Assembly (NCBI RefSeq): GCF_020829495.1 | Contig: NZ_JAIVFQ010000009.1 | Span: forward strand, 1-64,000 | From: Nostoc favosum CHAB5714 | GTDB taxonomy: Bacteria; Cyanobacteriota; Cyanobacteriia; Cyanobacteriales; Nostocaceae | Reading direction: 5' to 3' | Length of the DNA: 64,000 bases | In this document: one piece after another, positions 1 through 64,000 of the stretch | How positions within the stretch are numbered: the first letter of the stretch is position 1 | How the letters are laid out: every line of letters begins with the position of its first letter | The notes under the pieces: generated by a model | What the model was told of the DNA's origin: nothing | The model's database searches: none | What the model saw: only the letters and a program-made list of their open reading frames with translations | Program-made: the position numbers and the translations under genes

Positions 1-118
1 AGTTGTGAAAAAACCTGTATCAAAGTTTCGTTCTAAAAAGCCAACACACAGAGGTACTGGACAACCAGTTGAAGCTCCTAAATTTCATATCACTAATCAG
101 TCTTTCAGCCTTAACTGA
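1..118 (+). CDS. possible C-terminal end of a truncated gene
   Basis: Reading from base 2 gives 38 open codons up to the TGA at 116-118. The peptide is rich in Lys, Pro and Thr and ends in QSFSLN. The start lies outside the window, so neither function nor reality can be judged. A very short ORF on the opposite strand overlaps its end, and at most one of the two is likely to be real. Confidence 0.3.
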   Translation, partial: VVKKPVSKFRSKKPTHRGTGQPVEAPKFHITNQSFSLN

Positions 119-194
119 ACCGTATTGCAATATGTCCTGCAAAAGGGTTTTGATTTTTAATCAGATCATCAATGGTAGATGTGGTAACAGTCAT
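111..194 (-). pseudogene. possible N-terminal stub of a gene following the 247-residue ORF
   Basis: An ATG at 194 opens a 27-codon frame beginning MTVTTSTIDDLI and including NQNPFAGHI before a TAA. It lies 38 bases downstream of the 247-residue gene on the same strand, as the next gene of an operon would. The peptide looks like the start of a longer protein broken soon after its beginning, but I cannot name the family. This is a speculative call. Confidence 0.2.
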
Positions 195-232
195 AGTGTT
201 GTGAAATTAATGTGTGAGGAGTCAAATAAGGT

Positions 233-976
233 TTAAGGTTTCAGGCGTGTGGCGTAGCAGCGTAATCCATCTAATTCTGTAGCTACCGAATCTTCAATTT
301 TGTCGGGTGCGCTGTCTTCTACACTCCCGCCTTGCAGTTGCAAAATGTCGTCGGCTTGTGTTTCCAGCAGCCAATCATTAAACTCTGTACGACTGACGCG
401 ATCGCCAATTCCTCTTCTAATGCGGTAAATTGGCACCAGATTATTAAAGTTGTACTCATAGTTCAGCTTGTCGTAGACTTCCAACGCCACAGACTTAAAC
501 TCGTCGTAAGATGCGATTCCTTCTCTTCTCCTGTCGGAGACGCTGCGCGAACGAGACGCTACGCGAATGGAAAGCTCCGCTAACGCACTCTTCCCATTCA
601 CTGGTACATCTGCACCAGTTACCGCAACATCAAACTTACTAATCCACTTCACCAACGCATTCGCCGCCCAAGTACCGACAATCGTCCCTTCAAATTTAAA
701 ATTAGAACTTCTCAAACCCTCACCCAACACCTCTAAACCCTTGCCAGATGTCAGAGAGTATCCTTTTTTGGAGATTGCGATCGCACCCTGATTCTGCAAT
801 TCTTCAAATGAACCCTGATAATCTGCTACCTTCTGGCTTTTGGATACAATTCGCTTAGTGAGTTGACCCTTCTTAACTTCCTGCTGCGTTCCTCCCAAAT
901 CCCACAAAGCCAAAAGGAGACGAGTTCTAGTTTGGGCTGTATTTTTTGATGTCATATTGAATATAGTTTTTGGCAA
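233..976 (-). CDS. unrecognised protein with winged-helix-like N-terminus and a repeat-derived insertion
   Basis: This is a 247-residue soluble protein that I cannot assign. Residues 15-75 (TRTRLLLALWDLGG and the following helices) look like a winged-helix fold in which a helical pair reads out a repeat strand. The C-terminal third is charged (YDEFKSVALEVYDKLNYEY, RTEFNDWLLETQ). Around residues 138-152 an Arg/Ser-rich stretch, RVASRSRSVSDRRREG, is encoded by the same CGTAGCGTCTCGTTCGCGCAGCG-type repeat that is scattered through the spacers here. It keeps the frame, so the gene may still be functional. Met1 or Met8 could be the start. A possible stub of a second gene follows directly, suggesting a former operon. 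No catalytic motif is visible. Confidence 0.6.
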   Translation of the reverse strand: MPKTIFNMTSKNTAQTRTRLLLALWDLGGTQQEVKKGQLTKRIVSKSQKVADYQGSFEELQNQGAIAISKKGYSLTSGKGLEVLGEGLRSSNFKFEGTIVGTWAANALVKWISKFDVAVTGADVPVNGKSALAELSIRVASRSRSVSDRRREGIASYDEFKSVALEVYDKLNYEYNFNNLVPIYRIRRGIGDRVSRTEFNDWLLETQADDILQLQGGSVEDSAPDKIEDSVATELDGLRCYATRLKP

Positions 977-1294
977 AGATCATCATAGTAACTGTATCTT
1001 TTTAAATTATTTATCCCGAAAAGATAACCGAGAAATTGCTGAATATTTCAGCGTTTGGGCTAAATTGATTAATCAAAAAATCAACAATATATTTCCTTCG
1101 GATGAATACAGTTTCTCTCAAAGGCAGGATGGAATACTTGAGAAAATCGATCATCATAACAGTGAAACGCTGTAGCTGTGCAGTTGTAAATTGAGTGGTA
1201 TATGTTCTTTCAATTCCAGGTGAAATAACAGGAATTCCAACTTTGTATTTGCAACAGCAAGGCTTTTAGTAAATACAGGTGATGACGAAATCCG
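977..1294. other. spacer without a supported gene
   Basis: This AT-rich spacer separates the 247-residue gene from the lipoprotein gene. A 72-codon ORF (957-1175, plus strand) crosses it but has no recognisable motif and overlaps the start of the neighbouring gene, so I do not call it. Confidence 0.5.
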
Positions 1295-1789
1295 ATGAAC
1301 ACAGTATATAAAGAACGTAAAATAGTCTCGCGTCTATTTGCAGTGCTGCTTTCCGCATTGCTAACCGTACCCTTGCTGAGTAGCTGCGGAGGAGGTTCCC
1401 GAAACGCTTCAGTACCACCACCTGTTGATGATACTGCTGGTAGAACAGTGAGCGATCGCAACGCTACAAACCAACCCGAAGCTAAGAAAGGATTAGGTAC
1501 GGGGCAAAAAGTGGCACTTTTGGCGGGAGCTGCGGCACTTTACTACATGTACAATCAACATAAGAATGCTCCAAAAGAAGGAGCGCAAGGTAAGTACTAT
1601 CTTTCCAAGAACGGGCGTGTATACTACCGCGATGCTGAAAATCGCGCTCACTGGGTAACTCCACCATCAGAAGGAATTCGAGTACCAGAATCTCAAGCGC
1701 AACAATATCGGCAATTCCAAGGCTATAACGGGAGTTCTTCAGGTCGCGATCTAACTGGCATAACTTCATCCGCAGCTCCAGCACTTTAG
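1295..1789 (+). CDS. predicted lipoprotein
   Basis: The 164-residue product starts with a basic N-terminus and a hydrophobic stretch ending in the lipobox LLSSC, with the lipidated Cys at residue 31 followed by Gly-Gly-Gly. It should therefore be exported, acylated by Lgt (also encoded here at 21895-22770) and anchored in a membrane. A second short hydrophobic run (residues 71-86, KVALLAGAAALYYMY) precedes a polar C-terminal region with YYLSKNGRVYYRD and WVTPP. No enzyme motif is visible. The gene for the DPYGDPAD repeat protein follows 94 bases downstream on the same strand, so the two may be cotranscribed. The role is unknown. Confidence 0.75.
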   Translation: MNTVYKERKIVSRLFAVLLSALLTVPLLSSCGGGSRNASVPPPVDDTAGRTVSDRNATNQPEAKKGLGTGQKVALLAGAAALYYMYNQHKNAPKEGAQGKYYLSKNGRVYYRDAENRAHWVTPPSEGIRVPESQAQQYRQFQGYNGSSSGRDLTGITSSAAPAL

Positions 1790-1883
1790 ATAGCGAAGCG
1801 TGTGTAAATAAGAAAGCGGGTTTCCCGGAGGATAACGCCGATCGCGCACGTCGGAAACACGAACTTAAATCAGGAGACAGATT

Positions 1884-2273
1884 ATGGTAGATGAATTTTT
1901 CCGAAAGGCGAAGGATCTCTTGTTGGGAGGTAACGGCGATCAATCTGAAGATGCTGAATACCGTGATCGCAATGTCCGTCCAGCCAGCGAAGATCCCTAC
2001 GGCGACCCCGCAGATATATCCTCTTACGGTGATGTACGTCCAGCCAGTGAAGATCCCTACGGCGACCCCGCAGATATATCCTCTTACGGCAACCTTATTC
2101 CAGCCAGCCAAGACCCCTATGGCGACCCTGGAGACATCGCGTCTTACGGTAATGTACGTCCAGCCAGTGAAGACCCCTACGGCGACCCCGCAGACCAAGG
2201 GGAATTTGGTAACGTCCGTCCAGCCAGCGAAGATCCCTACGGCGATCCCGCAGATGAGGATTACCGCCGTTAA
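1884..2273 (+). CDS. low-complexity protein of about 20-residue DPYGDPAD repeats
   Basis: After a short amphipathic N-terminus (MVDEFFRKAKDLLLGG) the 129-residue protein consists of five units of about 20 residues with the core NVRPASEDPYGDPAD and a linker such as ISSYG. The units are nearly identical in DNA, so they arose by recent tandem duplication. The protein is strongly acidic, has no signal peptide and no Cys, and is probably disordered or solenoid-like. A good ribosome-binding site, AGGAGA, sits 8 bases before the ATG. A second frame over the same repeats is also open, which is only a by-product of the repeat. Function is unknown; the upstream lipoprotein gene is the likely partner. 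Confidence 0.75.
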   Translation: MVDEFFRKAKDLLLGGNGDQSEDAEYRDRNVRPASEDPYGDPADISSYGDVRPASEDPYGDPADISSYGNLIPASQDPYGDPGDIASYGNVRPASEDPYGDPADQGEFGNVRPASEDPYGDPADEDYRR

Positions 2274-2336
2274 CGCGAAACTAATGTTGTAATGTTGCTT
2301 TTTAGAGGGTAATAAATTTTGGAATAACTAATAAAT

Positions 2337-2373
2337 AAGGCAGAGGGATTTGAACCTACTGCCTTTTGTTTTT
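2337..2373 (+). terminator. intrinsic terminator after the repeat-protein gene
   Basis: AAGGCAG (2337-2343) pairs perfectly with CTGCCTT (2359-2365) across a 15-base loop, followed by TTTTGTTTTT. It lies 64 bases after the stop codon of the DPYGDPAD gene. The loop contains a T-arm-like GGATTTGAACC, but there is no tRNA around it. Confidence 0.7.
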
Positions 2374-2572
2374 GCAGTTATTTCAAGATTGCAAAAAACT
2401 AAAACAATTTGATATTTAAAACATGACTGAATCAACGTCAGTTCGACCAACCTCTCCGTGCCTTGAACTAAAGTTCAAGTCTTTCGCTCTCCGACTCGGA
2501 GAGGGACGGTTTTACGTAGTAACACCAGGGAGAGGTTTCTTTATTAAGCATTACGAATTACGAATTATTTGC

Positions 2573-2824
2573 TCACTTGTTTTTACCCAAAATTTCCTGC
2601 GATCGCTCAATACTTTTACGCACAGATTGAGCCGAAGTATGCAAACCCTCTCTTTCGCCATCGGTGAGATTTAATTCCAATACACTTTCAATTCCACCGC
2701 ATCCCAACCGACAGGGAACGCCAATTACAACATCTTCTAAACCGTATTCACCTTGTAGATACGCCGCCACAGGCAACAACCGCGACTGATTTAGCAAAAT
2801 CGATTCTACCATCACACTAGTAGC
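2573..2824 (-). pseudogene. mdh: C-terminal fragment of malate dehydrogenase
   Basis: About 83 codons encode the C-terminal end of an LDH/MDH-superfamily malate dehydrogenase: ATSVMVESILLNQSRLLPVAAYL, then VVIGVPCRLGCGGIESVLEL and a terminal helix. Family members are usually about 310-320 residues, so the NAD-binding Rossmann half and the catalytic His region are missing. Homology seems to begin near 2824 on the minus strand, in a frame closed by a stop shortly upstream, and the flanking sequence is repeat-like. This is a deletion remnant rather than a short functional gene. A full copy may exist elsewhere in the genome. Confidence 0.8.
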
Positions 2825-2889
2825 CTGGGGAGTTAGGCGAAGAAGACATAATTATTAAAGTACAATTTTTATCGACAATAATTTAGGAG

Positions 2890-2919
2890 TTAGGAGTCAG
2901 AATTAATGCTGACTCCTAA
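2890..2919. repeat. perfect 11-bp-stem hairpin
   Basis: TTAGGAGTCAG and CTGACTCCTAA form an uninterrupted 11-bp stem with an 8-base loop. The arms resemble the TAGGAGTTAGGAGT-type short repeats seen elsewhere in the spacers, for example near 16184 and 3380. No T-run follows, so it is more likely a repeat than a terminator. Confidence 0.6.
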
Positions 2920-2940
2920 ATTAGACCTCTTTGACAAGCC

Positions 2941-3016
2941 CCTAACACCCCACCCCCAACCCCTCTCGAAGAGCGGGGAGGGGAGACAAAGCATAGCTTT
3001 GGCGGGGTGGGGTTCT
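2941..3016. repeat. G/C-rich dispersed palindromic element
   Basis: This copy has complementary ends CCCCACCCC and GGGGTGGGG around an inner hairpin of the CCCCTC...GAGGGG type. The same core recurs near 17884, 21660, 49690 and 53533, sometimes bounded by longer terminal inverted repeats. It is probably transcribed as a stable hairpin. Confidence 0.7.
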
Positions 3017-3025
3017 TATTTTTAA

Positions 3026-3241
3026 TTATTTAAACTCTTCAAGCTGATCCACACGTAACCAAACATTTGGCGTTGGCACTTTCCCGAACTTAATCAGGGC
3101 ATAATCACCTTTGATATCTACAATTTCGCCCTTGCTGTCAAACAAATAGGCAGGAAAGCGAGTATCACTGGCTTTTGCTTCCAGACTGTTTTCCAGCTTC
3201 TCGCGGATAGCGCGAACCATATCTCCTTTTTTGACTGCCAT
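3026..3241 (-). CDS. ndhO: NAD(P)H-quinone oxidoreductase subunit O
   Basis: The 71-residue product matches the small cyanobacterial and chloroplast NDH-1 subunit NdhO, a peripheral subunit of the thylakoid complex that drives cyclic electron flow and respiration. It starts [20 protein letters not shown] and has the conserved [17 protein letters not shown] and a [15 protein letters not shown]-terminus. I chose the ATG at 3241 rather than the start five codons upstream because the shorter form has the usual family N-terminus and a GAGAGGGG ribosome-binding site just before it. It lies between a palindromic element and mutM with no sign of a shared operon. Confidence 0.93.
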
Positions 3242-3315
3242 GAATTCCCCTCTCAAATTTCTAGATTAGACTTATCCGCATTTTAAGAGACTTCCGAGTT
3301 AAAAACTTCTAACTC

Positions 3316-3382
3316 TTGTACAGACGCGATTAATCGCGTCTCTACTGCTAACTCCTGTACAGACGCGATTAATCGCGTCTCT
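3316..3382. repeat. two copies of a 20-bp perfect palindrome
   Basis: AGACGCGATT/AATCGCGTCT occurs at 3322-3341 and again at 3361-3380, each preceded by TGTAC and followed by CTC. A third copy lies at 11682-11701. The copies sit between ndhO and mutM and could form cruciforms or hairpins. Confidence 0.85.
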
Positions 3383-3383
3383 C

Positions 3384-4244
3384 CTAACTCCTAACTCCCC
3401 GTAGCGTTTGACACTGTGGGCAAAAGTGACTAGATCGCCCAGCTAACCTAATCCGCATAATTGGAGTGTCACAAACTCGACAGGGTTCTCCAGCGCGGTT
3501 ATAAACCCAGGCAACACCACCATAATTGCCGTTGACACCCTTAACACTTAAGAAATTACTAAAAGTCGTACCGCCAGCCTCAATGCTGGTTTCTAACACT
3601 TGAATTATCGCTGTTCGCAAACGCTCAATTTGCTTTAGCTGCAAATCTATACACAAGGTTTCAGGTAAAATTCCACTCTTAAACAGGGCTTCATCAGCAT
3701 AAATGTTACCTAATCCCGCCACCACCGATTGATCGAGTAGTGCAGTCTTAATCGGACGGCGGCGATTTTGGAGTTTGAGAGCTAGATATTCAACAGTGAA
3801 TTCGGGTGAAAATGGATCTGCTGCCAGTGTTGCCAAACCAGTCATAATACTTTCTACAGCAACACCAGGCGGAACCCACCACATTTTCCCGAAGGTACGC
3901 TGATCAACAAAGCGTAATTCCTGGTGTTCCCCAAAGAATAATCTAACCCGCGTGTGCTTATGTAATGGTTCATCTCGATGCAGCCATAGTAGTTGACCGG
4001 TCATTCGCAGATGAACCCCTAGCCAACCTGTGGAAGAGGGGGAAGAAAGTTCGGCTAGTAGATATTTACCGCGACGATGCCAAGTGGCAATGGCATTCGT
4101 TTTAATTCCATCAACAAACTCACCAACAGAAAACGGGTAGGCGATGGTGCGATCAAGCAATACATCTCCACCCGTAATTTCTTGGTTAAGGGTCAATTGA
4201 TTTAGGCCCCTTCGGACTGTTTCAACTTCAGGCAGTTCAGGCAT
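3384..4244 (-). CDS. mutM: formamidopyrimidine-DNA glycosylase
   Basis: The 286-residue Fpg/MutM protein removes 8-oxoguanine and ring-opened purines and nicks the abasic site. The N-terminus MPELPEVETVRRGL contains the catalytic Pro2 and Glu3. The helix-two-turn-helix region shows VAGLGNIYADEALF. The C-terminal zinc finger has CRVCDTP and CPQC with the intervening RIRLAGRSSHF. Length and all landmarks are normal, so it should be a functional base-excision repair enzyme. It stands alone downstream of psaE on the same strand. Confidence 0.96.
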   Translation of the reverse strand: MPELPEVETVRRGLNQLTLNQEITGGDVLLDRTIAYPFSVGEFVDGIKTNAIATWHRRGKYLLAELSSPSSTGWLGVHLRMTGQLLWLHRDEPLHKHTRVRLFFGEHQELRFVDQRTFGKMWWVPPGVAVESIMTGLATLAADPFSPEFTVEYLALKLQNRRRPIKTALLDQSVVAGLGNIYADEALFKSGILPETLCIDLQLKQIERLRTAIIQVLETSIEAGGTTFSNFLSVKGVNGNYGGVAWVYNRAGEPCRVCDTPIMRIRLAGRSSHFCPQCQTLRGVRS

Positions 4245-4495
4245 TCAAACTGATTAAGCAAGCAATTTTGATGTACTTGGGGGTTCAATAAAGAAGAGAT
4301 AGAGTAGTAACTTACACAGCCTTAGATGGCTCGTCTTACTACCCTAGAGAAACCGTAAATACCCGCAGGGCAGCTTCTCATAGATTAGGGTAGGCTTGGG
4401 TGAAAGATGAATGAACTGAAATTTTCAGACTTCATACTTCAGACTTAAGACTACCCTTCATCATCGCATCAAACAAGCCCCTTGTAGCTTTGCTG

Positions 4496-4711
4496 CTATT
4501 TTTTAGGTGCTTTAGCCTTTGGTGCTTCAACCTCGACTAATTCATCCTGGGCAAAGTTGTTGGTATTGATACCAGCGTAATTGACCTTTTCAAAGCGGAC
4601 AATTACAGGGTATTTGATGCCGCTTTGGTCAATGGAAGCCACAGTTCCTAGATCCTGAAACCAGTAGGATTCAGGGCGGAGAATACGTACTTTAGAACCA
4701 CGTTGAACCAT
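4496..4711 (-). CDS. psaE: photosystem I subunit IV (PsaE)
   Basis: The 71-residue product is the stromal-side PSI subunit that helps dock ferredoxin and supports cyclic electron flow. It begins [28 protein letters not shown], followed by the SH3-like barrel with [14 protein letters not shown] and [10 protein letters not shown]. The Lys/Ala-rich C-terminal tail (PKAKAPKK) is normal for filamentous cyanobacteria. The gene stands alone with a long upstream spacer that should hold its promoter. Confidence 0.96.
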
Positions 4712-4823
4712 GATTATTTTCCCTTTTAGTTATCAATCGCCAATCTAGAGGGCTAATTGATTTCACTCTACAACCTGAAGGTAGCAGCAAGAGTCTTTGT
4801 TAAGTTATTTGTCTGAATTGGGA

Positions 4824-4896
4824 GTAGGGAGTGGGAATTGGGAATTGGGAATTGGGAATTGGGAATTGGGAATTGGGAATTGGGAATTGGGAATTG
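4824..4896. repeat. short tandem repeat, heptamer GGGAATT
   Basis: About nine consecutive GGGAATT heptamers, the first slightly diverged, lie upstream of psaE. Heptanucleotide tandem repeats of this kind are common in heterocystous cyanobacteria and vary in copy number. Confidence 0.9.
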
Positions 4897-4906
4897 AATA
4901 TTAATA

Positions 4907-5096
4907 GAACTTACGCATTGACAAAAAATACCAAATATGAATCAAGGTGAAAAACCATATCTTTCGTAAGGGCACAGCAAAAGCTTAGCCCCTACAGCAT
5001 GGTCTATTTACGATCGCAGGATAATTAAGAAAAGCCTGAAAACTTCCTCAAGCTCGTTAATGCACATCAGAATGCATTTGTACAGTGCGTAAGTCC
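4907..5096. mobile_element. MITE-like element, family A (copy 1)
   Basis: A 190-bp element bounded by GAACTTACGCA and TGCGTAAGTCC. It is nearly identical along its length to the copy at 7624-7815, including an inner hairpin (GGGCACAGC...GCCCCTAC). It encodes nothing, so it would need a transposase in trans. Confidence 0.85.
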
Positions 5097-5262
5097 TAAT
5101 TAATTATTCTTTCTCCCTCATCTCCCTCACCTCCCTTATCTCCCCCACTCCCTACTCCCCATTCCCCACTCCCTACCCAAAATTGAAAATTGTATTAGAC
5201 ACCACTTGACAAGGCACACGTTATAGCGTACCTTCGTTCGCAAGCGTTTATTTTGTAGAAGC

Positions 5263-5847
5263 TTATGTTTTAGTTAAGACAAACACACTTCCCTCGTTAC
5301 CTCTGCCAATCCGCAGATCGTTATCTATATAGGTGATATCTAACCAGCCTTGCTGTTTATCACTCTTGATTGCAAAATCAATTCCGGGAAATTTTCTACC
5401 TGCTTCAATTTGTTGGATAAAAGTTACCGGAGAATTGTATTCTATTAAACGTTGTAAGCCGATAATAGACCGCTCAAATTTCACTTGGACACGCCGACCT
5501 GAAACTGGCTCAAATTTAGCAGCAACGCTGACTAATCCTTCCAAATAAGGTAAGCCATAAATCTCAGCTATGTTGTAAACACTGGCAGTATCCACCCGGA
5601 TACACTGATAGATTTGACCCAGTTTGCACAAAGGTAGACCATCTAAGTTTAAAAGAGCCTTGCTGGTGGTGTATAGTAATCGCCAATCGCCATCAAGCAA
5701 ATTGTTAGCTTCTACCGGACGGGGTGTAGGATTAAAATCTTCTAAATTGGCGATCGCTGCTAAGATAACCTGTTTCTGTAGCTCAGTCGCCAGTAGACCG
5801 CGATTAGTAAGTGCGATCGTATCTATAAGAGCCGCTTTTCCCATCAT
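5263..5847 (-). CDS. PAP/fibrillin family protein
   Basis: The 194-residue protein belongs to the plastid-lipid-associated protein (fibrillin) family, lipocalin-like proteins attached to plastoglobules or thylakoids that protect photosystems under stress. Typical features are the N-terminal helix ending in LEDFNPTPRP, the GDWRLLYTTSKALL strand, the central QCIRV...VYNIAEI barrel strands, and the C-terminal LDITYIDNDLRIGRGNEGSVFVL. Length is normal for the cyanobacterial form. Either of the first two Met codons could be the start. The ligand is not evident from sequence. Confidence 0.9.
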   Translation of the reverse strand: MMGKAALIDTIALTNRGLLATELQKQVILAAIANLEDFNPTPRPVEANNLLDGDWRLLYTTSKALLNLDGLPLCKLGQIYQCIRVDTASVYNIAEIYGLPYLEGLVSVAAKFEPVSGRRVQVKFERSIIGLQRLIEYNSPVTFIQQIEAGRKFPGIDFAIKSDKQQGWLDITYIDNDLRIGRGNEGSVFVLTKT

Positions 5848-6089
5848 CGCCTGTCACCTCAAAAATCAGTCCTTTCCATCAGCATAAACAAGATATTCAT
5901 GACCTATGTGTAGAGTCATAAAAATTACGACTAAATCGCTTGACCTAAGCCTTATGCCTATTAAATAAAAAATTTCTATCTGAATGCGGATTTATCAACG
6001 AAAGGGTTGAAAAGATAACTAAATAAATCCGTGCCAAGTGATAGACTCTAAATGTCAACTTACGTATACATTTTCTTGTCCTCCTCGAT

Positions 6090-6326
6090 ATGTTGAACTC
6101 TCCATTACGTGAAGTACCCCGTAATCAGCGAGCCGATGTTATCCCCTTAAAGCAAGAGTCCTCTTTGTTGGACTGGTTGCAAACCAACGGTCGGATCATC
6201 GCGCGTGACGTTCACGAACCGGATTTTCAAGATGACGAAGTAGAAATAGACTCTCTAATGGGTGTAGAAGATGGAATTGGCTACGACCTTGATGATGATG
6301 ACAATATAGGAATCGCCGAGGATTAG
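6090..6326 (+). CDS. DUF3134 family small acidic protein
   Basis: The 78-residue protein has the conserved cyanobacterial DUF3134 sequence LREVPRNQRADVIPLKQESSLLDWLQ followed by GR-IARD. It ends in a very acidic tail (DDEVEIDSLMG, DLDDDDNIGIAED). No function is established for the family that I know of. It is probably a soluble cytoplasmic protein. The gene lies 79 bases upstream of mraY on the same strand, so cotranscription is possible. Confidence 0.85.
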   Translation: MLNSPLREVPRNQRADVIPLKQESSLLDWLQTNGRIIARDVHEPDFQDDEVEIDSLMGVEDGIGYDLDDDDNIGIAED

Positions 6327-6405
6327 CCTTTTCAGGCTAGCGACTTGGTAGTATCCCTAGTTGCTGATATTGAATTTTATATGTGTGGAGTGAAGGGAAA
6401 CTTTT

Positions 6406-7497
6406 GTGGACGCTAAATTATCTCCTGAGCAAGGTTTAAATATTTCTGGAATCGCTCTAGCCTCTTTATTAACCGTAGGGCTAGCTACAACAGCATTTTT
6501 ATTGGATTCGATCGCCAATAGGCTACCCTGGCAAAGTATGTCGTTAACCCTGCCACTACTATTGTGTGCTATGGGTTCAGGTGTCGTGGGCTATTGGGTA
6601 ATACCCCTACTTCAAGCGCTCAAAACTGGACAAATAATTCGTGAAGATGGCCCCCAAGCCCATCTAAAAAAGGCAGGCACGCCAACAATGGGAGGTATAT
6701 TTTTTATCCCTGTAGGTGTGATAATTGCCTGCATTTTGTCTAACTTTGCTACAGACGTGCTTGCAGTTTCGGCATTGACAATCAGCTACGGATTGATTGG
6801 CTGGCTCGACGATTGGCAAATTCTGCGCCGTAAATCAAATAAAGGTATATCTCCCGGAACGAAACTGGCTTTGCAGGTGGGTTTTGCGGCAGTGTTTTGT
6901 CTATGGCTGATGTTTAATCAACCTTCTAATATTACAAATATTGCTTTGCCTTGGGTTAGCTTCACACTACCCTTAGGATTCCTATTTTGGCCATTAGCAG
7001 GTTTTGTGCTAGTTGCAGAAAGTAATGCGACTAATTTAACAGATGGTATTGATGGCTTGGCAGCAGGAACAGTAGCGATCGCACTTTTGGCATTAGGTGC
7101 TTTAGTCGCACCTACAGCACCTGGGTTGATGGTTTTCTGTGCTGCATTAAGTGGTGGTTGCTTAGGTTTCTTAGCCCATAACCGTAACCCAGCCCGCGTT
7201 TTCATGGGAGATACCGGTTCTTTAGCACTGGGCGGCGCTTTAGCGGCTGTAGCGCTATTGACAAATACCCTAGTAGCTCTATTTATTCTCAGTGGTATCT
7301 TCTTCGTAGAAACTCTTTCGGTGATGGCACAGGTAACTTATTACAAAGCGACCAAAGGCCCTGATGGCAAAGGCAAGCGCCTCTTCAAAATGGCACCCTT
7401 ACACCATCATTTAGAACTCACTGGCTGGTCAGAATTGCAAGTGGTTGGAGTATTTTATGTCATCGCTGCTATTTTGGCTGCCATCTGCTTGGCGTAG
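6406..7497 (+). CDS. mraY: phospho-N-acetylmuramoyl-pentapeptide transferase
   Basis: This 363-residue integral membrane enzyme transfers phospho-MurNAc-pentapeptide from UDP to undecaprenyl phosphate, making lipid I. About ten hydrophobic helices are visible. The catalytic motifs are present: AHLKKAGTPTMGG, NATNLTDGIDGLAAG and FMGDTGSLALGG, plus the HHHLELTGW loop. The start codon is GTG, with GAAGGG about 9 bases upstream. The last codons (ICLA then TAG) run straight into a dispersed repeat, so the natural C-terminus may have been trimmed or changed by that insertion. A strong terminator follows. Confidence 0.96.
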   Translation: MDAKLSPEQGLNISGIALASLLTVGLATTAFLLDSIANRLPWQSMSLTLPLLLCAMGSGVVGYWVIPLLQALKTGQIIREDGPQAHLKKAGTPTMGGIFFIPVGVIIACILSNFATDVLAVSALTISYGLIGWLDDWQILRRKSNKGISPGTKLALQVGFAAVFCLWLMFNQPSNITNIALPWVSFTLPLGFLFWPLAGFVLVAESNATNLTDGIDGLAAGTVAIALLALGALVAPTAPGLMVFCAALSGGCLGFLAHNRNPARVFMGDTGSLALGGALAAVALLTNTLVALFILSGIFFVETLSVMAQVTYYKATKGPDGKGKRLFKMAPLHHHLELTGWSELQVVGVFYVIAAILAAICLA

Positions 7498-7522
7498 GCG
7501 CAGCCCGCCGCAGGCATCGCTC
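7487..7522. repeat. dispersed GC-rich repeat at the mraY stop codon
   Basis: The segment TTGGCGTAGGCGCAGCCCGC and the following CGCAGGCATCGCT belong to the same interspersed family as the GGCTACGCCTACG and GGCGCAGCC segments near 11583, 23945, 36545 and 44276. The TAG stop of mraY lies inside it. Confidence 0.65.
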
Positions 7523-7564
7523 CATTCTGAATCATGTTTTGAGAAAATAGTCGAATACAAAATG

Positions 7565-7597
7565 ACAACTCCCACTTCTCCAGGGAGTTGTTTTTTA
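7565..7597 (+). terminator. intrinsic terminator of mraY
   Basis: ACAACTCCC (7565-7573) pairs perfectly with GGGAGTTGT (7583-7591) across a 9-base loop and is followed by a T-run. It lies 68 bases after the mraY stop. Confidence 0.9.
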
Positions 7598-7623
7598 TAT
7601 AGGAAATTCATGAGTTTCTGATC

Positions 7624-7815
7624 GGACTTACGCATTGACAAGAAATACCAAATGTGCAGCATCAAGGTTCAAAACCATATCTTTCGTAAGGGCACAGCAT
7701 TGCTGTGCCCCTACAGCATGGTCTATTGACGATCGCAGGATAATTAAGAAAAGCCTGAAAACTTCCTCAAGATAGGTAATGCACATCACAATGCATTTGT
7801 ACAGTGCGTAAGTCC
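7624..7815. mobile_element. MITE-like element, family A (copy 2)
   Basis: A 192-bp element with perfect 11-bp terminal inverted repeats, GGACTTACGCA and TGCGTAAGTCC. Inside is the palindrome GGGCACAGCA/TGCTGTGCCC. The interior is nearly the same as in copy 1, so both moved or were copied recently. Confidence 0.88.
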
Positions 7816-7922
7816 TATCTGATTTCATGCTGGAAAGCCTGACACTCAATGCCAATTGAAGGGCTGCTCATTTCACTGCTTGAGGTTTTTTGAATTATGA
7901 ATTATAAATTAAAAATTAAAAA

Positions 7923-9674
7923 TTAATAATATTTGTTTACATACTCTATAACCCGATTCTTCCCTGTTCGCTTTGCCTCAAGCATCGCTTGATTTGCCCG
8001 ATTCAGAAAATCCTTAACTGTAATCCCTGGTTCTGATACAGCTATTCCAAAAGAAGCGGTAATGCCTTCAAGAATTTGATCGCCGTCCTTCAATTGCATT
8101 TGTTCAACATCTACCCTTAATTGTTCTACTCGCTTCCTGAGGTTTTCTAGTGTCATATTAGGCATCACAATCACAAATTCTTCACCACCCCATCTGCAAG
8201 CAATGTCAAAAGAGCGAATAGATTTTAACAGCAGTTTTGCTAATCCCTGGAGAACAATGTTGGCAGTCAAATGCCCATAGCGCGAGTTGTAAGATTTGAA
8301 GTTATCGATATCAAGGAAAATAACACTAAGAGGTTCTCCCGACCGTTCAGCCTCCGCTAGTCTCTGTTCCGTTATGGTTTGCATATAGTTTTGATTGAAT
8401 AGTTGGGTCATTCCATCCCGCAAATTATCATAGGTTAGACGTTGTTTTATTGAGAGGTTATTTAGTGCAATGCCTAAGGTTCTAGCAATAATCTCAGTAA
8501 TTTGTTGATCTTCTGGACTGATTTCTTCAAGCGCATTGATGTGTAAGATCCCAACTACTTCGCCTTGTCCAAACAATGGGGCACATAAATGTGTGCCGCT
8601 AACAGGCTGTATTAAGTGATTGCACATTAGTCCTGAAGTATGAGGCGATAAAAGGTTTAATTTTCCTCTCCGCAATGCCCAACAATCAGATAGTGAAAAT
8701 ATTTCTTTACTGGTTATTTCATCTCCCCAAAAACTATTCATCTGAACATAATTCTTGGAATTAGCAATTATATAGATACAACCACTCATATTAGGAAACA
8801 GCTTAGAACAGGTTAAAGCGACCACTTGATACACCTCATCTTCAGATTCGCAGCAATAAAGCATATCCGCCATATCTGAGAGATATATAAGTTCCTGTTT
8901 TTTTGCCTCTAATTTCAGTGTTTTTTCTTCTAGCTGGCGATTTAGATCAGTGAGCGATCGCTGTGCTTCTATAGATTCTGTAATATCGATACTAATGCCA
9001 CCGATGCGGCAAGCGCCCGTTGCGCCATCGCTAAACGGAAACTTAAACGATAGCCAGTAGCACGGCTGATCGTTACCAGGTATCTTTACCTCTTCAATCA
9101 GCTTCAAAGGGCGTAGAGTCTTCAAAACGACTTGATCGTTTTCGATAACCCGCCGCCCTTCTTCTGGATCTGGCAAGTATTCACTATCGGTTTTCCCCAA
9201 CCATTCTTGTGGATCTACCGAAAATCTAGACTGTATCTCCTGGTTGTAATAAAGCACTCTCGATTGCTCATCTTTGATATAAGCTCCAAACGGGCCCTGA
9301 TCTAGGAATAGCCGTTGTATCTGCTGACTGCGTTGAAGTTCGCGGGTGTCTTCTTGATGTCTGGCGATCGCTTCTACAATTTGATAAGCGGTTGGCATCA
9401 GGTAGAATAAGGCAGACAAGGAAACAAGCGCCATTACATCAAGTACGCCTAAGTGCAGCAGGGACACTCCTATATGTGGCTCAAAGATCGCCAGAAAGTG
9501 ATAAAATCCGCAAAACAGTACGAATCCACCTGATAAGAAAAAGGCTAGCCAAAACTTAGAAGGGATGGTTGCCTTAGTTTTGGCAAAGAAAACCCCTATT
9601 AGTATAGGGATGCCAAAGTATGAAAATGCAGTGATGCCGTGAGCAATTATGCAATTCCAGTAAATAGGCTCCAT
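7923..9674 (-). CDS. diguanylate cyclase with ethylene-receptor-like membrane domain, PAS and GAF
   Basis: A 583-residue membrane-bound signalling protein. Residues 10-100 form three transmembrane helices that resemble the ethylene-binding domain of ETR1. ITAFSYFGIPILIGVFF aligns with its helix 1, keeping Tyr, Ile and Pro (Y19, I22, P23). GGFVLFCGFYHFLAIF aligns with its helix 2, keeping the copper-ligand pair as C55 and H59. The helix-1 Asp of ETR1 is His12 here. A PAS domain (about 115-240), a coiled linker, a GAF domain (about 260-415) and a C-terminal GGDEF domain follow. The active-site motif is GGEEF (496-500), and an RxxD inhibitory site (R487-D490) sits five residues before it, so it should make cyclic di-GMP with product inhibition. 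The input could be ethylene, another small ligand bound by a metal, or redox state; this is not proven. It is monocistronic. Confidence 0.85.
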   Translation of the reverse strand: MEPIYWNCIIAHGITAFSYFGIPILIGVFFAKTKATIPSKFWLAFFLSGGFVLFCGFYHFLAIFEPHIGVSLLHLGVLDVMALVSLSALFYLMPTAYQIVEAIARHQEDTRELQRSQQIQRLFLDQGPFGAYIKDEQSRVLYYNQEIQSRFSVDPQEWLGKTDSEYLPDPEEGRRVIENDQVVLKTLRPLKLIEEVKIPGNDQPCYWLSFKFPFSDGATGACRIGGISIDITESIEAQRSLTDLNRQLEEKTLKLEAKKQELIYLSDMADMLYCCESEDEVYQVVALTCSKLFPNMSGCIYIIANSKNYVQMNSFWGDEITSKEIFSLSDCWALRRGKLNLLSPHTSGLMCNHLIQPVSGTHLCAPLFGQGEVVGILHINALEEISPEDQQITEIIARTLGIALNNLSIKQRLTYDNLRDGMTQLFNQNYMQTITEQRLAEAERSGEPLSVIFLDIDNFKSYNSRYGHLTANIVLQGLAKLLLKSIRSFDIACRWGGEEFVIVMPNMTLENLRKRVEQLRVDVEQMQLKDGDQILEGITASFGIAVSEPGITVKDFLNRANQAMLEAKRTGKNRVIEYVNKYY

Positions 9675-9991
9675 TGTTGATCTAATATTAAAATTTTATC
9701 CGTTTAACTATAATTCTGGTATCTTCAAAATGTAAGTAGAGAAAGGATGATTTTTGTGACTTATGCCTTAGTTTTACAAAAGTTTTTATAGTAACTTTCT
9801 CAAAGGCTGCTCATTTTACCAAAGTCCTTGCACCGTGGAGAACCAATGGCTTTAGACATGGGAGAAATCGAAGTCATTAGTCATTAATAGTTTTTCAAAA
9901 CCTTAGCACTTTTTCATACTAATGACTATTGACCAATACTTCTCTACGAGAGGCTGCGCCAACGACTACGCTCAGTACAAGTGACTAATGA
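9675..9991. repeat. spacer with short repeats and a dispersed repeat copy
   Basis: Between the cyclase and moaB lie copies of CATTAGTCATTA-type heptamers. At about 9930-9990 there is a GACCAATACTTCTCTACGAG...ACGCTCAGTAC segment, also seen at 23856-23970 and 36527-36606. No gene is seen. Confidence 0.7.
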
Positions 9992-10495
9992 CTAATTACA
10001 AATCTGACTCACCAAGTGAGTGAGTTCGGGTAAAATCAATTTTTCCATTGCCAGTCGCACAGCATTACTGGAACCAGGAAGCGAGAAGATTAATTTATTT
10101 TGATAAACACCAGCAACAGCGCGAGAAGCGATCGCCCGCGAACCAATTTCTTGATAACTTAAAAAACGGAATAACTCACCAAATCCCGGTAAGGTTTTTT
10201 CCAGTAACTTCTCAATGGCATCATAAGTAGTATCTCTTGGTGCAATGCCTGTACCACCACTGAAAATTACAGCATTCAAATTTGAGCTTTTACGTAAATT
10301 TTCTATCTGCTCTTGAATTTGTATTGGTTCATCTTTGATAATTGTGTAGGCTCCTACAGCATGGTTAGCACCAAGGAGTAACTGTTGAATTAGCTGGCCA
10401 CTTTTGTCTGTTTCAAAAGTGCGTGTATCGCTGACAGTAACCACAGCACAAGTTACCGTAATTCTAGGCGAGTCTGGGTGAGGTTGTGATGTCAT
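9992..10495 (-). CDS. moaB: molybdenum cofactor biosynthesis protein B
   Basis: This 167-residue MoaB/MogA-fold protein acts in the adenylylation step of molybdopterin synthesis, before molybdenum insertion for enzymes such as nitrate reductase. Motifs are [17 protein letters not shown] near the N-terminus, the nucleotide-loop [19 protein letters not shown] in the middle, and the C-terminal [10 protein letters not shown]. Length is typical. It is followed on the same strand by no other cofactor gene; psb28 lies upstream after a short spacer. Some homologues are inactive paralogues, so MoaB is preferred over MogA on length and motif only. Confidence 0.9.
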
Positions 10496-10588
10496 AGTTG
10501 AGTCATAAATTTTTGCTCATAGATAATGGGGAATGGCGCATTGGGCATGACAATAATTACCGATGCCCGATGCCCGATTCCCTATGCC

Positions 10589-10930
10589 CTATGCCTCATT
10601 TTTGCTCAGTCCCAAATCGTTTTCTTCAGCATACCGTTCCATGAAGCGCATAAAGCGATCCCATTCTTGGGCAGATTTCATCACGTAAAGTGCTTCTAAT
10701 GCTTCCGGTTTCCCGTTGACAAATTTAGCTTTAACTTCACGGGTAATTATCTCCCCATCTTCGTCAATCAAGTACATTCCGGTAATATCTTCGGTGCTAC
10801 CTTGATCTAAAATCTTTGGATTGGTAAAAATAAATGTTGCTGTACCACTGTCACCAGTGCGCGATCGCGTCAAGCGCACCTCTGGAATTACTTCTTCGTC
10901 AAGACCTCTAGAAAACTGGATTTTCGCCAT
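10589..10930 (-). CDS. psb28: photosystem II assembly protein Psb28
   Basis: The 113-residue product matches Psb28 (older name PsbW/Psb13), a soluble factor that binds PSII assembly intermediates, mainly CP47-containing complexes, and influences chlorophyll protein synthesis. It starts [24 protein letters not shown] and contains [13 protein letters not shown], the acidic [13 protein letters not shown] strand and the [16 protein letters not shown]-terminal helix. Nothing is unusual. It sits between moaB and dtd, probably with its own promoter. Confidence 0.95.
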
Positions 10931-11034
10931 GATGACTGAATTTAAACTTTTGTGATGGTTAATTTAATATTCTCTCATCAATTAGAACACCACGGTCTAG
11001 AGGCTACTGTTATTCATCTTTTTAGTGTATATAC

Positions 11035-11487
11035 TTAAATTGCTTCTTTTTCAAGTAACAAAGTTACTGGGCCATCATTCTCAATTGTAACATGCATCAT
11101 TGCACCAAATTGACCTGTTTCCACCTGCAAACCGCTAGCTTTTAACTTGGTAACAAAATGATTATACAAATCTGCTGCTGATTGGGGAGCGGCTGAACGG
11201 TCAAAAGAAGGACGGCGACCTTTGCGACAGTCACCGTAAAGGGTAAACTGACTGACTACTAACAAATCCCCGCCAATTTCTTGTATAGATTTTTGCCAGC
11301 GATCGTCTCCTTCCTCGTCAGGAAACAACCGTAATTCCAAACACTTACGCACCATCCAGTCGATTTCAACATCAGTGTCGGTATTGGCTATGCCTACGAG
11401 CAAATTTAGCCCCCGCCCAATTTTGCCGACAATTTCACCATTAACTGTAACTTGAGATGATTTGACTCGCTGGATAACAACGCGCAT
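11035..11487 (-). CDS. dtd: D-aminoacyl-tRNA deacylase
   Basis: The 150-residue enzyme hydrolyses D-amino acids (and glycine mis-charged on tRNA-Ala) from tRNA, a proofreading role. It starts [18 protein letters not shown]. It has both family signatures: [17 protein letters not shown] for the first catalytic loop and the cross-subunit Gly-Pro motif in [11 protein letters not shown]. Length is normal. A heptamer repeat array lies directly upstream. Confidence 0.95.
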
Positions 11488-11493
11488 TTGAAT

Positions 11494-11534
11494 TAATTCG
11501 TAATTCGTAATTCGTAATTCGTAATTCGTAATTA
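11494..11534. repeat. short tandem repeat, heptamer TAATTCG
   Basis: Five to six consecutive TAATTCG units lie immediately upstream of dtd. The same unit (ATTACGA on the other strand) occurs in arrays near 2550, 52100 and 55160. Confidence 0.85.
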
Positions 11535-11577
11535 TTGGCGAAACACTCGCGCGTAAACACAGGGGAGTGAGGAAGGG

Positions 11578-11701
11578 ATGTCTACGACGGGCTACGCCTA
11601 CGCTATTTTCTCATTTTCATTCTTCAAAATCGATGGCGGAGCCATTGGGAATGCATTCCCAGGTGGAACCTGGGAACGTACAGACGCGATTAATCGCGTC
11701 T
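11578..11701. repeat. repeat cluster between dtd and the CobW-type gene
   Basis: It contains a GTCTACGACGGGCTACGCC segment, also found near 54907. A partial palindrome TTCCCAGGTGGAACCTGGGAA follows, then the third copy of the 20-bp palindrome AGACGCGATT/AATCGCGTCT (11682-11701). Short ORFs over it are by-products of the repeats. Confidence 0.75.
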
Positions 11702-11711
11702 CTGCTAACTT

Positions 11712-12824
11712 TTACTTGCCAAATCCTTTACCGCGAGAGGTTGAAGGTAGACAAATGCAGTTTTCAAGTTGACTAATTAAAGCCTCACGATCTAAATTTT
11801 GACCAATTAGCACGATTTGGTTTTTTAGTTTACCTTGCCATTCATCATCATCCAAAGTAAAGCGTTTACCACAAAGGTGGAAAATATGACGCTTCGGACT
11901 TTCATCAAACCACATAATCCCCTTCGCTCGGAAGATATTTGAGGGTAGCTGGTTATCTAAGAAATACTGAAACTTCCTAATAGAAAAAGGCTTATCACTT
12001 TGGAAAGAGATGGAAGTAAAACCATCATTTTCTAAATGGTCAGAATGATGGTGATCGTGGTGATCGTGGTCATGGTCGTGATGATCGTGACCGCATGTTG
12101 AGTGGTCATGATCATCATGGTCGTGATGTTCATGATCGTGATGGTCGTGTTCATCCACCACTGTGTCAAAATATTTATCAGACTCAAACAGACCAACACT
12201 GAGAATTAACGGAAGTGGCACTTGCGATCGCGTGGTGCGGAGAATTCTCGCTCCTTCCTTAACTTCGTTAATTTTTGTTTCTAACTCATTTAAAGTGGCT
12301 TCATCAACCAAATCAGTCTTGTTCAGTACAATTACATCACCATAAGCAATCTGGCTGTATGCTGCCTGAGAGTTAAATAAATCTAGGCTGTAATTAGCCG
12401 CGTCTACTACGGTAATAATCGAATCTAAGCGAGTTAAATCTCGCAATTCTGTACCCAGAAATGTTAAAGCTACTGGTAGTGGATCTGCCAATCCAGTTGT
12501 TTCCACAACTAGATAATCTAGATTTTCTTGCCGTTCTAAAACTTTGTAAACTGCATCTACTAAATCATTATTAATAGTGCAGCAGATACAACCATTATTT
12601 AGCTCCACCATGTTCTCACCAGTGGAAACAATTAGCTCGTTATCGATGCCAATTTCGCCAAATTCATTCACGAGAACGGCGGTTTTCAAACCCTGTTGGT
12701 TGTTGAGGATATGATTGAGTAAAGTCGTCTTGCCACTACCGAGGAAACCCGTAATAATTGTTACTGGCATTCCTTGTTTGGGCGTATCCATTGCCGAAGA
12801 TTCGGGTGTAACTGCTGATTGCAT
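11712..12824 (-). CDS. CobW/COG0523-type metal-handling GTPase with His-rich segment
   Basis: The 370-residue G3E-family GTPase has a P-loop GFLGSGKTT (residues 26-34) and the metal-binding CICC motif (C79, C81, C82). It also has an ETTGLADP switch region and the NKTD guanine-specificity motif. A long His/Asp-rich stretch of about 45 residues (from about 222) can bind several zinc or other divalent ions. The C-terminal CobW_C domain (FRAKGIMWF...RHIFHLCGKRF) is intact. Such proteins act as metal chaperones or insertases, often for zinc; cobalamin synthesis is unlikely as there is no cobaltochelatase nearby. The substrate protein is unknown. Later Met codons (12, 19) are possible starts. Confidence 0.9.
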   Translation of the reverse strand: MQSAVTPESSAMDTPKQGMPVTIITGFLGSGKTTLLNHILNNQQGLKTAVLVNEFGEIGIDNELIVSTGENMVELNNGCICCTINNDLVDAVYKVLERQENLDYLVVETTGLADPLPVALTFLGTELRDLTRLDSIITVVDAANYSLDLFNSQAAYSQIAYGDVIVLNKTDLVDEATLNELETKINEVKEGARILRTTRSQVPLPLILSVGLFESDKYFDTVVDEHDHHDHEHHDHDDHDHSTCGHDHHDHDHDHHDHHHSDHLENDGFTSISFQSDKPFSIRKFQYFLDNQLPSNIFRAKGIMWFDESPKRHIFHLCGKRFTLDDDEWQGKLKNQIVLIGQNLDREALISQLENCICLPSTSRGKGFGK

Positions 12825-13070
12825 AGCGCTGTTATCAAATAGTCAAAAAATAGTAATGTAGCGCAGATAGTCGAGAAAACACTAGCGCCGCTACGCGGAA
12901 GTCAAAAATCAAAAGTCAAAAGTCAAAAACCTTTGATTTCTGGGCTTTCGAGATTTTGTCCAATAGTATGTTGATTTCCGCCGTGACGTACTAGCATAGG
13001 GATGCTGGACTGTCATCCCAGCTGCTTTACCCTATTATTACGTATCTTCTTATTTCAGCATTACTCTGTT

Positions 13071-14546
13071 ATGACCCTAACTCTTTACAATACCCTCACC
13101 CGTCGTCAAGAACCGTTTGAAACAGTCGAAGCAGGCAAGGTTAAGATGTATTACTGCGGCGTGACGGTGTACGACTACTGCCATTTGGGTCATGCGAGAG
13201 CTTGCATTGTTTGGGATGTAATCCGCCAATACCTCCAGTTTATCGGCTATGAAGTGCGATATATCCAAAATTTTACCGATATTGATGACAAGATTCTCAA
13301 TCGAGCCTGTGTTGAACATTCATCAATGGAAGCTGTAGCCGATCGCTTTATCAAAGCATATTTTGAGGATATGGCGCGATTGGGAATCAAAGAAGCTGAT
13401 GAATATCCCCGTGCTACTCATACGATGAATGGCATTCAACGGTTAATTCATGAGTTGGAAAATAAAGGGTTTGCTTACCCTGCTGACGGCGATGTGTATT
13501 ATGCAGTCCGGCAGTTTGCTGAGTATGGCAAGCTTTCTGGACGCAAGTTAGAAGATATGCAAGCCGGGAAAAGCGATCGCGTCAATGTAGAAGATCCAGA
13601 ATATCAAAAAAAGAAAGACCCCTTTGATTTTGCTTTGTGGAAGGCAGCAAAACCGGGAGAACCAGCTTGGGAATCACCTTGGGGCGCAGGTCGTCCGGGG
13701 TGGCATATAGAATGCTCGGCAATGGTGCGCGATCGCCTGGGTGATACCATAGATATTCATGCTGGTGGTGCTGACTTAATTTTTCCCCACCACGAAAACG
13801 AAATTGCCCAATCTGAAGCTGTAACAGGAAAACCCCTGGCGCGTTACTGGTTACATAACGGCATGGTGAAGGTAGATGGTGAAAAAATGTCCAAATCTTT
13901 GGGCAACTTTATCACTATTCGAGAATTGCTGGATCGAGGAGTTGATCCGATGGCAGTGCGGTTGTTCGTACTGACCGCTCAATATCGCACACCCATAGAT
14001 TTTACCGACGAAGCGATCGCCGCAGCAACCAACGGTTGGCACACCATTAAAGAAGGTTTACTCTTCGGCTACCAATACGGTAAAAAACTAGGCTGGGAAC
14101 TAGAAAAGGGGGAAAATTCCCCAATCCGAAATCCAAAATTTAAAATCCAAAATTCAGATGTTGAACGTTTCCAAGAAACTGTGAATAACGACTTTAATTT
14201 TCCTGGTGGGTTAACAGTGCTGTTTGAATTAGCCAAAGAACTGCGCCGTGAGGGAAATATTATTGTGCATGAAGGGAAAACCGAAACTTCCCCTGATGAG
14301 TTAAAGCGTCAATGGCAAACTCTCGTCACATTAGCTGGAGTTTTAGGTTTAGAAGCCGAGATAGAAGCGGAACCTGACAAGAGTAATGGTTTAAGCGATG
14401 CGGAAATTGAAGCAAAAATTCAGCAAAGGCAAGAAGCACGTAAAGGCAAGAATTTTGCCGAAAGCGATCGCATTCGTGACGAACTCCAAGCAGAAGGTAT
14501 TACGCTAATTGATAGCCGTGATGGCACACGCTGGCATCGGAATTAG
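13071..14546 (+). CDS. cysS: cysteinyl-tRNA synthetase
   Basis: A class I synthetase of 491 residues from the ATG at 13071. I prefer this start over an upstream one at 13002 because [16 protein letters not shown] is the family N-terminus. The zinc ligand Cys29, the HIGH-type motif HLGH (38-41), the WHIECSAM zinc/substrate region and KMSKS (272-276) are all present. Around residues 349-363 the peptide [14 protein letters not shown] is encoded by AATCCAAAATT-type dispersed repeat sequence. It lies in the linker before the anticodon-binding domain, so the enzyme should still work. The C-terminal [18 protein letters not shown] is normal. Confidence 0.96.
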
Positions 14547-14715
14547 AGGGGAGATGAAGGGATGAGGGAGATGAGGGGGATGAGGGAGTGAGGGAGTGAG
14601 GGAGATGAGGAAGAATAACCAATACCCAATGCCCAATGCCCAACGCCCAATGCCCAATGCCCAATGCCCAATGCCCAATGCCCAATGCCCAATGCCCCAT
14701 GCCCCATGCCCAATT
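14547..14715. repeat. two short tandem repeat arrays
   Basis: A GAGGGAGT/GGGAGATGA purine-rich array (14549-14610) is followed by about eleven CCAATGC-type heptamers, some altered to CCCATGC (14623-14715). They fill the cysS-tldD spacer. Confidence 0.9.
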
Positions 14716-14732
14716 CCCCATTCCCTTAAATT

Positions 14733-16172
14733 ATGTGGCCTGAACTCAAAAAAGCGATCGCTAGTTTTGATATTCCTGCTGATTGGATTGGTATTAGAGC
14801 CGTAAAGGAGACTTCTACAACCCGTTCAGTCCGTGACGGCTTACCCCAGGTAAATGGCAAATCTTTTACTGTAGGAGCCATGCTGGAAGTTTTGGCAAAT
14901 GGCTGTCTGGGTTATGCAGCAACTAACTCTCTGGAACTGTCTTCCCTAAAAGCTGCTGCCGAAACAGCCTATAAACAAGCACTAGCAGCCAGTGAATGGT
15001 GGATACATCCCTTCGGTGAAAGTGAGCGCCCTAAAGTCGTTGGTGAATATAAATCTCCATATCTTGAGCCATTGGATGCTCTGAGTCCGGGAGAAATCAA
15101 CGATTTACTAGTTCGGATTTGCCAAACACTGAAAGTTGACGACAAGATTGTGCAAACCATAGCCAGTGCTAGCACCATTGAGAGAGAGTCTTGGTTTATT
15201 AGCAGTAACGGCTCAGAAGTCTATCAAAAAATTCTATCTATAGGCACTCATTATGGAGCTACCGCCCAAGATGGTGCGGTTGTACAGCAACGCAGTAACA
15301 ATGGTTCTCAGGCAAACTGTTACCAAGGTGGACTAGAACTTTTAAAACAAGAAAACTTATGGTATCGGGTGCGGCAAATTGGCGAACAAGCAGTAGAACT
15401 CTTGACAGCAGAAGAATGCCCTACCACTCGTACCAATTTAGTTTTAGCCTCAGACCAAATGATGCTGCAAATCCATGAAAGTGTCGGGCATCCTCTAGAA
15501 ATTGACCGAATTTTGGGAGATGAGCGTAACTATGCTGGGGGCAGCTTCGTTAATAAAAGTGATTTTGGCAACCTAGTATATGGTTCGCCACTGATGAACA
15601 TTACCTTTGATCCCACCGTGCCTGGTGAATTTGCCAGCTATGGCTTTGATGATACGGGTGCTGTAGCAACAAAGGAATATTTGGTTAAAGAAGGAGTACT
15701 GCAACGGGGTTTAGGCAGTCTAGAGAGTCAAGCAAGAGCAGGTGTACCAGGAGTTGCCTGTGCCCGTGCTTGCTCATGGAATAGACCTGCGATCGATCGC
15801 ATGGCAAACTTAAATTTAGAGCCTCTAAACGCTAGCTTTGAAGACATTATTGGCGGGATAGAACACGGCGTTTACATGGAATCTAACCGATCTTGGTCAA
15901 TTGACGATCGCCGCTACAAATTCCAATTTGGTTGCGAGTACGCTAAATTAATTGAAAACGGTAAACTTACCAAAACCCTCCGCAATCCCAACTATCGCGC
16001 CACAACACCAGAGTTTTGGCACAGCTTAATCCAAGTAGGAAATGCCACAAACTGGCAAATGTATGGTACTCCTTATTGTGGTAAAGGAGAACCAAATCAG
16101 GCTATTTGGGTAGGACATGGTTCACCTGTTTGTGTATTTGCTAATGTCGAAGTTTTTGGTGGAGGAACGTGA
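14733..16172 (+). CDS. tldD: TldD/PmbA family metallopeptidase (TldD-like)
   Basis: The 479-residue protein is the catalytic type of the TldD/TldE pair, which forms a heterodimeric zinc peptidase that degrades unfolded or peptide substrates. The zinc-binding HExxxH is seen as HESVGH (H248, H253), followed by the DDTGA and [22 protein letters not shown] region and the C-terminal [19 protein letters not shown]. It precedes the TldE-like gene by 125 bases on the same strand, which fits a functional pair. The natural substrate in cyanobacteria is unknown. The ATG directly follows the repeat array. Confidence 0.93.
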
Positions 16173-16297
16173 AAAAAGTTAGGAGTTGAAAGTTATGAGT
16201 TAGGAGTTAAAAAAATCTTCAACTCATAATTCATAACTCCTAACTCCTAACTCCTCACTTTCTCCCTTTCCCCACTCCCTATTAATATTTAATATCT

Positions 16298-17644
16298 ATG
16301 AAAATTGAGGAATTATCTGCGTTAGAAGTCAGCTTTAATCAACTGATTGAAACTCTGCTGATTAAAAAAGCCGAAAGTGAACAATTCACTGTGAAACTCA
16401 GCAGTGAAAGAAGTCAATTTACTCGTTTCAATCATGCGAAAGTGCGACAAAGTGGTTGTGTTGCTGATGGTTGGATCGAACTGACTTTGATGGCAGATCA
16501 GCGCAGCAGTGTTCGGCAGTTTCCTTTTACTGGAAATTGGGATGTAGATTGGCAGTTAGCATATACTGCTTTGCAGGAACTACGTGACGAACTTATTCTA
16601 CTACCCATAGATCCGTATCTAGTTTTGCCATCAGGAAATAATACCAGTAGAGAAATACATTCTGGGAATTTATTGGCAGATGAGGCAGTAGTACCAACTG
16701 TGCTAAAACTAGTTGCTGAATTAGATTTTACAGGGATATATGCCGGGGGATTGGTAGTTAAAGCTTATGGTGATTCCAACGGTCAAAAACACTGGTTTGC
16801 TACTGATTCTTTTACATTAGATTATTCTCTATTTTCCACCTCTGGACAAGCAGTTAAGGGCACATTTGCTGGGAGTAATTGGGATATATCTGCATATATA
16901 GCCAAAATTAGCGAAGCCAAAAAGCAACTAGAACTGCTTGCTCGCCCAGCTAAAGAATTGCCACGGGGACAATACAAAACTTATTTTGCACCTGCTGCTG
17001 TTGCAGATTTATTAGTAATGCTTTCCTGGGGAGCAGTAAGCGAAGCTGATATCCAACAAGGAAACAGTGCTTTAGCTGCTTTATCGCGTCAAGAAAAACA
17101 ACTTTCTCCAAGATTTAGTTTGAAAGAAAACTTTCAACGAGGATTAGTGCCGCGATTTAATGAATTGGGAGAAATAGCAGCACCGGAGTTACCTGTAATA
17201 GAAAAAGGACATTTGGTAAATACTTTGGTGAATTCTCGGACTGCTAAGGAATATCAGATAATTGCCAACGGTGCTAATGGTTCAGAGACTTTACGAGCGC
17301 CAGAAGTGACTACTGGGAATTTAGTATTTGAGCAGATTCTTCCGAGTTTAGATACCGGATTATATGTATCTAATTTACATTACTTGAATTGGAGCGATCG
17401 CCACACTGGTAGAATCACAGGTATGACCCGTTATGCTTGTTTTTGGGTAGAAAATGGAGAAATTATTGCCCCCATTGAAAACTTACGTTTTGACGAAAGT
17501 CTCTATCGTTTTTGGGGAGATAAGTTAGTAGATTTGACCAATTTTCAGGAGTTTATTCCCGAAGTAAGTACTTATGAAAGTCGTCAACTTGGAGGTAGTT
17601 TAGTTCCCGGTATGCTAGTAAATGATTTTACATATACTTTGTAA
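16298..17644 (+). CDS. TldD/PmbA family protein (TldE/PmbA-like partner)
   Basis: The 448-residue protein is homologous to TldD along its length but lacks HExxxH: the equivalent region reads AAVADLLVMLSWGAVSEADI. This is typical of the non-metal partner subunit TldE (PmbA). It ends with NLHYLNWSDRHTGRITGMTRYACFWVENGEIIAPI, the conserved C-terminal barrel. With the gene before it, it should form the TldD/TldE complex. The spacer between them holds TAGGAGT short repeats but no terminator. Confidence 0.9.
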   Translation: MKIEELSALEVSFNQLIETLLIKKAESEQFTVKLSSERSQFTRFNHAKVRQSGCVADGWIELTLMADQRSSVRQFPFTGNWDVDWQLAYTALQELRDELILLPIDPYLVLPSGNNTSREIHSGNLLADEAVVPTVLKLVAELDFTGIYAGGLVVKAYGDSNGQKHWFATDSFTLDYSLFSTSGQAVKGTFAGSNWDISAYIAKISEAKKQLELLARPAKELPRGQYKTYFAPAAVADLLVMLSWGAVSEADIQQGNSALAALSRQEKQLSPRFSLKENFQRGLVPRFNELGEIAAPELPVIEKGHLVNTLVNSRTAKEYQIIANGANGSETLRAPEVTTGNLVFEQILPSLDTGLYVSNLHYLNWSDRHTGRITGMTRYACFWVENGEIIAPIENLRFDESLYRFWGDKLVDLTNFQEFIPEVSTYESRQLGGSLVPGMLVNDFTYTL

Positions 17645-17846
17645 TCATTTGCTCACAGGAAATCAAAAGCCAACAGATAGAAATCGGCTCTATCGCTTCC
17701 TTTATAGTTCCTAGTATTAAATCCATACTGCTTTTTTAAACCTGTTATTCTTATAGAGAAAAAGTTTTACAGTTTTCCAACTTTGTATTAAATAGCGTAA
17801 GTCACTTTAGGATCAAGGAAGCGATAGAACCGAGAAATCTACCCTA

Positions 17847-17995
17847 ATATCATGTTCGCTTGATTACTTATTAAATCCGAAGAACCCCACCCCGCCAAAG
17901 CTACGCTTTGTCTCCCCTCCCGAAAAGCGGGAAGGGGAGTAAGGGGCGGGGTGCAATAACTGTAAGAATCATAACTAATTATGCGGACATGATAT
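17847..17995. mobile_element. MITE-like element, family C (copy 1)
   Basis: A 149-bp element with ends ATATCATGTTCGC and GCGGACATGATAT, an imperfect terminal inverted repeat. It contains the CCCCACCCCGCC...GGGGCGGGGT hairpin core. A second copy with the same ends lies at 53497-53630. No coding capacity. Confidence 0.85.
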
Positions 17996-18259
17996 AAGAG
18001 CTAATTTGTAAACTAGAGTAAAGTCTTTGATTCGTAAGGGTTTCAGGAATTTGAGCCAATCAAGCGCTTATTCTCTGAAAGTAATGCCCAGCAATCAATT
18101 GTATATCCTTAAGATTTTCTTTACGAATCAGCTCTAAGAGGATGTTTGAAAAGTATTGGGCCGATAGAAATCGCTACTACACAAACGTTCGCGTAGCGTC
18201 CCGTAGATAAGGGAGTTTTCCCCGTGAACAACTGGCGCACGATTTATAATCGTCAGGGC

Positions 18260-18363
18260 TATAGCAATCCGAATTGAAACGTGAGAAAATACGAAGATTA
18301 AAAGTACGTAATTATAGGCTTTTCAACAATATTTTCTCTCACAAATGATTTAGGATTGCTATA
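18260..18363. mobile_element. palindromic element with TATAGCAATCC ends
   Basis: A 104-bp element with perfect 11-bp terminal inverted repeats TATAGCAATCC and GGATTGCTATA; complementarity continues inward (GTGAGA/TCTCAC). It begins and ends in TA, as for elements that insert at TA. A GTTCGCGTAGCGTCCCGTAG repeat precedes it at about 18186. The rest of the 17645-18432 spacer holds nothing recognisable. Confidence 0.8.
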
Positions 18364-18432
18364 GTAATAAATTAGACTTTACAAACATCCTCTAACGGGC
18401 GGGTGACATTGGAGCTAATGACAAACAAACTA

Positions 18433-19473
18433 TTAAGCTAGAGCGACGTAAACATCAGCATTTCCAAAACCAACAATATCATTGCGACCATCGCCGTTGA
18501 TATCGCCAAGTTGACGCGGATATTGGTTAAAGCTAGTCCATCCGCCATCAACCACAGAAAAATTATCGCTTTGAGCTACAAACAACGGCCCGAAAGTGCC
18601 ATTGGTTTGACCTAGAGCGGCATAGACATCACTATTTCCAAAACCGACAATATCATCGAGACCATCGCCGTTGATATCACCAAGCTGACGCGGATATTGG
18701 TTAAAGCTAGTCCATCCGCCATCAACGACAGAAAAATTATTGTCCTGAGCTACAAACAACGGCCCGAAAGTGCCATTGCTTTGACCTAGAGAGACATAGA
18801 CATCACTATTTCCAAAACCGACAATATCATCACGACCATCGCCGTTGACATCACCAAGCTGACGTGGATATAGGTCAAAGCTAGTCCATCCGCCATCAAC
18901 GACAGAAAAATTATCGCTTTGAGCGACAAATATCGAACCGAAAGTGCCATTGGTTTGACCTAGAGCGACGTAGACATCACTATTTCCAAAACCGACAATA
19001 TCATCACGACCATCGCCGTTGACATCACCAAGCTGACGTGGATATAGGTCAAAGCTAGTCCATCCGCCATCAACGACAGAAAAATTATTGCTTTGAGCGA
19101 CAAATATCGAACCGAAAGTGCCATTGCTTCTACCTAGAGAGACGTAGACATCACTATTTCCAAAACCGACAATATCATCGAGACCATCGCCGTTGACATC
19201 ACCAAGCTGACGTGGATATTGGTTAAAGCTAGTCCATCCGCCATCAACGACAGTAAAATTATCGCTTTGAGCGACAAATATCGGGCCAAAAGTGCCATTG
19301 CTTTGACCTAGAGCGGCGTAGACATCACTATTTCCAAAACCGACAATATCATCGCGACCATCGCCGTTGATATCACCAAGCTGACGCGGATATAGGTCAA
19401 AGCTAGTCCATCCGCCATCAACGACAGTAAAATTATTGTCCTGAGCGACAAATATCGGACCGAAAGTGCTCAT
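18433..19473 (-). CDS. FG-GAP/VCBS repeat protein of six near-identical repeats
   Basis: The 346-residue protein is entirely six repeats of about 57 residues. Each has the pattern NGTFGPIFVAQ, VVDGGWTSF, YPRQLGDINGDGRDDIVGFGNSDVY. The NGDGRDDI loops are Ca-binding DxDxDG-type motifs of FG-GAP beta-propeller blades, so six blades could close one propeller. The repeats are nearly identical in DNA, indicating recent expansion. Unusually, no signal peptide or other domain is present. The ATG at 19473 has a good AAAGGAG site, yet it starts in the middle of a blade. It could be a lectin-like or adhesin fragment, or be exported by a non-classical route. Confidence 0.8.
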   Translation of the reverse strand: MSTFGPIFVAQDNNFTVVDGGWTSFDLYPRQLGDINGDGRDDIVGFGNSDVYAALGQSNGTFGPIFVAQSDNFTVVDGGWTSFNQYPRQLGDVNGDGLDDIVGFGNSDVYVSLGRSNGTFGSIFVAQSNNFSVVDGGWTSFDLYPRQLGDVNGDGRDDIVGFGNSDVYVALGQTNGTFGSIFVAQSDNFSVVDGGWTSFDLYPRQLGDVNGDGRDDIVGFGNSDVYVSLGQSNGTFGPLFVAQDNNFSVVDGGWTSFNQYPRQLGDINGDGLDDIVGFGNSDVYAALGQTNGTFGPLFVAQSDNFSVVDGGWTSFNQYPRQLGDINGDGRNDIVGFGNADVYVALA

Positions 19474-19587
19474 TATAATGCTCCTTTAATCAATCATATT
19501 GCGCGTAGTAAAACCACGTACCTATTTAGGATTCAGTTTTACTTCCGGAAACTACGCTAATCATTTACAAACCTTTACACCTTTTTT

Positions 19588-19779
19588 ATGACAGATTCTA
19601 ACTACCAAGCCATGACTGATGAAGAGTTGCAAGACTGGGTTCGCTACCATCCCAAAGATGTAGAAGCCTTCCACATTCTCATGGATAGATTAGAGCAACG
19701 TCCAAAAGTGTTTTGCAGCACAGATGAAGAAATTGAAGCCGAATTGCAAAAGCGAATTAACCAATCGCGATCGCAGTGA
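19588..19779 (+). CDS. small DUF6887-like protein
   Basis: The 63-residue acidic protein has MTDEELQDWVRYHPKDVEAFHILMDRLEQRP, which looks like the small cyanobacterial family I remember as DUF6887, often found beside a DUF6888 partner. No partner is seen here. It is all helical and soluble. It is divergent from the FG-GAP gene and shares its upstream region. The function is unknown, and a toxin-antitoxin role is only a guess. Confidence 0.6.
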   Translation: MTDSNYQAMTDEELQDWVRYHPKDVEAFHILMDRLEQRPKVFCSTDEEIEAELQKRINQSRSQ

Positions 19780-19883
19780 AGGATACTGGGGACTGGGGAT
19801 TAAGTAATTTTTCCAGTATCCAGTACCCATTTTTCTGAGTTTTAAACACAAATATCATTAATTAAATTCTCCCAATACTAAAA

Positions 19884-20210
19884 TCATCTATTTCTGTAAA
19901 TTGCATTAATTACAATATCTTTGATAAGTAGGTAAATAATTAATAAGCTCAATAAAAGTTGCCCAAATTGAAGAATTGGATCTAATCGCCAGCCTTGGAA
20001 AGTTAAAATAAACCCACACAAAAACATTATAATTGGCGTAAATATCGCTTGGATAATATAAAGTGCTAAAGCCCAACTCGTAAGTCTTGCTCCATATTTG
20101 ACTAGCCAAAATACCATAAAAATCAAGTAAAATACTCCTAAAAGCAAATAAATAAGTCCCAGTATACTAGCTGAATTTGCTCCAAAGTTAACTTGAGCTA
20201 AAGCAAGCAT
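19884..20210 (-). CDS. ycf66: Ycf66 family membrane protein
   Basis: The 108-residue protein matches the Ycf66 family of cyanobacteria and some plastids. It has an N-terminal AQVNFGANSASILG segment, three hydrophobic helices (about 15-38, 46-68 and 78-100) and the very conserved CGFILTFQGWRLDPILQFGQ. It is presumably in the thylakoid or plasma membrane; the role is unknown. The ATG follows an AT-rich spacer with no obvious operon partner. Confidence 0.88.
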   Translation of the reverse strand: MLALAQVNFGANSASILGLIYLLLGVFYLIFMVFWLVKYGARLTSWALALYIIQAIFTPIIMFLCGFILTFQGWRLDPILQFGQLLLSLLIIYLLIKDIVINAIYRNR

Positions 20211-20300
20211 TTTTGAAAAACCCTATTTAATTAAAAGCCAAAATTTTAAATCTATTACCAGTTAGGTATAGAAAAGCAAAAGTCTTTATTTATAAAAATT

Positions 20301-20328
20301 GTTGGGTTAAGCAATAGCGAAACCCAAC
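20301..20328 (-). terminator. intrinsic terminator of the coaD/coiled-coil pair
   Basis: On the minus strand GTTGGGTT pairs with AACCCAAC across a 12-base loop and is followed by AATTTTTA. It lies 33 bases after the stop of the coiled-coil gene. Confidence 0.7.
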
Positions 20329-20360
20329 CAATAATTTTTTCTCATCTCTCGTTAAAACCT

Positions 20361-21029
20361 CTATTTTTTCTTAGCAGGAGGTGAATTGCGCTGAGTGAGG
20401 TTATCAATTTGCAATTGTTGCCGTCCGTTGGTGATAATTCGCAACATCTGCTTGAGATCCTGCTCAATATTTTCCAGGATGCCATCGGCATAAGCATCAG
20501 CACCATCTTCAATTTCTTGAGCCTGAGCGATCGCAGTTTGCCTCATTTGCTCTAACTCTTGTTGACAAGCATACCGTTTACGCTCAATCTCGGAGAGAGT
20601 TTCTTGCATTATTGCCTCACACTCTTGTTGCACTTGTCGCCGCAGTTGTTCAGCTTCTTGTTCTGCCTGTTGAATAATATCGCTTTCAGCTAAAATTTGC
20701 GCTCTTTTAGCTTGCGCGACCTCAACAACCTGCTGTCCATACTCTTCCGCTTCCAGCAGAATTTCGTCCTTTTGCTTGAGGATAGCTGCTGCTTCTTGAA
20801 AAAGCGATGGTAAGGCAAGCCGGATGTAATCAAGCTGATCCAGGAGCTTTTCTTCATCTATGAGAGTGCGTCCCGTCAGAGGAATCCTGAGACTAGAGAG
20901 AACCATTTCCTCTAGGCGGTTGAGTTCCTCCTGAATATCTATGCTTCCCTCTCCACTGAGATGCTCTTGAGGGGGGGGATTGCTTCCGTTGAGATTGGGT
21001 TCAACATTGGAGAGTTCTGATTGTAGCAT
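20361..21029 (-). CDS. coiled-coil DivIVA-like protein
   Basis: The 222-residue protein has a disordered N-terminus, then a long Glu/Gln-rich coiled coil (about 85-195, with repeated [25 protein letters not shown] heptads) and a basic tail ending PPAKKK. Cyanobacterial genomes often label such proteins as DivIVA-like or as resembling ATP synthase subunit b; neither is proven. The start overlaps the end of coaD by 91 bases in another frame, so the two genes are translationally linked. A run of eight C residues (minus strand) lies within the overlap. Confidence 0.7.
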
Positions 21030-21490
21030 TGGTATATATCTAGGGCAATGTGTGGGGGAACGAGATGATCGATAGAGCCACCAAACCTTGCAATCTCTTT
21101 TACCACACTACTACTTAAAAAACTATACTCATTTGAGGTTGCGAGAAAAACTGTTTCTATTTGGGTAGAAAGAGTTTTATTGGTGTGAGCCATTTGCAGT
21201 TCCACTTCAAAATCTGACACAGCCCGTAAACCCCGCAGCAAAACTTGTGCTTGTCGCATTTGGGCATAGTTGACGGTAAGACCATCAAAGCTGTCTACTT
21301 CTATATTAGGTAGATGTTGTGTAGAAAGACTGATCTGATCTAGCCGTTGCTCCACGCTAAAAAGTGGCATTTTGTTGGGGTTCCGCAGTACAGCGACAAT
21401 CACCCGCTCAAACAGCCGACTACCGCGCCCGATGAGGTCAAGGTGTCCCAAGGTGATGGGGTCGAAGCTACCAGGATAAATAGCAATCAC
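20939..21490 (-). CDS. coaD: phosphopantetheine adenylyltransferase
   Basis: CoaD makes dephospho-CoA from 4'-phosphopantetheine and ATP. The N-terminus [20 protein letters not shown] contains the nucleotidyl-transferase TxGH motif. [18 protein letters not shown] and the C-terminal [18 protein letters not shown] are the standard landmarks. At 183 residues it is about 20 longer than usual. The extra tail (after YQCYNQ) is encoded by DNA that also codes for the start of the downstream coiled-coil protein, so it is probably not functionally important. Confidence 0.95.
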
Positions 21491-21637
21491 AATTTTAGAT
21501 ATATCAAAGTTGTTTAGGTGATTATATCGAAACTCTTTTGTGTAACTTACTCAAATTTACCATCTTGCGCTCTGAGTAAGGATGCTAAACTCAATTGTTT
21601 TGCTGTTACAAGTTATGCTCAACTAGGCGTTAGGAAC

Positions 21638-21748
21638 TATAGCGGTGCAATCTAGTCAGAACCTCACCCCGCATTTGAGTAAAGCAAACGCTCCCCTCTC
21701 CGATGCTTTGGAGAGGGGTTGGGGGTGAGGTTGAACAAAACCGCTATA
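21638..21748. mobile_element. palindromic element with TATAGCGGT ends
   Basis: A 111-bp element bounded by TATAGCGGT and ACCGCTATA, holding an inner hairpin AACCTCACCCC...GGGGGTGAGGTT. It shares its ends with the larger element at 49545-49899. The rest of the coaD-lgt spacer (21491-21894) shows nothing else. Confidence 0.8.
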
Positions 21749-21894
21749 AACTCCTAAATATGGATGCTGGATTTTTATTTGTATCCCCACGAGATTGTGA
21801 AGGATTTAAGTACAGTTCCAGTATTCAAGACCTAAGAAACTCCGTACTTAGCAAAGTGCGCGGGTAGTTAACGAACTCTTCTAGGTAATTTTTC

Positions 21895-22770
21895 ATGGCA
21901 CTGGATTTTTCCACCTTGCCCTTGGCGTTTCAATTTACTTCTCCAGGACCGATTCTGGTGAAATTAGGGCCACTCAGTATTCGCTGGTATGGCTTATTGA
22001 TTGCTACAGCAGTGTTAATTGGCGTCATCCTTTCCCAGGAATTGGCAAAGCGCCGTAATGTTAATCCTGAGTTGCTAGGCGATTTATTCTTTTGGTTATT
22101 GATTGGGGCGATTCCTGGCGCACGGCTATATTACGTTTTTTTTGAGTGGTCAAAATATGCCCCAACTCCAGGAAAAATCTTTGCTATTTGGGAAGGAGGT
22201 ATTGCCATTCATGGAGCAATTCTTGGTGGCGTTTTGGCTGCGTTAATCTTTGCCAAAATCAAGCAGGTTTCTTTTTGGCAACTGGCAGATTTAGTAGCGC
22301 CTTCGTTGATTTTAGGGCAAGCGATCGGACGTTGGGGCAATTTCTTTAATTCTGAAGCTTTTGGCGATCCCACAAATTTACCCTGGAAGCTGTATATTCC
22401 CCCAGATCATCGTCCTCTAGAGTATGCGAGTTTCGATTACTTCCATCCCACCTTTCTCTATGAATCGCTGTGGGATTTAACGGTGTTTGCGCTGCTCATA
22501 ACGTTGTTTTTTCGGTCTTTGTCCGGTAAGCCACGTTTGAAGGTAGGCACGCTGTTTCTAATTTACTGGCCAGCCTACAGCTTAGGACGCTTGTGGATAG
22601 AAGGTTTTCGCACTGATAGCTTGATGCTGGGGCCGTTACGTATAGCACAAGTAGTCAGTAGTCTAGGAATTTTATTTGGATTAGTTGGATTAGCTTGGCT
22701 TTACTTACTCAAACGCCCTTTACCCGATGTAGTTCCTACTCCTAAAGGGGATGGGGAGATGAGGGGATGA
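21895..22770 (+). CDS. lgt: prolipoprotein diacylglyceryl transferase
   Basis: Lgt moves diacylglycerol from phosphatidylglycerol to the lipobox Cys of prolipoproteins in the plasma membrane. The 291-residue protein has seven hydrophobic helices, the GLLIATAV first-helix region, [13 protein letters not shown], and the signature [17 protein letters not shown] with the essential Arg and Asn. [16 protein letters not shown] closes the conserved core. The C-terminus runs into G-rich repeat sequence. A substrate candidate, the lipoprotein at 1295-1789, is in the same window. Confidence 0.95.
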
Positions 22771-22905
22771 GGGAGTAGGGGGAGCAGGGGAGGTAGGGGG
22801 AGCAGGGGAGGCAGGGGAAGCAGGGGAAGCAGGGGGAGAAAGAATAACTAATGCCGAATTCCCAATGCCCAAAAAATAAAAAATGCCCCAGAGTATTCTC
22901 TAGGG
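22745..22905. repeat. purine-rich tandem repeats and a hairpin after lgt
   Basis: About eight GGGGGAGCAGGGGAGGCA-like units run from the lgt 3' end to 22832. At 22884-22905 GCCCCAGAG and CTCTAGGGC form a stem with one mismatch and a TATT loop, a possible terminator without a clear T-run. Confidence 0.7.
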
Positions 22906-23004
22906 CTTAACCAGGGTGCATCTACCATTACTCTCTACTAGGGAAAGAGGGTGAATCCGGAAAGATACTGAGAAAATATCAAAAAAGTTTTTTGAGGGAT
23001 TGCC

Positions 23005-23829
23005 GTGTCTTCTTCTAAAAGTGAGTATAGAGAAAATCTGAGTTATGAAAAAACACTATATGCTGTAGAACCATCTGTGTACATTGTCGGAGCAGGCCCT
23101 GGAGATCCTGATTTATTGACGGTGAAGGCGCAGAAACTACTGGCTGTTGCTGATGTGATTTTATTTGCTGATTCTTTAATACCTGAACAGATTTTAGAAC
23201 TTTGCCGAAAAGATGCGGAGATAATTAGAACTGCGAATCAGACTTTAGAAGAGATTTTGCCGATTATGATAGATCGGGTGCGATCGCAACACAAATCTCT
23301 AGTCCGTCTCCATTCTGGCGATCCTAGTCTCTACAGCGCCATCCACGAGCAAATGCACCTTCTAAGAGAAGCAAATATTCCTTTTGAAGTCATACCAGGT
23401 ATCAGCGCCTTTCAAGCCGCAGCTGCCAAACTCAAAGTAGAGCTGACTGTCCCCGGTTTAGTCCAAACCATCATTTTGACCCGGATCAGTGGACGTACAG
23501 AAGTCCCCGCCACTGAAGAATTAGCCTCTCTCGCGGCACATCAGGCTAGCCTCTGCCTGTATTTGAGTGCGCGTCACGTCGAAAATGCCCAAGCCAAACT
23601 ACTCGAACATTATCCAGCCGAAACCCCCATTGCAATTTGCTTTCGCATCGGATGGCCCGATGAAAAAATTAAGGTTGTCCCCCTGAATGAAATGGCAGAC
23701 TGCACTCATAAAGAAAAACTAATTCGCACTACACTTTATATAATCAGTCCAGCCCTCTCAGCAGCAACAGGGCGATCGCGTTTATATCATCCCGAACATA
23801 GTCATCTATTTCGCTCATCTCATAACTAA
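23005..23829 (+). CDS. cobM: precorrin-4 C11-methyltransferase
   Basis: The 274-residue SAM-dependent methyltransferase acts in corrin-ring synthesis. It carries VYIVGAGPGDPDLLTVKAQKLL, the SAM-binding GxGPGDP loop near residue 30. VRLHSGDPSLYSAI and EVIPGISAFQAAAAKLKVELT follow, matching CobM/CbiF. The start is GTG with GAGGGATTGCC upstream, and the first 25 residues are a non-conserved extension, so a later start is possible. No cobalamin-riboswitch consensus was seen upstream. No other cob gene is adjacent. Confidence 0.92.
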   Translation: MSSSKSEYRENLSYEKTLYAVEPSVYIVGAGPGDPDLLTVKAQKLLAVADVILFADSLIPEQILELCRKDAEIIRTANQTLEEILPIMIDRVRSQHKSLVRLHSGDPSLYSAIHEQMHLLREANIPFEVIPGISAFQAAAAKLKVELTVPGLVQTIILTRISGRTEVPATEELASLAAHQASLCLYLSARHVENAQAKLLEHYPAETPIAICFRIGWPDEKIKVVPLNEMADCTHKEKLIRTTLYIISPALSAATGRSRLYHPEHSHLFRSSHN

Positions 23830-23855
23830 ATGTTGGGCATGGGGCATAGGGCACT

Positions 23856-23970
23856 TGTACTGAGCGACTTGCCCTGAGCGCAGTCGTTCGCGTAGCGTCC
23901 CGTAGGGAAGGGAGCCGTAAAGCCTGCGGCATAGCTACGCTTAGGGCGCAGCCTCTCGTAGAGAAGTATT
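23856..23970. repeat. long dispersed repeat (GTACTGAGCG...AGAGAAGTATTGG)
   Basis: The 115-bp segment joins TTCGCGTAGCGTCCCGTAGG, AAGCCTGCGGCATAGCTACG and GGGCGCAGCCTCTCGTAGAG blocks. The same blocks appear, in part or inverted, at 9930-9990, 36527-36606, 30826-30912 and inside several genes. Confidence 0.75.
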
Positions 23971-23979
23971 GGGCATTGG

Positions 23980-24078
23980 GAATGAGTATCTGAGGTGGAT
24001 GAATGAGTATCTGAGGTGGATGAATGAGTATCTGAGGTGGATGAATGAGTATCTGAGGTGGATGAATGAGTGTTTGAG
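23980..24078. repeat. 21-bp tandem repeat, four copies plus a partial
   Basis: GAATGAGTATCTGAGGTGGAT is repeated perfectly at 23980-24000, 24001-24021, 24022-24042 and 24043-24063, followed by a degenerate partial copy. A minus-strand ORF over it (repeating QILIHPP) has no independent support. Confidence 0.95.
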
Positions 24079-24225
24079 CGAATGCTTCAACTTCTAACTC
24101 TCCCTCATCTCCCTGACTCCCTGTACGGGTAAAGCGCATTGTGCTTTACCCCTACTCCCTCATCTCCTCTGCGTTTCGATAAACTTAACAATGTAAATGA
24201 AATCTAAAATTCTAATTTCGGTACT

Positions 24226-24579
24226 ATGCCTTTAATTAAAGTGCAAACTTCTGCATCTGCTCCTCAAAAAGCTGAAATTGAATCAATGCTTTTAAACCTA
24301 TCAGCCAAGTTAGCAAAACATTTGGGAAAACCAGAATCCTATGTAATGACTGCTTTTGAGCCAGAAATTCCTATGACCTTTGCAGGGAATACAGACCCAG
24401 TTTGCTACATTGAAATTAAGAGCGTTGGTACAATGAAGCCAGACCAAACCGCAGCAATGAGTCAGGACTTTTGCCAGCAGATTAACCAAACTCTAGGTGT
24501 GCCGAAAAATCGAATTTATATAGAGTTTGCAGACGCTAAGGGTGCGATGTGGGGCTGGAACGGCACAACCTTTGGGTAA
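24226..24579 (+). CDS. MIF-like tautomerase family protein
   Basis: The 117-residue protein has the macrophage-migration-inhibitory-factor / phenylpyruvate tautomerase fold. Pro2 would be the catalytic base after Met removal (MPLIKVQTS). Lys33-like KLAKHLGKPESYVM, IEIKSVG, and the C-terminal IYIEFADAKGAMWGWNGTTFG are family features. Homologues tautomerise keto-enol aromatic pyruvates in vitro, but the physiological role in bacteria is open. It stands alone, 79 bases before rlmN on the same strand. Confidence 0.88.
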   Translation: MPLIKVQTSASAPQKAEIESMLLNLSAKLAKHLGKPESYVMTAFEPEIPMTFAGNTDPVCYIEIKSVGTMKPDQTAAMSQDFCQQINQTLGVPKNRIYIEFADAKGAMWGWNGTTFG

Positions 24580-24658
24580 TTTACCGTCTTCTTTGGTCAA
24601 GACTAAGTTAATCTGGCAGGTGTAGGATAGAGATCCTAACATCAACTCTTGATTTTTT

Positions 24659-25753
24659 ATGTCTGCTACGCCTTTTGTATCTCAAGTTGAGTTACACAAC
24701 CCAGTAAAATCAGAATTAATTCCTCCCCTTCTCGGTGCTTCTGTTGCGGAGTTAAGTACTTGGGTGCAGCAGCAGGGACAACCTGCTTACAGAGGAAAGC
24801 AGCTGCATGAATGGATTTATGACAAGGGAGTGCGATCGCTAGCTGATATTTCTGTCTTCTCCAAGCAATGGCGGAAAGAAGTAGCAGAAATCCCCATTGG
24901 GCGCTCAACTTTACATTACCGCTCTATGGCTCCCGATGGCACAGTCAAATATCTTTTACGATTAGCAGACGATCAAATTATTGAAACTGTTGGCATTCCC
25001 ACCTTTGCAGAAGGGGGAGATGGGCCAAAATCCCGTTTGACAGTTTGCGTTTCTACTCAAGTGGGTTGCCCAATGGCGTGTGATTTCTGCGCTACTGGTA
25101 AAGGAGGCTACAAGCGCAACCTAGCACGGCATGAAATTGTCGATCAGGTGTTAACTGTGCAAGAAGATTTTCAGCAACGGGTTAGCAATGTCGTGTTTAT
25201 GGGACTGGGTGAACCGTTGTTGAATACTGAGAATGTCCTAGCAGCGCTGAAATCCCTGAATCAAGATGTCGGTATTGGGCAGCGATCGCTTACAGTTTCT
25301 ACAGTTGGGATTCGCGATCGCATCCGTCAGTTCGCGCAAAATAATTTGCAAATCACCCTCGCTGTTAGTCTCCACGCACCCAACCAAGCACTGCGGGAAA
25401 AACTCATCCCCAGCGCCCGCGCCTATCCTCTAGAAGATTTGCTGACTGAATGTCGAGAATATGTGGAAATCACTGGACGCCGCGTTACCTTTGAATATGT
25501 TCTCCTTGCTGGTGTCAACGATTTACCAGAACATGCATTGGAACTGTCAAAATGCTTGCGAGGATTTCAAAGTCATGTGAATTTGATTCCTTATAATCCC
25601 ATTCAAGAAGTAGACTACAAACGCCCCAACCGCGATCGCATTCAAGCATTTGTCAACGTCCTTAAGCAGCAAAATACTGCTGTTAGTGTGCGTTATTCCC
25701 GTGGTTTAGAAGCTGATGCTGCTTGCGGACAACTCAGAGCAAGTAAGAATTAA
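24659..25753 (+). CDS. rlmN: 23S rRNA (adenine2503-C2)-methyltransferase
   Basis: This 364-residue radical-SAM enzyme methylates A2503 of 23S rRNA and A37 of some tRNAs. The iron-sulfur motif CPMACDFC gives C137, C141 and C144. GLGEPLLN is the SAM-binding GGEP-like motif, SLHAPN and VLLAGVND are conserved, and ADAACGQL near the C-terminus holds the second catalytic Cys. All landmarks are intact. A badly decayed second copy of the central part lies 2 kb downstream (27756-28010). Confidence 0.96.
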
Positions 25754-25969
25754 ACCTCTTGCAGGCAATTTTAGAAATAAACATGTAACCGCAGATAAAC
25801 CCAGATGTATCCTGAGAATTATCTCTGTTTATCTATGGTGTAAAACCGCCTGAAATCCCTTCTTTAACCTACTCGCCGGAGATACATGGATTACGGAAAT
25901 CCGGCAACCTATCTAACAAATGTGAATGTATAATTTAATTAAGATGAATATCTAAAAAACGATATTTTT

Positions 25970-26176
25970 ATGCAAAATCAAGATAATGCACTCGATATAA
26001 CCTTGATTTAGAAAGCTATTCTCAATGCACTGTTACTTAGAGAACGATATGGGCTAAATAATACAAGTATGTTAGTGTAGTCCACTGGAGACATAGCGCA
26101 AGCCTTAATGGTGAATAAAGCATTAGCTTTCGTTAGCTATTTCAAGCTCCTGCATTTATGTATAGGGCAATTGTAA
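25970..26176 (+). pseudogene. decayed ORF with two in-frame amber codons
   Basis: From ATG at 25970 one frame runs 68 codons to TAA at 26174-26176, broken only by two TAG codons, after DITLI and after NNTSMLV. The pieces read as natural protein: KAILNALLLRERYGLNN and STGDIAQALMVNKALAFVSY. I do not recognise the family. The simplest view is a small gene inactivated by two nonsense changes; readthrough is conceivable but unsupported. The rest of the 25754-26244 spacer holds no clear feature. Confidence 0.45.
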
Positions 26177-26244
26177 ATAATGTTTACATTTTAATGGTTT
26201 AGCGATCGCTCAATCCAATCTATAACAATTGAGGAAATAACTGC

Positions 26245-26691
26245 ATGTTGAATCGCTTATTAATGGTTAAAGCATGGCTACTATTGATTGTGCTTGCAAA
26301 AGCTTTATCGATTAATTCTCCTGCCTATGCACAAATAATTCAGACGAATCCTCAGCTACCTGAGTCTTCTCAAGAAAGAATGAGACGACAACAAGAGCAA
26401 TTTAAAGAAACATTGCTTCGGCAACAGTTTCAGCAACCACAACTACAACAACAATTGAGACTACAACAGCAACAATTTACACAACAACGGCAAGAACTGA
26501 TACGCCAGCAAGAACTGAGATTACAACAGCAAGAATTTACACGACAATGGCAAGACTTTACACGACAGCAACAACAAAGAGTAAAACAGCAACAACTCAG
26601 ACAAGATCAACAAATTAAACAACAGCAAGAATTTAGGTTACAAGAACAGGTACGACAGCAACAACTTAGACAACAGAAGGACAACCTGTGA
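26245..26691 (+). CDS. exported glutamine-rich coiled-coil protein
   Basis: The 148-residue protein begins with a signal peptide (basic start, AWLLLIVLAKAL, cleavage near AYAQ about residue 30). The rest is almost only Gln, Arg, Leu, Glu and Phe in heptad-like units such as LRLQQQQFTQQRQEL and RLQQQEFTRQWQDF, which predicts one long charged helix. There is no Cys and no enzymatic motif. It is probably a periplasmic or cell-wall structural or scaffold protein. GAGGAAAT precedes the ATG, and a perfect-stem terminator follows. The repeats look recently expanded. Confidence 0.7.
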   Translation: MLNRLLMVKAWLLLIVLAKALSINSPAYAQIIQTNPQLPESSQERMRRQQEQFKETLLRQQFQQPQLQQQLRLQQQQFTQQRQELIRQQELRLQQQEFTRQWQDFTRQQQQRVKQQQLRQDQQIKQQQEFRLQEQVRQQQLRQQKDNL

Positions 26692-26728
26692 AATGTTCAA
26701 AATTCTTAATAAGTAACTTTATTATTAG

Positions 26729-26760
26729 AAATTAGAGAAAACATTCTCTAATTTTTAATT
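26729..26760. terminator. bidirectional intrinsic terminator
   Basis: AAATTAGAGAA (26729-26739) and TTCTCTAATTT (26744-26754) form a perfect 11-bp stem with a 4-base loop, followed by TTAATTTTTAA. It lies between the converging Gln-rich gene and the zinc-ribbon gene and can serve both. Confidence 0.85.
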
Positions 26761-26768
26761 TTTAATTA

Positions 26769-26948
26769 CTAGCGCTGTGCATAAATACCTGGGGCGTAAG
26801 CCTCAATCACTTTGCCAGTGCGAGTGCAACTAATCATCAAATAGTCACAACTAGAGCATTGTGTTCGAGTCAATTGACTATCAGAAATGTAATAGCGTTC
26901 TGCTTGGCAGCCACAATTTGGGCAGTAAATTTTTTGTACTGTCTGCAT
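26769..26948 (-). CDS. small zinc-ribbon protein (often annotated as PriA-like)
   Basis: A 59-residue protein with two Cys pairs, IYCPNCGCQ and TQCSSCDYLM, that should form one zinc ribbon. It ends CTRTGKVIEAYAPGIYAQR. Very similar short proteins occur across cyanobacteria and are commonly labelled replication restart helicase PriA, although they contain only a zinc ribbon and no helicase. The ATG at 26948 fits the conserved MQTVQKI start. The true function is unknown. Confidence 0.82.
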   Translation of the reverse strand: MQTVQKIYCPNCGCQAERYYISDSQLTRTQCSSCDYLMISCTRTGKVIEAYAPGIYAQR

Positions 26949-27393
26949 TTTAAAACCCCTGGTTGTAAATATTTTTTATTTGAGAAAACTGCCAGTGAAA
27001 CTAGCAAAAATTTTGGTTTGACCTAACTTAACAAACGCTCTTAATATTGGCTGATTATTTTAAACAAAATTTCAGATTTGAAAAGTTTTCGATATCTTTA
27101 TATATTATCCTAAAATTTAGGTTATTTTACCCTCCTACTTTAGATACATAAATTGTTTTTTAATTAAATGCTGCTTAGAGATTTACTGATCCCTATGAAG
27201 AATACCTTGAGAGAGCCTTATTTATAGTCATTTCAGACAAATACAAAAAAAGCCATTCTTGTATTCAAAAATTAAACACCGAAAAATACTGTATATTTAG
27301 TCACAAAATATCTATCTTAAGATTTAGTTAATATTTGCTGGCAAGATTTGTGAGATTAAATTGTGGTGAGCTAATTTCATTAAAACTAGTCCA

Positions 27394-27684
27394 GGACTTA
27401 CGCAAAATACCTCTTACAGCAGTTTTCATATATTTGAACTACATCTGTCGTAAGGGCACAGCAATGCTGTGCCCCTACTGCATGGTCTATTTACCTGAAA
27501 ATAGCTGTAAACTCTTATTCCTCCGTGTTCTCTGTGTCTGGAGTGGTAGCCTGCGGCAAGCCCTCTGGCTTGGTGCAGTCGCTCATGGGGGAAACCCCCT
27601 TGGCGCTAGCCTCTCCCAATGTGAGAAGACCGCGCTGCTTCACCGCTTTGCGTCTACGATTTTCCGTTACCCGTACGTAAGTTC
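27394..27684. mobile_element. MITE-like element, family A (copy 3), with a nested element
   Basis: A 291-bp element from GGACTTACGCA to TACGTAAGTTC, whose right terminal repeat has two mismatches. Its length is explained by a 97-bp element inserted near the left end plus GTAGCCTGCGGCAAGCC-type repeat sequence shared with copy 4 (49029-49215). ORFs across it are not genes. Confidence 0.75.
27414..27510. mobile_element. MITE-like element, family B (copy 1), nested in family A
   Basis: A 97-bp element with ends TTACAGC and GCTGTAA and inner palindrome GGGCACAGCA/TGCTGTGCCCC. The element at 55206-55302 has the same length and plan. Confidence 0.7.
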
Positions 27685-27755
27685 TATAGTCAACTTCTAA
27701 AGCAACGGCTTTTTTTGTACGCAGCAGAACTTCAAGATTCGCTCACAATTCTCTT

Positions 27756-28010
27756 GGCGTGTGATTTCTGCGCTATCGATTCAGTAATCAAAACCTAATC
27801 CCCAACCCTTGTAAGGTTGGGGGAGAGGTTCTTCCAGGATTACTGAATTGGTGTTCTAGCAAAGGATGAAATTGTTGATCAGGTTTTGACTATGCAAGAA
27901 GATTTTTAGCAACGGGTTAGCAATGTAGTCTTTATAAGTATGCTGAACTATTGTTAAGTATTATTAATCAGCGATCGCTAAGTGTTTATACAGTTGGGAT
28001 TTGTGATCGC
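27756..28010 (+). pseudogene. decayed partial copy of rlmN
   Basis: GGCGTGTGATTTCTGCGCTA is identical to part of rlmN that encodes the ACDFCAT cluster. After a 70-bp insertion, ATGAAATTGTTGATCAGG, GCAACGGGTTAGCAATGT and ACAGTTGGGAT continue to match rlmN in order. There are many substitutions, an in-frame TAG and deletions. The copy covers roughly rlmN codons 140-220. It cannot encode an enzyme and is about 2 kb from the intact gene. Confidence 0.85.
27779..27848. mobile_element. 70-bp palindromic insertion inside the rlmN pseudogene
   Basis: Perfect 11-bp terminal inverted repeats ATTCAGTAATC and GATTACTGAAT enclose an inner hairpin CCCCAACC...GGTTGGGG. It interrupts recognisable rlmN homology on both sides, so its boundaries are well defined. 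Confidence 0.85.
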
Positions 28011-28014
28011 TCCT

Positions 28015-28464
28015 CTAAGGTTGTAGGTTAAAAGATGCTTTATTGATGAGGATATCGTTTTGAAATCTAAGTGTGACACTCCAGTATGGATTGATATCTT
28101 CTCTTTGAGATTCGTAATCAGTCAAATAAACATCTTGATTGTTCCACTGGTAAATCTTTTCATGTATTTGTCCATCAGCAGAATCGATATTGTTTTCATA
28201 AATCAAAATACCATCCCAGCCAAGAATGGAACGAACTTCATCATAAGACATGCCTGTAGATATAGAGTTATATAAATTTTCTCTGATTTCAGATGACAAA
28301 TTTATCTGTTTAATCTGTATAGTCTCATTAGTATTTTGATTAAAGACTTTGAACATAGAGTTCATAAAGAAGGTTGGCATCTGAGTAATAAAAAAAACTC
28401 TATGGGAATATATAAACGCAATCCATGCCAATAAAACAACAGCTAATAATATTGAATATTTCAT
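28015..28464 (-). CDS. membrane-anchored BamE/SmpA-like protein
   Basis: From the ATG at 28464 the product has 149 residues with an N-terminal transmembrane anchor (YSILLAVVLLAWIAFIYS). An outward-facing domain with ISTGMSYDEVRSILGWDG follows, then LYQWNN-like strands and VTLRFQNDILINKASFNLQ, the pattern of the BamE/SmpA-OmlA fold. An in-frame TTG at 28512 would add 16 residues, but a terminator hairpin lies in that stretch, so I prefer the ATG, although it has no Shine-Dalgarno. It is the last gene of a four-gene minus-strand cluster of exported proteins. Function is unknown. Confidence 0.6.
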   Translation of the reverse strand: MKYSILLAVVLLAWIAFIYSHRVFFITQMPTFFMNSMFKVFNQNTNETIQIKQINLSSEIRENLYNSISTGMSYDEVRSILGWDGILIYENNIDSADGQIHEKIYQWNNQDVYLTDYESQREDINPYWSVTLRFQNDILINKASFNLQP

Positions 28465-28489
28465 AAAAAAAGGGTGGTTATTCCACCCT
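28465..28489 (-). terminator. terminator or attenuator abutting a start codon
   Basis: On the minus strand AGGGTGG, loop AATAA and CCACCCT form a 7-bp stem followed by T6 and then directly the ATG at 28464. It could end transcripts from the upstream secreted-protein genes and limit expression of the BamE-like gene. Confidence 0.65.
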
Positions 28490-28524
28490 ACAATTTTCTC
28501 CAAAAATATCAAGTAGGGTAATAA

Positions 28525-28905
28525 CTAACGAATCCCTGCACTACTTTCGTGGGTACTGGTATATGAATTCATAATAGTATTGATCGTACCCCATACTCTA
28601 GCTGTTGTTTCTTCATGAAAACTACCATTTAGTTCAGCACCAGAATTCCTAACACTAAATCTTTTAAAAACTTCTCCGACTTTACCATTGTTGTATTCAG
28701 CTTCAACCCTACCATCAATGTAAATATTATTAGACGAAGAGTTGTAATTTTGGGTGCGAGTTGAATTGGTTACATTATCGATGTTGAAATTAGTCTCTGT
28801 TCTGCTTTGCTGAATTGTCCACTGGTTCAAAACAAAAGTCTCACCTGCTTTAGCAGGGTTAGCAAACAAAGTACCAAGAATAGCTAAACCGAGAACTTTC
28901 TTCAT
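28525..28905 (-). CDS. small secreted protein, paralogue 1
   Basis: The 126-residue protein has a clear signal peptide (MKKVLGLAILGTLFANPAKAGETF, cleavage after AKA). The mature part is Asn/Thr/Ser-rich, Cys-free and probably beta-rich. It ends STHESSAGIR. It is a paralogue of the product of the next gene upstream (29036-29419): both start MKKVLG, share AGETFV after the signal, an SGAELNGSFHE / AGSELYGKYSE segment and a THESSAGIR / AHETSAGVR end. I do not recognise the family. An exported, possibly surface-filament or adhesive role is only inference. Confidence 0.75.
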   Translation of the reverse strand: MKKVLGLAILGTLFANPAKAGETFVLNQWTIQQSRTETNFNIDNVTNSTRTQNYNSSSNNIYIDGRVEAEYNNGKVGEVFKRFSVRNSGAELNGSFHEETTARVWGTINTIMNSYTSTHESSAGIR

Positions 28906-28977
28906 TACTTTGTCCTCATGATAAATTAGTTGCCTTTGTCAGAGAAACTAATCTTGCCAAAGTAACTAAAAGAAGTG

Positions 28978-29000
28978 CTAGGGTGCATTAAGCACCCTAG
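28978..29000 (-). terminator. perfect 9-bp hairpin between the paralogues
   Basis: CTAGGGTGC and GCACCCTAG pair perfectly around ATTAA, 36 bases after the stop of the upstream paralogue. The following minus-strand bases are only moderately T-rich (CTTCTTTT), so it may terminate weakly or protect the mRNA 3' end. Confidence 0.6.
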
Positions 29001-29035
29001 AATCTATTTCAAATTGCATCAAGCACTATTAATAA

Positions 29036-29419
29036 TTAACGAACACCTGCGCTGGTTTCGTGAGCATCAGTATATGCGTTAGTCGTAGTATGGATAGTAC
29101 CACCAAGCTTAGTCCAATTAATTTCACTATATTTACCATATAGTTCAGAACCTGCTGCATGAACGGTAAATTCATCAAAGGAAATTTCTGCACCACCATC
29201 ACGTACTTTGCCGATATCAAGAGTACCATCGACGTAATCCTTTTCAGCCCAAGAACTATATTTTTCGTTACGTTGGGAAAAAGTCTTAGAATCAAGTGTT
29301 AAATCGGTCTTTGTTACACTGTCGCTCCATGAATCTTCATTACGCACAAATGTTTCACCAGCAAAAGCGGGGGTAGCTAAAAACGTAGCAATAATAGCAA
29401 AACCAAGAACTTTTTTCAT
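29036..29419 (-). CDS. small secreted protein, paralogue 2
   Basis: The 127-residue product has a signal peptide (MKKVLGFAIIATFLATPAFAGETF) and a Cys-free mature chain with alternating polar strands, ending TDAHETSAGVR. It aligns along its whole length with the 126-residue product of 28525-28905 but with much divergence, so this is an old tandem duplication. AGGATAAACTC precedes the ATG. It lies 20 bases after the 205-residue exported protein gene, which suggests one transcript. No known domain. Confidence 0.75.
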   Translation of the reverse strand: MKKVLGFAIIATFLATPAFAGETFVRNEDSWSDSVTKTDLTLDSKTFSQRNEKYSSWAEKDYVDGTLDIGKVRDGGAEISFDEFTVHAAGSELYGKYSEINWTKLGGTIHTTTNAYTDAHETSAGVR

Positions 29420-29439
29420 GAGTTTATCCTCGTTGTGAA

Positions 29440-30057
29440 TTAGTTGTCTTTTTCAGCCTTATTTTTAGGTAATTCTTGAGACTGGAACCTGGGAAGTTTG
29501 TTAGGTTCATTTGTATTAGTTCTGTTTATAGCAACCCCTTTACAGACAGCAGAAATAGTAGGAAAGCTGTCGGGGCTTAGTTGGATACCAGCACTGATTA
29601 ATTCAGCACAGGCACGAGCATTGATAATCTCTACATCATATTGAGTCTTACGAGAAATAGTTTCAGCCATTTGCTTGCAAGTACCTTCTAGGCTTCCACC
29701 CAGAGGGAAAACTATAGCAGCATTCATAGCATAAGAGGCGTTGTTAGAGAAACTAATCCCGTCATAAGAACTCAAAGAAGTCCCTAATATTAAAGATGGC
29801 CGCGGACACACAACATTTATTCCAGCTACTCCTTGAATCTTATAAGTAGCCGATTCACCAAGGTTGTAAACTCCTGTTTGATTAATTGCAGCAGAGTTCC
29901 GTTGTTGATTATCAAGAGTCTGCTCTTGATTAGGCTGAGATTGAGAATTAACAGAGTTAGTGACAGATTGTGCTTGGGCTTCGAGATTTATGCTAACTAC
30001 TCCGAGTAGATATAATAAGGAATGGTTAGTAAATAGTCGTAGAGTTTTTTTAAACAT
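29440..30057 (-). CDS. exported protein of unknown function
   Basis: The 205-residue protein begins with a signal peptide (KKTLRLFTNHSLLYLLGVVSINLEAQAQ, cleavage near AQA) and an Asn/Gln/Ser-rich linker. The domain that follows has INVVCPRPSLILGTSL, a Gly-rich AAIVFPLGGSLEGTCKQMAE and NARACAELISAGI. Four Cys (in VVCP, GTCK, RACA, AVCK) could form two disulphides in the periplasm. It leads the four-gene cluster of exported proteins, with a long AT-rich region upstream that should carry the promoter. Not recognised. Confidence 0.7.
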   Translation of the reverse strand: MFKKTLRLFTNHSLLYLLGVVSINLEAQAQSVTNSVNSQSQPNQEQTLDNQQRNSAAINQTGVYNLGESATYKIQGVAGINVVCPRPSLILGTSLSSYDGISFSNNASYAMNAAIVFPLGGSLEGTCKQMAETISRKTQYDVEIINARACAELISAGIQLSPDSFPTISAVCKGVAINRTNTNEPNKLPRFQSQELPKNKAEKDN

Positions 30058-31015
30058 TTGAAGTTTTTTAGATATTGCAAAGGAAGGGCGTTAAGAGTCA
30101 TAGATTAAGTAACTTGGCAGAATAAAATCAAACTCTGTTAAGAAAGATAAATTTAATAAAAATTGTCTTTCTTCTTACCTCCTACCTCTTGCTTCCTGCC
30201 TTATCCCAACGACAAATTTTTACGCTGGTCTACTTGGTTTACTAATTGGGTGCTTTACCTCATTAAAACAATAATGAGTATCATGGCTATCTGTAGTATC
30301 CGCCACTTGATTTACTCTTTAAAGTGTCGAGGTTTCTGAACTTTTGCTGTTCGTTATTCATCACGAACTAATATTCTCAACGATCGCAAAAAAACGCGAG
30401 GGGGGTTTTGTGGGATTAAGTGGGAAAATGGCAAATATTAATATTCATAGAGCGAATATAGGATTAGCTCTAAAAGAGAATAAAAAAAACCAAATTTTTA
30501 AAGCAATGATAATAAAAACTTAAAGATAAAATAAAGCTTAAATAAATTTTTTGAAAAGTTAGTCAATAGAAGCGCATTTTTTAAAGATCAAATAAACTTC
30601 ATCATAAATTAGTTCATACCTTGTATCATTACAAATACTTAGATAAACAATATTTCAATCATTTCAAGTTCATAAATTTTATATGACTCCTATTTGGCTT
30701 TTGAAAAAACGTCCTACTCCTTTACCTCTCTTCTTTCGTGTTCCCTATCTTCACGAGTAAGTTGATAGATCAAATCAGATTGCTATATGAACTATTAACA
30801 ATTCAAAATTACTGTGCGCCTTGCTTGTCGTAGCCTCTCACGCCACTTGCTACGAGTGGAAATGTCCGACTTGTTTGCACAGCGTCTCCGACAGGAGAAG
30901 GAACTGCCGTAAAAACCCCCGCAATGCAGTGGCTCCCTTTGGGAGAAGGGGTCTTAAACCCTTTAATTTCCGATAATTAAGCATTTACATAAAATTCATC
31001 AGATTAGTTTGACCT
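30058..31015. other. AT-rich spacer with one dispersed repeat
   Basis: This 960-bp gap is very AT-rich, contains no supported ORF, and probably holds the divergent promoters of its two flanking genes. At about 30826-30912 there is a GTAGCCTCTCACGCC...CAGCGTCTCCGACAGG repeat of the same family found inside the 247-residue gene. Confidence 0.6.
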
Positions 31016-31414
31016 ATGAACATCCAAGAGTTATTAACTATTGCGGATAAAGTGGTATCGAAATCATCTGGCAGACACTTGACTGATTTACAAAGTGATT
31101 TGTTAAAAGCATCTTCTGAAAATCAGACATACGAACAATTTGCCAACGATCGCGGCTACTGCCTCGATTATATAAAGAAGGATGTAGGGTCTACGTTATG
31201 GCAATTGCTATCTCAAGCATTAGGAGAGAAAGTTACAAAAAAGAACTTTCGGCAAGCGTTAGAGCGATATCAACAGGCTGAAAAATTTGTGACTTATGAC
31301 GAAAAAGAAAAACAGCAATATTTTGGCATCTACCTGATGTTTTGGCTTTTTAAGGAAGCACAGAAGAATTCGACAACCTTTGAGAATCAATACTACAGCA
31401 TAGATGCCGAGTAA
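31016..31414 (+). CDS. stand-alone helix-turn-helix domain resembling vMAP/effector-associated domains
   Basis: The 132-residue protein starts MNIQELLTIADKVVSKSSGRHLTDLQSDLLKASSENQTYEQFAND and continues with YIKKDVGSTLWQLLSQALGEKVTKKNFRQALE. This looks like the N-terminal helix-turn-helix module of large cyanobacterial NTPase conflict proteins (vWA-MoxR-associated or NB-ARC types). There it serves as an adaptor. Here it ends after that module, so it is either an orphan adaptor or the stub of a lost large gene. The last 45 residues are not of the module. No RBS of note. It converges with uvrC. Confidence 0.6.
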   Translation: MNIQELLTIADKVVSKSSGRHLTDLQSDLLKASSENQTYEQFANDRGYCLDYIKKDVGSTLWQLLSQALGEKVTKKNFRQALERYQQAEKFVTYDEKEKQQYFGIYLMFWLFKEAQKNSTTFENQYYSIDAE

Positions 31415-31481
31415 TACTGTGGAATTAAAACTCCACTCATTGAAAATTTCAACTACTTATGTCAGATGCTTTTCACCGATA

Positions 31482-33359
31482 TCAAGAAGGATGAAAATAA
31501 TCGTAAATTTCTTGAGCCAAACGCGGGCCGATTCCTGCAACCTCAGCAAGTTGTGTGGGTGCAGCTTGCCGAATATAATCAACTGAGCGAAAATGCCCTA
31601 GTAGCTGCTTTTGTCGATGATGTCCTAAGCCAGGAATTTCATCTAAACGCGATCGCTTCAATTTATCACTGCGTTGCTGACGATGGAAAGTCACTGCAAA
31701 TCGGTGCGCTTCATCCCGCAACCGCCGCAACAACTGCACCCCTGATTGTTCTGAATCAGTTGTTAAGGGTTTAGATTCTCCCGGTAAAAAAATCTCTTCT
31801 CGCTGCTTCGCCAGACTCACAACTCGCAAGTCTTCTAATAAATTCATCTCTTGCAAAACGGCGACAACTGATGATAATTGACCTTTACCACCATCGATCA
31901 TGATTAAATCAGGCCAATCTGGATTACCCAAACGTGCTAACTGTGGATCGTCGCCATACTTACGAAACCGGCGCCCAATAACTTCAGCAAGACTAGCAAA
32001 ATCATCTGAATGTCCCGCCGTCACCGTGGGATTTTTAATTTTGTAGTGGCGATAATGCTGTTTGGCGGGTAATCCGTCGATAAACACAACTTGCGAAGCT
32101 ACTGCATTTGACCCTTGAATATGGGAAATGTCATAACCTTCGATGCGGTGGGGTACATCTGGTAAATCGAGAATGGCTGCTAAATCTTGCATTGCTTGGT
32201 CGTTGCGATCGCCTAATTTTTGCATTCTTTGCAATTCATACTGGGCATTTCGCTCTACCATTTCAATTAATTCTGCCTTAGTTTGCCGCAAAGGAGTCAA
32301 GATTGTGACTTTTTTACCTTTACGTTGAGTTAAGACATCCGCCAATATCTCGCTATCTGGTAAATCATGCTGTACCAAAATTTCTAAGGGTATTTCCACT
32401 GAGTCAGCAGTTTGATAATGTTCCTCTAAAGCTCGTTGTAAAATAGCTCCCGGTTCTGCATGAGTATCCGCCACAAAGGCCAAGCGTCCTACCAATTGTC
32501 CAGCGCGAATCTGAAATAGTTGAATGCAGGCGTATTCTTCGTTGGCTGCCAGTGCGATCGCATCCCGCGAAACTGTATCATCTGGTAAGGAAACTTTTTG
32601 ATTGGCTGTCAGCGACTTTAACCCAGAAATTTGGTCACGAATCCGCGCTGCTGACTCAAAATTCAAGTTTTCAGCTGCTGCGTTCATCTGTTGAGTCAAA
32701 ATATCAATCAATTCCTGAGTTCGCCCTTGGAAGACCATCGCTATTTTTTGCACAATTTTGCGATATTCTTCTGGTGAAATCATCTGTTGGCACACACCCG
32801 GACAACGCCCTAAATCATAATTTAAGCAAGGACGGTCTTTGAAAAGTGGTTGAGGCCGTTGTCGCTGTGGAAAGATCCGCTTACACAGGCGGACAATTTC
32901 TCGTAAAAGACCAGCATCAGTATAAGGCCCGTAAAATTTATCCTTTTCTTTGCCGAATTGGCGTTTACGGGTAATAAAAATTCGCGGATAATCTTCTGAC
33001 CAAGTGATGCAGAGATAAGGATATTTTTTATCATCTTTGAGCAGCACGTTAAAGTATGGCTGGTGCTGCTTGATCAAATTCGCTTCTAGGGCTAGGGCTT
33101 CAGCTTCGGTATCAGTGACGATGAATTCAATTTCTGTCACCAACTTGACCATCGTGGCGATGCGTTCACTCTTGTTGTAGCCATCCCGGAAATAGGAACG
33201 GACACGCGATCGCAACTTACGTGATTTACCTATATATATAATGCGATCGCTACTGTCCCGCATGAAATAAACCCCCGGTTCCGGTGGAATTTCGGCTAGA
33301 CGATTTTCCAGTCGTTCTGGCTCTTTAACCAGTGGTAATATTTGATTAGATATTGTCAC
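31482..33359 (-). CDS. uvrC: excinuclease ABC subunit C
   Basis: UvrC makes both incisions in nucleotide excision repair. The product has an N-terminal GIY-YIG domain ([29 protein letters not shown]) and a Cys cluster ([14 protein letters not shown]). The UVR motif follows ([17 protein letters not shown]), then the RNase-H-like domain ([21 protein letters not shown]) and C-terminal helix-hairpin-helix repeats ([32 protein letters not shown]). I place the start at the GTG at 33359 ([17 protein letters not shown]), as relatives begin there. A TTG 25 codons upstream is the alternative. Length is about 625 residues. Confidence 0.93.
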
Positions 33360-34196
33360 AACCAAAATTAGGTAATCTTCCTCTATTTTAAGAAAAATTA
33401 TTTTTTCGTGCCGATTTAAGAAAGTATTTATCAAGTAAATGTAAAGTAGCTAGGCTTTTAGTCTGTACATAGAGAAGTATGTCTGACAATTCAGGTCATC
33501 TGGAAAACCTCACTTCTATTTCTCTCTCCTAAAAGGAGAGAGACTTTGAATTTTCCCCCTTCCCGCCACGGGTTGGGGGTTAGGGGGTTAGGTTTTTGGT
33601 GGACTTTTCCACATAACGTGAAAAGTCAGAGAAGTATGTAGGCGCTTCTGCGGCTTCTTGCAGGGTGGCTTAGTTTCCGACGATAGCGGGCGCACCATCT
33701 CAATTAACAAGACTTGGGGCAAAATCCCCTTGTTAAAGGTAGACAACACTACTGATAGTGGTTCATGTCGTTAAATTTGATTAGTTGGTTTGTCATCAAA
33801 ACCCTGTAGACACGCATTAGCGCAGTGGTACGTTAGCGTAGCGGGGCAAAGCCCAATCCATTTCGTGTTTTTTTGAAGTTGTCAGAATAAAAACTTGGCT
33901 TTTTGAATCTATAATTAGCATTTTAAAATCAACAATTATTTCTTATTCCAAAATTCATTTTTATATAGAAATTATTTTGTTTTCTTCATCTACCTAAATT
34001 TATATTTTTATTATTAAAAACAATTAAATTTTTTAGTATTGCTTATATAAATATTAGACAAAATTTATTATTAAACAAGATTTTTAGGTTTTATTTGAAC
34101 TGAGAATATTAGGCGATTTAACGGATTTAGGAAGTTAAATTTACGAATATCATTAGAAATATAGCCATTACAATAATTTTAGGAAAAAGTTGAACT
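33360..34196. other. spacer with repeats, no gene seen
   Basis: It contains a TCTCTCTCCT/AGGAGAGAGA hairpin (about 33521-33543), a T/G-rich palindromic stretch to 33600, and a CGCATTAGCGCAGTGG...TAGCGTAGCGGGGC repeat near 33815-33850. The last 300 bases are highly AT-rich and presumably carry the promoter of the small gene that follows. Confidence 0.55.
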
Positions 34197-34376
34197 ATGA
34201 ATCTGCAAGAGTTTGAAGGCCAATACCGGGAAGCGATGGCTGAAACGCTCAATGATCTGCAAACAGCAGTTTTGTTGTTAGCGCAAGTACAACATAAAAT
34301 TTCAAAAATTGGCAGTTCTGTACAACATATTAGTGAGCAAGTTGAAGAGTTCATCGCTGACCAAAAAGCTGAATAA
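34197..34376 (+). CDS. small helical protein of unknown function
   Basis: A 59-residue ORF from the ATG at 34197 with AGGAAAAAGT 6-16 bases upstream. It encodes a single amphipathic coiled-coil-like helix pair: MNLQEFEGQYREAMAETLNDLQ, VLLLAQVQHKISKIGSSVQ and EQVEEFIADQKAE. There is no Cys, signal or membrane segment. It converges on the response regulator gene with only 21 bases between stops. The composition and RBS argue for a real gene, but the family is not recognised. Confidence 0.55.
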   Translation: MNLQEFEGQYREAMAETLNDLQTAVLLLAQVQHKISKIGSSVQHISEQVEEFIADQKAE

Positions 34377-34397
34377 AGGCACGTCCAGTAGAAAAGT

Positions 34398-34820
34398 TTA
34401 TTTGTGGCAGCAAGTCAACTCTTCTTCAATCGTAAGTATAAGATCCTTGAGTTTTATAGGTTTGACAAAATAGCGGCGTGCGCCCAAACTCAGAGCTAGT
34501 TCTTGATCGGCTTTAAAAGCAAAAGCTGAAACCACAATAATAGGTATTTTTGACAAATTAGGTTTTTGCTGGACTTGTTTTAAGAGCGAATAACCGTCAA
34601 TATCCGGCAATTTCAAGTCTAATAACATTAAATCTGGCTGAAATTTTTCTATAGTCGAGAAAAAAGTAGAGCCTTCTGATAAGCTTTCGACATCGTACCC
34701 ACAGTAAATTAGATAGTCACTCAGTAACAACCTATTGAGATAATGGTCTTCAACTAGCAAAATTCGTCTAATTTTCTGTGACCGCAAAGGCTGATCTATA
34801 TTGAATAATTGTGCTGTCAT
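34398..34820 (-). CDS. single-domain response regulator
   Basis: The 140-residue CheY-like receiver has the acidic pair E24-D25, phospho-acceptor Asp68 (LMLLDLKLPDIDGY), Ser98 in VVSAF and the switch Lys120 in YFVKPI, so it should be phosphorylatable. There is no output domain; such proteins relay phosphate or act by protein contact. The N-terminal 17 residues are an extension. No histidine kinase is adjacent. The last residues CCHK are unusual. Confidence 0.88.
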   Translation of the reverse strand: MTAQLFNIDQPLRSQKIRRILLVEDHYLNRLLLSDYLIYCGYDVESLSEGSTFFSTIEKFQPDLMLLDLKLPDIDGYSLLKQVQQKPNLSKIPIIVVSAFAFKADQELALSLGARRYFVKPIKLKDLILTIEEELTCCHK

Positions 34821-35220
34821 TGCTACCTATAGGAATCGTATTTGATTTTTGAAATTATCTACGTGGGCGGGGAGTGGGGAGTAGGGAGTAGGGAATAAGG
34901 AATTAGGCTTTTCGAGGTGTACCGAGCTTTTTCATAAATCAAATATTAGTCCTATATTATCTGATTATATTAAGTAAAAGCCAACTATTATTACCGCAAA
35001 CTAGAACGCTAGTGTATTTAAACTGTAAAACCAATAGAAATTTGACTTATGTAATCTAGCCAAAGATATGAATAAATTAAAATTAGCTACACTCTAATAT
35101 TTTAAAAATTGTTGAATTAAATCAACAATTAAGCTTTTATTACAAGTTTTTTTTAATTATAGTTTAAATAAACAGCTACTTTTAAAAATTGAATAGCTGG
35201 TGTTTAGCTTGAAAAGAAAT
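34821..35220. other. AT-rich spacer
   Basis: It holds a short GGGGAGTAGGGAGTAGGG heptamer array (about 34868-34900) and an AT-rich segment with a TTGTTGAATTAAATCAACAA near-palindrome (35110-35129). No gene is seen. Confidence 0.55.
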
Positions 35221-36468
35221 TCAATGAAGGAACTGGGCAATTCTTCCCACAGCAGTTTCTAACAAAAATGGCTCATGCACTAAGGCAAAGCGGACATATC
35301 CTTCTCCAGATTTGCCAAAGCCAGCACCTGGGGAAGCTGCTACACCAGTTTGTTTGACTAGCTGGGTACAAAATTCGATGGAGTTTTGACTCCAATGTGA
35401 GGGCAATTTTGCCCAGATGTACATTGTGGCCTGGGGAGTAGGAACATGCCAGCCAATGCGATGTAAAGCAGTGATGAAAGCATCACGGCGCTGCTGGAAG
35501 GTTGCAACAGCAGATTTTACCCCAACTTGAGGGCCAGTTAGGGCAGCGATCGCACCATTCAAAATCCCCCGATACTGATTAAAATCAACGGCGGCTTTTA
35601 CCTGGCGTAAGGCGTTAATTAACTGGGCATTACCGATGGCGTAGCCAATGCGGAAGCCGCCCATATTATAGGACTTGGAAAGGGTGAAAAATTCAATAGA
35701 GACGCTTTTCTCTGGATCAGCTTGCAGAATTGAAGGGACTAGGGATTTTGGATTTTGGACTTCGGCTTCGCTCAGTCGAACGATTTTGGATTTTGGATTG
35801 GGAGAAGAATCTGCCGACTCCCCAGTTTCCTGAAATACCAAATCTACGTAGGGGAAATCATGAACCAGCACAAGATTGTGTTGCTGACAGAAGGAGACAG
35901 CTTCTTGGAAGAAAGATAAAGGAGCGATCGCAGCAGTGGGATTGTGAGGATAACTTAGTACCATCATCCGCGACTGAGCCAAGACTGGGGCAGGAATATC
36001 AGCAAACACTGGTAAAAAATCGTTTTCTGCCTGTAGTGGCATTGGGTAAATTTGACCACTGGCTAGGTAAACTCCCCCCGCATGGGAGGGATAACCTGGA
36101 TCGAGCAATAGGGCAAAATCTCCTGGATTTAGTATTGCTAGGGGTAAATGGGCTGTGCCTTCTTGAGAACCAATTAGAGGTAGTACCTCAGTTTGGGGAT
36201 CGACTTTGATACCAAATTTTTGTTCGTACCAGTTGGCTGCGGCTTCACGAAACCCAAGAGTTCCGTTAAACAACAGATAGCCGTGGGTACTGCGATCATA
36301 GAGAGACTGGGCGATCGCCTCGATCACATGTGCCTCGGCTGGTAAATCAGAAGACCCCAACGACAAATCAATTACCTCTCGTCCAGCTGCCAAAGCGATC
36401 GCCTTGGCTCTGTCCATATCAGCAAATACATTAGATTGCAGGGGTTGTAAACGCTTTGCAAATTCCAT
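35221..36468 (-). CDS. PLP-dependent class I/II aminotransferase with repeat-derived insertion
   Basis: A fold-type I aminotransferase of 415 residues from the ATG at 36468 (MEFAKRLQPLQSNVFADMD). The 22-codon upstream extension (TNDKGQMTNDKGQMTN) is repeat DNA and not part of the family. Landmarks are IDLSLGSSDLPAE, LLDPGYPSHAGGVYLA, SYPHNPTAAIA, VHDFPYVDLVFQ and the PLP-lysine region FFTLSKSYNMGGFRIGYAIG. Relatives include LL-diaminopimelate- and alanine/glutamate-type aminotransferases; the substrate cannot be fixed. Between DLVFQETGE and PSILQADPEKS lies about 20 extra residues (NPKSKIVRLSEAEVQNPKS) encoded by a dispersed repeat, in frame. Confidence 0.9.
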   Translation of the reverse strand: MEFAKRLQPLQSNVFADMDRAKAIALAAGREVIDLSLGSSDLPAEAHVIEAIAQSLYDRSTHGYLLFNGTLGFREAAANWYEQKFGIKVDPQTEVLPLIGSQEGTAHLPLAILNPGDFALLLDPGYPSHAGGVYLASGQIYPMPLQAENDFLPVFADIPAPVLAQSRMMVLSYPHNPTAAIAPLSFFQEAVSFCQQHNLVLVHDFPYVDLVFQETGESADSSPNPKSKIVRLSEAEVQNPKSLVPSILQADPEKSVSIEFFTLSKSYNMGGFRIGYAIGNAQLINALRQVKAAVDFNQYRGILNGAIAALTGPQVGVKSAVATFQQRRDAFITALHRIGWHVPTPQATMYIWAKLPSHWSQNSIEFCTQLVKQTGVAASPGAGFGKSGEGYVRFALVHEPFLLETAVGRIAQFLH

Positions 36469-36469
36469 G

Positions 36470-36606
36470 TTAGTCATTTGTCCTTTGTCATTTGTCATTT
36501 GTCCTTTGTCATTTGTCCTTTGTCCAATGACCAATACTTCTCTTCTTAGGCTGCGCCCTAAGCGTAGCTATGCCGCAGGCTTTACGGCAACGCTCAGTAC
36601 AACTGA
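36470..36606. repeat. heptamer array and dispersed repeat upstream of the aminotransferase
   Basis: TTTGTCATTTGTCC-type heptamers (36477-36522) are followed by GACCAATACTTCTC...GGCTGCGCCCTAAGCG...GCTCAGTACAACTGACCAATGAC, a copy of the long repeat also at 9930 and 23856. Confidence 0.85.
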
Positions 36607-36627
36607 CCAATGACTAATGACCAATGA

Positions 36628-36963
36628 CTAATTACTATTTAAGTGCGTATCTAAGAGTTCGAGTAATTTATCTTTGCCGATAACTCCCTCAGTGGATATC
36701 AAAACTTCCTGGCCTTGAAATAGTCTGAGGGCTGGTACACCTTCCACTTGGTACTGCTTAACAGTGAGTGGGTTAGGGTCAATTTCCATTTTAACGACTT
36801 TGAGGCGATCGCTATATTTCGTAGCAGCTGAGTTAATCAGGGGCGACATCAATTGACAAGGCCCACACCAGGAAGCCCAAAAGTAAACTAATACAGGCTG
36901 TTCAGCTTTTAACACTTCTGTTTCAAACTCAGCATCAGTTATGGTGATTACAGCCTTACTCAT
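36628..36963 (-). CDS. thioredoxin
   Basis: The 111-residue thioredoxin has the active site WCGPC within VLVYFWASWCGPCQLM and the cis-Pro loop VEGVPALRLFQG. The ATG at 36963 is chosen because GGAG lies 9 bases upstream and MSKAVITITDAEFE is a normal N-terminus; an upstream start adds 13 residues. It is a general disulphide reductant. Sequence details (SPLINSAATKYSD, EIDPNPLTVKQY) differ from canonical TrxA, so it may be one of the secondary thioredoxins of filamentous cyanobacteria. It stands alone. Confidence 0.92.
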   Translation of the reverse strand: MSKAVITITDAEFETEVLKAEQPVLVYFWASWCGPCQLMSPLINSAATKYSDRLKVVKMEIDPNPLTVKQYQVEGVPALRLFQGQEVLISTEGVIGKDKLLELLDTHLNSN

Positions 36964-37083
36964 TGCAGTCTCCATCAGGTGGCGATCAAAGTTGGCACAC
37001 ACAATACTTTATCCCAAAGTAGTCAATAGTTTATAGTCAATAATTCATAGTTCTTTTGACTGTTAACTATTGACTAATGACGT

Positions 37084-37110
37084 AAAATCCCACAGCCAAC
37101 AGGTGTGGGA
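37084..37110 (-). terminator. intrinsic terminator of vipp1
   Basis: On the minus strand TCCCACA and TGTGGGA pair across a 9-base loop and are followed by TTTTA, 28 bases after the vipp1 stop. Confidence 0.75.
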
Positions 37111-37137
37111 CTTGCTCAAATAAGTTTTCTACCAATT

Positions 37138-37914
37138 TTACAATTGATCCAATTGCTTGCGTAGAGAATCCAACTCGGCATCAACCACTTCATTAGACTT
37201 AGGAGCAGTGGTTTCTTGTTGCGGTGGCAGTTGCGCTTGATTTTGTGGAGTAGCCGGTGGTAACATTTGTGCTTTTAAAGCTGCCAATTCATCATCAACA
37301 TCGCTACTACCTTCCAACTGGGCAAATTGGCTTTCTAAATCGGCACCCGCCAACTCTCCTGCTGCTTGGGCCCGGGATTCTTGCATCAAAACCTTTTCTT
37401 CCATCCGCTCGAAGGCAGACATTGCACTGCTGGTATTCATCCCACGCACCATGCCTTGGAGTTGCTCTTGGGCTTTGGCAGTGGTGATCCGAGCTTTGAG
37501 CATTTCTTTCTTGGTTTTAGCTTCAGAAATCTTGCTTTCCAGCTGGATTAAGTTGCGCTTGAGGGTGTCAACTTGAGTACTTTGGGTATCTAAACTAGCT
37601 TTGAGAGCGGCGCTGGTGTCAGTATAAGTTTTTTTGCGCTCTAGAGCTTGTCGTGCTAAGTTCTCATCACCTTTTTGCAGCGCCAGTTGGGCATTGCGTT
37701 GCCACTTATTGATTTCATTTTGGGCATCATTATACTGTTTCTCACTGCGTTTTTGGGAGGCGATCGCCTGGGCTACTCCCTGACGCAGCTGAACCAAGTC
37801 TTCCTGCATTTCCAGGATGGCTTGTTCTAGCATTTTTTCGGGGTCTTCGGCTTTGTTAACCAGGTCGTTGAGGTTAGAACTAACTACTCGCTTAATGCGA
37901 TCAAATAATCCCAT
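37138..37914 (-). CDS. vipp1: VIPP1/IM30, PspA-family membrane remodelling protein
   Basis: The 258-residue ESCRT-III-like protein forms rings and rods on membranes and is needed for thylakoid biogenesis and membrane stress. It starts with amphipathic helix 0 (MGLFDRIKRVVSSNLNDLVNKAEDPEKMLEQ) and contains the long PspA coiled coil to about residue 215. A Pro/Gln-rich linker leads to a C-terminal helix VVDAELDSLRKQLDQL. That C-terminal helix separates VIPP1 from PspA. The paralogue lies directly upstream at 38317-39069. Confidence 0.93.
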   Translation of the reverse strand: MGLFDRIKRVVSSNLNDLVNKAEDPEKMLEQAILEMQEDLVQLRQGVAQAIASQKRSEKQYNDAQNEINKWQRNAQLALQKGDENLARQALERKKTYTDTSAALKASLDTQSTQVDTLKRNLIQLESKISEAKTKKEMLKARITTAKAQEQLQGMVRGMNTSSAMSAFERMEEKVLMQESRAQAAGELAGADLESQFAQLEGSSDVDDELAALKAQMLPPATPQNQAQLPPQQETTAPKSNEVVDAELDSLRKQLDQL

Positions 37915-38090
37915 AACTTTGTTTTTCCTTGTTTGGTTTACGCTTTTTGTTGGACAGTTAGCTTTTTTATTTTTTAATAGCTACCTATTTCAATGTAATC
38001 TTTCCGGTTTGAATCAGTACGTTCTAACAACTCTTAATTGTTAAGATATCTCCAAAGAGGGGTAATTAGCCGAACTTCAATGAAGAGGAA

Positions 38091-38298
38091 GGGGGCAGGG
38101 GGCAGTTCTTGCTGGGAGCAGGGGAGATAGAAAAGAATTGGGATTCGCGCCCCCACCTGTTGCGTTAGCTTCCCGCTCTTTACGATAACCACGCTTGCTT
38201 GAGTGGGGGATTCAGACCCATGTTCTCTCCCTCATTCCACGACAGTTCTTGATGGGGTCATTTCCCCCTGCCCCCAGCAAGAACTGCCCCCTGCTCCC
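38091..38298. repeat. 34-bp inverted repeat pair between vipp1 and pspA
   Basis: The arms 38091-38124 and 38265-38298 are complementary over 34 bases with two mismatches (core GGCAGTTCTTGCTGGGAGCA). They are separated by 140 bases that include GATTCGCGCCCCCACCTGTT. They could fold into one long hairpin between the tandem paralogues. The rest of the 37915-38316 spacer has no gene. Confidence 0.85.
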
Positions 38299-38316
38299 TC
38301 CTCCCTTGCCTGTTTT

Positions 38317-39069
38317 TCAAGAGTCCTGAGTTTTAGGTAACTGCTGTTGGAGAGGCTGTGTCTTCTGGCTCTCCTGGGTGAGGAGATTGTTGTGCTGTGT
38401 GTTTTCTGCCCCGTTTAAAACCTGCACCTTCATCGCTGCCAATTCGGTATCTACATTATTACTAGATTCCAAGGAAGTAAATTGTGTTTCCAAGTCGTCG
38501 CTACTGAGTTGAGCTATTGCTTCTGATTTAGCTTCTATTTGCGAAACTTTTTCTTCCATGCGCTCAAAAGCACTCAGACTACTGGTGGCAGAAACTCCGC
38601 CAAGCATTTCCTGGAGGCGATAAGACGCTTCGGCAGAACGGGCGCGAGCAATATACATATCTTTTTTTGTTTTCGCCTCGGAAATTTTTAACTCTAGCGA
38701 TCGCATATCCTTTTTTAGCCTAGCGACTATCTCGTTTTGCTGCTCTATCTGGGAAAAGAGGGCTGTAGCGGTTTCTTTATAGGCTTGGCGCTTAGTCAAA
38801 GCTTCCCGTGCTAGAGGTTCGCTACCTTGTTGCAGGGCCAATTGGGCGCGGCGATACCATTCTTCTGTTTGAGACTGGGCAGCGCCTGCCTGCCGTTCGG
38901 TACGTTTCTGGGTAGCGATCGCTTGTGCTACACCCTGCCGCAACCGCACCAGATTTTCCTGCATCTCTAGGACAGTTTGCTCCAGAATCTTTTCTGGATC
39001 TTCTGCGCCACCGATTAAACTATTGAGATTAGCTCGAATCACCCGCAGGATACGCTTGATTAATGCCAT
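38317..39069 (-). CDS. pspA: PspA/IM30-family protein, second paralogue
   Basis: The 250-residue PspA-family protein has the same start pattern (MALIKRILRVIRANLNSLIGGAEDPEKILEQ) and coiled coil as its neighbour, but ends in a Gln-rich tail (TQHNNLLTQESQKTQPLQQQ) and lacks the VIPP1 C-terminal helix. It is therefore closer to PspA, the phage-shock membrane-integrity protein. Both genes point the same way, 400 bases apart and separated by a large inverted repeat, so they are probably regulated separately. Confidence 0.88.
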   Translation of the reverse strand: MALIKRILRVIRANLNSLIGGAEDPEKILEQTVLEMQENLVRLRQGVAQAIATQKRTERQAGAAQSQTEEWYRRAQLALQQGSEPLAREALTKRQAYKETATALFSQIEQQNEIVARLKKDMRSLELKISEAKTKKDMYIARARSAEASYRLQEMLGGVSATSSLSAFERMEEKVSQIEAKSEAIAQLSSDDLETQFTSLESSNNVDTELAAMKVQVLNGAENTQHNNLLTQESQKTQPLQQQLPKTQDS

Positions 39070-39400
39070 GTCGGCTCTCCATTCACGAAACCCAGTAATG
39101 AGTGCTGAGTGCCTAGTTAAAGTCCTGAGTATAATATTTTGTCATAGGGTAGTTATGGAGTGCTGAGTGCCTAGTTAAAGTTTTGAGTATATATAATTTT
39201 TGTTGTTGGGTTGTAAACAAACAATATTTTGTCTCTACCACTCAGCACTCAGCACTCAACACTCATTGACTTAGCGCTCATGACTCAGGACTGTTCTCTG
39301 CTATATAAAACCTATACAAGTATAGACTTTATTTCTTGCTTCATAGGGAGCATGGGAGCGGTTAGCCCTCAGCAAGCTTCTCACAAGAAGAACGCCGAAC
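39070..39400. repeat. direct repeats upstream of pspA
   Basis: GAGTGCTGAGTGCCTAGTTA with the following AAGT..TGAGTATA occurs twice, near 39099 and 39157, and an inverted CACTCAGCACTCAGCACTCA run lies at 39239-39258. They lie in the upstream region of pspA. No gene is seen. Confidence 0.7.
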
Positions 39401-39468
39401 GGCATGGAAGCCCCTTTGACTTCAGTCAGGGGAGGAAATGCCAACGGCGAATTTATTCGCATTCAGTA

Positions 39469-39747
39469 TCAACCATGATGCGGATCTTCGATATATCTTT
39501 TAATAACATCTGCTGAAACCTGCCCAGCCGTAGAATAAAAATAACTATTAGTCCATAGACTAGGCAATTTCAATAATTGTGGAAATTCTTTACGCAACAT
39601 ATAAGATGAGCGTCCCTTAAAGGCTTTTACTATCTGGTTAATAGCAACATCCGGCTGATGCTCTACAAATAAATGTACATGATCCAAAGCGACTTCTAAA
39701 GCTAAGATATCCCAGTCTTTCTCCAGGTAGTTTAATTGACTTACCAC
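39469..39747 (-). pseudogene. tnpA: IS200-type Y1 transposase, N-terminus missing
   Basis: The readable frame contains the HUH motif HVHLFVE and the tail region IKRYIEDPHHG. The second catalytic part reads SLWTNSYFYSTAGQVSADVIKRYIE, where the usual Tyr nucleophile region lies near YSTAG. The first third of the family (about 45 residues) is missing and replaced by sequence that belongs to tnpB in another frame. Probably inactive. Confidence 0.8.
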
Positions 39748-40111
39748 CTACGGGAATTGGTACACCTCCAGCATCTATACTGAAGCTATCGTGTTGACCT
39801 TTTTTCTTGAATTTAGGGTAGCTGCCTTTACCAGAGAAAAACCTAGAAAAAGCATCTCCTAAATGATCGAAAGCATACTGAGTAATACGTTGAGATATTC
39901 CCTTTTCTTTAATCTAAGTTAGTTCTGGCTTAACGTGGTTGTTGAAGAATTTTTTAAGAATAAATTTATTAGGCTTTAATCCGCTTTTGTATAAATCTTG
40001 CCAAGTAGCTAAACCCCAGTTATATGTAAACCTTGCTATACCAGCATGTTTACTCATTATTATTTGTTGGTTTTTACTTAGCTTGAGTTTAGTTTTAATG
40101 GATAAAAGCAT
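39729..40111 (-). pseudogene. tnpB: TnpB N-terminal fragment with nonsense mutation
   Basis: From the ATG at 40111 the product reads MLLSIKTKLKLSKNQQIIMSKHAGIARFTYNWGLATWQ, the usual start of the RNA-guided nuclease TnpB. A TAG interrupts after VKPELT, but the same frame continues IKEKGISQRITQYAFDHLGDAFSRFF, KYPKFKKKG-like residues and GVPIPVGGKSIKLP before the junction with tnpA. The RuvC and zinc-finger regions are gone. Confidence 0.8.
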
Positions 40112-40120
40112 TGCTCGACC

Positions 40121-40330
40121 TCAACACTGTATTTCTTTTTTGTCTGATTCTGTCAGGGTTTGTATAGGATTGTCAATAACATTTTTCAGATTATCCTTAA
40201 TTTCTTTTGAGTAATTCCTCAAACCATATAAACGACAAGAGAAGCAATGAATAATAGCCATTAAATCCTCTACCAATTCTTGTTGAGGGGATAAAGACTC
40301 GCTTAAATGTAAAGGTTTGTCTATTTAATT
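40121..40330 (-). pseudogene. C-terminal fragment of an IS607-type serine recombinase
   Basis: About 67 codons, without start, read LSPQQELVEDLMAIIHCFSCRLYGLRNYSKEIK and end in a TGA at 40121-40123, 10 bases before the tnpB ATG. This is the last part of the small serine recombinase that precedes tnpB in IS607 elements. The catalytic Ser region is missing. Confidence 0.7.
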
Positions 40331-40372
40331 GTCAACTAAGGACTCACTCATGGTATCGTAGATTTTTGCAAC

Positions 40373-41716
40373 TTATGGCTGCTGAACCCGTGCCTTGATT
40401 CCCTTTGCCTGTAACAATTTCAGATGTTGTTGTACTTGCTCTTTAGTCTTAAAAGCACCCAAATAAACCAATTCTTTGTTGGGTGATAAATAAGCATCGG
40501 GAATTACTTGCCGTGCTGAGGCAAAAGCCGAATCTTTATTATCTATCACTACATGATAGAACCCATCTGTTGCTGGTTTGATTTCTGCATCCGGCTTTGG
40601 TGAGGTTTTTGCCGTTGAAGTGGGAGGCAAATTCAGGGGAGGCAAGGGCTGTACTGTCGGTACTGGTGCTAAAGCGATCGGATTTGTCGGTTTTAGGGCT
40701 GTGTTAGCTTCAGGCAATGCCGCTTGAGGATTTGCGGGGTTTTGGGGAACGACTGGATTAGGCACTACTGCGAGGGTTGGTTGGACTTTGGGTTTTAAGC
40801 CAACTACATCATTAGGGTCTCTCACCTCAGGAAACTCTTGGGCAGCTAGATTCGGATACTTGGGTATAGATGTGCTTGGTGGCTGGATCTGAGGTTGGAC
40901 ACTACTTCCGACTTCCTGAGTATTTTCTGGTGCAGGAGACGAGTTCCCGTTAAACAACTTGCCTAAATTCCACTGTGGCAAGCTTTTGGGATTGAACACT
41001 ACATAACCTAAGGTAAGACTCGCTACCAATAGCAGCAACATCGAGCCAATACCCAAAGGTGATAGCAGACTATCGCTAGAATTGCTTGGTTTCTTGGTTT
41101 CTGGTTGTTCTTCTGTCAGACTTCGCAGCAGTGCTTCACTAGATTCCAAATAGTCATCTGGGTGCTTAGGGGTGTCATTTGGCTGCAAGAGGTTTTCGCT
41201 CTTAGTATCTTTAACGATTGCTGACACGATGCTGCTACTAAAGTTGGGGGGCGGCGGCGGAAGTTGAGTTTGTGTTTTAGCAGAATCAGAGATGGAGGGC
41301 ACATTGAGATTATTTAGTTCCTCAGTTTTTGGCATAGCTGACGCTGGGTTCTTTTGAGGATTCACAGCTAGAGAAGATGTCGGTGGTACGTCAATTTTTG
41401 CCGTAGCTGGCGCTGAAGTTCCCTGAGGATTCACGGGTACAGATGCAGGCGGCACGTTAGTTTTAATTTCCATTACTGATGACTGAGTTGTGCCCGATGT
41501 TTTAGGGATGGCAGTTAACGGCTGGGGTTGACTGCTCATGTAACTTGCAACACGGGGCTGCTTTGATGCCACCAAACCAGTTCGCGTGCGTCGGTATCGA
41601 GCTAACTCCTGATCTAGCGGCACCTCTAAACTTGCTAGCGCTGCTGCTAGTGCTGGTTTCAACCCAGGTGTTTTAGACGATTGACTACCGGAATCATTCA
41701 GGGGGTTTTGAGTCAT
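40373..41716 (-). CDS. SPOR-domain-like membrane protein
   Basis: The 447-residue protein has a conserved N-terminal segment (PGLKPALAAALASLEVPLDQELARYRRTR), a long Pro/Ser/Thr-rich disordered region and one transmembrane helix (about 221-241). A Pro/Asn-rich periplasmic linker leads to a C-terminal SPOR-like domain (about 386-447: FYHVVIDNKDSAFASARQVIPDAYL, LVYLGAFKTKEQVQQHLKLLQAKGIKARVQ). SPOR domains bind denuded peptidoglycan at septa, so a role in division or cell-wall organisation is likely. It is divergent to the DUF721 gene. Confidence 0.85.
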   Translation of the reverse strand: MTQNPLNDSGSQSSKTPGLKPALAAALASLEVPLDQELARYRRTRTGLVASKQPRVASYMSSQPQPLTAIPKTSGTTQSSVMEIKTNVPPASVPVNPQGTSAPATAKIDVPPTSSLAVNPQKNPASAMPKTEELNNLNVPSISDSAKTQTQLPPPPPNFSSSIVSAIVKDTKSENLLQPNDTPKHPDDYLESSEALLRSLTEEQPETKKPSNSSDSLLSPLGIGSMLLLLVASLTLGYVVFNPKSLPQWNLGKLFNGNSSPAPENTQEVGSSVQPQIQPPSTSIPKYPNLAAQEFPEVRDPNDVVGLKPKVQPTLAVVPNPVVPQNPANPQAALPEANTALKPTNPIALAPVPTVQPLPPLNLPPTSTAKTSPKPDAEIKPATDGFYHVVIDNKDSAFASARQVIPDAYLSPNKELVYLGAFKTKEQVQQHLKLLQAKGIKARVQQP

Positions 41717-41804
41717 GGCCTCTGTGCCTCAAACGTAGATTGCTGGAATTAACTTTAGATATATTTGTGACAATAGTAGCGAAAATTATCTAAATAGATA
41801 GATT

Positions 41805-41925
41805 GGAAATTGGGCATTGGGCATGGGGCATTGGGCATTGGGCATTAGTTATTCTCTCTCCCCCATCTCCCTCATCTCCCTCATCTCCCCCACTCCCCAC
41901 TCCCCACTCCCCACTCCCCACTTTT
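41805..41925. repeat. heptamer arrays in the divergent spacer
   Basis: GGGCATT units (41812-41847) are followed by CTCATCTCCC and CCCCACT arrays (41858-41921) directly before the DUF721 start codon. Confidence 0.85.
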
Positions 41926-41929
41926 AACG

Positions 41930-42469
41930 ATGTCGTTGAAATCAATTAATGATATTTTAGGCGTTCTAGAAAAGCAAGCTAAATGGCAGGAGCAACCATT
42001 TCAACGCCTCCTCAAGTGTTGGCCAGAAGTTGTTGGGTCAGTGGTTGCCGCAAATACTCGACCATTGTCGATTCAACGCGATGTTTTGTCGGTAGCAACT
42101 TCTAGTGCTGCTTGGGCGCAAAATCTGACTTTTGGTCGCACGTCTCTGCTTTTAAAGTTGAATAAAAACCTGCCAACACCTCTGGTTGATATTCGCTTCT
42201 CTACTGCTGGCTGGCAGAATCCATCTCTGGAGAGAAAACAGCAACAAACGGTTTCGCCCCATGAGCATCCCAGTTACCTTGGTGATGAGATTAACCGCCC
42301 TGATGTTACACCCGCCAAGGATGTAAATGCTGCTTTTGGGCATTGGACGAAGATCATGCGATCGCGATCGCACGGCTTACCCCTTTGTCCCCAGTGTCAA
42401 TCTCCCACCCCACCCGGCGAACTCCAGCGCTGGGAAGTCTGTTCTGTCTGTGCTGCTAAACAGTTTTGA
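41930..42469 (+). CDS. DUF721 (DciA-like) protein with C-terminal zinc ribbon
   Basis: The 179-residue protein has an N-terminal DUF721 domain (MSLKSINDILGVLEKQAKW, CWPEVVG..VAANTRPLSIQRDVLSVATSSAAWAQNL). This family includes DciA, the ancestral loader of the replicative helicase DnaB. The C-terminus adds CPQC and CSVC pairs about 20 residues apart, a probable zinc ribbon. The middle is disordered. With no dnaC-type loader known in cyanobacteria, DciA function is plausible, but this is family inference. The ATG immediately follows a C-rich repeat array, leaving little room for an RBS. Confidence 0.82.
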   Translation: MSLKSINDILGVLEKQAKWQEQPFQRLLKCWPEVVGSVVAANTRPLSIQRDVLSVATSSAAWAQNLTFGRTSLLLKLNKNLPTPLVDIRFSTAGWQNPSLERKQQQTVSPHEHPSYLGDEINRPDVTPAKDVNAAFGHWTKIMRSRSHGLPLCPQCQSPTPPGELQRWEVCSVCAAKQF

Positions 42470-42937
42470 AGGAAGTCAGTCCTGACTTAAATTGAAAGCA
42501 AAATAGTTTAGCGATTATTTTTTGAGCAGAATTTATCCTCAAGTAACTTGCTGCTTCACATAAATATAGTTTTGATTCTTGAGAAAAAATATATTTTACT
42601 GCTAAAGTATGACTAACGTGGTATGTAAAGCAGACTATTTATCTGAAATTCTATGCCTTCAGCTATCCTTAAGGAGGAAGTTAAAAGGCTAGATAAATCA
42701 AAAGCTTTACTTTTAGTCTTGATCCCTAATAAGTTTTAGCCAAAATCCATAGGCAACCACTCTAAGCATTATTGAAAAATATAACAAGAATATAAAAATA
42801 TCCTAAAGTTTATTTTTTCGTTGGGATCGCTGAAACCTATAGAAAATAATGGCTTTTTGGCTCTTATCTGTCTTTATATATAGAAGCAAAATATAAGGAT
42901 GAAATTCAGCCAGAAACGGCACTAAAGATGAATCCAA
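42470..42937. other. AT-rich spacer
   Basis: No ORF or repeat of note. It lies upstream of the Cys-containing 103-residue gene and presumably carries its promoter. GGAGGAAGTTAAAAGG near 42673 is RBS-like but has no coding frame behind it. Confidence 0.5.
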
Positions 42938-43249
42938 ATGAAACCCATTAAATTTTTAGCATCTGCCTGTAAATATTGCCGTCATTACCAGCCAGAGGGT
43001 CGCCGTGGCGGAACGTGCCAGCAATTGGGAGCGCCAGTTCAAGGAACTTGGAAGGCTTGCTCTTTGGCGCTTCCACCTTTTGCACCTTCTTGGGAAACCT
43101 TGGAAGATGCTTGGATTTTGCCAGATGCAGCCCCAGTTTTAACATCTTCTCATTCCTTAGCCTCAGATTTAGACAATGCTGTTGCCACTGTGGAGGAAAT
43201 AGCTGCCTCTATATGTCAACAGGTAAAGACTAAAGCAGTCGTTATTTAG
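42938..43249 (+). CDS. small Cys-cluster protein
   Basis: The 103-residue protein has ACKYCRHYQPEGRRGGTCQQLGAPVQGTWKACSLALPPFAP near its N-terminus. C11, C14, C27 and C41 could bind zinc or an iron-sulfur cluster. The C-terminal half is a weak helical region with Asp/Glu and Ala. Similar proteins are conserved in cyanobacteria, to my recollection without a known role. It converges with menB and shares a terminator hairpin with it. Confidence 0.7.
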   Translation: MKPIKFLASACKYCRHYQPEGRRGGTCQQLGAPVQGTWKACSLALPPFAPSWETLEDAWILPDAAPVLTSSHSLASDLDNAVATVEEIAASICQQVKTKAVVI

Positions 43250-43334
43250 TCATCATTATTACTGAACTGATTTTGTAGTTTGCTTAAGATAAGATTTTTT
43301 TAAGATTTTTAGTGCTGTAAACGTTGACATCTAC

Positions 43335-43367
43335 AAAAATCGCACCTCGATAAAGGGTACGATTTTT
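43335..43367. terminator. shared hairpin between converging genes
   Basis: AAAAATCG (43335-43342) and CGATTTTT (43360-43367) pair, with further pairing of ACC and GGT inside. A/T flanks on both sides allow termination in both directions, before the menB stop and after the Cys-cluster gene. Confidence 0.75.
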
Positions 43368-43373
43368 GCAGTT

Positions 43374-44207
43374 TTAAGGTAACCAAGGAAAAGAGCGGAA
43401 ATCTGGTGGCCGCTTTTCGAGAAACGCTTGTTTGCCCTCAGACCCCTCTTCTGTCATGTAATAAAGTAGGGTGGCATTGCCAGCGAGTTCTTGTAAACCA
43501 GCTTGTCCATCACAATCAGCGTTGAACGCAGCTTTGAGACACCGAATTGCGATCGGACTTTTTTCTAAAATCTCCTGTGCCCATTGAATACCTTCTGCTT
43601 CTAGTTGTTCGACTGGGACGACACAATTAATTAAGCCCATTTCTAGCGCTTGTTGTGCATCATATTGACGGCAGAGAAACCAAATTTCTCTAGCTTTTTT
43701 TTGTCCGACAACGCGGGCGAGATAGCTGGCTCCAAAACCACCGTCGAAACTGCCGACTTTCGGGCCAGTCTGTCCAAAAATAGCGTTATCGGCAGCGATG
43801 GTAAGGTCGCAAATTAAGTGTAGGACATGTCCACCACCGATCGCATATCCAGCTACTAAAGCAATGACCACTTTCGGCATCGAACGAATCAGGCGTTGTA
43901 AGTCCAGCACATTCAAGCGAGGGATGCCAGTATCGTCCACATAACCCGCATGTCCCCGCACACTTTGATCGCCACCAGAACAGAAGGCATATTTACCATC
44001 AGTATGTGGGCCATAACCAGTAAATAGGACAACACCAATAGTAGTATCTTCACGAGCATTACAGAAAGCGTCGTACAGTTCAAAGACTGTTTCAGGACGG
44101 AAAGCATTGCGTTTATGGGGACGGTTGATGGTGATTTTCGCAATGCCATCAGTTTTTTGATACAGAATATCTTCGTAGGTTTTGGCAGTTTGCCAGTTAA
44201 TTTGCAT
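43374..44207 (-). CDS. menB: 1,4-dihydroxy-2-naphthoyl-CoA synthase
   Basis: MenB closes the naphthoate ring from o-succinylbenzoyl-CoA in the pathway that gives phylloquinone, the PSI A1 cofactor, in cyanobacteria. The 277-residue crotonase-fold protein has [17 protein letters not shown], the CoA/oxyanion region [48 protein letters not shown] and the C-terminal [14 protein letters not shown]. Length is typical. menD is 2.4 kb away on the same strand, so part of the pathway is loosely clustered. Confidence 0.96.
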
Positions 44208-44348
44208 TGGTATGGAGTGCGCTGTTGTGCTTGAGAATTTTATCGCGGACGTAGGGACATGCGATACCTGCGGTGGGCTACGCCTACGCTAAAATTGTTG
44301 TCTCAAGCCTTTACAATCTGGTAATTGTCTGGGTGTTGAGGAATAAAA

Positions 44349-45173
44349 ATGCGACGCGACTCCATCTTTTACAAATTATTTAAGCAATTTCCCGGTTTGC
44401 TATTTGAATTAGTAGATGAACCACCCCCAGAAGCCCAAAACTACCAGTTTGAATCAGTTGAAGTCAAAGAAACGGCTTTTCGGATTGATGGAGTATTTTT
44501 ACCTCCGGCGAATGCAGTTTCCAAAACCGTCTTTTTTGCGGAAGTCCAGTTTCAGAAGGACGAAGACCTGTATCACCGCTTCTTTAGTGAGTTGTTTTTG
44601 TTTCTCTACCGCAACTCGATTCGTTACGATGACTGGTTTGGGGTCATAATTTTTGCTTCTGGCAGCCTGGAACCTTCTTCTTCTTCGATTCACCGCGCTT
44701 TGTTGTCAAGTGGTCAAGTCAAGCGGGTTTATCTGGATGAGTTGGGGGATTTGCGACAACAACCTTTGGGATTGGGTTTGATGTTGCTGACAAATGTTAC
44801 TTCTGAAACCGAAGCAGTGGAAGGGGCGCGGTTTTTGCTAGAACTTGCACGGCAACAGTCGGAGCAAGCGATAATTGATTTAGTTACGACGATTATTGTC
44901 TACAAGTTTTCTAAGCTTAGTCGAGAGGAGATTCAAACAATGTTGGGACTGAATTTGGAAGAACCACGGGCTATTCGGGAAGCGAAGGAAGAAGAAGCGC
45001 GATCGCTCATCTTACGACTGTTAAACCGACGGGTGGGTGCAGTTCCTGAACAGCTTCAGCGCCAGATTCAGGTGTTGTCGCTAGAACAGTTGGAAGCTTT
45101 AGGTGATGCTTTGTTGGATTTCTCTACTCTTGCTGATTTGGAAGGATGGTTACAAGGTGAAGTAAGCGGGTAA
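44349..45173 (+). CDS. DUF2887 (Rpn/PD-(D/E)XK nuclease-like) protein with DUF4351 tail
   Basis: The 274-residue protein begins MRRDSIFYKLFKQFPGLLFEL and carries FRIDGVFLPP and VFFAEVQFQ (D47, E65, Q67), a PD-(D/E)XK-like active-site arrangement of the Rpn/transposase_31-related families. The C-terminal 60 residues (ILRLLNRRVGAVPEQLQRQIQVLSLEQLEALGDALLDFSTLADLEGWL) are a DUF4351 domain. Such genes are numerous in Nostoc and are thought to be recombination-promoting nucleases, often labelled as transposases. A decayed relative lies just downstream. Confidence 0.85.
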   Translation: MRRDSIFYKLFKQFPGLLFELVDEPPPEAQNYQFESVEVKETAFRIDGVFLPPANAVSKTVFFAEVQFQKDEDLYHRFFSELFLFLYRNSIRYDDWFGVIIFASGSLEPSSSSIHRALLSSGQVKRVYLDELGDLRQQPLGLGLMLLTNVTSETEAVEGARFLLELARQQSEQAIIDLVTTIIVYKFSKLSREEIQTMLGLNLEEPRAIREAKEEEARSLILRLLNRRVGAVPEQLQRQIQVLSLEQLEALGDALLDFSTLADLEGWLQGEVSG

Positions 45174-45225
45174 GTTTCACCCACAGACGCAGAGAAGAAG
45201 GGCGATCGCTCTTTGTAAAATAATT

Positions 45226-45450
45226 ATGGCTACAAATAAAGTTTCTCGTAGTGAAGAAGCATTTGCAGACACGCGGGTATATAAGCGGTGGAAGGAAAAG
45301 TGCGATCGCTCGTTCTGCGACTGTTAAAACGACTATTTGGTGAAATTGCTGAGGAACAGTTGGAAGCGTTAGCTTTGGCGTTGTTGGAATTGAGATTGCG
45401 ATCGCTGGCTTGGAAGAGTGGGTACAAGCTCAATTAAAAGGGGAAATTTT
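45226..45450 (+). pseudogene. decayed DUF4351-containing gene fragment
   Basis: The first frame (ATG at 45226) reads SRSEEAFADTRVYKRWKEK. A second frame gives VRSLVLRLLKRLFGEIAEEQLEALALALLEL, and a third gives IAGLEEWVQAQLKGE, so at least two frameshifts are present. Together they resemble the C-terminal part of the neighbouring DUF2887/DUF4351 family. GCGATCGC sites lie close to both breaks. Confidence 0.75.
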
Positions 45451-45584
45451 ACACACAGACGCTGAAGTAAAATTTAAAGTTTAATAAACAAGGCTATTTT
45501 AGCTTGCACTTAATTTTAAATGGCCTTATGATTTATTTATTGGGCAACGCCCCGGGGTTTTCGTATGAAAGCCGAAATTTTAAA

Positions 45585-45605
45585 GGCTCGGAATTTGTCC
45601 GAGTC
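45585..45605 (-). terminator. hairpin after the DUF3800 gene
   Basis: CTCGGA and TCCGAG (with outer pairs) form a stem with a short ATTTG loop just after the DUF3800 stop; the minus strand continues CTTTAAAATTT. Confidence 0.6.
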
Positions 45606-45612
45606 TTTAGTT

Positions 45613-46425
45613 TTATATGTCGTCAAAACAGCTATATTTGATACCCATCTCAGGTATTTTGTCCGGCTCTAGAACGCAATCAACAAGTTTTAACTTACTT
45701 TTAAGGGACTCATAAGTTCGGTAGCTTGGGTCATAACGTCCCTTTATTATTGGATACAACACTAGATCAGCAAGCTGTATCATTGGTGATTTTTTAGTTT
45801 TATGCTGTGGTTCTCCTAACCAATTTATTTTAAATTTCTCTGCTGTTAGTCCCATATAAGCTGCTGAACTATGTCGGTCAAAATACATTCCTTGAGTTTT
45901 AAGTTCTTTCGCATATTGTAAAATTGCTCTATCCGCATCTTTCCCACTTTCTTCAAAAAAAATGCGTAGCTTGCGTTCTTTGTAAATCGCATATTTTACT
46001 GAACGTTCAGCTAAAATAGTGAAGGCAGTTTTACACATCATCCAAATATCGTTATTGTACTTGTTTTTATAACGAGCATTGTAACCTGGTAGGTGGATAG
46101 CACATGCAATGATAGTAAACGGTAAATCGAGCATCAGCATTTCTAAGTCGCTTAAAAAATCCTGAGATTTCTGTTTATTCTCTTCCTTACCTAACCAAGC
46201 AAAAGCTTTCTGTCGAGAACGAATTTTAGTAGAATGCAATGGTTCAGTAACATTCCATTTATCACAGAATACTCGATGCGTTATTATAATATTTTCTATA
46301 TTCTCTTCCTGCACTAAAATTCCACCCAAAGCAAAGCAATCAATACCATCACGGCGCGGTATGGCTTCTGAATCTGGATTACGGCTACCAGAGTCATCAA
46401 AATAAAGATGAAGTTCATTTGTCAT
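45613..46425 (-). CDS. DUF3800 protein
   Basis: The 270-residue product (start at the ATG 46425, with AGGATT upstream) has HLYFDDSGSRNPD at its start, then FALGGILV, LHSTKIR, a central IIACAIHLPG, RKLRIFFEESGKDAD, and MIQLADLVLYPI near the end. These Asp/Glu/His motifs are the RNase-H-like pattern of DUF3800. Members are often in mobile or defence contexts, but a defined activity is not known to me. Nine more N-terminal codons are open upstream. The gene stands alone. Confidence 0.85.
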   Translation of the reverse strand: MTNELHLYFDDSGSRNPDSEAIPRRDGIDCFALGGILVQEENIENIIITHRVFCDKWNVTEPLHSTKIRSRQKAFAWLGKEENKQKSQDFLSDLEMLMLDLPFTIIACAIHLPGYNARYKNKYNNDIWMMCKTAFTILAERSVKYAIYKERKLRIFFEESGKDADRAILQYAKELKTQGMYFDRHSSAAYMGLTAEKFKINWLGEPQHKTKKSPMIQLADLVLYPIIKGRYDPSYRTYESLKSKLKLVDCVLEPDKIPEMGIKYSCFDDI

Positions 46426-46655
46426 ATTTAAAACAATCCTGTGAACGCGCACTATTTTAATGTACTACATAGAGTAATAAAAAATATTCAGCAAATTTAA
46501 GCTAAGGCATTTGTTGAAGCTATAACTGAGCCAGATTGATTATCATTATTAGCAAGTTAAACACTTTTGGTAGATAAGTTTTAACTTTCATTCCACAAGT
46601 ATTCCATTTAATTAGTAGATTTCATCCCCTAATTCCAAAGCACCTAACGGAATAT

Positions 46656-48446
46656 TTAAATCGTAATATCTGCGGCAAACTTCCTTAAATTATCTTGTCG
46701 CCACTTGGCATCAGCTTTGCGATTTGTCCGCAACTCTAAAACCCGAATTCCTGTAGCTGGGAGCGGGTTTAATCTCTGTTGCAACTGCTGCCAAGAAGTA
46801 ATCAATTCATGCTGCACATTATAAGTAGCGCACAACTGAGCAAAATCAATATCCTGGGGAGTGCCGAAAAACTCTTCAAATGGTGGGTCAAATTTGGCAA
46901 TGGGTAACATTTCAAAAATACCACCGCCATTGTTATTGATTAACACAATCGTCAAATGTCCGACAAACTTATTGCGAATTAAAAAACCATTGGTGTCATG
47001 CAACAGCGCTAAATCTCCCGTTAAGATCACACTACTTTGCTGGCGATGGGCAATTCCTAAAGCTGTGGATAATGTGCCATCAATGCCATTTGCACCCCGA
47101 TTGAAATACGATCGCACTCCTAAATTATTCGGTTTCCAGAAATATTCCACATCCCGCACAGGCATACTATTGGCAATAAACAAAGGCGTTTCTGGCGGTA
47201 AAATCTGAGAAATTAACCAAGCTGCTTTACTCTCAATGATTTCATCTATCTTCCCCATCGTCTGGTCAACAGCTAACCTAACCTTCGCTTCTGCATCACA
47301 CCATTGCTTTCCATAGTCTGAAGATAAAGATAAATTTATCTCCTCTGCCTTTATTTCTTCTACAGATATCCGTAAATGCGTCGTCCTCCCATGCAAAGGG
47401 TCGAGGTTTTGGTCACTGGGGTCAATTACCCAGCGTCGCGGTTGAGTTGCATCTATCCAGTTACGCAGTTCTTTACTCGTGGGCATTTCACCTACCTGAA
47501 TCACCATTTCGGGCGCTAACTGCTTTGCTAGTTGCTGATTTCGCAAAATCAGGTCATAAGTGGAAATCAAATAAGGGTTGAGTTCGGCATAATTTCTGAC
47601 TGGGGAGAGTCCCTCAGCTAGCACTGGCCATTTGAGAGTTTGGGAAAGGTGCGCGATCGCTCTACAATATTCCTGTGGTTGCAGCGGTTGGGCAACACCT
47701 GCGATAATAATGCCGCGATCGCATTCTTTCCATTGTTGGGGAATGGGGAACTCGGGGCCCCCTCTGGGGATTAGGGGCAATGGGGAGTGGGGAGTAGGGA
47801 ATGGGGTATTGCTTGTTATTCCTGCGAAAAAGTCTTCTGGGTGGAACTGGGACTGTAAATAACTCAAGTCGGTTCCATCAGGAACAGGCGCTAAGGGATC
47901 GCTAAAGGGAATATTCAAATGTACTGGCCCCTTTGTAGGGGTTTGCGCCCTTTCCCAGCTATGAATTACCGTTTGTCGCAGATAAGCTAGCATTCCGATA
48001 TCAGCAGAGGGTAAGGCTAACTCTGTTTGCCAATTTGGGTAGTTTCCATATAATCTCAATTGATCTACAGTTTGCCCAGAGTGACAATCTCGCAATTCTG
48101 GGGGTCTATCGGTGGTTAATAGCAACAATGGGACGCCACTATATGAGGCTTCAATGACTGCTGAATAAAAATTTGCTCCTGCTGTACCAGAGGTGCAAAC
48201 TAGTACTACAGGGCGACTGGTTGCTTTAGCTTGTCCCAAAGCAAAAAAAGCGGCGGAACGTTCATCGAGTATGGAAATTGCTTCAATTTCAGGTGCTTGT
48301 TGAGCAAAGGCGATCGCTAAGGGTGTAGAGCGCGATCCAGGGCAAATGATAGCACAAGTCAATCCCAACCGCTTTAGCGTCTCTGTTAAAATATAAGCCC
48401 AAAGTTGATTAACATTCCTATAAGCGATCGGCATTAAATCAAACAT
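46656..48446 (-). CDS. menD: 2-succinyl-5-enolpyruvyl-6-hydroxy-3-cyclohexene-1-carboxylate synthase
   Basis: MenD is the thiamine-diphosphate enzyme that joins 2-oxoglutarate and isochorismate in phylloquinone synthesis. The 596-residue protein has an N-terminal ThDP-Pyr domain (PIAYRNVNQLWAYILTETL, CPGSRSTPLAIAF, ILDERSAAFFALGQAK). A central domain follows, then a C-terminal ThDP-PP domain with ILTGDLALLHDTNGFL and INNNGGGIFEMLP. Between PEDFFAG and ECDRGIIIAG lies an atypical Pro-rich stretch (SNTPFPTPHSPLPLIPRGG) encoded by GGGGAGTGGGGAGT-type repeat DNA. It is in frame in the interdomain linker. Met5 may be the true start. Confidence 0.94.
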   Translation of the reverse strand: MFDLMPIAYRNVNQLWAYILTETLKRLGLTCAIICPGSRSTPLAIAFAQQAPEIEAISILDERSAAFFALGQAKATSRPVVLVCTSGTAGANFYSAVIEASYSGVPLLLLTTDRPPELRDCHSGQTVDQLRLYGNYPNWQTELALPSADIGMLAYLRQTVIHSWERAQTPTKGPVHLNIPFSDPLAPVPDGTDLSYLQSQFHPEDFFAGITSNTPFPTPHSPLPLIPRGGPEFPIPQQWKECDRGIIIAGVAQPLQPQEYCRAIAHLSQTLKWPVLAEGLSPVRNYAELNPYLISTYDLILRNQQLAKQLAPEMVIQVGEMPTSKELRNWIDATQPRRWVIDPSDQNLDPLHGRTTHLRISVEEIKAEEINLSLSSDYGKQWCDAEAKVRLAVDQTMGKIDEIIESKAAWLISQILPPETPLFIANSMPVRDVEYFWKPNNLGVRSYFNRGANGIDGTLSTALGIAHRQQSSVILTGDLALLHDTNGFLIRNKFVGHLTIVLINNNGGGIFEMLPIAKFDPPFEEFFGTPQDIDFAQLCATYNVQHELITSWQQLQQRLNPLPATGIRVLELRTNRKADAKWRQDNLRKFAADITI

Positions 48447-48628
48447 AGCTATAAAACAATCTTAAATTTTAGATTTTGTTTAGGGGAATTCAATTTAAAA
48501 TCCATCTGAGAAAGTTTGACAAATGCAAAGATGGAACCCAACACCGCCACGCGAGTTTGTGGGAAGGAAAATCTCCAAGCAAACTTGCTCCACTTTCTAC
48601 AAAATGCACAATTTGCTCTCAAACATTT

Positions 48629-48997
48629 ATGGACTGCATTCATTTAACGGGAATTCGTTGCTATGGCTACACTGGGTATCTACCAGAAGAACAGGTGCTA
48701 GGACAATGGTTTGAGGTGGATGTGAGGTTATGGTTGGATATCTCCACAGCGGCCAAGACTGACGCGATCGAAGACACTTTAGATTATCGCAGCGTCATTA
48801 GCTTGATACAACATCTGGTCAAAACGTCTAAGTTTGCTTTGGTGGAGAAATTGGTAGCAACGATCGCAGATTCTATTCTCCAAGAATGCGATCGTGTAAC
48901 AAAAGTCCAAGTCACTCTCAGCAAACCTGCTGCACCTATTCCAGACTTTGGTGGCAAAATTAGCATTGAACTTACTAAAAGTAAGTCCAATCTCTAA
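48629..48997 (+). CDS. folB: dihydroneopterin aldolase
   Basis: FolB cleaves 7,8-dihydroneopterin in folate synthesis. The 122-residue product from ATG 48629 has MDCIHLTGIRCYGYTGYLPEEQVLGQWFEVDV, the family start with the catalytic-site Glu (PEEQ), then TLDYRSVISLIQ, ALVEKLVATIADSIL and the active-site Lys region VQVTLSKPAAPIPDFGG. An ORF extension of 51 codons upstream is not conserved in character and was dropped. It is divergent from menD with a short spacer. Confidence 0.94.
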   Translation: MDCIHLTGIRCYGYTGYLPEEQVLGQWFEVDVRLWLDISTAAKTDAIEDTLDYRSVISLIQHLVKTSKFALVEKLVATIADSILQECDRVTKVQVTLSKPAAPIPDFGGKISIELTKSKSNL

Positions 48998-49028
48998 AGC
49001 ACAAAAGGTGTTTTTCTCAATATCTATA

Positions 49029-49215
49029 GGACTTACGCAAAAAACCTCTCAAACTCTTATTCCTCCGTGTCGCGCCAGTTGCTTCTCCCAAGGGGAGACG
49101 CTGCGCGAACAAGTCTCTTAACCGCAAGGGCGCACTGGCTTCTCTGCGTCCTCTGTGGTAGCCTGCGGCAAGCCGATGCAGCGTCTACGATTTTCCGTTC
49201 CTTATGCGTAAGTCC
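49029..49215. mobile_element. MITE-like element, family A (copy 4)
   Basis: A 187-bp element with perfect ends GGACTTACGCA and TGCGTAAGTCC. The interior (CTCTTATTCCTCCGTG, GTAGCCTGCGGCAAGCC, GTCTACGATTTTCCGTT) matches the right part of copy 3, so it is a different internal sequence from copies 1 and 2. Confidence 0.85.
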
Positions 49216-49399
49216 TGATCTATAAGCTAGCAAAAAGAGGGGGTTTACGTGGAGCGTGGAAGTATCTGACAAAGATAATTTTTCCTGCCATTGCTCCCAG
49301 CACCCGCTCGTTCGCAAAAAGCTAAAAAATTACGTGATCTCCTGATGAGCATTTAACTTGCATATTTTCAGATCATAGGATTTGTGATTAAGTTACTGG

Positions 49400-49430
49400 A
49401 TAGGGGCGCACATCTGTGCGCCCCTACGAG
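49400..49430. repeat. GGGGCGCACA/TGTGCGCCCC palindrome
   Basis: TAGGGGCGCACA, short loop, TGTGCGCCCCTA is the same core palindrome as in MITE families A and B, here with no clear terminal repeats. Confidence 0.7.
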
Positions 49431-49544
49431 CATATACGCTTATCTGTGGTTAATTATTTTTCTCTGTACTTATCTGTGCAGAAACTGCTATATAGCGTTT
49501 TCTAAGCAACTCAGGTACACCCAAATCTTGTTTAACAAGGTTAG

Positions 49545-49899
49545 TATAGCCGTTCCCATTCAGATGCGGTACAACATTACATCACGGGGTGTAGGGGCAA
49601 GTCTTTGCCCATTGGTGTCAACTTAACGTGAAACCCTTGCAATGACGTTATATCAAGCCTACTCAATTACTAATTATGCCCTCGCAACCCCACCCCGCTT
49701 TTGTCTAGCGACAAAATCTCCCCTCCCCGTGAACGGGGAGGGGATTAAGGGGAGCCAGTGCGGTCTTGGGGTTCACCTGCGTGGAGCATCTGGCGTGTGG
49801 GGTAAAACGCCTGTGGGATAAGCGTTTTAGCTTAAGTTGACACCTATGGGCAAAGACTTGCCCCTACGGGTGTACCTCACGTAAACGAGAACCGCTATA
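49545..49899. mobile_element. 355-bp composite palindromic element with TATAGC ends
   Basis: The ends are TATAGCCGTTC and GAACCGCTATA. Inside, 36-bp arms (GTAGGGGCAAGTCTTTGCCC onward, near 49591 and 49833) are inverted with one mismatch. In the middle is a CCCCACCCCGCTTTTGTC...CCCCTCCCCGTGAACGGGG hairpin. It looks like one palindromic element disrupted by another. Confidence 0.8.
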
Positions 49900-50630
49900 G
49901 CTTTGAAAACGTACCTTACTAGGTCGGAAACTTTTATAAATAGTTCTAAATAATACCATTTCACTCACCATTGAAAATTTCAAACAGTTTCAGACAGGAA
50001 GTTAGACCCCGAATAAGACAAAAATTATTTGTAGACAAAGGGGTATTAAAGTTTTTAATTCCAGATAATGATAAGTTTTTAGTAATATTATAGGGAGTGG
50101 ATACTATTATATTAAATATAACACACTAGATTATTTTTACTTACATAAAAGTACTATGTTGTTATTTGATGAACTTATCTTATTGATTAATTTTTACATA
50201 AATATTATACTTAATATTTATTTTATTCAGGAAAATTATTACATATTTCTGAAAATCACTTTTTGATTGCTAGTACCGCAAGGCGGAAGTCACGCATTCA
50301 AAAGTCACGCATTCAAAAGGCTTTAAATTGGGGCTTTTTGCCTGTAATGAAACGGTAGATTTATTTTTGCCGATCTGTACTAGTAATTACATGAAAATTT
50401 ATATTTTATGTTAGTAGCTTGATATTAGATATATGGGATAATCAGAATTAGCTTTGACAAGTACAGAAATTATTGGAGCTTAATAACATGATGTTATCTG
50501 ATCATGACTCAGTATTTATATCAAGCAAGAAGGCAAAATAGTTAGATATTGTTTATGATAAAATAATGAATTTTAGATGAGTTGATACTCACAACAAAAA
50601 TATGAACCTTAGCAAACAGGTTATTGTAAT
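49900..50630. other. AT-rich spacer upstream of the REC-PAS-GGDEF gene
   Basis: It contains a duplicated AAGTCACGCATTCAAAAG (50288-50319) but no supported gene. The last 200 bases before the ATG are very AT-rich and probably hold the promoter. Confidence 0.55.
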
Positions 50631-51914
50631 ATGTTCGTTCGCAAAATCCTAGTTGTTGAGGATGAAAAAATCCTAGCCTCAAATATTAGAAAAAGTTTAG
50701 AAAAATTAGGCTATTCCGTTTCAGTAATAACTAAGTCTGGTGAAGAGGCAATAAAAAAGGTAGCAGGAACTCATCCACATTTAGTATTAATTGATGTCTG
50801 CCTAGCTGGGGAAATTGACGGTGTAAACGTAGCGGATACGCTCCAGAATCATTTCCATGTGCCTGTAGTATTTCTAATAGACGGTTCGGAATATAAAACA
50901 TTACAAAAAAATCAGCTACGTGAGTCTTTTAGTTATATAGTCAACCCATTTGTTGAAAGTGATTTACATTTTACGATTGAAATGGCTCTGTACAAACATC
51001 AGAGCAAAAAGATATTATACGAAGAAAAACAGAGGTTGGCGGCAATTATTAACAGCATGGGCTGTGCAGTGATTGTGACTTATGCAAATGGTTGTATTCA
51101 AATGATGAATCCCATAGCAGAAATAATCACTGGCTGGAAGCAAAGTGAAGCATTCGAGAAAGATTTAGTAGAAGTTGTTAGCTTAGTTGACAAAGATGTA
51201 GGAGAAAAAATTGAAAATTTAGCTACATACGTAATCGAAGCAGGCGAAGTTTTAAATTTACCAGAAAACTGTATATTGATTACCAAAGATGGCAAAGAAA
51301 TATCCATTGGGGATAATGTTGCACCCATCCGCGATCAAAATGGCAATATTACTGGCGCGGTTTTAGTTTTTCAAGACATCACTAAACGCAAGCAGACTGA
51401 GGCGCAACTGATGCGTAATGCGTTCTATGATGGGCTTACAGAATTACCGAATCGGGTTTTATTTTTAGATCGGCTCAGACAAACCATTGAACGTAGCAAA
51501 CGCAGAAGCGATTATTATTTTGCAGTTTTATTTTTGGATTTAGATGGCTTCAAAGAGATTAACGATCGCTTTGGGCATGGAATAGGGGATGATTTTTTAG
51601 TAGCGATCGCTAGACGTTTAGAGTCGTGCTTACGCGGTGGCGATACTGTAGCACGATTTGGTGGTGATGAGTTTACTGTTCTTTTGGAGGATATTAAAGA
51701 TATTACCGACGCTACCAATGTTGCCAAACGGATTCAAGACTCCTTACGATTGCCAGTTAACCTGAATGGATATCAATTATCTACTACAGCTAGCATTGGT
51801 ATTACTTGGAATTTTAGTAATTATGAGGAGCCTGCAACTCTCCTGCGGGATGCTGATATTGCTATGTACCGAGCTAAAAGGCAGGGAAAAGCTACTTATG
51901 CCATATTTAGTTAA
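50631..51914 (+). CDS. REC-PAS-GGDEF diguanylate cyclase with altered receiver
   Basis: The 427-residue protein has a receiver domain (1-125) with the acidic pocket EDE (10-12) and Asp55 in LVLIDV. A PAS domain follows (about 135-260, RLAAIINSMGCAVIVTYANG to VLVFQDITKRKQ), then a GGDEF domain with GGDEF at 344-348 and an inhibitory site RGGD just before. It should make cyclic di-GMP. The usual switch Lys of the receiver is Asn here (YIVNPF instead of KPF), and the usual Thr/Ser is Ile (VVFLIDG), so phospho-signalling is probably altered. No kinase is adjacent. Confidence 0.9.
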   Translation: MFVRKILVVEDEKILASNIRKSLEKLGYSVSVITKSGEEAIKKVAGTHPHLVLIDVCLAGEIDGVNVADTLQNHFHVPVVFLIDGSEYKTLQKNQLRESFSYIVNPFVESDLHFTIEMALYKHQSKKILYEEKQRLAAIINSMGCAVIVTYANGCIQMMNPIAEIITGWKQSEAFEKDLVEVVSLVDKDVGEKIENLATYVIEAGEVLNLPENCILITKDGKEISIGDNVAPIRDQNGNITGAVLVFQDITKRKQTEAQLMRNAFYDGLTELPNRVLFLDRLRQTIERSKRRSDYYFAVLFLDLDGFKEINDRFGHGIGDDFLVAIARRLESCLRGGDTVARFGGDEFTVLLEDIKDITDATNVAKRIQDSLRLPVNLNGYQLSTTASIGITWNFSNYEEPATLLRDADIAMYRAKRQGKATYAIFS

Positions 51915-51929
51915 CATTTTTGAGGGGTC

Positions 51930-52128
51930 TAAGTCCCTCGCTTCTAAATCGCGACAAGTTTTGCGGTGGGGTTAAAATCCCCAGACGCTCTCGAAGAGAC
52001 GCTAAAAGCGAACGCGGACTCGAAGAGAGCAACTCTTGGAGACGCACTCGCGTTCGCTAATGCAAAACAAAATTTACGAAAGCGTTGCGGGGCGAAGCCC
52101 ATTACGAATTACGAATTACGAATTATTT
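51930..52128. repeat. dispersed repeat with GGGGTTAAA...GCGTTGCGGGGCG
   Basis: The 3' part (GCAAAACAAAATTTACGAAA, GCGTTGCGGGGCG, then three ATTACGA heptamers) recurs at 55100-55189. The middle holds ACGCTCTCGAAGAGACGCT-type inverted segments. Confidence 0.75.
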
Positions 52129-52285
52129 TAATTAGTCTTTTCTGCTGCCACTTCAATCAAATTACTCAGATTTTCTTCACCAGTATCTGAAATTTTGATT
52201 CATGGCGGTTTTGATATGGATGGAATATGCTACTCTAGCCGCTACTAAGGTGTATCCTAGAATCGAGAAGCTAAATAAGTCTGTC

Positions 52286-52846
52286 ATGGAAAAAACCGAA
52301 AAACAGAAAATGCTCGCAGGCGAATTATATCTGGCGGATGATCCAGAATTGGCTGCCGAAAATAAGCGAGCTAGTCGTCTGTTGCGAAGGTACAATTCTA
52401 CAACCGAAGAACAGCAAGAGCAACGGCAGCAAATTTTGCAAGAATTATTTGGAAAGATCGGTGACAAAGCATCAATTGTGCCACCCTTTCACTGTGACTA
52501 TGGCAGTAATATTTTCGCTGGTGACAGATTGTATATGAACTATGGCTGTGTAATTTTAGACTGCAATACAGTTCATATTGGTGAAAATGTCTTGTGCGCT
52601 CCTTATGTGCAAATTTATACTGCTTATCACCCAACAGAGCCAGAAATTCGTCTTTCTGGGAGAGAATTAGCTGCCCCAATTAACATTGGTAACAATGTCT
52701 GGATTGGTGGCAGTGCAATTATTTGTCCAGGTGTAACCATTGGTGATAACACAACCATTGGTGCTGGCAGTGTAGTTGTCAAAGATATACCTGAGAATGT
52801 TGTCGCTGCTGGCAATCCCTGCCGCGTCATTCGGTATTTATCCTAG
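52286..52846 (+). CDS. maltose/galactoside O-acetyltransferase family protein
   Basis: The 186-residue left-handed beta-helix acetyltransferase uses acetyl-CoA. From the ATG at 52286 it begins MEKTEKQKMLAGELYLADDPELAAENKRASRLLRRYN, the Mac domain. Hexapeptide coils follow, with the catalytic His in AYHPTEPEIR and INIGNNVWIGGSAIICPGVTIGDNTTIGAGSVVVKDIPENVVAAGNPCRVIR. This matches Maa/LacA type enzymes; the in vivo acceptor sugar is unknown. A 28-codon upstream extension was dropped. Confidence 0.92.
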   Translation: MEKTEKQKMLAGELYLADDPELAAENKRASRLLRRYNSTTEEQQEQRQQILQELFGKIGDKASIVPPFHCDYGSNIFAGDRLYMNYGCVILDCNTVHIGENVLCAPYVQIYTAYHPTEPEIRLSGRELAAPINIGNNVWIGGSAIICPGVTIGDNTTIGAGSVVVKDIPENVVAAGNPCRVIRYLS

Positions 52847-52849
52847 AAT

Positions 52850-53230
52850 TCAAAATTTATATCCTCTGGCAATCCAATAGAGCCAGTCTGCGATCGCTTC
52901 TTGAGTTTCGCTGTCAACATCAATGGCTGTTATTTCAGATAACTTTGCAGAATATACATCATCATCTTTACCATTAATGTAAGCCACTTCTACAAGCATA
53001 TCTTTTAAGCACTCATCATCTGGGGCCATTCCCAGCACTTCCACTGGTTTCTCCTCGGTAGAACCTGATTTGCGTCCCTTCTTAGTCCATTTAGCCATAA
53101 AGGGAAAATTCAGGGACTCTTCGAGGTAATAGTACCAACCCATGGCCCGGTCTTCTTTATCTTCAGCATCTACAATGATCTCTGTTTTAATGCGATGCTC
53201 TCGGTTTTCGTCGGCTTCAACACTAGGCAT
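52850..53230 (-). CDS. ccbP: CcbP-family calcium-binding protein
   Basis: The 126-residue acidic protein resembles CcbP, the cyanobacterial calcium-binding protein whose loss of Ca control affects heterocyst differentiation in Anabaena. Shared features as I remember them are IIVDAEDKEDRAMGWYYYLEESLNFPFMAKW, VEVLGMAPDDECLKDMLVEV and the C-terminal IDVDSETQEAIADWLYWIARGYKF. Clusters of Asp and Glu on the surface provide the Ca sites; there are no EF hands. It converges with the acetyltransferase gene with 3 bases between stops. The symbol is by family and not by proven orthology. Confidence 0.82.
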   Translation of the reverse strand: MPSVEADENREHRIKTEIIVDAEDKEDRAMGWYYYLEESLNFPFMAKWTKKGRKSGSTEEKPVEVLGMAPDDECLKDMLVEVAYINGKDDDVYSAKLSEITAIDVDSETQEAIADWLYWIARGYKF

Positions 53231-53316
53231 AAGATAACGCTTTACGTATAATGCATTTTGATAATATTACCAAAGTCTTGGCTAAGAATAATTTTTCTAC
53301 AATATAGAAGTATATA

Positions 53317-53419
53317 GGACTTACGCATAAGAGATACCCCAACACCCTTAAAAAGGCGGCTTTTAGGGTTCTTTCCTTTTTAAGAGGGATCTAGATTTCA
53401 GTTTTCAGTGCGTAAGTCC
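53317..53419. mobile_element. MITE-like element, family A (copy 5, short)
   Basis: A 103-bp element with ends GGACTTACGCA and TGCGTAAGTCC and an inner AAAAAGGC...CCTTTTT hairpin. The flanks TATATA and GATATA suggest a TA-rich insertion site. Confidence 0.8.
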
Positions 53420-53496
53420 CGATATATCTAAGTTATACAAAAAAACGCTTGTCATTGACAAACGGTTTTCTAGTTATTGCCCTCAAAGGGGAACTT

Positions 53497-53630
53497 ATAT
53501 CAGGTTCGCTTGATTGCTTATTAAACTCGAAGAACCCCACCCCGCCAAAGCTATGCTTTGTCTCCCCTCCCCGCTTGCGGGGAGGGGTTGGGGGTGGGGT
53601 TCTTTATGGGTAATTTGGCGGACATGATAT
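53497..53630. mobile_element. MITE-like element, family C (copy 2)
   Basis: Ends ATATCAGGTTCGC and GCGGACATGATAT enclose the same CCCCACCCCGCCAAAGCTA...GGGGTGGGG core as in copy 1 (17847-17995), with the hairpin loop region differing. It lies just after the DUF1517 gene. Confidence 0.85.
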
Positions 53631-53682
53631 TATTTGTTGTATTTAGATGCCAAGTTCTTTCTTAGCACTAAAGCGCGAAATA

Positions 53683-54666
53683 TTAAACAAGTCTCAAATC
53701 AGGATAATTTGCCAGTACATCATCAGATGTCAGGGTATCATTTTCAGCTTGCGGAGTCCAAAGAACTTCAATTGCCAGAAGTTTCTCGCTGGGGATACTA
53801 CCAATTTGCCGCAAAGCTTGACGCAAATCATCAGCACTGTTAATTGCTGTTGGGATGTCAAACTTGCCTAATGTCGCCGCCAGCAAGGTGACGATAATGT
53901 ATTCACCAGGGCCTTCAGTAAAGAGGCGGGTGGGGTTATCGAGTTCACCAGCCGGGGGTAAAACATCTTTGGCAAGGGCTGCTCTTAACTGGTTGTTGAC
54001 ATTAGAAAGAGTTTCTTCGCTAAACTTGCTGCGTTCTGCCAATGACAGCCGATTAAACTGACCTTCAGCTGAATTTAAACTGGCTTGTTGAGTACCACCA
54101 CCTGCATATACAAAGTATTCGGGATGGCGCAGTAAAGCTAGGCTGGCTTCTTGGAGAATTTCTGCTCTCCCCTCTGGGGTGTTAGTATCAGCAGTTTCAG
54201 CAATGTGGTTGAGTTCATTTTGCAATTCACGGGCTTGAGCTAACAAACCTACTTGCAAACGAGTCACAGAAACAGGAGAGTTACTGGTGTAATCTGCTTC
54301 TGGAGTTTCAGCGCCAGAGACGCGGCGGAAAGTTTGCAATATGAAATTTGCGATCGCAAAGAAGATTAAGATGCCAAATAGACCACCAAATCCTCCCCCA
54401 ATACCCCAGAAAGGAAGTAGGAAGGGAAAGCCAAAACCACCACCAAAACCACCACCAGGATAGTATCCGCCCCCGCCAGGAGGTGCATAAGTGCGCGGTG
54501 TATAGGTGCGGCTCGAAGGTACTCTAAATGAGCCACCACCGATTCGACCCCCACTGCGGGCCGCTAATGCTCCATCGGCGTGGCTAAGAGCCAAAGTTAA
54601 CACCAGTCCTAGCGCTAACAAGCTTTTTAACAGTGGTTTGATGGTTTGTTGTAGTTTTTTACGCAT
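53683..54666 (-). CDS. DUF1517 exported membrane protein
   Basis: The 327-residue protein has a signal peptide (LLKSLLALGLVLTLALSHADGALA), then a Gly/Pro/Tyr-rich segment (RTYAPPGGGGYYPGGGFGGGFG). One or two hydrophobic helices (about 79-110, GLFGILIFFAIANFIL) follow, and a globular DUF1517 domain with TRLQVGLLAQARELQNELNHIA and EYIIVTLLAATLGKFDIP. In plants and cyanobacteria this family lies in thylakoid or envelope membranes with no settled function. It is monocistronic. Confidence 0.88.
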   Translation of the reverse strand: MRKKLQQTIKPLLKSLLALGLVLTLALSHADGALAARSGGRIGGGSFRVPSSRTYTPRTYAPPGGGGYYPGGGFGGGFGFPFLLPFWGIGGGFGGLFGILIFFAIANFILQTFRRVSGAETPEADYTSNSPVSVTRLQVGLLAQARELQNELNHIAETADTNTPEGRAEILQEASLALLRHPEYFVYAGGGTQQASLNSAEGQFNRLSLAERSKFSEETLSNVNNQLRAALAKDVLPPAGELDNPTRLFTEGPGEYIIVTLLAATLGKFDIPTAINSADDLRQALRQIGSIPSEKLLAIEVLWTPQAENDTLTSDDVLANYPDLRLV

Positions 54667-55205
54667 AATACAATCGCTTGGAAAACTGAATTATTTATGA
54701 TTTCTCCCCATGCTGGTAGGAGTGTTTCAATCTGTCGCTAACGCCAGCCCGTAAAAGCTTGCTTTGTAGCATTCACGTAGCATTCACGAGTAAAGGCTAC
54801 ATATTTAATCTACCGCGTCTTCTGTTGGGTAGGCAGCGATCGCAGGGGGGATTTCTCGACTGGGGAACCGTACCTTAAGATATGTTCACAATTACAGAAA
54901 GTTGCGATGTCTACGACGGGCTACGCCTACGGGCAATTGTTGCTACCTTTTGGACTAGCACTTTCAGGCTACAGTCTGGAATTATACAGATGCTTTTAAT
55001 TTTTAATAATTATTTTGATTAATTTTTTAACTAGTTCCGTGGGTTTAAGTCCCCCGGTTCAATAAAAATTTTGTTTTGTGTTGGGGTTAAATCCCCATTA
55101 CAAAACAAAATTTACGAAAGCGTTGCGGGGCGTTCGCGTTTAGCGTCTCTAAGAGTTGCCCATTACGAATTACGAATTACGAATTATTTAATACTTCACC
55201 CTACT
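54667..55205. other. repeat-rich spacer
   Basis: It contains CGATGTCTACGACGGGCTAC (54906), also at 11577, a GGGTTTAAGTCCCCC hairpin-like stretch, and the repeat at 55070-55189 shared with 51930-52128. No gene is supported. The glycosyltransferase promoter is probably in the AT-rich part after 55620. Confidence 0.65.
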
Positions 55206-55302
55206 TACAGCAGATTGCAACAGGCGTGAGGTACAGATAATCGTAGGGGCACAACATGTTGTGCCCCTACCCGTGTACTTCATTTACCTGAAATACGCTG
55301 TA
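55206..55302. mobile_element. MITE-like element, family B (copy 2)
   Basis: A 97-bp element with ends TACAGCAGATTGCA and TGAAATACGCTGTA and the perfect inner palindrome GTAGGGGCACAACA/TGTTGTGCCCCTAC (55242-55269). It matches the nested element at 27414-27510 in plan and length. Confidence 0.75.
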
Positions 55303-55805
55303 TTTGATCACAAGGTGAAAGGATATTTTTAAAATATGAGTACTACTTACTACTTTTAACAACCTTAAATTTACGTGTACATCAGAGGCTAGAAAGTGCC
55401 CGTAATTCTTATCAGTAAATGTATACAGACACCAGACAGATCTCAAATACTTATCCAAATTTTTGGCATTTTGGCACAACATCCTAGAGAATTCAGGATA
55501 TTATATGTGAACGTAGCTAAATGTCGTAATTTTCGCAACAGTTGTTCACTGATCAATTTGGCTACAAGTATTAGCTTTTATTTATTGTTCATCATGCACA
55601 GAAATTCTCAAGTAGTGAGAAATTTGTAGCAAAAATCAAATCAACACAATAAAAAAACAATCTTCCTGGCTAATTTTGTAAAATCGGCTTCAAATTTGTC
55701 TACCACATTCGTTTTAAAAGAAATAAAATAAGAATTAAGGCTTTGAAAATAATCCTAATAGTAAATAGATTAAAAATTATTTGAAGTAAAGTTATCAGCT
55801 TTATT

Positions 55806-57038
55806 ATGGAACATATTTCTCAACTAACAGCCGAAATCAGAGACAAAGCTGCATACCCAGATATCCTAGTCATATCCCGGATCTTCCTGCCGAAAGAAGC
55901 TGTAATTGGGGAATATATCTACAATCGCTGTCTCCAAGATCCAGAACGAGTAATTGTGCTGGCGGCTAGTTGCTCAGGAGACAAAGTATTTGATGAAGGT
56001 CAACAGTTTCCGGTGTATCGCTGGTTTTCTCCTAGATACTGGCGTAGTGGCTTTGTGGGAAGTATCCTGAAGCCTTGGGTGAATATCGTCTGCTCATTTG
56101 TCCTAGCAATTAAACTCTATTTTCGCTATCACTACCGTTATATAGAGTGGGGCCACGGCTATGACTTTCCTTCACTGTTGCTATTGAGCTATTTTCTACC
56201 TATTCGCTTTTTTATCTATCTGCACGGCAATGATCTTCATTGTACTTTACACAATCCCGTGCTGCGATCGCTCTTTAAACTAACACTCAAACGAGCCGAA
56301 GGTATTGTTTGTAACAGTTCTTATACACGAGACTATCTCAGAACTGCTTTCCGATTAGATACTCCTACCCATGTCATTAACCCAGTAATCAGGCCAGAAA
56401 AATTTGGTAATAATGTAGCGAGTCCCAGTAGCCTTGATGATTTACGTGTTCGGGTGCGTCAAACTTACAACATTCCCGAAACAGCAATAGTTATTCTCTC
56501 CATCGGAAGGCTAGTAAAACATAAAGGTTTCGATCGAGTAATTGATAATATCCCACTATTGCTAACTTTTGGGGTCGATGTCCACTATATAATCTGCGGT
56601 CAAGGGTCAAGTGAATCGGAACTGAAATCTCTAGCGCATCGTTTGCGCGTAGATAAGCGCGTCCACTTTGCCGGATATGTGCCTGAGCGAGAATTAGCAG
56701 GTTATTATGCTGCTTGCGACATATTTGCCATGCTGACTTTATTGGATACTAAAGCTAATAATATGGAAGGTTTTGGTATGGTTTATTTAGAAGCAAGTTA
56801 CTTCGGTAAGCCTGTAATTGCCCCTCGCTTAGGCGGTGTTCTAGACACAGTTCAGCATGAAGAGAATGGGATACTGGTTAATCCCAATTCTGGTTATGAA
56901 GTGTTTCAAGCTTTCAATCGGTTGTGCAAAGACCAGCAATTACGTGAGCAGCTTGGCCGCAAAGGTAAAGAATTAGCCAAGCGTAGAACCCTTCACCGAT
57001 CGCTTTACAAATCAGAGGCAAAAAACGCGATTTTGTGA
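55806..57038 (+). CDS. glycosyltransferase family 4 protein
   Basis: The 410-residue GT-B fold enzyme has an N-terminal acceptor domain (DILVISRIFLPKEAVIGEYIYN, FFIYLHGNDLHC, AEGIVCNSSYTRDYL). The C-terminal donor domain has ILSIGRLVKHKGFDRVIDNI, YIICGQG, VHFAGYVPERELAGYYAACDIFAML and the EX7E-like motif EGFGMVYLEASYFGKPVIAPRLGG. It transfers a sugar from a nucleotide donor to an unknown acceptor, probably in envelope or exopolysaccharide synthesis. No other polysaccharide genes are adjacent. Confidence 0.88.
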   Translation: MEHISQLTAEIRDKAAYPDILVISRIFLPKEAVIGEYIYNRCLQDPERVIVLAASCSGDKVFDEGQQFPVYRWFSPRYWRSGFVGSILKPWVNIVCSFVLAIKLYFRYHYRYIEWGHGYDFPSLLLLSYFLPIRFFIYLHGNDLHCTLHNPVLRSLFKLTLKRAEGIVCNSSYTRDYLRTAFRLDTPTHVINPVIRPEKFGNNVASPSSLDDLRVRVRQTYNIPETAIVILSIGRLVKHKGFDRVIDNIPLLLTFGVDVHYIICGQGSSESELKSLAHRLRVDKRVHFAGYVPERELAGYYAACDIFAMLTLLDTKANNMEGFGMVYLEASYFGKPVIAPRLGGVLDTVQHEENGILVNPNSGYEVFQAFNRLCKDQQLREQLGRKGKELAKRRTLHRSLYKSEAKNAIL

Positions 57039-57126
57039 GGTTTTTAAATTAGGAATTATGAATTAGGTTGGGCTACGACTACGCCAAAAACTAATGTCAG
57101 TAAGAATGCTACCATGTTTATTACAT

Positions 57127-60100
57127 TCAAGGACACACACTAAGTTTTTTATTTTCTTCGGGATGAGTTATAAAGTAATCTTTGAGGCGATCGCATCCTT
57201 GATGCAGCAGTTCATCTAATCCCCGCATACGCCACACAATTGCTGTATTGTCCTCACTGGCTGTAGCCAGCAGTTTACCATCAGGGCTAAAATCTGCGCT
57301 TCTCACAGTGCCTTGATGACCCGTAAATTCTGCCACCTGTTGTCCTGATAAATTCCACAGTCTAGTTGTGTAGTTTGCTGAAGATGTAGACAGCAGCTTA
57401 CCATCCCGGCTGAAAGTTATTTGTGTGACTCTACCTTCATAAGTCTTAAATTCTTTTAACTGCTTTCCTGAATAATCCCATAACCTAACGATACCATCAT
57501 CTCCAGCTGTAGCCAGTTTCTCCTCTTTGGGGCTAAAACCGACAGTGTTAACATAGCCCCTATGACCCAGCAATGGTTTAAACCGCTTGCTATTAAGATT
57601 CCACAGCAATGCCGTCCCATTTTCTCCAACTGTAGCTAGCAGCTTGCCATCTGGACTAAATCTAGTGGTCTCAACTTTACCTTTGTGCGGAAATTGTTGC
57701 AACTTGGTTCCTTTGAGATCCCACAGTTTCGCCATGCCATCATCTCCAGCAGTAACAAGCCTATCTCCTTCGTTATTAAAATTGATACTCCGTATTGCTT
57801 GAGTATGTCCCTCGAAAGGTTTCAAAGGCTTTAACGGTTTTCCGGTGCGCGTCCAGAGCTTTATTGTGCCATCTTTTCCACCTGTAACAATTAGGTCTTC
57901 TGTTTGTTTTGGGCTAAAACGCACACTGTTGACACCGCCTTGATAGGCTTGGAATGGTTTTATCAGCTTCCCTTCAAGAGTCCAAAGCCTAATGTTATCA
58001 TCCTCTGAAGCTGTAACTAGTAAGTTGCCATCTGGGCTAAAACGCACACTGCTAACAGCTTTTTCATACCCCTTTAGTTTGATTAAGGGATTTTTGGGTT
58101 TGATTAATGATTTTCCTGGAACTGCCCAGAATCTTACCGTGCCATCATCTTTTCCAGCGGTGGCAAGAGTCTCTCCTTCGCCATTAAACCGGATGCTCAC
58201 AACACTGCCCTGATGACCCAGAAATTCTGCTTCTAGTGTTCCCTTGAAATCCTTCCATAGCCTTACTTTGCCATCGCTACCTGATGTAGCAATCAAACCA
58301 TCGTTGGGAATACGAACTGTCTCAACACCTTCCCGATGAGCCTCAAATTTTGCCAGCTCTTCTCCAGCAAGATTCCATAGCCGAACTGTACCATCATCTC
58401 CAGCAGTTGCAACTTGCTTTTTCTTGGGGTAAAACCAGACACTGTTAACACTACATTTTTTAGTATCCTTGACACTGCATTCATGACCCTTAAATGTTGC
58501 CAATTCTGCCCCCTTGATATCCCAAAGCTTTGCCAAGCCATCCTCTCCAGCCGTGGCAAATTGCTGAATATTATCAGGATTAGGATTAAGGCTTTTGATA
58601 CTTCCTTGATGGGCATCTATTGTTAAAACAGGTTCTCTATTGAAACGCCACAGTTTGACTTTGCCATCATCTCCAGTTGTTGCCAGCAGGTTGCTCTTGG
58701 GAAGAAAACGAACGTTATTGACACTACATTTATCACCATTTTTTGGTCGGTCGTATTCTTTTAACTGCTGGCCATTGACACATTTATGATGCATGGATGT
58801 TATTAAAGGAGGTGACTGCTGAGTTGTTGAGACATTCCACACTTTTACCCAACCGTTACTTGCACCTGTAGCCAGTATTGTTTGATCTTCACTAAAATCG
58901 ATACTTTTGATACTGTTATTGTGCAGTATGGGCTTTTTCAATTCCTTTCCCCGGAAATTTCGCCATGTAACCGTGCCATCTTCTCCACCGGCAACAATTA
59001 ACTCTTCTTGTTTGTGTTTCTTAAAAAAACGGATACTGTTTACACCTTTTTGGTAAGTATTGATTTGATTTGTTTGATGAATATTATCCAGAATCTTCTG
59101 CAAAGCTAGCAGTGGACTTATGGCTGGACAGTCTTGCAAACATTGACTATTCCAAAAAGCCATCTTTTTGACCTCTTGTCCGGCTTCCATTGCTGACACT
59201 AAAGTTTCGATTTCTCCAGCGCCAGACTCAAAATTTCTTAAAGCAGTGACTCCTGAGCCTTCAACCTCAGCTGTCCATCGTAGCCAAAATGCAACCATAG
59301 CTAGGATTGAGACTATTACTAAACCACTAGTCAGCCCAAATAGAGTAAGCTTGCGGCGGCGTTCTTTTTGTTTACGATCGCGATCGCGCAATGCTAAACT
59401 CTGCTGGATGAAATCTTGCTCTGCTTGGCTCAACTCATCTTGGCGCTGCTTGAGCCAATTTTCTGCCTCCGCTAGGGGGACACCTCGCAGCAATGGCCCC
59501 TCATCTTGTCCGGCATTTTCCCACTGACGCATTCTCGATCGCAATAATTCTTGCCAAGTGCGAAAAGAGCGATCGCTCTCCATCCAACCGTGCAGTCGTC
59601 CCCATTCCCGAATCAAGGTTTCATGGACAATCTCTACTGTTTCTTTACCAGCAGTTTGATCACGTCCAGTTACCACTAGCCGCGCATCAGCCAAACGCCT
59701 CACTAAATCCCAGTTACTTTCTCCCACCTCATTTTTGGTAGCTAGTCTGCGGGTGTCTTCTGTGCCTTCCCCAGGCCGCACCAGTTGGACAAATATTTGC
59801 TGTGCTTGTTGTTGCTCCTCTGGATTGAGCCTAGCAAACTCGGCTTCTGCATGGTTCGCCAACGACTTTTCTACACCACCGATGGCTTCGTAAGCAGCAT
59901 GAGTCATTTGGCGATTTTGCTGTTGTGCCCACAGTTGCGTCAAAGTAAATTCTAGTAATGGCAAATTCCCTGGTGAATCCGCCACTGCTCTGAGAATCCG
60001 CTCTGCAAGCCCCTCTTCTAACCTTACCCCTTGCTTGTTTGCAGGTCGAGCGATCGCTTGCTGCAATTCTTCTCGGTTCATCGGAGCAAGTTTTAAATCA

Positions 60101-61320
60101 GCATTCTGCAAAGCATCGGCGAAACGACGATCAGAAAGTGCATATCCCAGAAAGTCAGCTCGCAAGGTCAGCAAAAGGGTAAAATTCTGTACCAGTTTAG
60201 CCGCTTCTAATAATTGATTTAAAAATAGCTGGCGTTCTTTAACATCTGAGCAAGAAGTATAAAGTTCCTCCAATTGATCGACCACCAGTAACAGGCGGTT
60301 ATCCTCGTTCTCTGACAAAATTCGGGATAAAAAAGTATGTGCTAGTTCTCCCTCTCGCAACGCACCAGCTAATTTTCTGGCATCAATATCTTGTTGTATC
60401 TTCGTTTCATTTGGTTCACGCAGGCGTACAATTACTACTGCTAATTCATCTACAGGATGAGTTTTTGGGCGAAAAGATTCGATGAGCCAATTGCCTTGCT
60501 GGCGTAAATGCGGAATCAAACCTGCAAACACTACGCTAGATTTACCACTACCAGACGCCCCAATTACCGCTACCAATGATTGTTTTTGGACTGTATCTAC
60601 TAGTTTCTGTGTGAAAATATCCCGCCCAAAGAAAAATCTTGTATCTTCTTCCCGGAAAGGAAATAAACCGCGATAGGGACAAGAGGCAATAGCTTGCTCA
60701 CGCAACACAGACCATTCACTCACCAACACTTGTGTGGGAATCATAAACCCAACTTTAGCTTCTGGTCGGTTGATGTCTACTGCTACTGCTATTCCTGCTA
60801 TACCCTGAAGCTCACGATCCCATATAGGCGCACCACTGAAACCAGGCTCTAGTTTATAACCTGGTTGTTTCACATCCTCTACCTGCACCCAACCTTTAGC
60901 TGTGCGTCCACGTAAAACGCCAGTAGCCCAAACCCCATCTGGTTGTCCCGCTGGAAAACCCAATACTCCGAAAGGATGTCCCGCCCAATCATCAGATGTA
61001 ATTAATGGTGCGAGTAGAACTTTATCTGGAGGAGAATGTTTTAATTCCAATCCAGCAATATCTTCTACTGCCATACTAGGATTCACAGGTAGCCAGAAAA
61101 CAACCTGAGCTTGGAAGAGTTGTTTAGCTGCCACTAACGGAAAGTCCAAGGTGATTTCTGCATCTGGCATTTGGGCAGTTGTTCTAGAAAGTCCCAAGGC
61201 ATCAGCTACCACATGGGCGCAGGTGAGGATGTACTTTTGGGAAACTAAGAAACCAGCACCAATTACTTTGCCACCGTTAGAGTAAATCCTGACAATAGAT
61301 AACTCAAGGGGTGCTGCCAT
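57127..61320 (-). CDS. trypsin-like protease - STAND NTPase - WD40 giant signalling protein
   Basis: A 1397-residue protein. Residues 1-205 are a trypsin-like serine protease with an intact triad: His36 (ILTCAHVV), Asp87 (AVEDIAGLEL) and Ser162 (EPGFSGAPIW). From about 214 (CPYRGLFPF, FFGRD) comes an nSTAND1-type NTPase with Walker A GASGSGKSS (254-262) and Walker B LLLVVDQLEEL (343-353), then its helical part with EIVHETLIREW. A basic linker and one transmembrane helix (659-681) lead to 14 WD40 repeats (about 745-1370), enough for two seven-bladed propellers. The propellers would sense a ligand, the NTPase oligomerise, and the protease act. The preceding small gene overlaps its start by 17 bases. 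This fits a conflict or cell-death switch, inferred from architecture. Confidence 0.92.
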   Translation of the reverse strand: MAAPLELSIVRIYSNGGKVIGAGFLVSQKYILTCAHVVADALGLSRTTAQMPDAEITLDFPLVAAKQLFQAQVVFWLPVNPSMAVEDIAGLELKHSPPDKVLLAPLITSDDWAGHPFGVLGFPAGQPDGVWATGVLRGRTAKGWVQVEDVKQPGYKLEPGFSGAPIWDRELQGIAGIAVAVDINRPEAKVGFMIPTQVLVSEWSVLREQAIASCPYRGLFPFREEDTRFFFGRDIFTQKLVDTVQKQSLVAVIGASGSGKSSVVFAGLIPHLRQQGNWLIESFRPKTHPVDELAVVIVRLREPNETKIQQDIDARKLAGALREGELAHTFLSRILSENEDNRLLLVVDQLEELYTSCSDVKERQLFLNQLLEAAKLVQNFTLLLTLRADFLGYALSDRRFADALQNADLKLAPMNREELQQAIARPANKQGVRLEEGLAERILRAVADSPGNLPLLEFTLTQLWAQQQNRQMTHAAYEAIGGVEKSLANHAEAEFARLNPEEQQQAQQIFVQLVRPGEGTEDTRRLATKNEVGESNWDLVRRLADARLVVTGRDQTAGKETVEIVHETLIREWGRLHGWMESDRSFRTWQELLRSRMRQWENAGQDEGPLLRGVPLAEAENWLKQRQDELSQAEQDFIQQSLALRDRDRKQKERRRKLTLFGLTSGLVIVSILAMVAFWLRWTAEVEGSGVTALRNFESGAGEIETLVSAMEAGQEVKKMAFWNSQCLQDCPAISPLLALQKILDNIHQTNQINTYQKGVNSIRFFKKHKQEELIVAGGEDGTVTWRNFRGKELKKPILHNNSIKSIDFSEDQTILATGASNGWVKVWNVSTTQQSPPLITSMHHKCVNGQQLKEYDRPKNGDKCSVNNVRFLPKSNLLATTGDDGKVKLWRFNREPVLTIDAHQGSIKSLNPNPDNIQQFATAGEDGLAKLWDIKGAELATFKGHECSVKDTKKCSVNSVWFYPKKKQVATAGDDGTVRLWNLAGEELAKFEAHREGVETVRIPNDGLIATSGSDGKVRLWKDFKGTLEAEFLGHQGSVVSIRFNGEGETLATAGKDDGTVRFWAVPGKSLIKPKNPLIKLKGYEKAVSSVRFSPDGNLLVTASEDDNIRLWTLEGKLIKPFQAYQGGVNSVRFSPKQTEDLIVTGGKDGTIKLWTRTGKPLKPLKPFEGHTQAIRSINFNNEGDRLVTAGDDGMAKLWDLKGTKLQQFPHKGKVETTRFSPDGKLLATVGENGTALLWNLNSKRFKPLLGHRGYVNTVGFSPKEEKLATAGDDGIVRLWDYSGKQLKEFKTYEGRVTQITFSRDGKLLSTSSANYTTRLWNLSGQQVAEFTGHQGTVRSADFSPDGKLLATASEDNTAIVWRMRGLDELLHQGCDRLKDYFITHPEENKKLSVCP

Positions 61321-61642
61321 TTTGTGAATCTCTTTTCCACTTCAGGGTGATTTCATAGTTGACTTCACTATTACCTGAAGCTACAACCGCCCCAAGTTGA
61401 GCGCTAATCTTGATGCCAAACTTGACTTCCACTTCATCTGCCGGCTGTTTGATGCTGCCTATTTTGGTAATAATCGCATTAGCTATCGGCTTGACGGTTT
61501 CTAGGGCTGACTCGAAAGTTTGTGTAGCTTTATCAACCACTTGGTCTCGCAAACCGATGCGATCGTCGGTCTGTGCTGCTTCGTCTACTTCAACAAGAAT
61601 GGATTCGCCACTTTCAAGAGGAAATTCTACTATGCGTTTCAC
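61304..61642 (-). CDS. CU044_2847 / Trypco1-type small partner protein
   Basis: The 112-residue protein (GTG start) has MKRIVEFPLESGESILVEVDEA, a helix RDQVVDKATQTFESALETVKPIANAIITKI, then PADEVEVKFGIKISAQLGAVVASGNSEVNYEITLKW. This is the pattern of the CU044_2847 family, also called trypsin-co-occurring domain 1 (Trypco1), named because it is found beside trypsin-like conflict proteases. Its stop overlaps the start of the trypsin-STAND-WD40 gene by 17 bases, so the two are translationally coupled. It may be the protease substrate, effector or adaptor; which is not known. Confidence 0.88.
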   Translation of the reverse strand: MKRIVEFPLESGESILVEVDEAAQTDDRIGLRDQVVDKATQTFESALETVKPIANAIITKIGSIKQPADEVEVKFGIKISAQLGAVVASGNSEVNYEITLKWKRDSQNGSTP

Positions 61643-61835
61643 AACAAACTTATAAAATTGGGTATAAATACGTAAAATTCAATTTACATTGATTGTAGAA
61701 GGTTTTCTATTACTTGAAGTTCCCAGATAATGCGACTTTTAGAATCTAACGATAATTTTGCAGATCCAAATACGTTGATCAGAAATATGCCGAAAACCCT
61801 TGAGGTTGAAACAGATTAAAACTGGCTCAAATCAA

Positions 61836-62048
61836 CTAACCACCGCCAACAATAGTTACTACTTCTAAGCGATCGCCTGGTTGCACTTTTGTTTGCGGCC
61901 AAAACTGGCGATGTAAAATTTCGCCGTTATACTCCACAGCCACCAAGCGGGGGTTAAAACCCAACCGTTGGAGCAAGTCGGGTAAAGAAGTTTGAAACGA
62001 ACAGCTATGGGTTTCCCCATTTACCTGAACCGTAATTTCATTAGACAT
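61836..62048 (-). CDS. thiS: sulfur carrier protein ThiS
   Basis: The 70-residue ubiquitin-like protein carries sulfur as a C-terminal thiocarboxylate for thiazole synthesis. It has MSNEITVQVNGETHSC, LLQRLGFNPRLVAVEYNGEI and the obligatory C-terminal Gly-Gly in VTIVGGG. It is downstream of thiE on the same strand with a 94-base spacer of TGACTAA heptamers, so they may form a small thiamine operon. Confidence 0.94.
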   Translation of the reverse strand: MSNEITVQVNGETHSCSFQTSLPDLLQRLGFNPRLVAVEYNGEILHRQFWPQTKVQPGDRLEVVTIVGGG

Positions 62049-62142
62049 AAATAATGTGGGGAATGGGAGATTGGGAATTGATTGTTTACTTTGGACTAAT
62101 GACTAATGACTAATGACTAATGACAAATGACTAATGACTCTT
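62049..62142. repeat. heptamer array TGACTAA between thiE and thiS
   Basis: About six TGACTAA units (62097-62140), with a GGGGAATGGGAGATTGGG stretch before them, fill the thiE-thiS spacer. Confidence 0.85.
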
Positions 62143-63258
62143 TCAAAGTTCTGGTTTAATGCGATTAAGTTGGGAGAGCAAATATTGCGTCACTAGAGTA
62201 GGTTGTTCGGCTTGCATGAGCGATCGCACCACCGCTACACGTTCGGCTCCGGCATCGATCACATCATTGATATTATTGGCATCTATTCCTCCAATGGCAA
62301 ACCAGGGAATTGAGCAATTTTTCGCAGCATAGCTGACATATTCTAGCCCTGTTGCTGCTTTACCTACTTTTGTGGGAGTTTCATAAACTGGCCCCACGCC
62401 AATATAATCTACACCTTCAGCAATTGCTCCTTGCATTTCTTCTTTATTTGTGGTAGAAAGACCTATCAGACGCTGCGAACCTACTAATTGCCGAGCAACA
62501 GCAATGGGCATATCTTGTTGTCCCAAATGCACCCCATCTGCATCCACAGCTAAAGCTAGATCCACGCGATCGTTAACAATGAATAAAGCACCGTAGATAT
62601 GGCATAAGTGCTGGAGTTTTCTTGCTTGTTCCAGACGCAAAGAATCATCGGCGGTTTTGTCGCGGTATTGTAAAAGCGTTAATCCTCCTTTGAGTGCAGC
62701 TTCGACGTTGTTCAACAAAGTTTCATGTGGGGAAGTAACAAGATACAGACGCGATCGCCACAATAATTGATGGCGCTGATGACCCATTAAACTACTTTCT
62801 AGGGTATAAACCTGATAGCGCATCTGCTTGCAAGCTTTAGCCATAGTTGGGTGATAAAGCTTGCCGTATTCTTCCAAAACCCGCAATGCTTCTTCTATAC
62901 GGCAAAAATTAGCTTGCAACACCGATTTGATACTAGCTCGTTGTTCTTCTTGAGGATGGGTTAACTCAGTCCCAGGATCGCCTGGTGTATCTCGCGCCGC
63001 CCGCAATTCCGGGGTATGCCACTTGGCTACATCTTGTCGCAACCGCTTGCATTCAAGAGCCAACTGGGCATTATTCAACCCAAAGCGACACCATTCCTCG
63101 ATAATTCGCAAGCCCTCACGAGCACGATCTAAATTCGCGTCTAAAATGCGGTAGACAACTTGCTGGATTTGCTCTTTTTGGCTGTATGGCTCGACCATTA
63201 CAACAACCCCATTAGTGCTTTCATCGGAATGTGAATTATCATATGTCCTAGTAACCAT
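62143..63258 (-). CDS. thiE: thiamine-phosphate synthase with N-terminal ThiD2-type domain
   Basis: The 371-residue protein joins HMP-PP and thiazole phosphate to thiamine phosphate. The C-terminal half (from about 165) is ThiE: RLYLVTSPHETLLNNVEAALKGGLTLLQYRDK, FIVNDRVDLALAVDADGVHLGQQDMP, LIGLSTTNKEEM, DYIGVGPVYETPTK and PWFAIGGIDANNI. The N-terminal half (RILDANLDRAREGLRIIEEWCRFGL, RIEEALRVLEEYGKL) is the helical domain found on cyanobacterial ThiE, related to ThiD2. The first 25 residues are variable. Thiamine pathway genes are paired here with thiS. Confidence 0.94.
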   Translation of the reverse strand: MVTRTYDNSHSDESTNGVVVMVEPYSQKEQIQQVVYRILDANLDRAREGLRIIEEWCRFGLNNAQLALECKRLRQDVAKWHTPELRAARDTPGDPGTELTHPQEEQRASIKSVLQANFCRIEEALRVLEEYGKLYHPTMAKACKQMRYQVYTLESSLMGHQRHQLLWRSRLYLVTSPHETLLNNVEAALKGGLTLLQYRDKTADDSLRLEQARKLQHLCHIYGALFIVNDRVDLALAVDADGVHLGQQDMPIAVARQLVGSQRLIGLSTTNKEEMQGAIAEGVDYIGVGPVYETPTKVGKAATGLEYVSYAAKNCSIPWFAIGGIDANNINDVIDAGAERVAVVRSLMQAEQPTLVTQYLLSQLNRIKPEL

Positions 63259-63707
63259 AAGTTAATTAATTTGCTTTTTTTTACTCAATTTTTGCAGAAT
63301 ATACGCAAAATAACGTAGTAGTGAGGGTTACGGGAAATTATCCCATTTTCCTATAGGCAGTGATCAGGGTAGTTTGAGGCTACAGTTTCGCACTAAGGTT
63401 AGTCAAGTATTTTAGGGTAAACGACAAGCTTACAAAGGACTAGCCAGAGCGGATACACTGGAAAATCCACAATGGGCAAATTAAATTTGAGACTGCATGG
63501 ATACTATTTCGAGAGCATTTATACAGTAAATCTTAACTTTGAAATAGAGCGCTTTCTCGCCCAAAATATCATCCAAGCCGATTATTAAAGCTCACAATAT
63601 ATATCGCCTCACTGATGGTCAACAAATTTTAGAGTGAGTAATATTATCGACATAATACTCTTAGAGAGTATAAGAATTTCTTGTTACTTCGAGGAGTTGT
63701 GTTAAAT
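63259..63707. other. spacer upstream of the right-edge gene
   Basis: No ORF or known element. TACTTCGAGGAG lies 14-25 bases before the ATG at 63708, but its spacing is long for an RBS. An imperfect GAGTAATATTAT/ATAATACTC hairpin is at 63635-63659. Confidence 0.5.
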
Positions 63708-64000
63708 ATGATTCACCATCGTGTGTTTCCTAAGTACCATAGGGTAGATGTTATGCTTGCAAAGCTGAAGTTTATCAAATCAGCAAGGCTTTTATTTTTT
63801 ATTTTTTCAGTATTATTTTTTACTGTAAACATGGGAGCGGCAAGTATGGCGTTCCTGGGTAGCGCGTTAGCGGAGCTCGCCGAAGGCGTTGCCTCTCGTA
63901 GAGAAGGCATCGCTCAGATGCCATCGACACCAGATTGGGCGCCTCTGGTTGAGAAAACAAATTCTCAGGTTAACGTCCTGTTTGTCAACCCAAATAGTGG
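63708..64000 (+). CDS. 5' part of an exported protein gene with in-frame repeat insertion
   Basis: The frame is open from ATG 63708 to the window end (97 complete codons). An N-terminal basic segment is followed by a hydrophobic signal-like stretch (ARLLFFIFSVLFFTVNMGAASMAF), so the protein is exported. Residues about 51-69 (GSALAELAEGVASRREGIAQ) are encoded by GCGTTAGCGGAGCTCGCCGA...CTCTCGTAGAG, a dispersed repeat of this genome. After it comes MPSTPDWAPLVEKTNSQVNVLFVNPNSG. The rest is outside the window and the family cannot be named. Met16 is an alternative start. Confidence 0.65.
   Translation, partial: MIHHRVFPKYHRVDVMLAKLKFIKSARLLFFIFSVLFFTVNMGAASMAFLGSALAELAEGVASRREGIAQMPSTPDWAPLVEKTNSQVNVLFVNPNS

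Follow-up and report, generated by a model that had tools for sequence, protein, structure and literature searches.

The window analyzed here is a stretch of 64,000 nucleotides of Nostoc favosum CHAB5714 (contig NZ_JAIVFQ010000009.1, positions 1 to 64,000), and near its end lie two overlapping genes on the reverse strand. The ORF listing of the window places a trypsin-nSTAND1-TM-WD40 protein of 1,397 residues at 57127-61320(-) and a Trypco1 protein of 112 residues upstream of it at 61304-61642(-), confirming the 17-base overlap described in an earlier reading made from the DNA letters alone (the sequence-only reading). A scan for promoters and terminators was uninformative, with 9 promoter-like sites against 8.1 expected and 1 terminator-like site against 4.8 expected. 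The features of the locus are as follows.

61304..61642, minus strand: Trypco1 / CU044_2847 gene, 112 aa, GTG start (PF19493, NF041216)
61556..61561, minus strand: Arg28-Ile29 in the flexible linker of Trypco1, speculative candidate cleavage site (alignment and model pLDDT)
61304..61320, minus strand: 17-base gene overlap, with probable translational coupling (ORF coordinates)
57127..61320, minus strand: trypsin-nSTAND1-TM-double WD40 propeller gene, 1,397 aa (profile matches)
60811..61260, minus strand: Trypsin_2 protease domain with His36/Asp87/Ser162 (PF13365, E=4e-12)
59500..60678, minus strand: nSTAND1 NTPase, Walker A at 60538-60561 and Walker B at 60268-60294 (PF20703, E=2.6e-119)
59281..59349, minus strand: transmembrane helix, residues ~658-680, with a basic stretch ahead of it (hydropathy 2.36, charge bias)
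57229..59067, minus strand: ~14 WD40 blades in two propellers, predicted to lie outside the cytoplasm (PF00400, AlphaFold model, 2ymu match)
57133..57195, minus strand: C-terminal tail with the conserved Cys1376/Cys1396 pair (alignment A4)

In the 1,397-residue protein, profile searches found Trypsin_2 at residues 21-170, nSTAND1 at residues 215-607, with both Walker motifs present, and 13 stretches scoring as WD40. The profile matches, transmembrane segment, and propeller match in this gene pair far exceed chance. The triad His36, Asp87, and Ser162 is retained in all 81 aligned trypsin sequences, the window protein included; because the scan patterns used to find these sequences held the His or Ser motif, Asp87 alone is a fully independent check of the triad. 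Among the 25 trypsin-nSTAND1 ORFs of the 79 trypsin loci described below, the Walker A pattern occurs in 24 and Walker B in 23. The catalytic triad and Walker motifs are thus present as the sequence-only reading had stated, and by profile and motifs the protein is classed both as a trypsin-like peptidase, with predicted proteolytic activity, and as an nSTAND1 NTPase.

An AlphaFold model of residues 640-1397 (13 input sequences; mean pLDDT, 77) contains 55 strands, which by manual count form ~14 four-stranded blades; with the 13 PF00400 stretches, this bears out the 14 WD40 repeats claimed previously. A single long helix runs through the membrane segment, where the model is weak (pLDDT of ~42 to 54). 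The best solved structural match, over 619 columns, was the highly repetitive WD40 double propeller 2ymu, a Nostoc protein which we take to be the WRAP protein, and Apaf-1 chains were among the 50 structural matches listed. TM-scores were low (0.36 by query; rmsd, 20), which we attribute to the unfixed mutual orientation of the two propellers. In its predicted domains the large protein resembles an immune receptor in which an NLR-like switch on the cytoplasmic side carries a protease.

The upstream protein matched Trypco1 (PF19493) at an E value of 4.3e-27 (95 bits against a cutoff of 24.6) and CU044_2847 (NF041216) at 3e-22 (78.9 bits against a cutoff of 23), and it had no other Pfam match up to E=1. 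With a trypsin-like peptidase as its neighbor, its profile-based assignment to Trypco1 / CU044_2847 is that proposed by the sequence-only reading. Its GTG start occurs at the identical place in all 11 aligned close loci. Trypco1 was named in 2020, without an assigned activity, from MoxR-vWA-VMAP ternary systems (Kaur 2020, PMC7159879; this and the other papers cited here are drawn on from the portions available to us). An AlphaFold model built from 42 sequences had a pLDDT of 58, too weak for a fold search, and in this low-confidence model residues 23 to 34 fell below 50, leaving a disordered linker. Searching the PDB with a Trypco1 profile returned no meaningful solved relative, since the best match (E=5e-5) was to a designed helical bundle and covered just the helical part, and the others were helical chains that scored lower. 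Within the linker, position 28 is Arg in 33 of the 42 aligned sequences and position 29 is Ile or Val in 40. An Arg or Lys followed by Ile, Val, or Leu is found in the linker of 36 of the 42, against 18.8 (standard deviation, 2.9) after shuffling. On this pattern Arg28-Ile29 may be a cleavage site of Trypco1, a speculative lead, and it could equally be a binding motif. No natural Trypco1-trypsin fusion, which might have revealed an interface, was found among the 120 listed of 457 matches, whose lengths were capped by the search tool.

Conservation of the gene pair was evaluated with an alignment of 14 trypsins picked as Trypco1 neighbors or as matches to the window protein, which found 349 relatives. 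Of the best 79 of these 349, which come from a collection with named organisms, 74 carry Trypco1 as the immediate upstream neighbor of the trypsin, an upper-end figure, since the query trypsins had been picked partly by their proximity to Trypco1. The 17-base overlap recurs in 18 of the 74 linked loci, and five of the 79 trypsin loci (L116, L124, L147, L148, and L152) had no Trypco1. With residues 1 to 625 as the query, 13 places were listed that matched across both trypsin and NTPase; by coordinate comparison, Trypco1 is immediately upstream on the same strand at 12 of them, while the remaining place, in G223, is the downstream member of a tandem duplication. At 11 close loci, window included, Trypco1 and the trypsin receptor are the only genes that recur in all. 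The window's flanking genes are common to three of the 11, the window among them, while different flanks are common to another five; the seven flanking genes scanned encode ThiS, ThiD2-ThiE, GT4, DUF1517, CcbP, an acetyltransferase, and a GGDEF regulator. Since only two genes recur and their surroundings differ, we take the unit to be these two genes, whose linkage, anticipated by the earlier reading, is conserved. When viral contigs were scanned for close relatives, none of the 77 pattern matches proved to be related to the nSTAND1 piece.

The trypsin head occurs in combination with a variety of other domains. Besides the nSTAND1-TM-WD40 arrangement of the window protein, which is shared by Nostoc, Komarekiella, Atlanticothrix, and others, it precedes nSTAND1-TM-FGE-sulfatase (L059 by Pfam scan; L063, L135, and L137 by similarity), nSTAND1-TM-Reg_prop (L056), TIR-AAA_35 and AAA_35 NTPases (L086, L087, and L089), NB-ARC-WD40 without a helix (L090), a hydrophobic segment followed by TPRs (L099), VMAP (L111 and L144), and a protein kinase (L153); 37 of the 79 trypsin ORFs are shorter than 330 residues. 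In the loci L056 and L059, trypsin domains that are 88 to 97% identical are followed by different domains beyond the helix. These comparisons show computationally that the predicted sensor is the exchangeable part of the trypsin-headed receptors.

A hydrophobic segment at residues ~658-680 has a mean hydropathy of 2.36, the best value elsewhere in the protein being 1.31 at the Walker A region, in line with the helix earlier noted between the NTPase and the WD40 repeats. For comparison, we used 40 nSTAND1 proteins taken from the best-scoring matches to the window NTPase and five loci from its own genome, with 20 weaker ones added later. A helix just after the NTPase was found in 43 of the 44 sampled nSTAND1 proteins of the order that were long enough to judge (out of 45 loci examined) and in all 39 with WD40. 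In a sample of Streptomyces, for which 40 of the nSTAND1 places listed were fetched, 37 of 41 proteins have the helix, or 38 if L258 is counted, whose helix falls just outside the scoring window. The transmembrane thresholds used throughout are arbitrary, and one protein scored as helix-less, L249, has a weak hydrophobic segment. The sequence-only reading had considered this topology unusual, which did not hold: among the sampled nSTAND1 proteins it is standard. Lys and Arg average 6.5 per 15 residues before the helix versus ~2.3 after it in the order sample. They are more numerous ahead of the helix in 42 of 43 non-trypsin proteins, with one tie, and in 22 of 23 trypsin-headed proteins, the remaining one showing the reverse; the bias is weaker in Streptomyces (5.5 versus 3.2; 33 of 37 proteins). 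This bias predicts that the NTPase lies inside and the sensor outside. One trypsin-nSTAND1-WD40 protein (L064) and three Streptomyces proteins have no helix, indicating that the helix is not indispensable.

Cysteines beyond the helix are expected to be paired if that region is exposed to an oxidizing compartment. We counted cysteines in 105 complete WD40 ORFs: 64 with nSTAND1 and the helix, two with nSTAND1 and no helix, 33 with neither, and six mixed, having a hydrophobic segment and no nSTAND1 match. Of the 64 nSTAND1-helix proteins, 59 have an even number of cysteines past the helix (exactly two in 41) and five an odd number, whereas ahead of the helix the number is even in 33; after clustering, it is even beyond the helix in 36 of 39 clusters at 60% and 18 of 20 at 50%. 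Even counts occurred in one of the two nSTAND1 proteins without the helix, two of the six mixed proteins, and 12 of the 33 with neither feature. These 33 controls, of which 23 are NB-ARC loci fetched for the purpose and the rest mostly WD40 genes of the N. favosum CHAB5714 genome, contain 2.34 cysteines per 100 residues, about five times the 0.47 found beyond the helix. Similar results were obtained for 15 nSTAND1-helix proteins in which the sequence past the helix is of another type or holds little WD40 (14 even after it and 6 before), for Streptomyces (36 of 37 after, with one odd, or 26 of 27 clusters, and 20 of 37 before), and, under a looser hydropathy threshold, for caspase-nSTAND1 proteins (9 of 11 after, with L302 and L068 odd), a set that included two proteins examined earlier, L237 and L068.

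The window protein has eight cysteines beyond the helix, lying as four near pairs (727/731, 847/865, 948/956, and 1376/1396), and every one of them is conserved across the 10 close sequences of alignment A4, window protein included; Cys1376 and Cys1396 are each kept in 12 of its 13 rows. A C-terminal cysteine pair occurs in 59 of 64 cyanobacterial and 36 of 37 Streptomyces helix proteins. Three Streptomyces proteins without the linking helix, probably of one lineage, have a similar tail and no cysteine pair; L249, scored as helix-less, keeps a pair further in, and L090, the helix-less NB-ARC-WD40 protein with the same trypsin head, has 19 propeller-part cysteines and no such tail. The tail-pair test is loose, a wider pattern matching 60 of 64 transmembrane proteins and 13 of 33 helix-less controls, and in the controls displayed the matches arise from cysteines inside blades; parity and density are sharper tests. 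Since counts are even beyond the helix and not before it, the propellers probably sit in an oxidizing compartment, where the near pairs could form disulfides. Charge asymmetry and cysteine parity in two phyla thus agree with the earlier proposal that the NTPase and the propellers face opposite sides of the membrane. As a prediction, a transmembrane receptor with one helix, positive-inside charge, paired cysteines, and an extracytoplasmic sensor is well supported. The literature searched, to which this statement is confined, did not yield a description of nSTAND1 receptors as a family that spans the membrane and carries paired cysteines. Periplasmic placement of some STAND-linked lectin domains has been predicted (Dore 2024), so the idea that STAND proteins may sense outside the cytoplasm is not itself new.

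Trypco1 also occurs beside receptors with a different protease. At the second Trypco1 locus of N. favosum CHAB5714, the neighbor, divergently transcribed, encodes a caspase-nSTAND1-TM-WD40 protein. We selected further places where Trypco1 and nSTAND1 matches lie no more than ~1.2 kb apart, and all 10 heads scanned there were caspases. Besides these 10, Trypco1 lies divergently beside the caspase-headed receptor L068 and the split gene L073, which has a caspase match; the caspase-nSTAND1 locus L303 has no Trypco1 within its 7 kb. Caspase His and Cys motifs are present in the six sequences displayed, that of L303 among them. Trypco1 thus partners two unrelated protease folds, and it would most simply be a protein on which both act. 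Published pairings join Trypco with trypsin and the alpha/beta-hydrolase with caspase (Kaur 2020, PMC7159879); a caspase partnership of Trypco1 was not found in the literature searched, and we limit the statement to that literature.

We propose, with somewhat more confidence than doubt, that the two genes encode a membrane-spanning STAND (NLR-like) receptor whose cytosolic trypsin acts on the cotranslated Trypco1, most likely as substrate or pro-effector. In this model, the exchangeable sensor would be the propeller pair, located in the periplasm or thylakoid lumen and stabilized by disulfides, and the single helix would join it to the cytosolic nSTAND1 switch. Once the propellers bind a ligand of the envelope or the extracytoplasmic space, nSTAND1 would bind ATP and cluster, gathering the N-terminal trypsin domains at the inner membrane face and switching them on. 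The active protease would then cut Trypco1, perhaps within the flexible Arg28-Ile29 linker, and the processed Trypco1 may bring about cell death or dormancy. A bolder extension, which we consider speculative and rather unlikely as a whole, is that nSTAND1 proteins are widespread bacterial transmembrane NLRs with disulfide-locked, exchangeable sensors and that Trypco1 is their shared pro-effector, freed by a trypsin or caspase head; if true, it would amount to a receptor-to-zymogen cascade across a membrane, with a logic analogous to Toll-type plus apoptosome signaling.

The same membrane receptor could instead use Trypco1 as an inhibitor, chaperone, or adaptor that silences the protease head until the receptor fires, a reading we take seriously while giving it less than an even chance. 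Consistent with it are the recurrent overlap of the small upstream gene with the enzyme gene, the term adapter applied to Trypco1 by Dore 2024, and the low confidence of the model of Trypco1 alone, which fits a protein that folds on its partner. Trypco1 identity also tracks that of the trypsin (r=0.93) more closely than that of the NTPase (r=0.74), as calculated from 253 nonindependent pairs of 23 loci. However, an inhibitor specific for trypsin does not explain a divergent Trypco1 beside caspase-headed receptors, and the excess of basic-aliphatic steps in the linker over shuffled sequences also speaks against this role. The receptor might, on the other hand, serve not defense but housekeeping or development, sensing envelope stress and signaling by regulated proteolysis. 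Propellers that face an extracytoplasmic compartment would suit envelope signals, and only one of the 79 trypsin-locus records (L098) is titled plasmid. We regard this as unlikely, though by no means negligibly so, because several attributes resemble those of conflict genes: the scattered distribution of Trypco1 (present in 112 of 243 genomes from the order), the differing flanks of the 11 close loci, sensor swapping, plasmid copies of Trypco1 (37 of 72,556 records), and split or decayed copies (L060/L096, L098, and L139).

It is improbable that the hydrophobic helix is a peripheral or dimerization element and the propellers are cytosolic. The existence of L064 and the low confidence of the helix part of the AlphaFold model would allow it, but positive-inside bias, cysteine parity, and low cysteine density in two phyla argue against it, and in L064 itself the tail pair is likewise missing and the propeller part contains nine cysteines. 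Least probable by far is that the gene pair represents one fragment of a ternary conflict system of the MoxR-vWA-VMAP kind. The name Trypco1 derives from such systems, and at L111 and L144 this trypsin head is the front part of VMAP proteins; nevertheless, no VMAP-C was found in the N. favosum CHAB5714 genome by a search that was positive in the control genome G128, the 11 close loci have no third gene in common, and no MoxR or vWA was among the seven scanned neighbors. We therefore rejected membership in the VMAP ternary system.

Returning to the membrane-spanning receptor with Trypco1 as its probable substrate, its components have been described before, and the pair falls within predicted conflict systems, a label that rests on the predictions of Kaur 2020 and Kaur 2021. 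Of the sequence-only interpretation as a whole, the families, the linkage, and the opposite-side topology stand, the claim of an unusual topology falls, and the defense role is putative. Neither of the two outcomes that would have overturned that reading, unlinked genes in relatives or a small protein unplaced in CU044_2847, was observed. In the Trypco1-trypsin pairs of VMAP systems (Kaur 2020, PMC7159879), VMAP is present, whereas here the head is fused to nSTAND1-TM-WD40; the available portions of that paper contain no mention of Trypco1 beside caspase-nSTAND1. Kaur 2021 (PMC8195603) describes nSTAND1 proteins that combine FGS sensors with a trypsin or caspase effector, and they share the order effector, STAND, and C-terminal sensor; FGS versions bearing the window's trypsin head are those of L059, L063, L135, and L137. 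The transmembrane topology and paired cysteines predicted here are not stated in the portions of Kaur 2021 available. Cyanobacterial STAND-WD40 proteins have been linked to innate immunity (Dunin-Horkawicz 2014, cited in PMC9218822).

A precedent in organization comes from the pairs of nuclease and protease in AVAST, Hachiman, and Lamassu (Tuck 2025, PMC12799240). In the Hachiman and AVAST cases, the product of an upstream gene is cut by a trypsin that is fused to the defense protein; protease and partner move together from one system to another, and caspases, too, have relatives of the partner as neighbors. Common to those pairs and ours are a separate upstream partner gene and a trypsin N-terminal to varied sensors. 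They differ in that the partner is a metallo-beta-lactamase nuclease, which the window's upstream protein, a Trypco1 in Pfam searches to E=1, is not, so that the pair was not assigned to this class; moreover, no transmembrane description of the sensors was found in the available text of Tuck 2025, whereas a helix is predicted here. By analogy, the window pair appears to copy the organization of the proven protease/pro-nuclease pairs, with Trypco1 in the partner's place. Trypco1 would thereby become testable: it should be cut by, or restrain, the neighboring protease.

The cysteine signature offers a cheap topology test for many other proteins. To our knowledge, characterized bacterial STAND defense proteins sense phage proteins inside the cell. 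The antiviral Avs proteins, like the window protein, combine an N-terminal effector, a STAND switch, and a C-terminal sensor, but the Avs sensor is cytosolic and recognizes terminase or portal, while the propeller here is predicted to be extracytoplasmic. Were a whole STAND family to sense outside the cytoplasm, a receptor-type NLR could detect adsorption, envelope damage, or neighbors before entry. Apaf-1 and WRAP likewise pair a STAND NTPase with a double WD40 propeller; Apaf-1, however, is cytosolic and recruits a separate caspase, whereas the window protein carries its protease as a fused domain and has a membrane helix between NTPase and propellers. No Avs model was among the PADLOC matches of the window pair up to E=1. 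The trypsin domain gave weak single-domain PADLOC matches to RT-Protease_XI (E=2e-5), PDC-M35A, and LmuA, and similarly weak matches linked the NTPase to mad8 and mad3, the repeats to HEAT-ARM_XIII, and Trypco1 to GajA (0.007).

The window's own contig continues past the window end into a STAND-rich stretch (69338-101483), which holds two NB-ARC matches, the nSTAND1-WD40 receptor L070 and one further WD40 gene. The second Trypco1 gene of the Nostoc favosum CHAB5714 genome lies on contig C111 (L068:5828-9896), where a caspase-nSTAND1-TM-WD40 gene adjoins it in divergent orientation.

In a Nostoc cyanobiont of Peltigera (L090), the same trypsin head and Trypco1 as in the window pair accompany an NB-ARC-WD40 protein that has no linking helix and carries 19 cysteines within its propeller part; we regard this protein as a cytosolic-looking sister design. 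In the nSTAND1-WD40 proteins of three Streptomyces loci (L286, L288, and L289), two N-terminal hydrophobic segments replace the linking helix, and the C-terminal tail lacks the cysteine pair. These proteins are predicted to represent a natural topology switch.

Zarconia navalis (L057/L093) encodes two tandem trypsin-nSTAND1-TM-WD40 genes after one Trypco1, a duplication in which both large genes have a single small partner in common. The copies of the large gene in Hormoscilla (L096), a Calothrix plasmid (L098), and Oscillatoria (L139) are apparently split or decayed.

Trypco1 relatives occur on 37 plasmid records (30 of which are the matches listed), at least 27 of them from Streptomyces. Among the matches listed, a Nostoc plasmid carries one Trypco1 copy overlapped by the gene for an AAA-like protein.

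Two other features lie inside the window:
22877-22927, minus strand, NsiR1 (nitrogen stress-induced RNA 1), a single match scoring over the Rfam threshold
52850-53230, minus strand, CcbP-type calcium-binding protein (PF11535)
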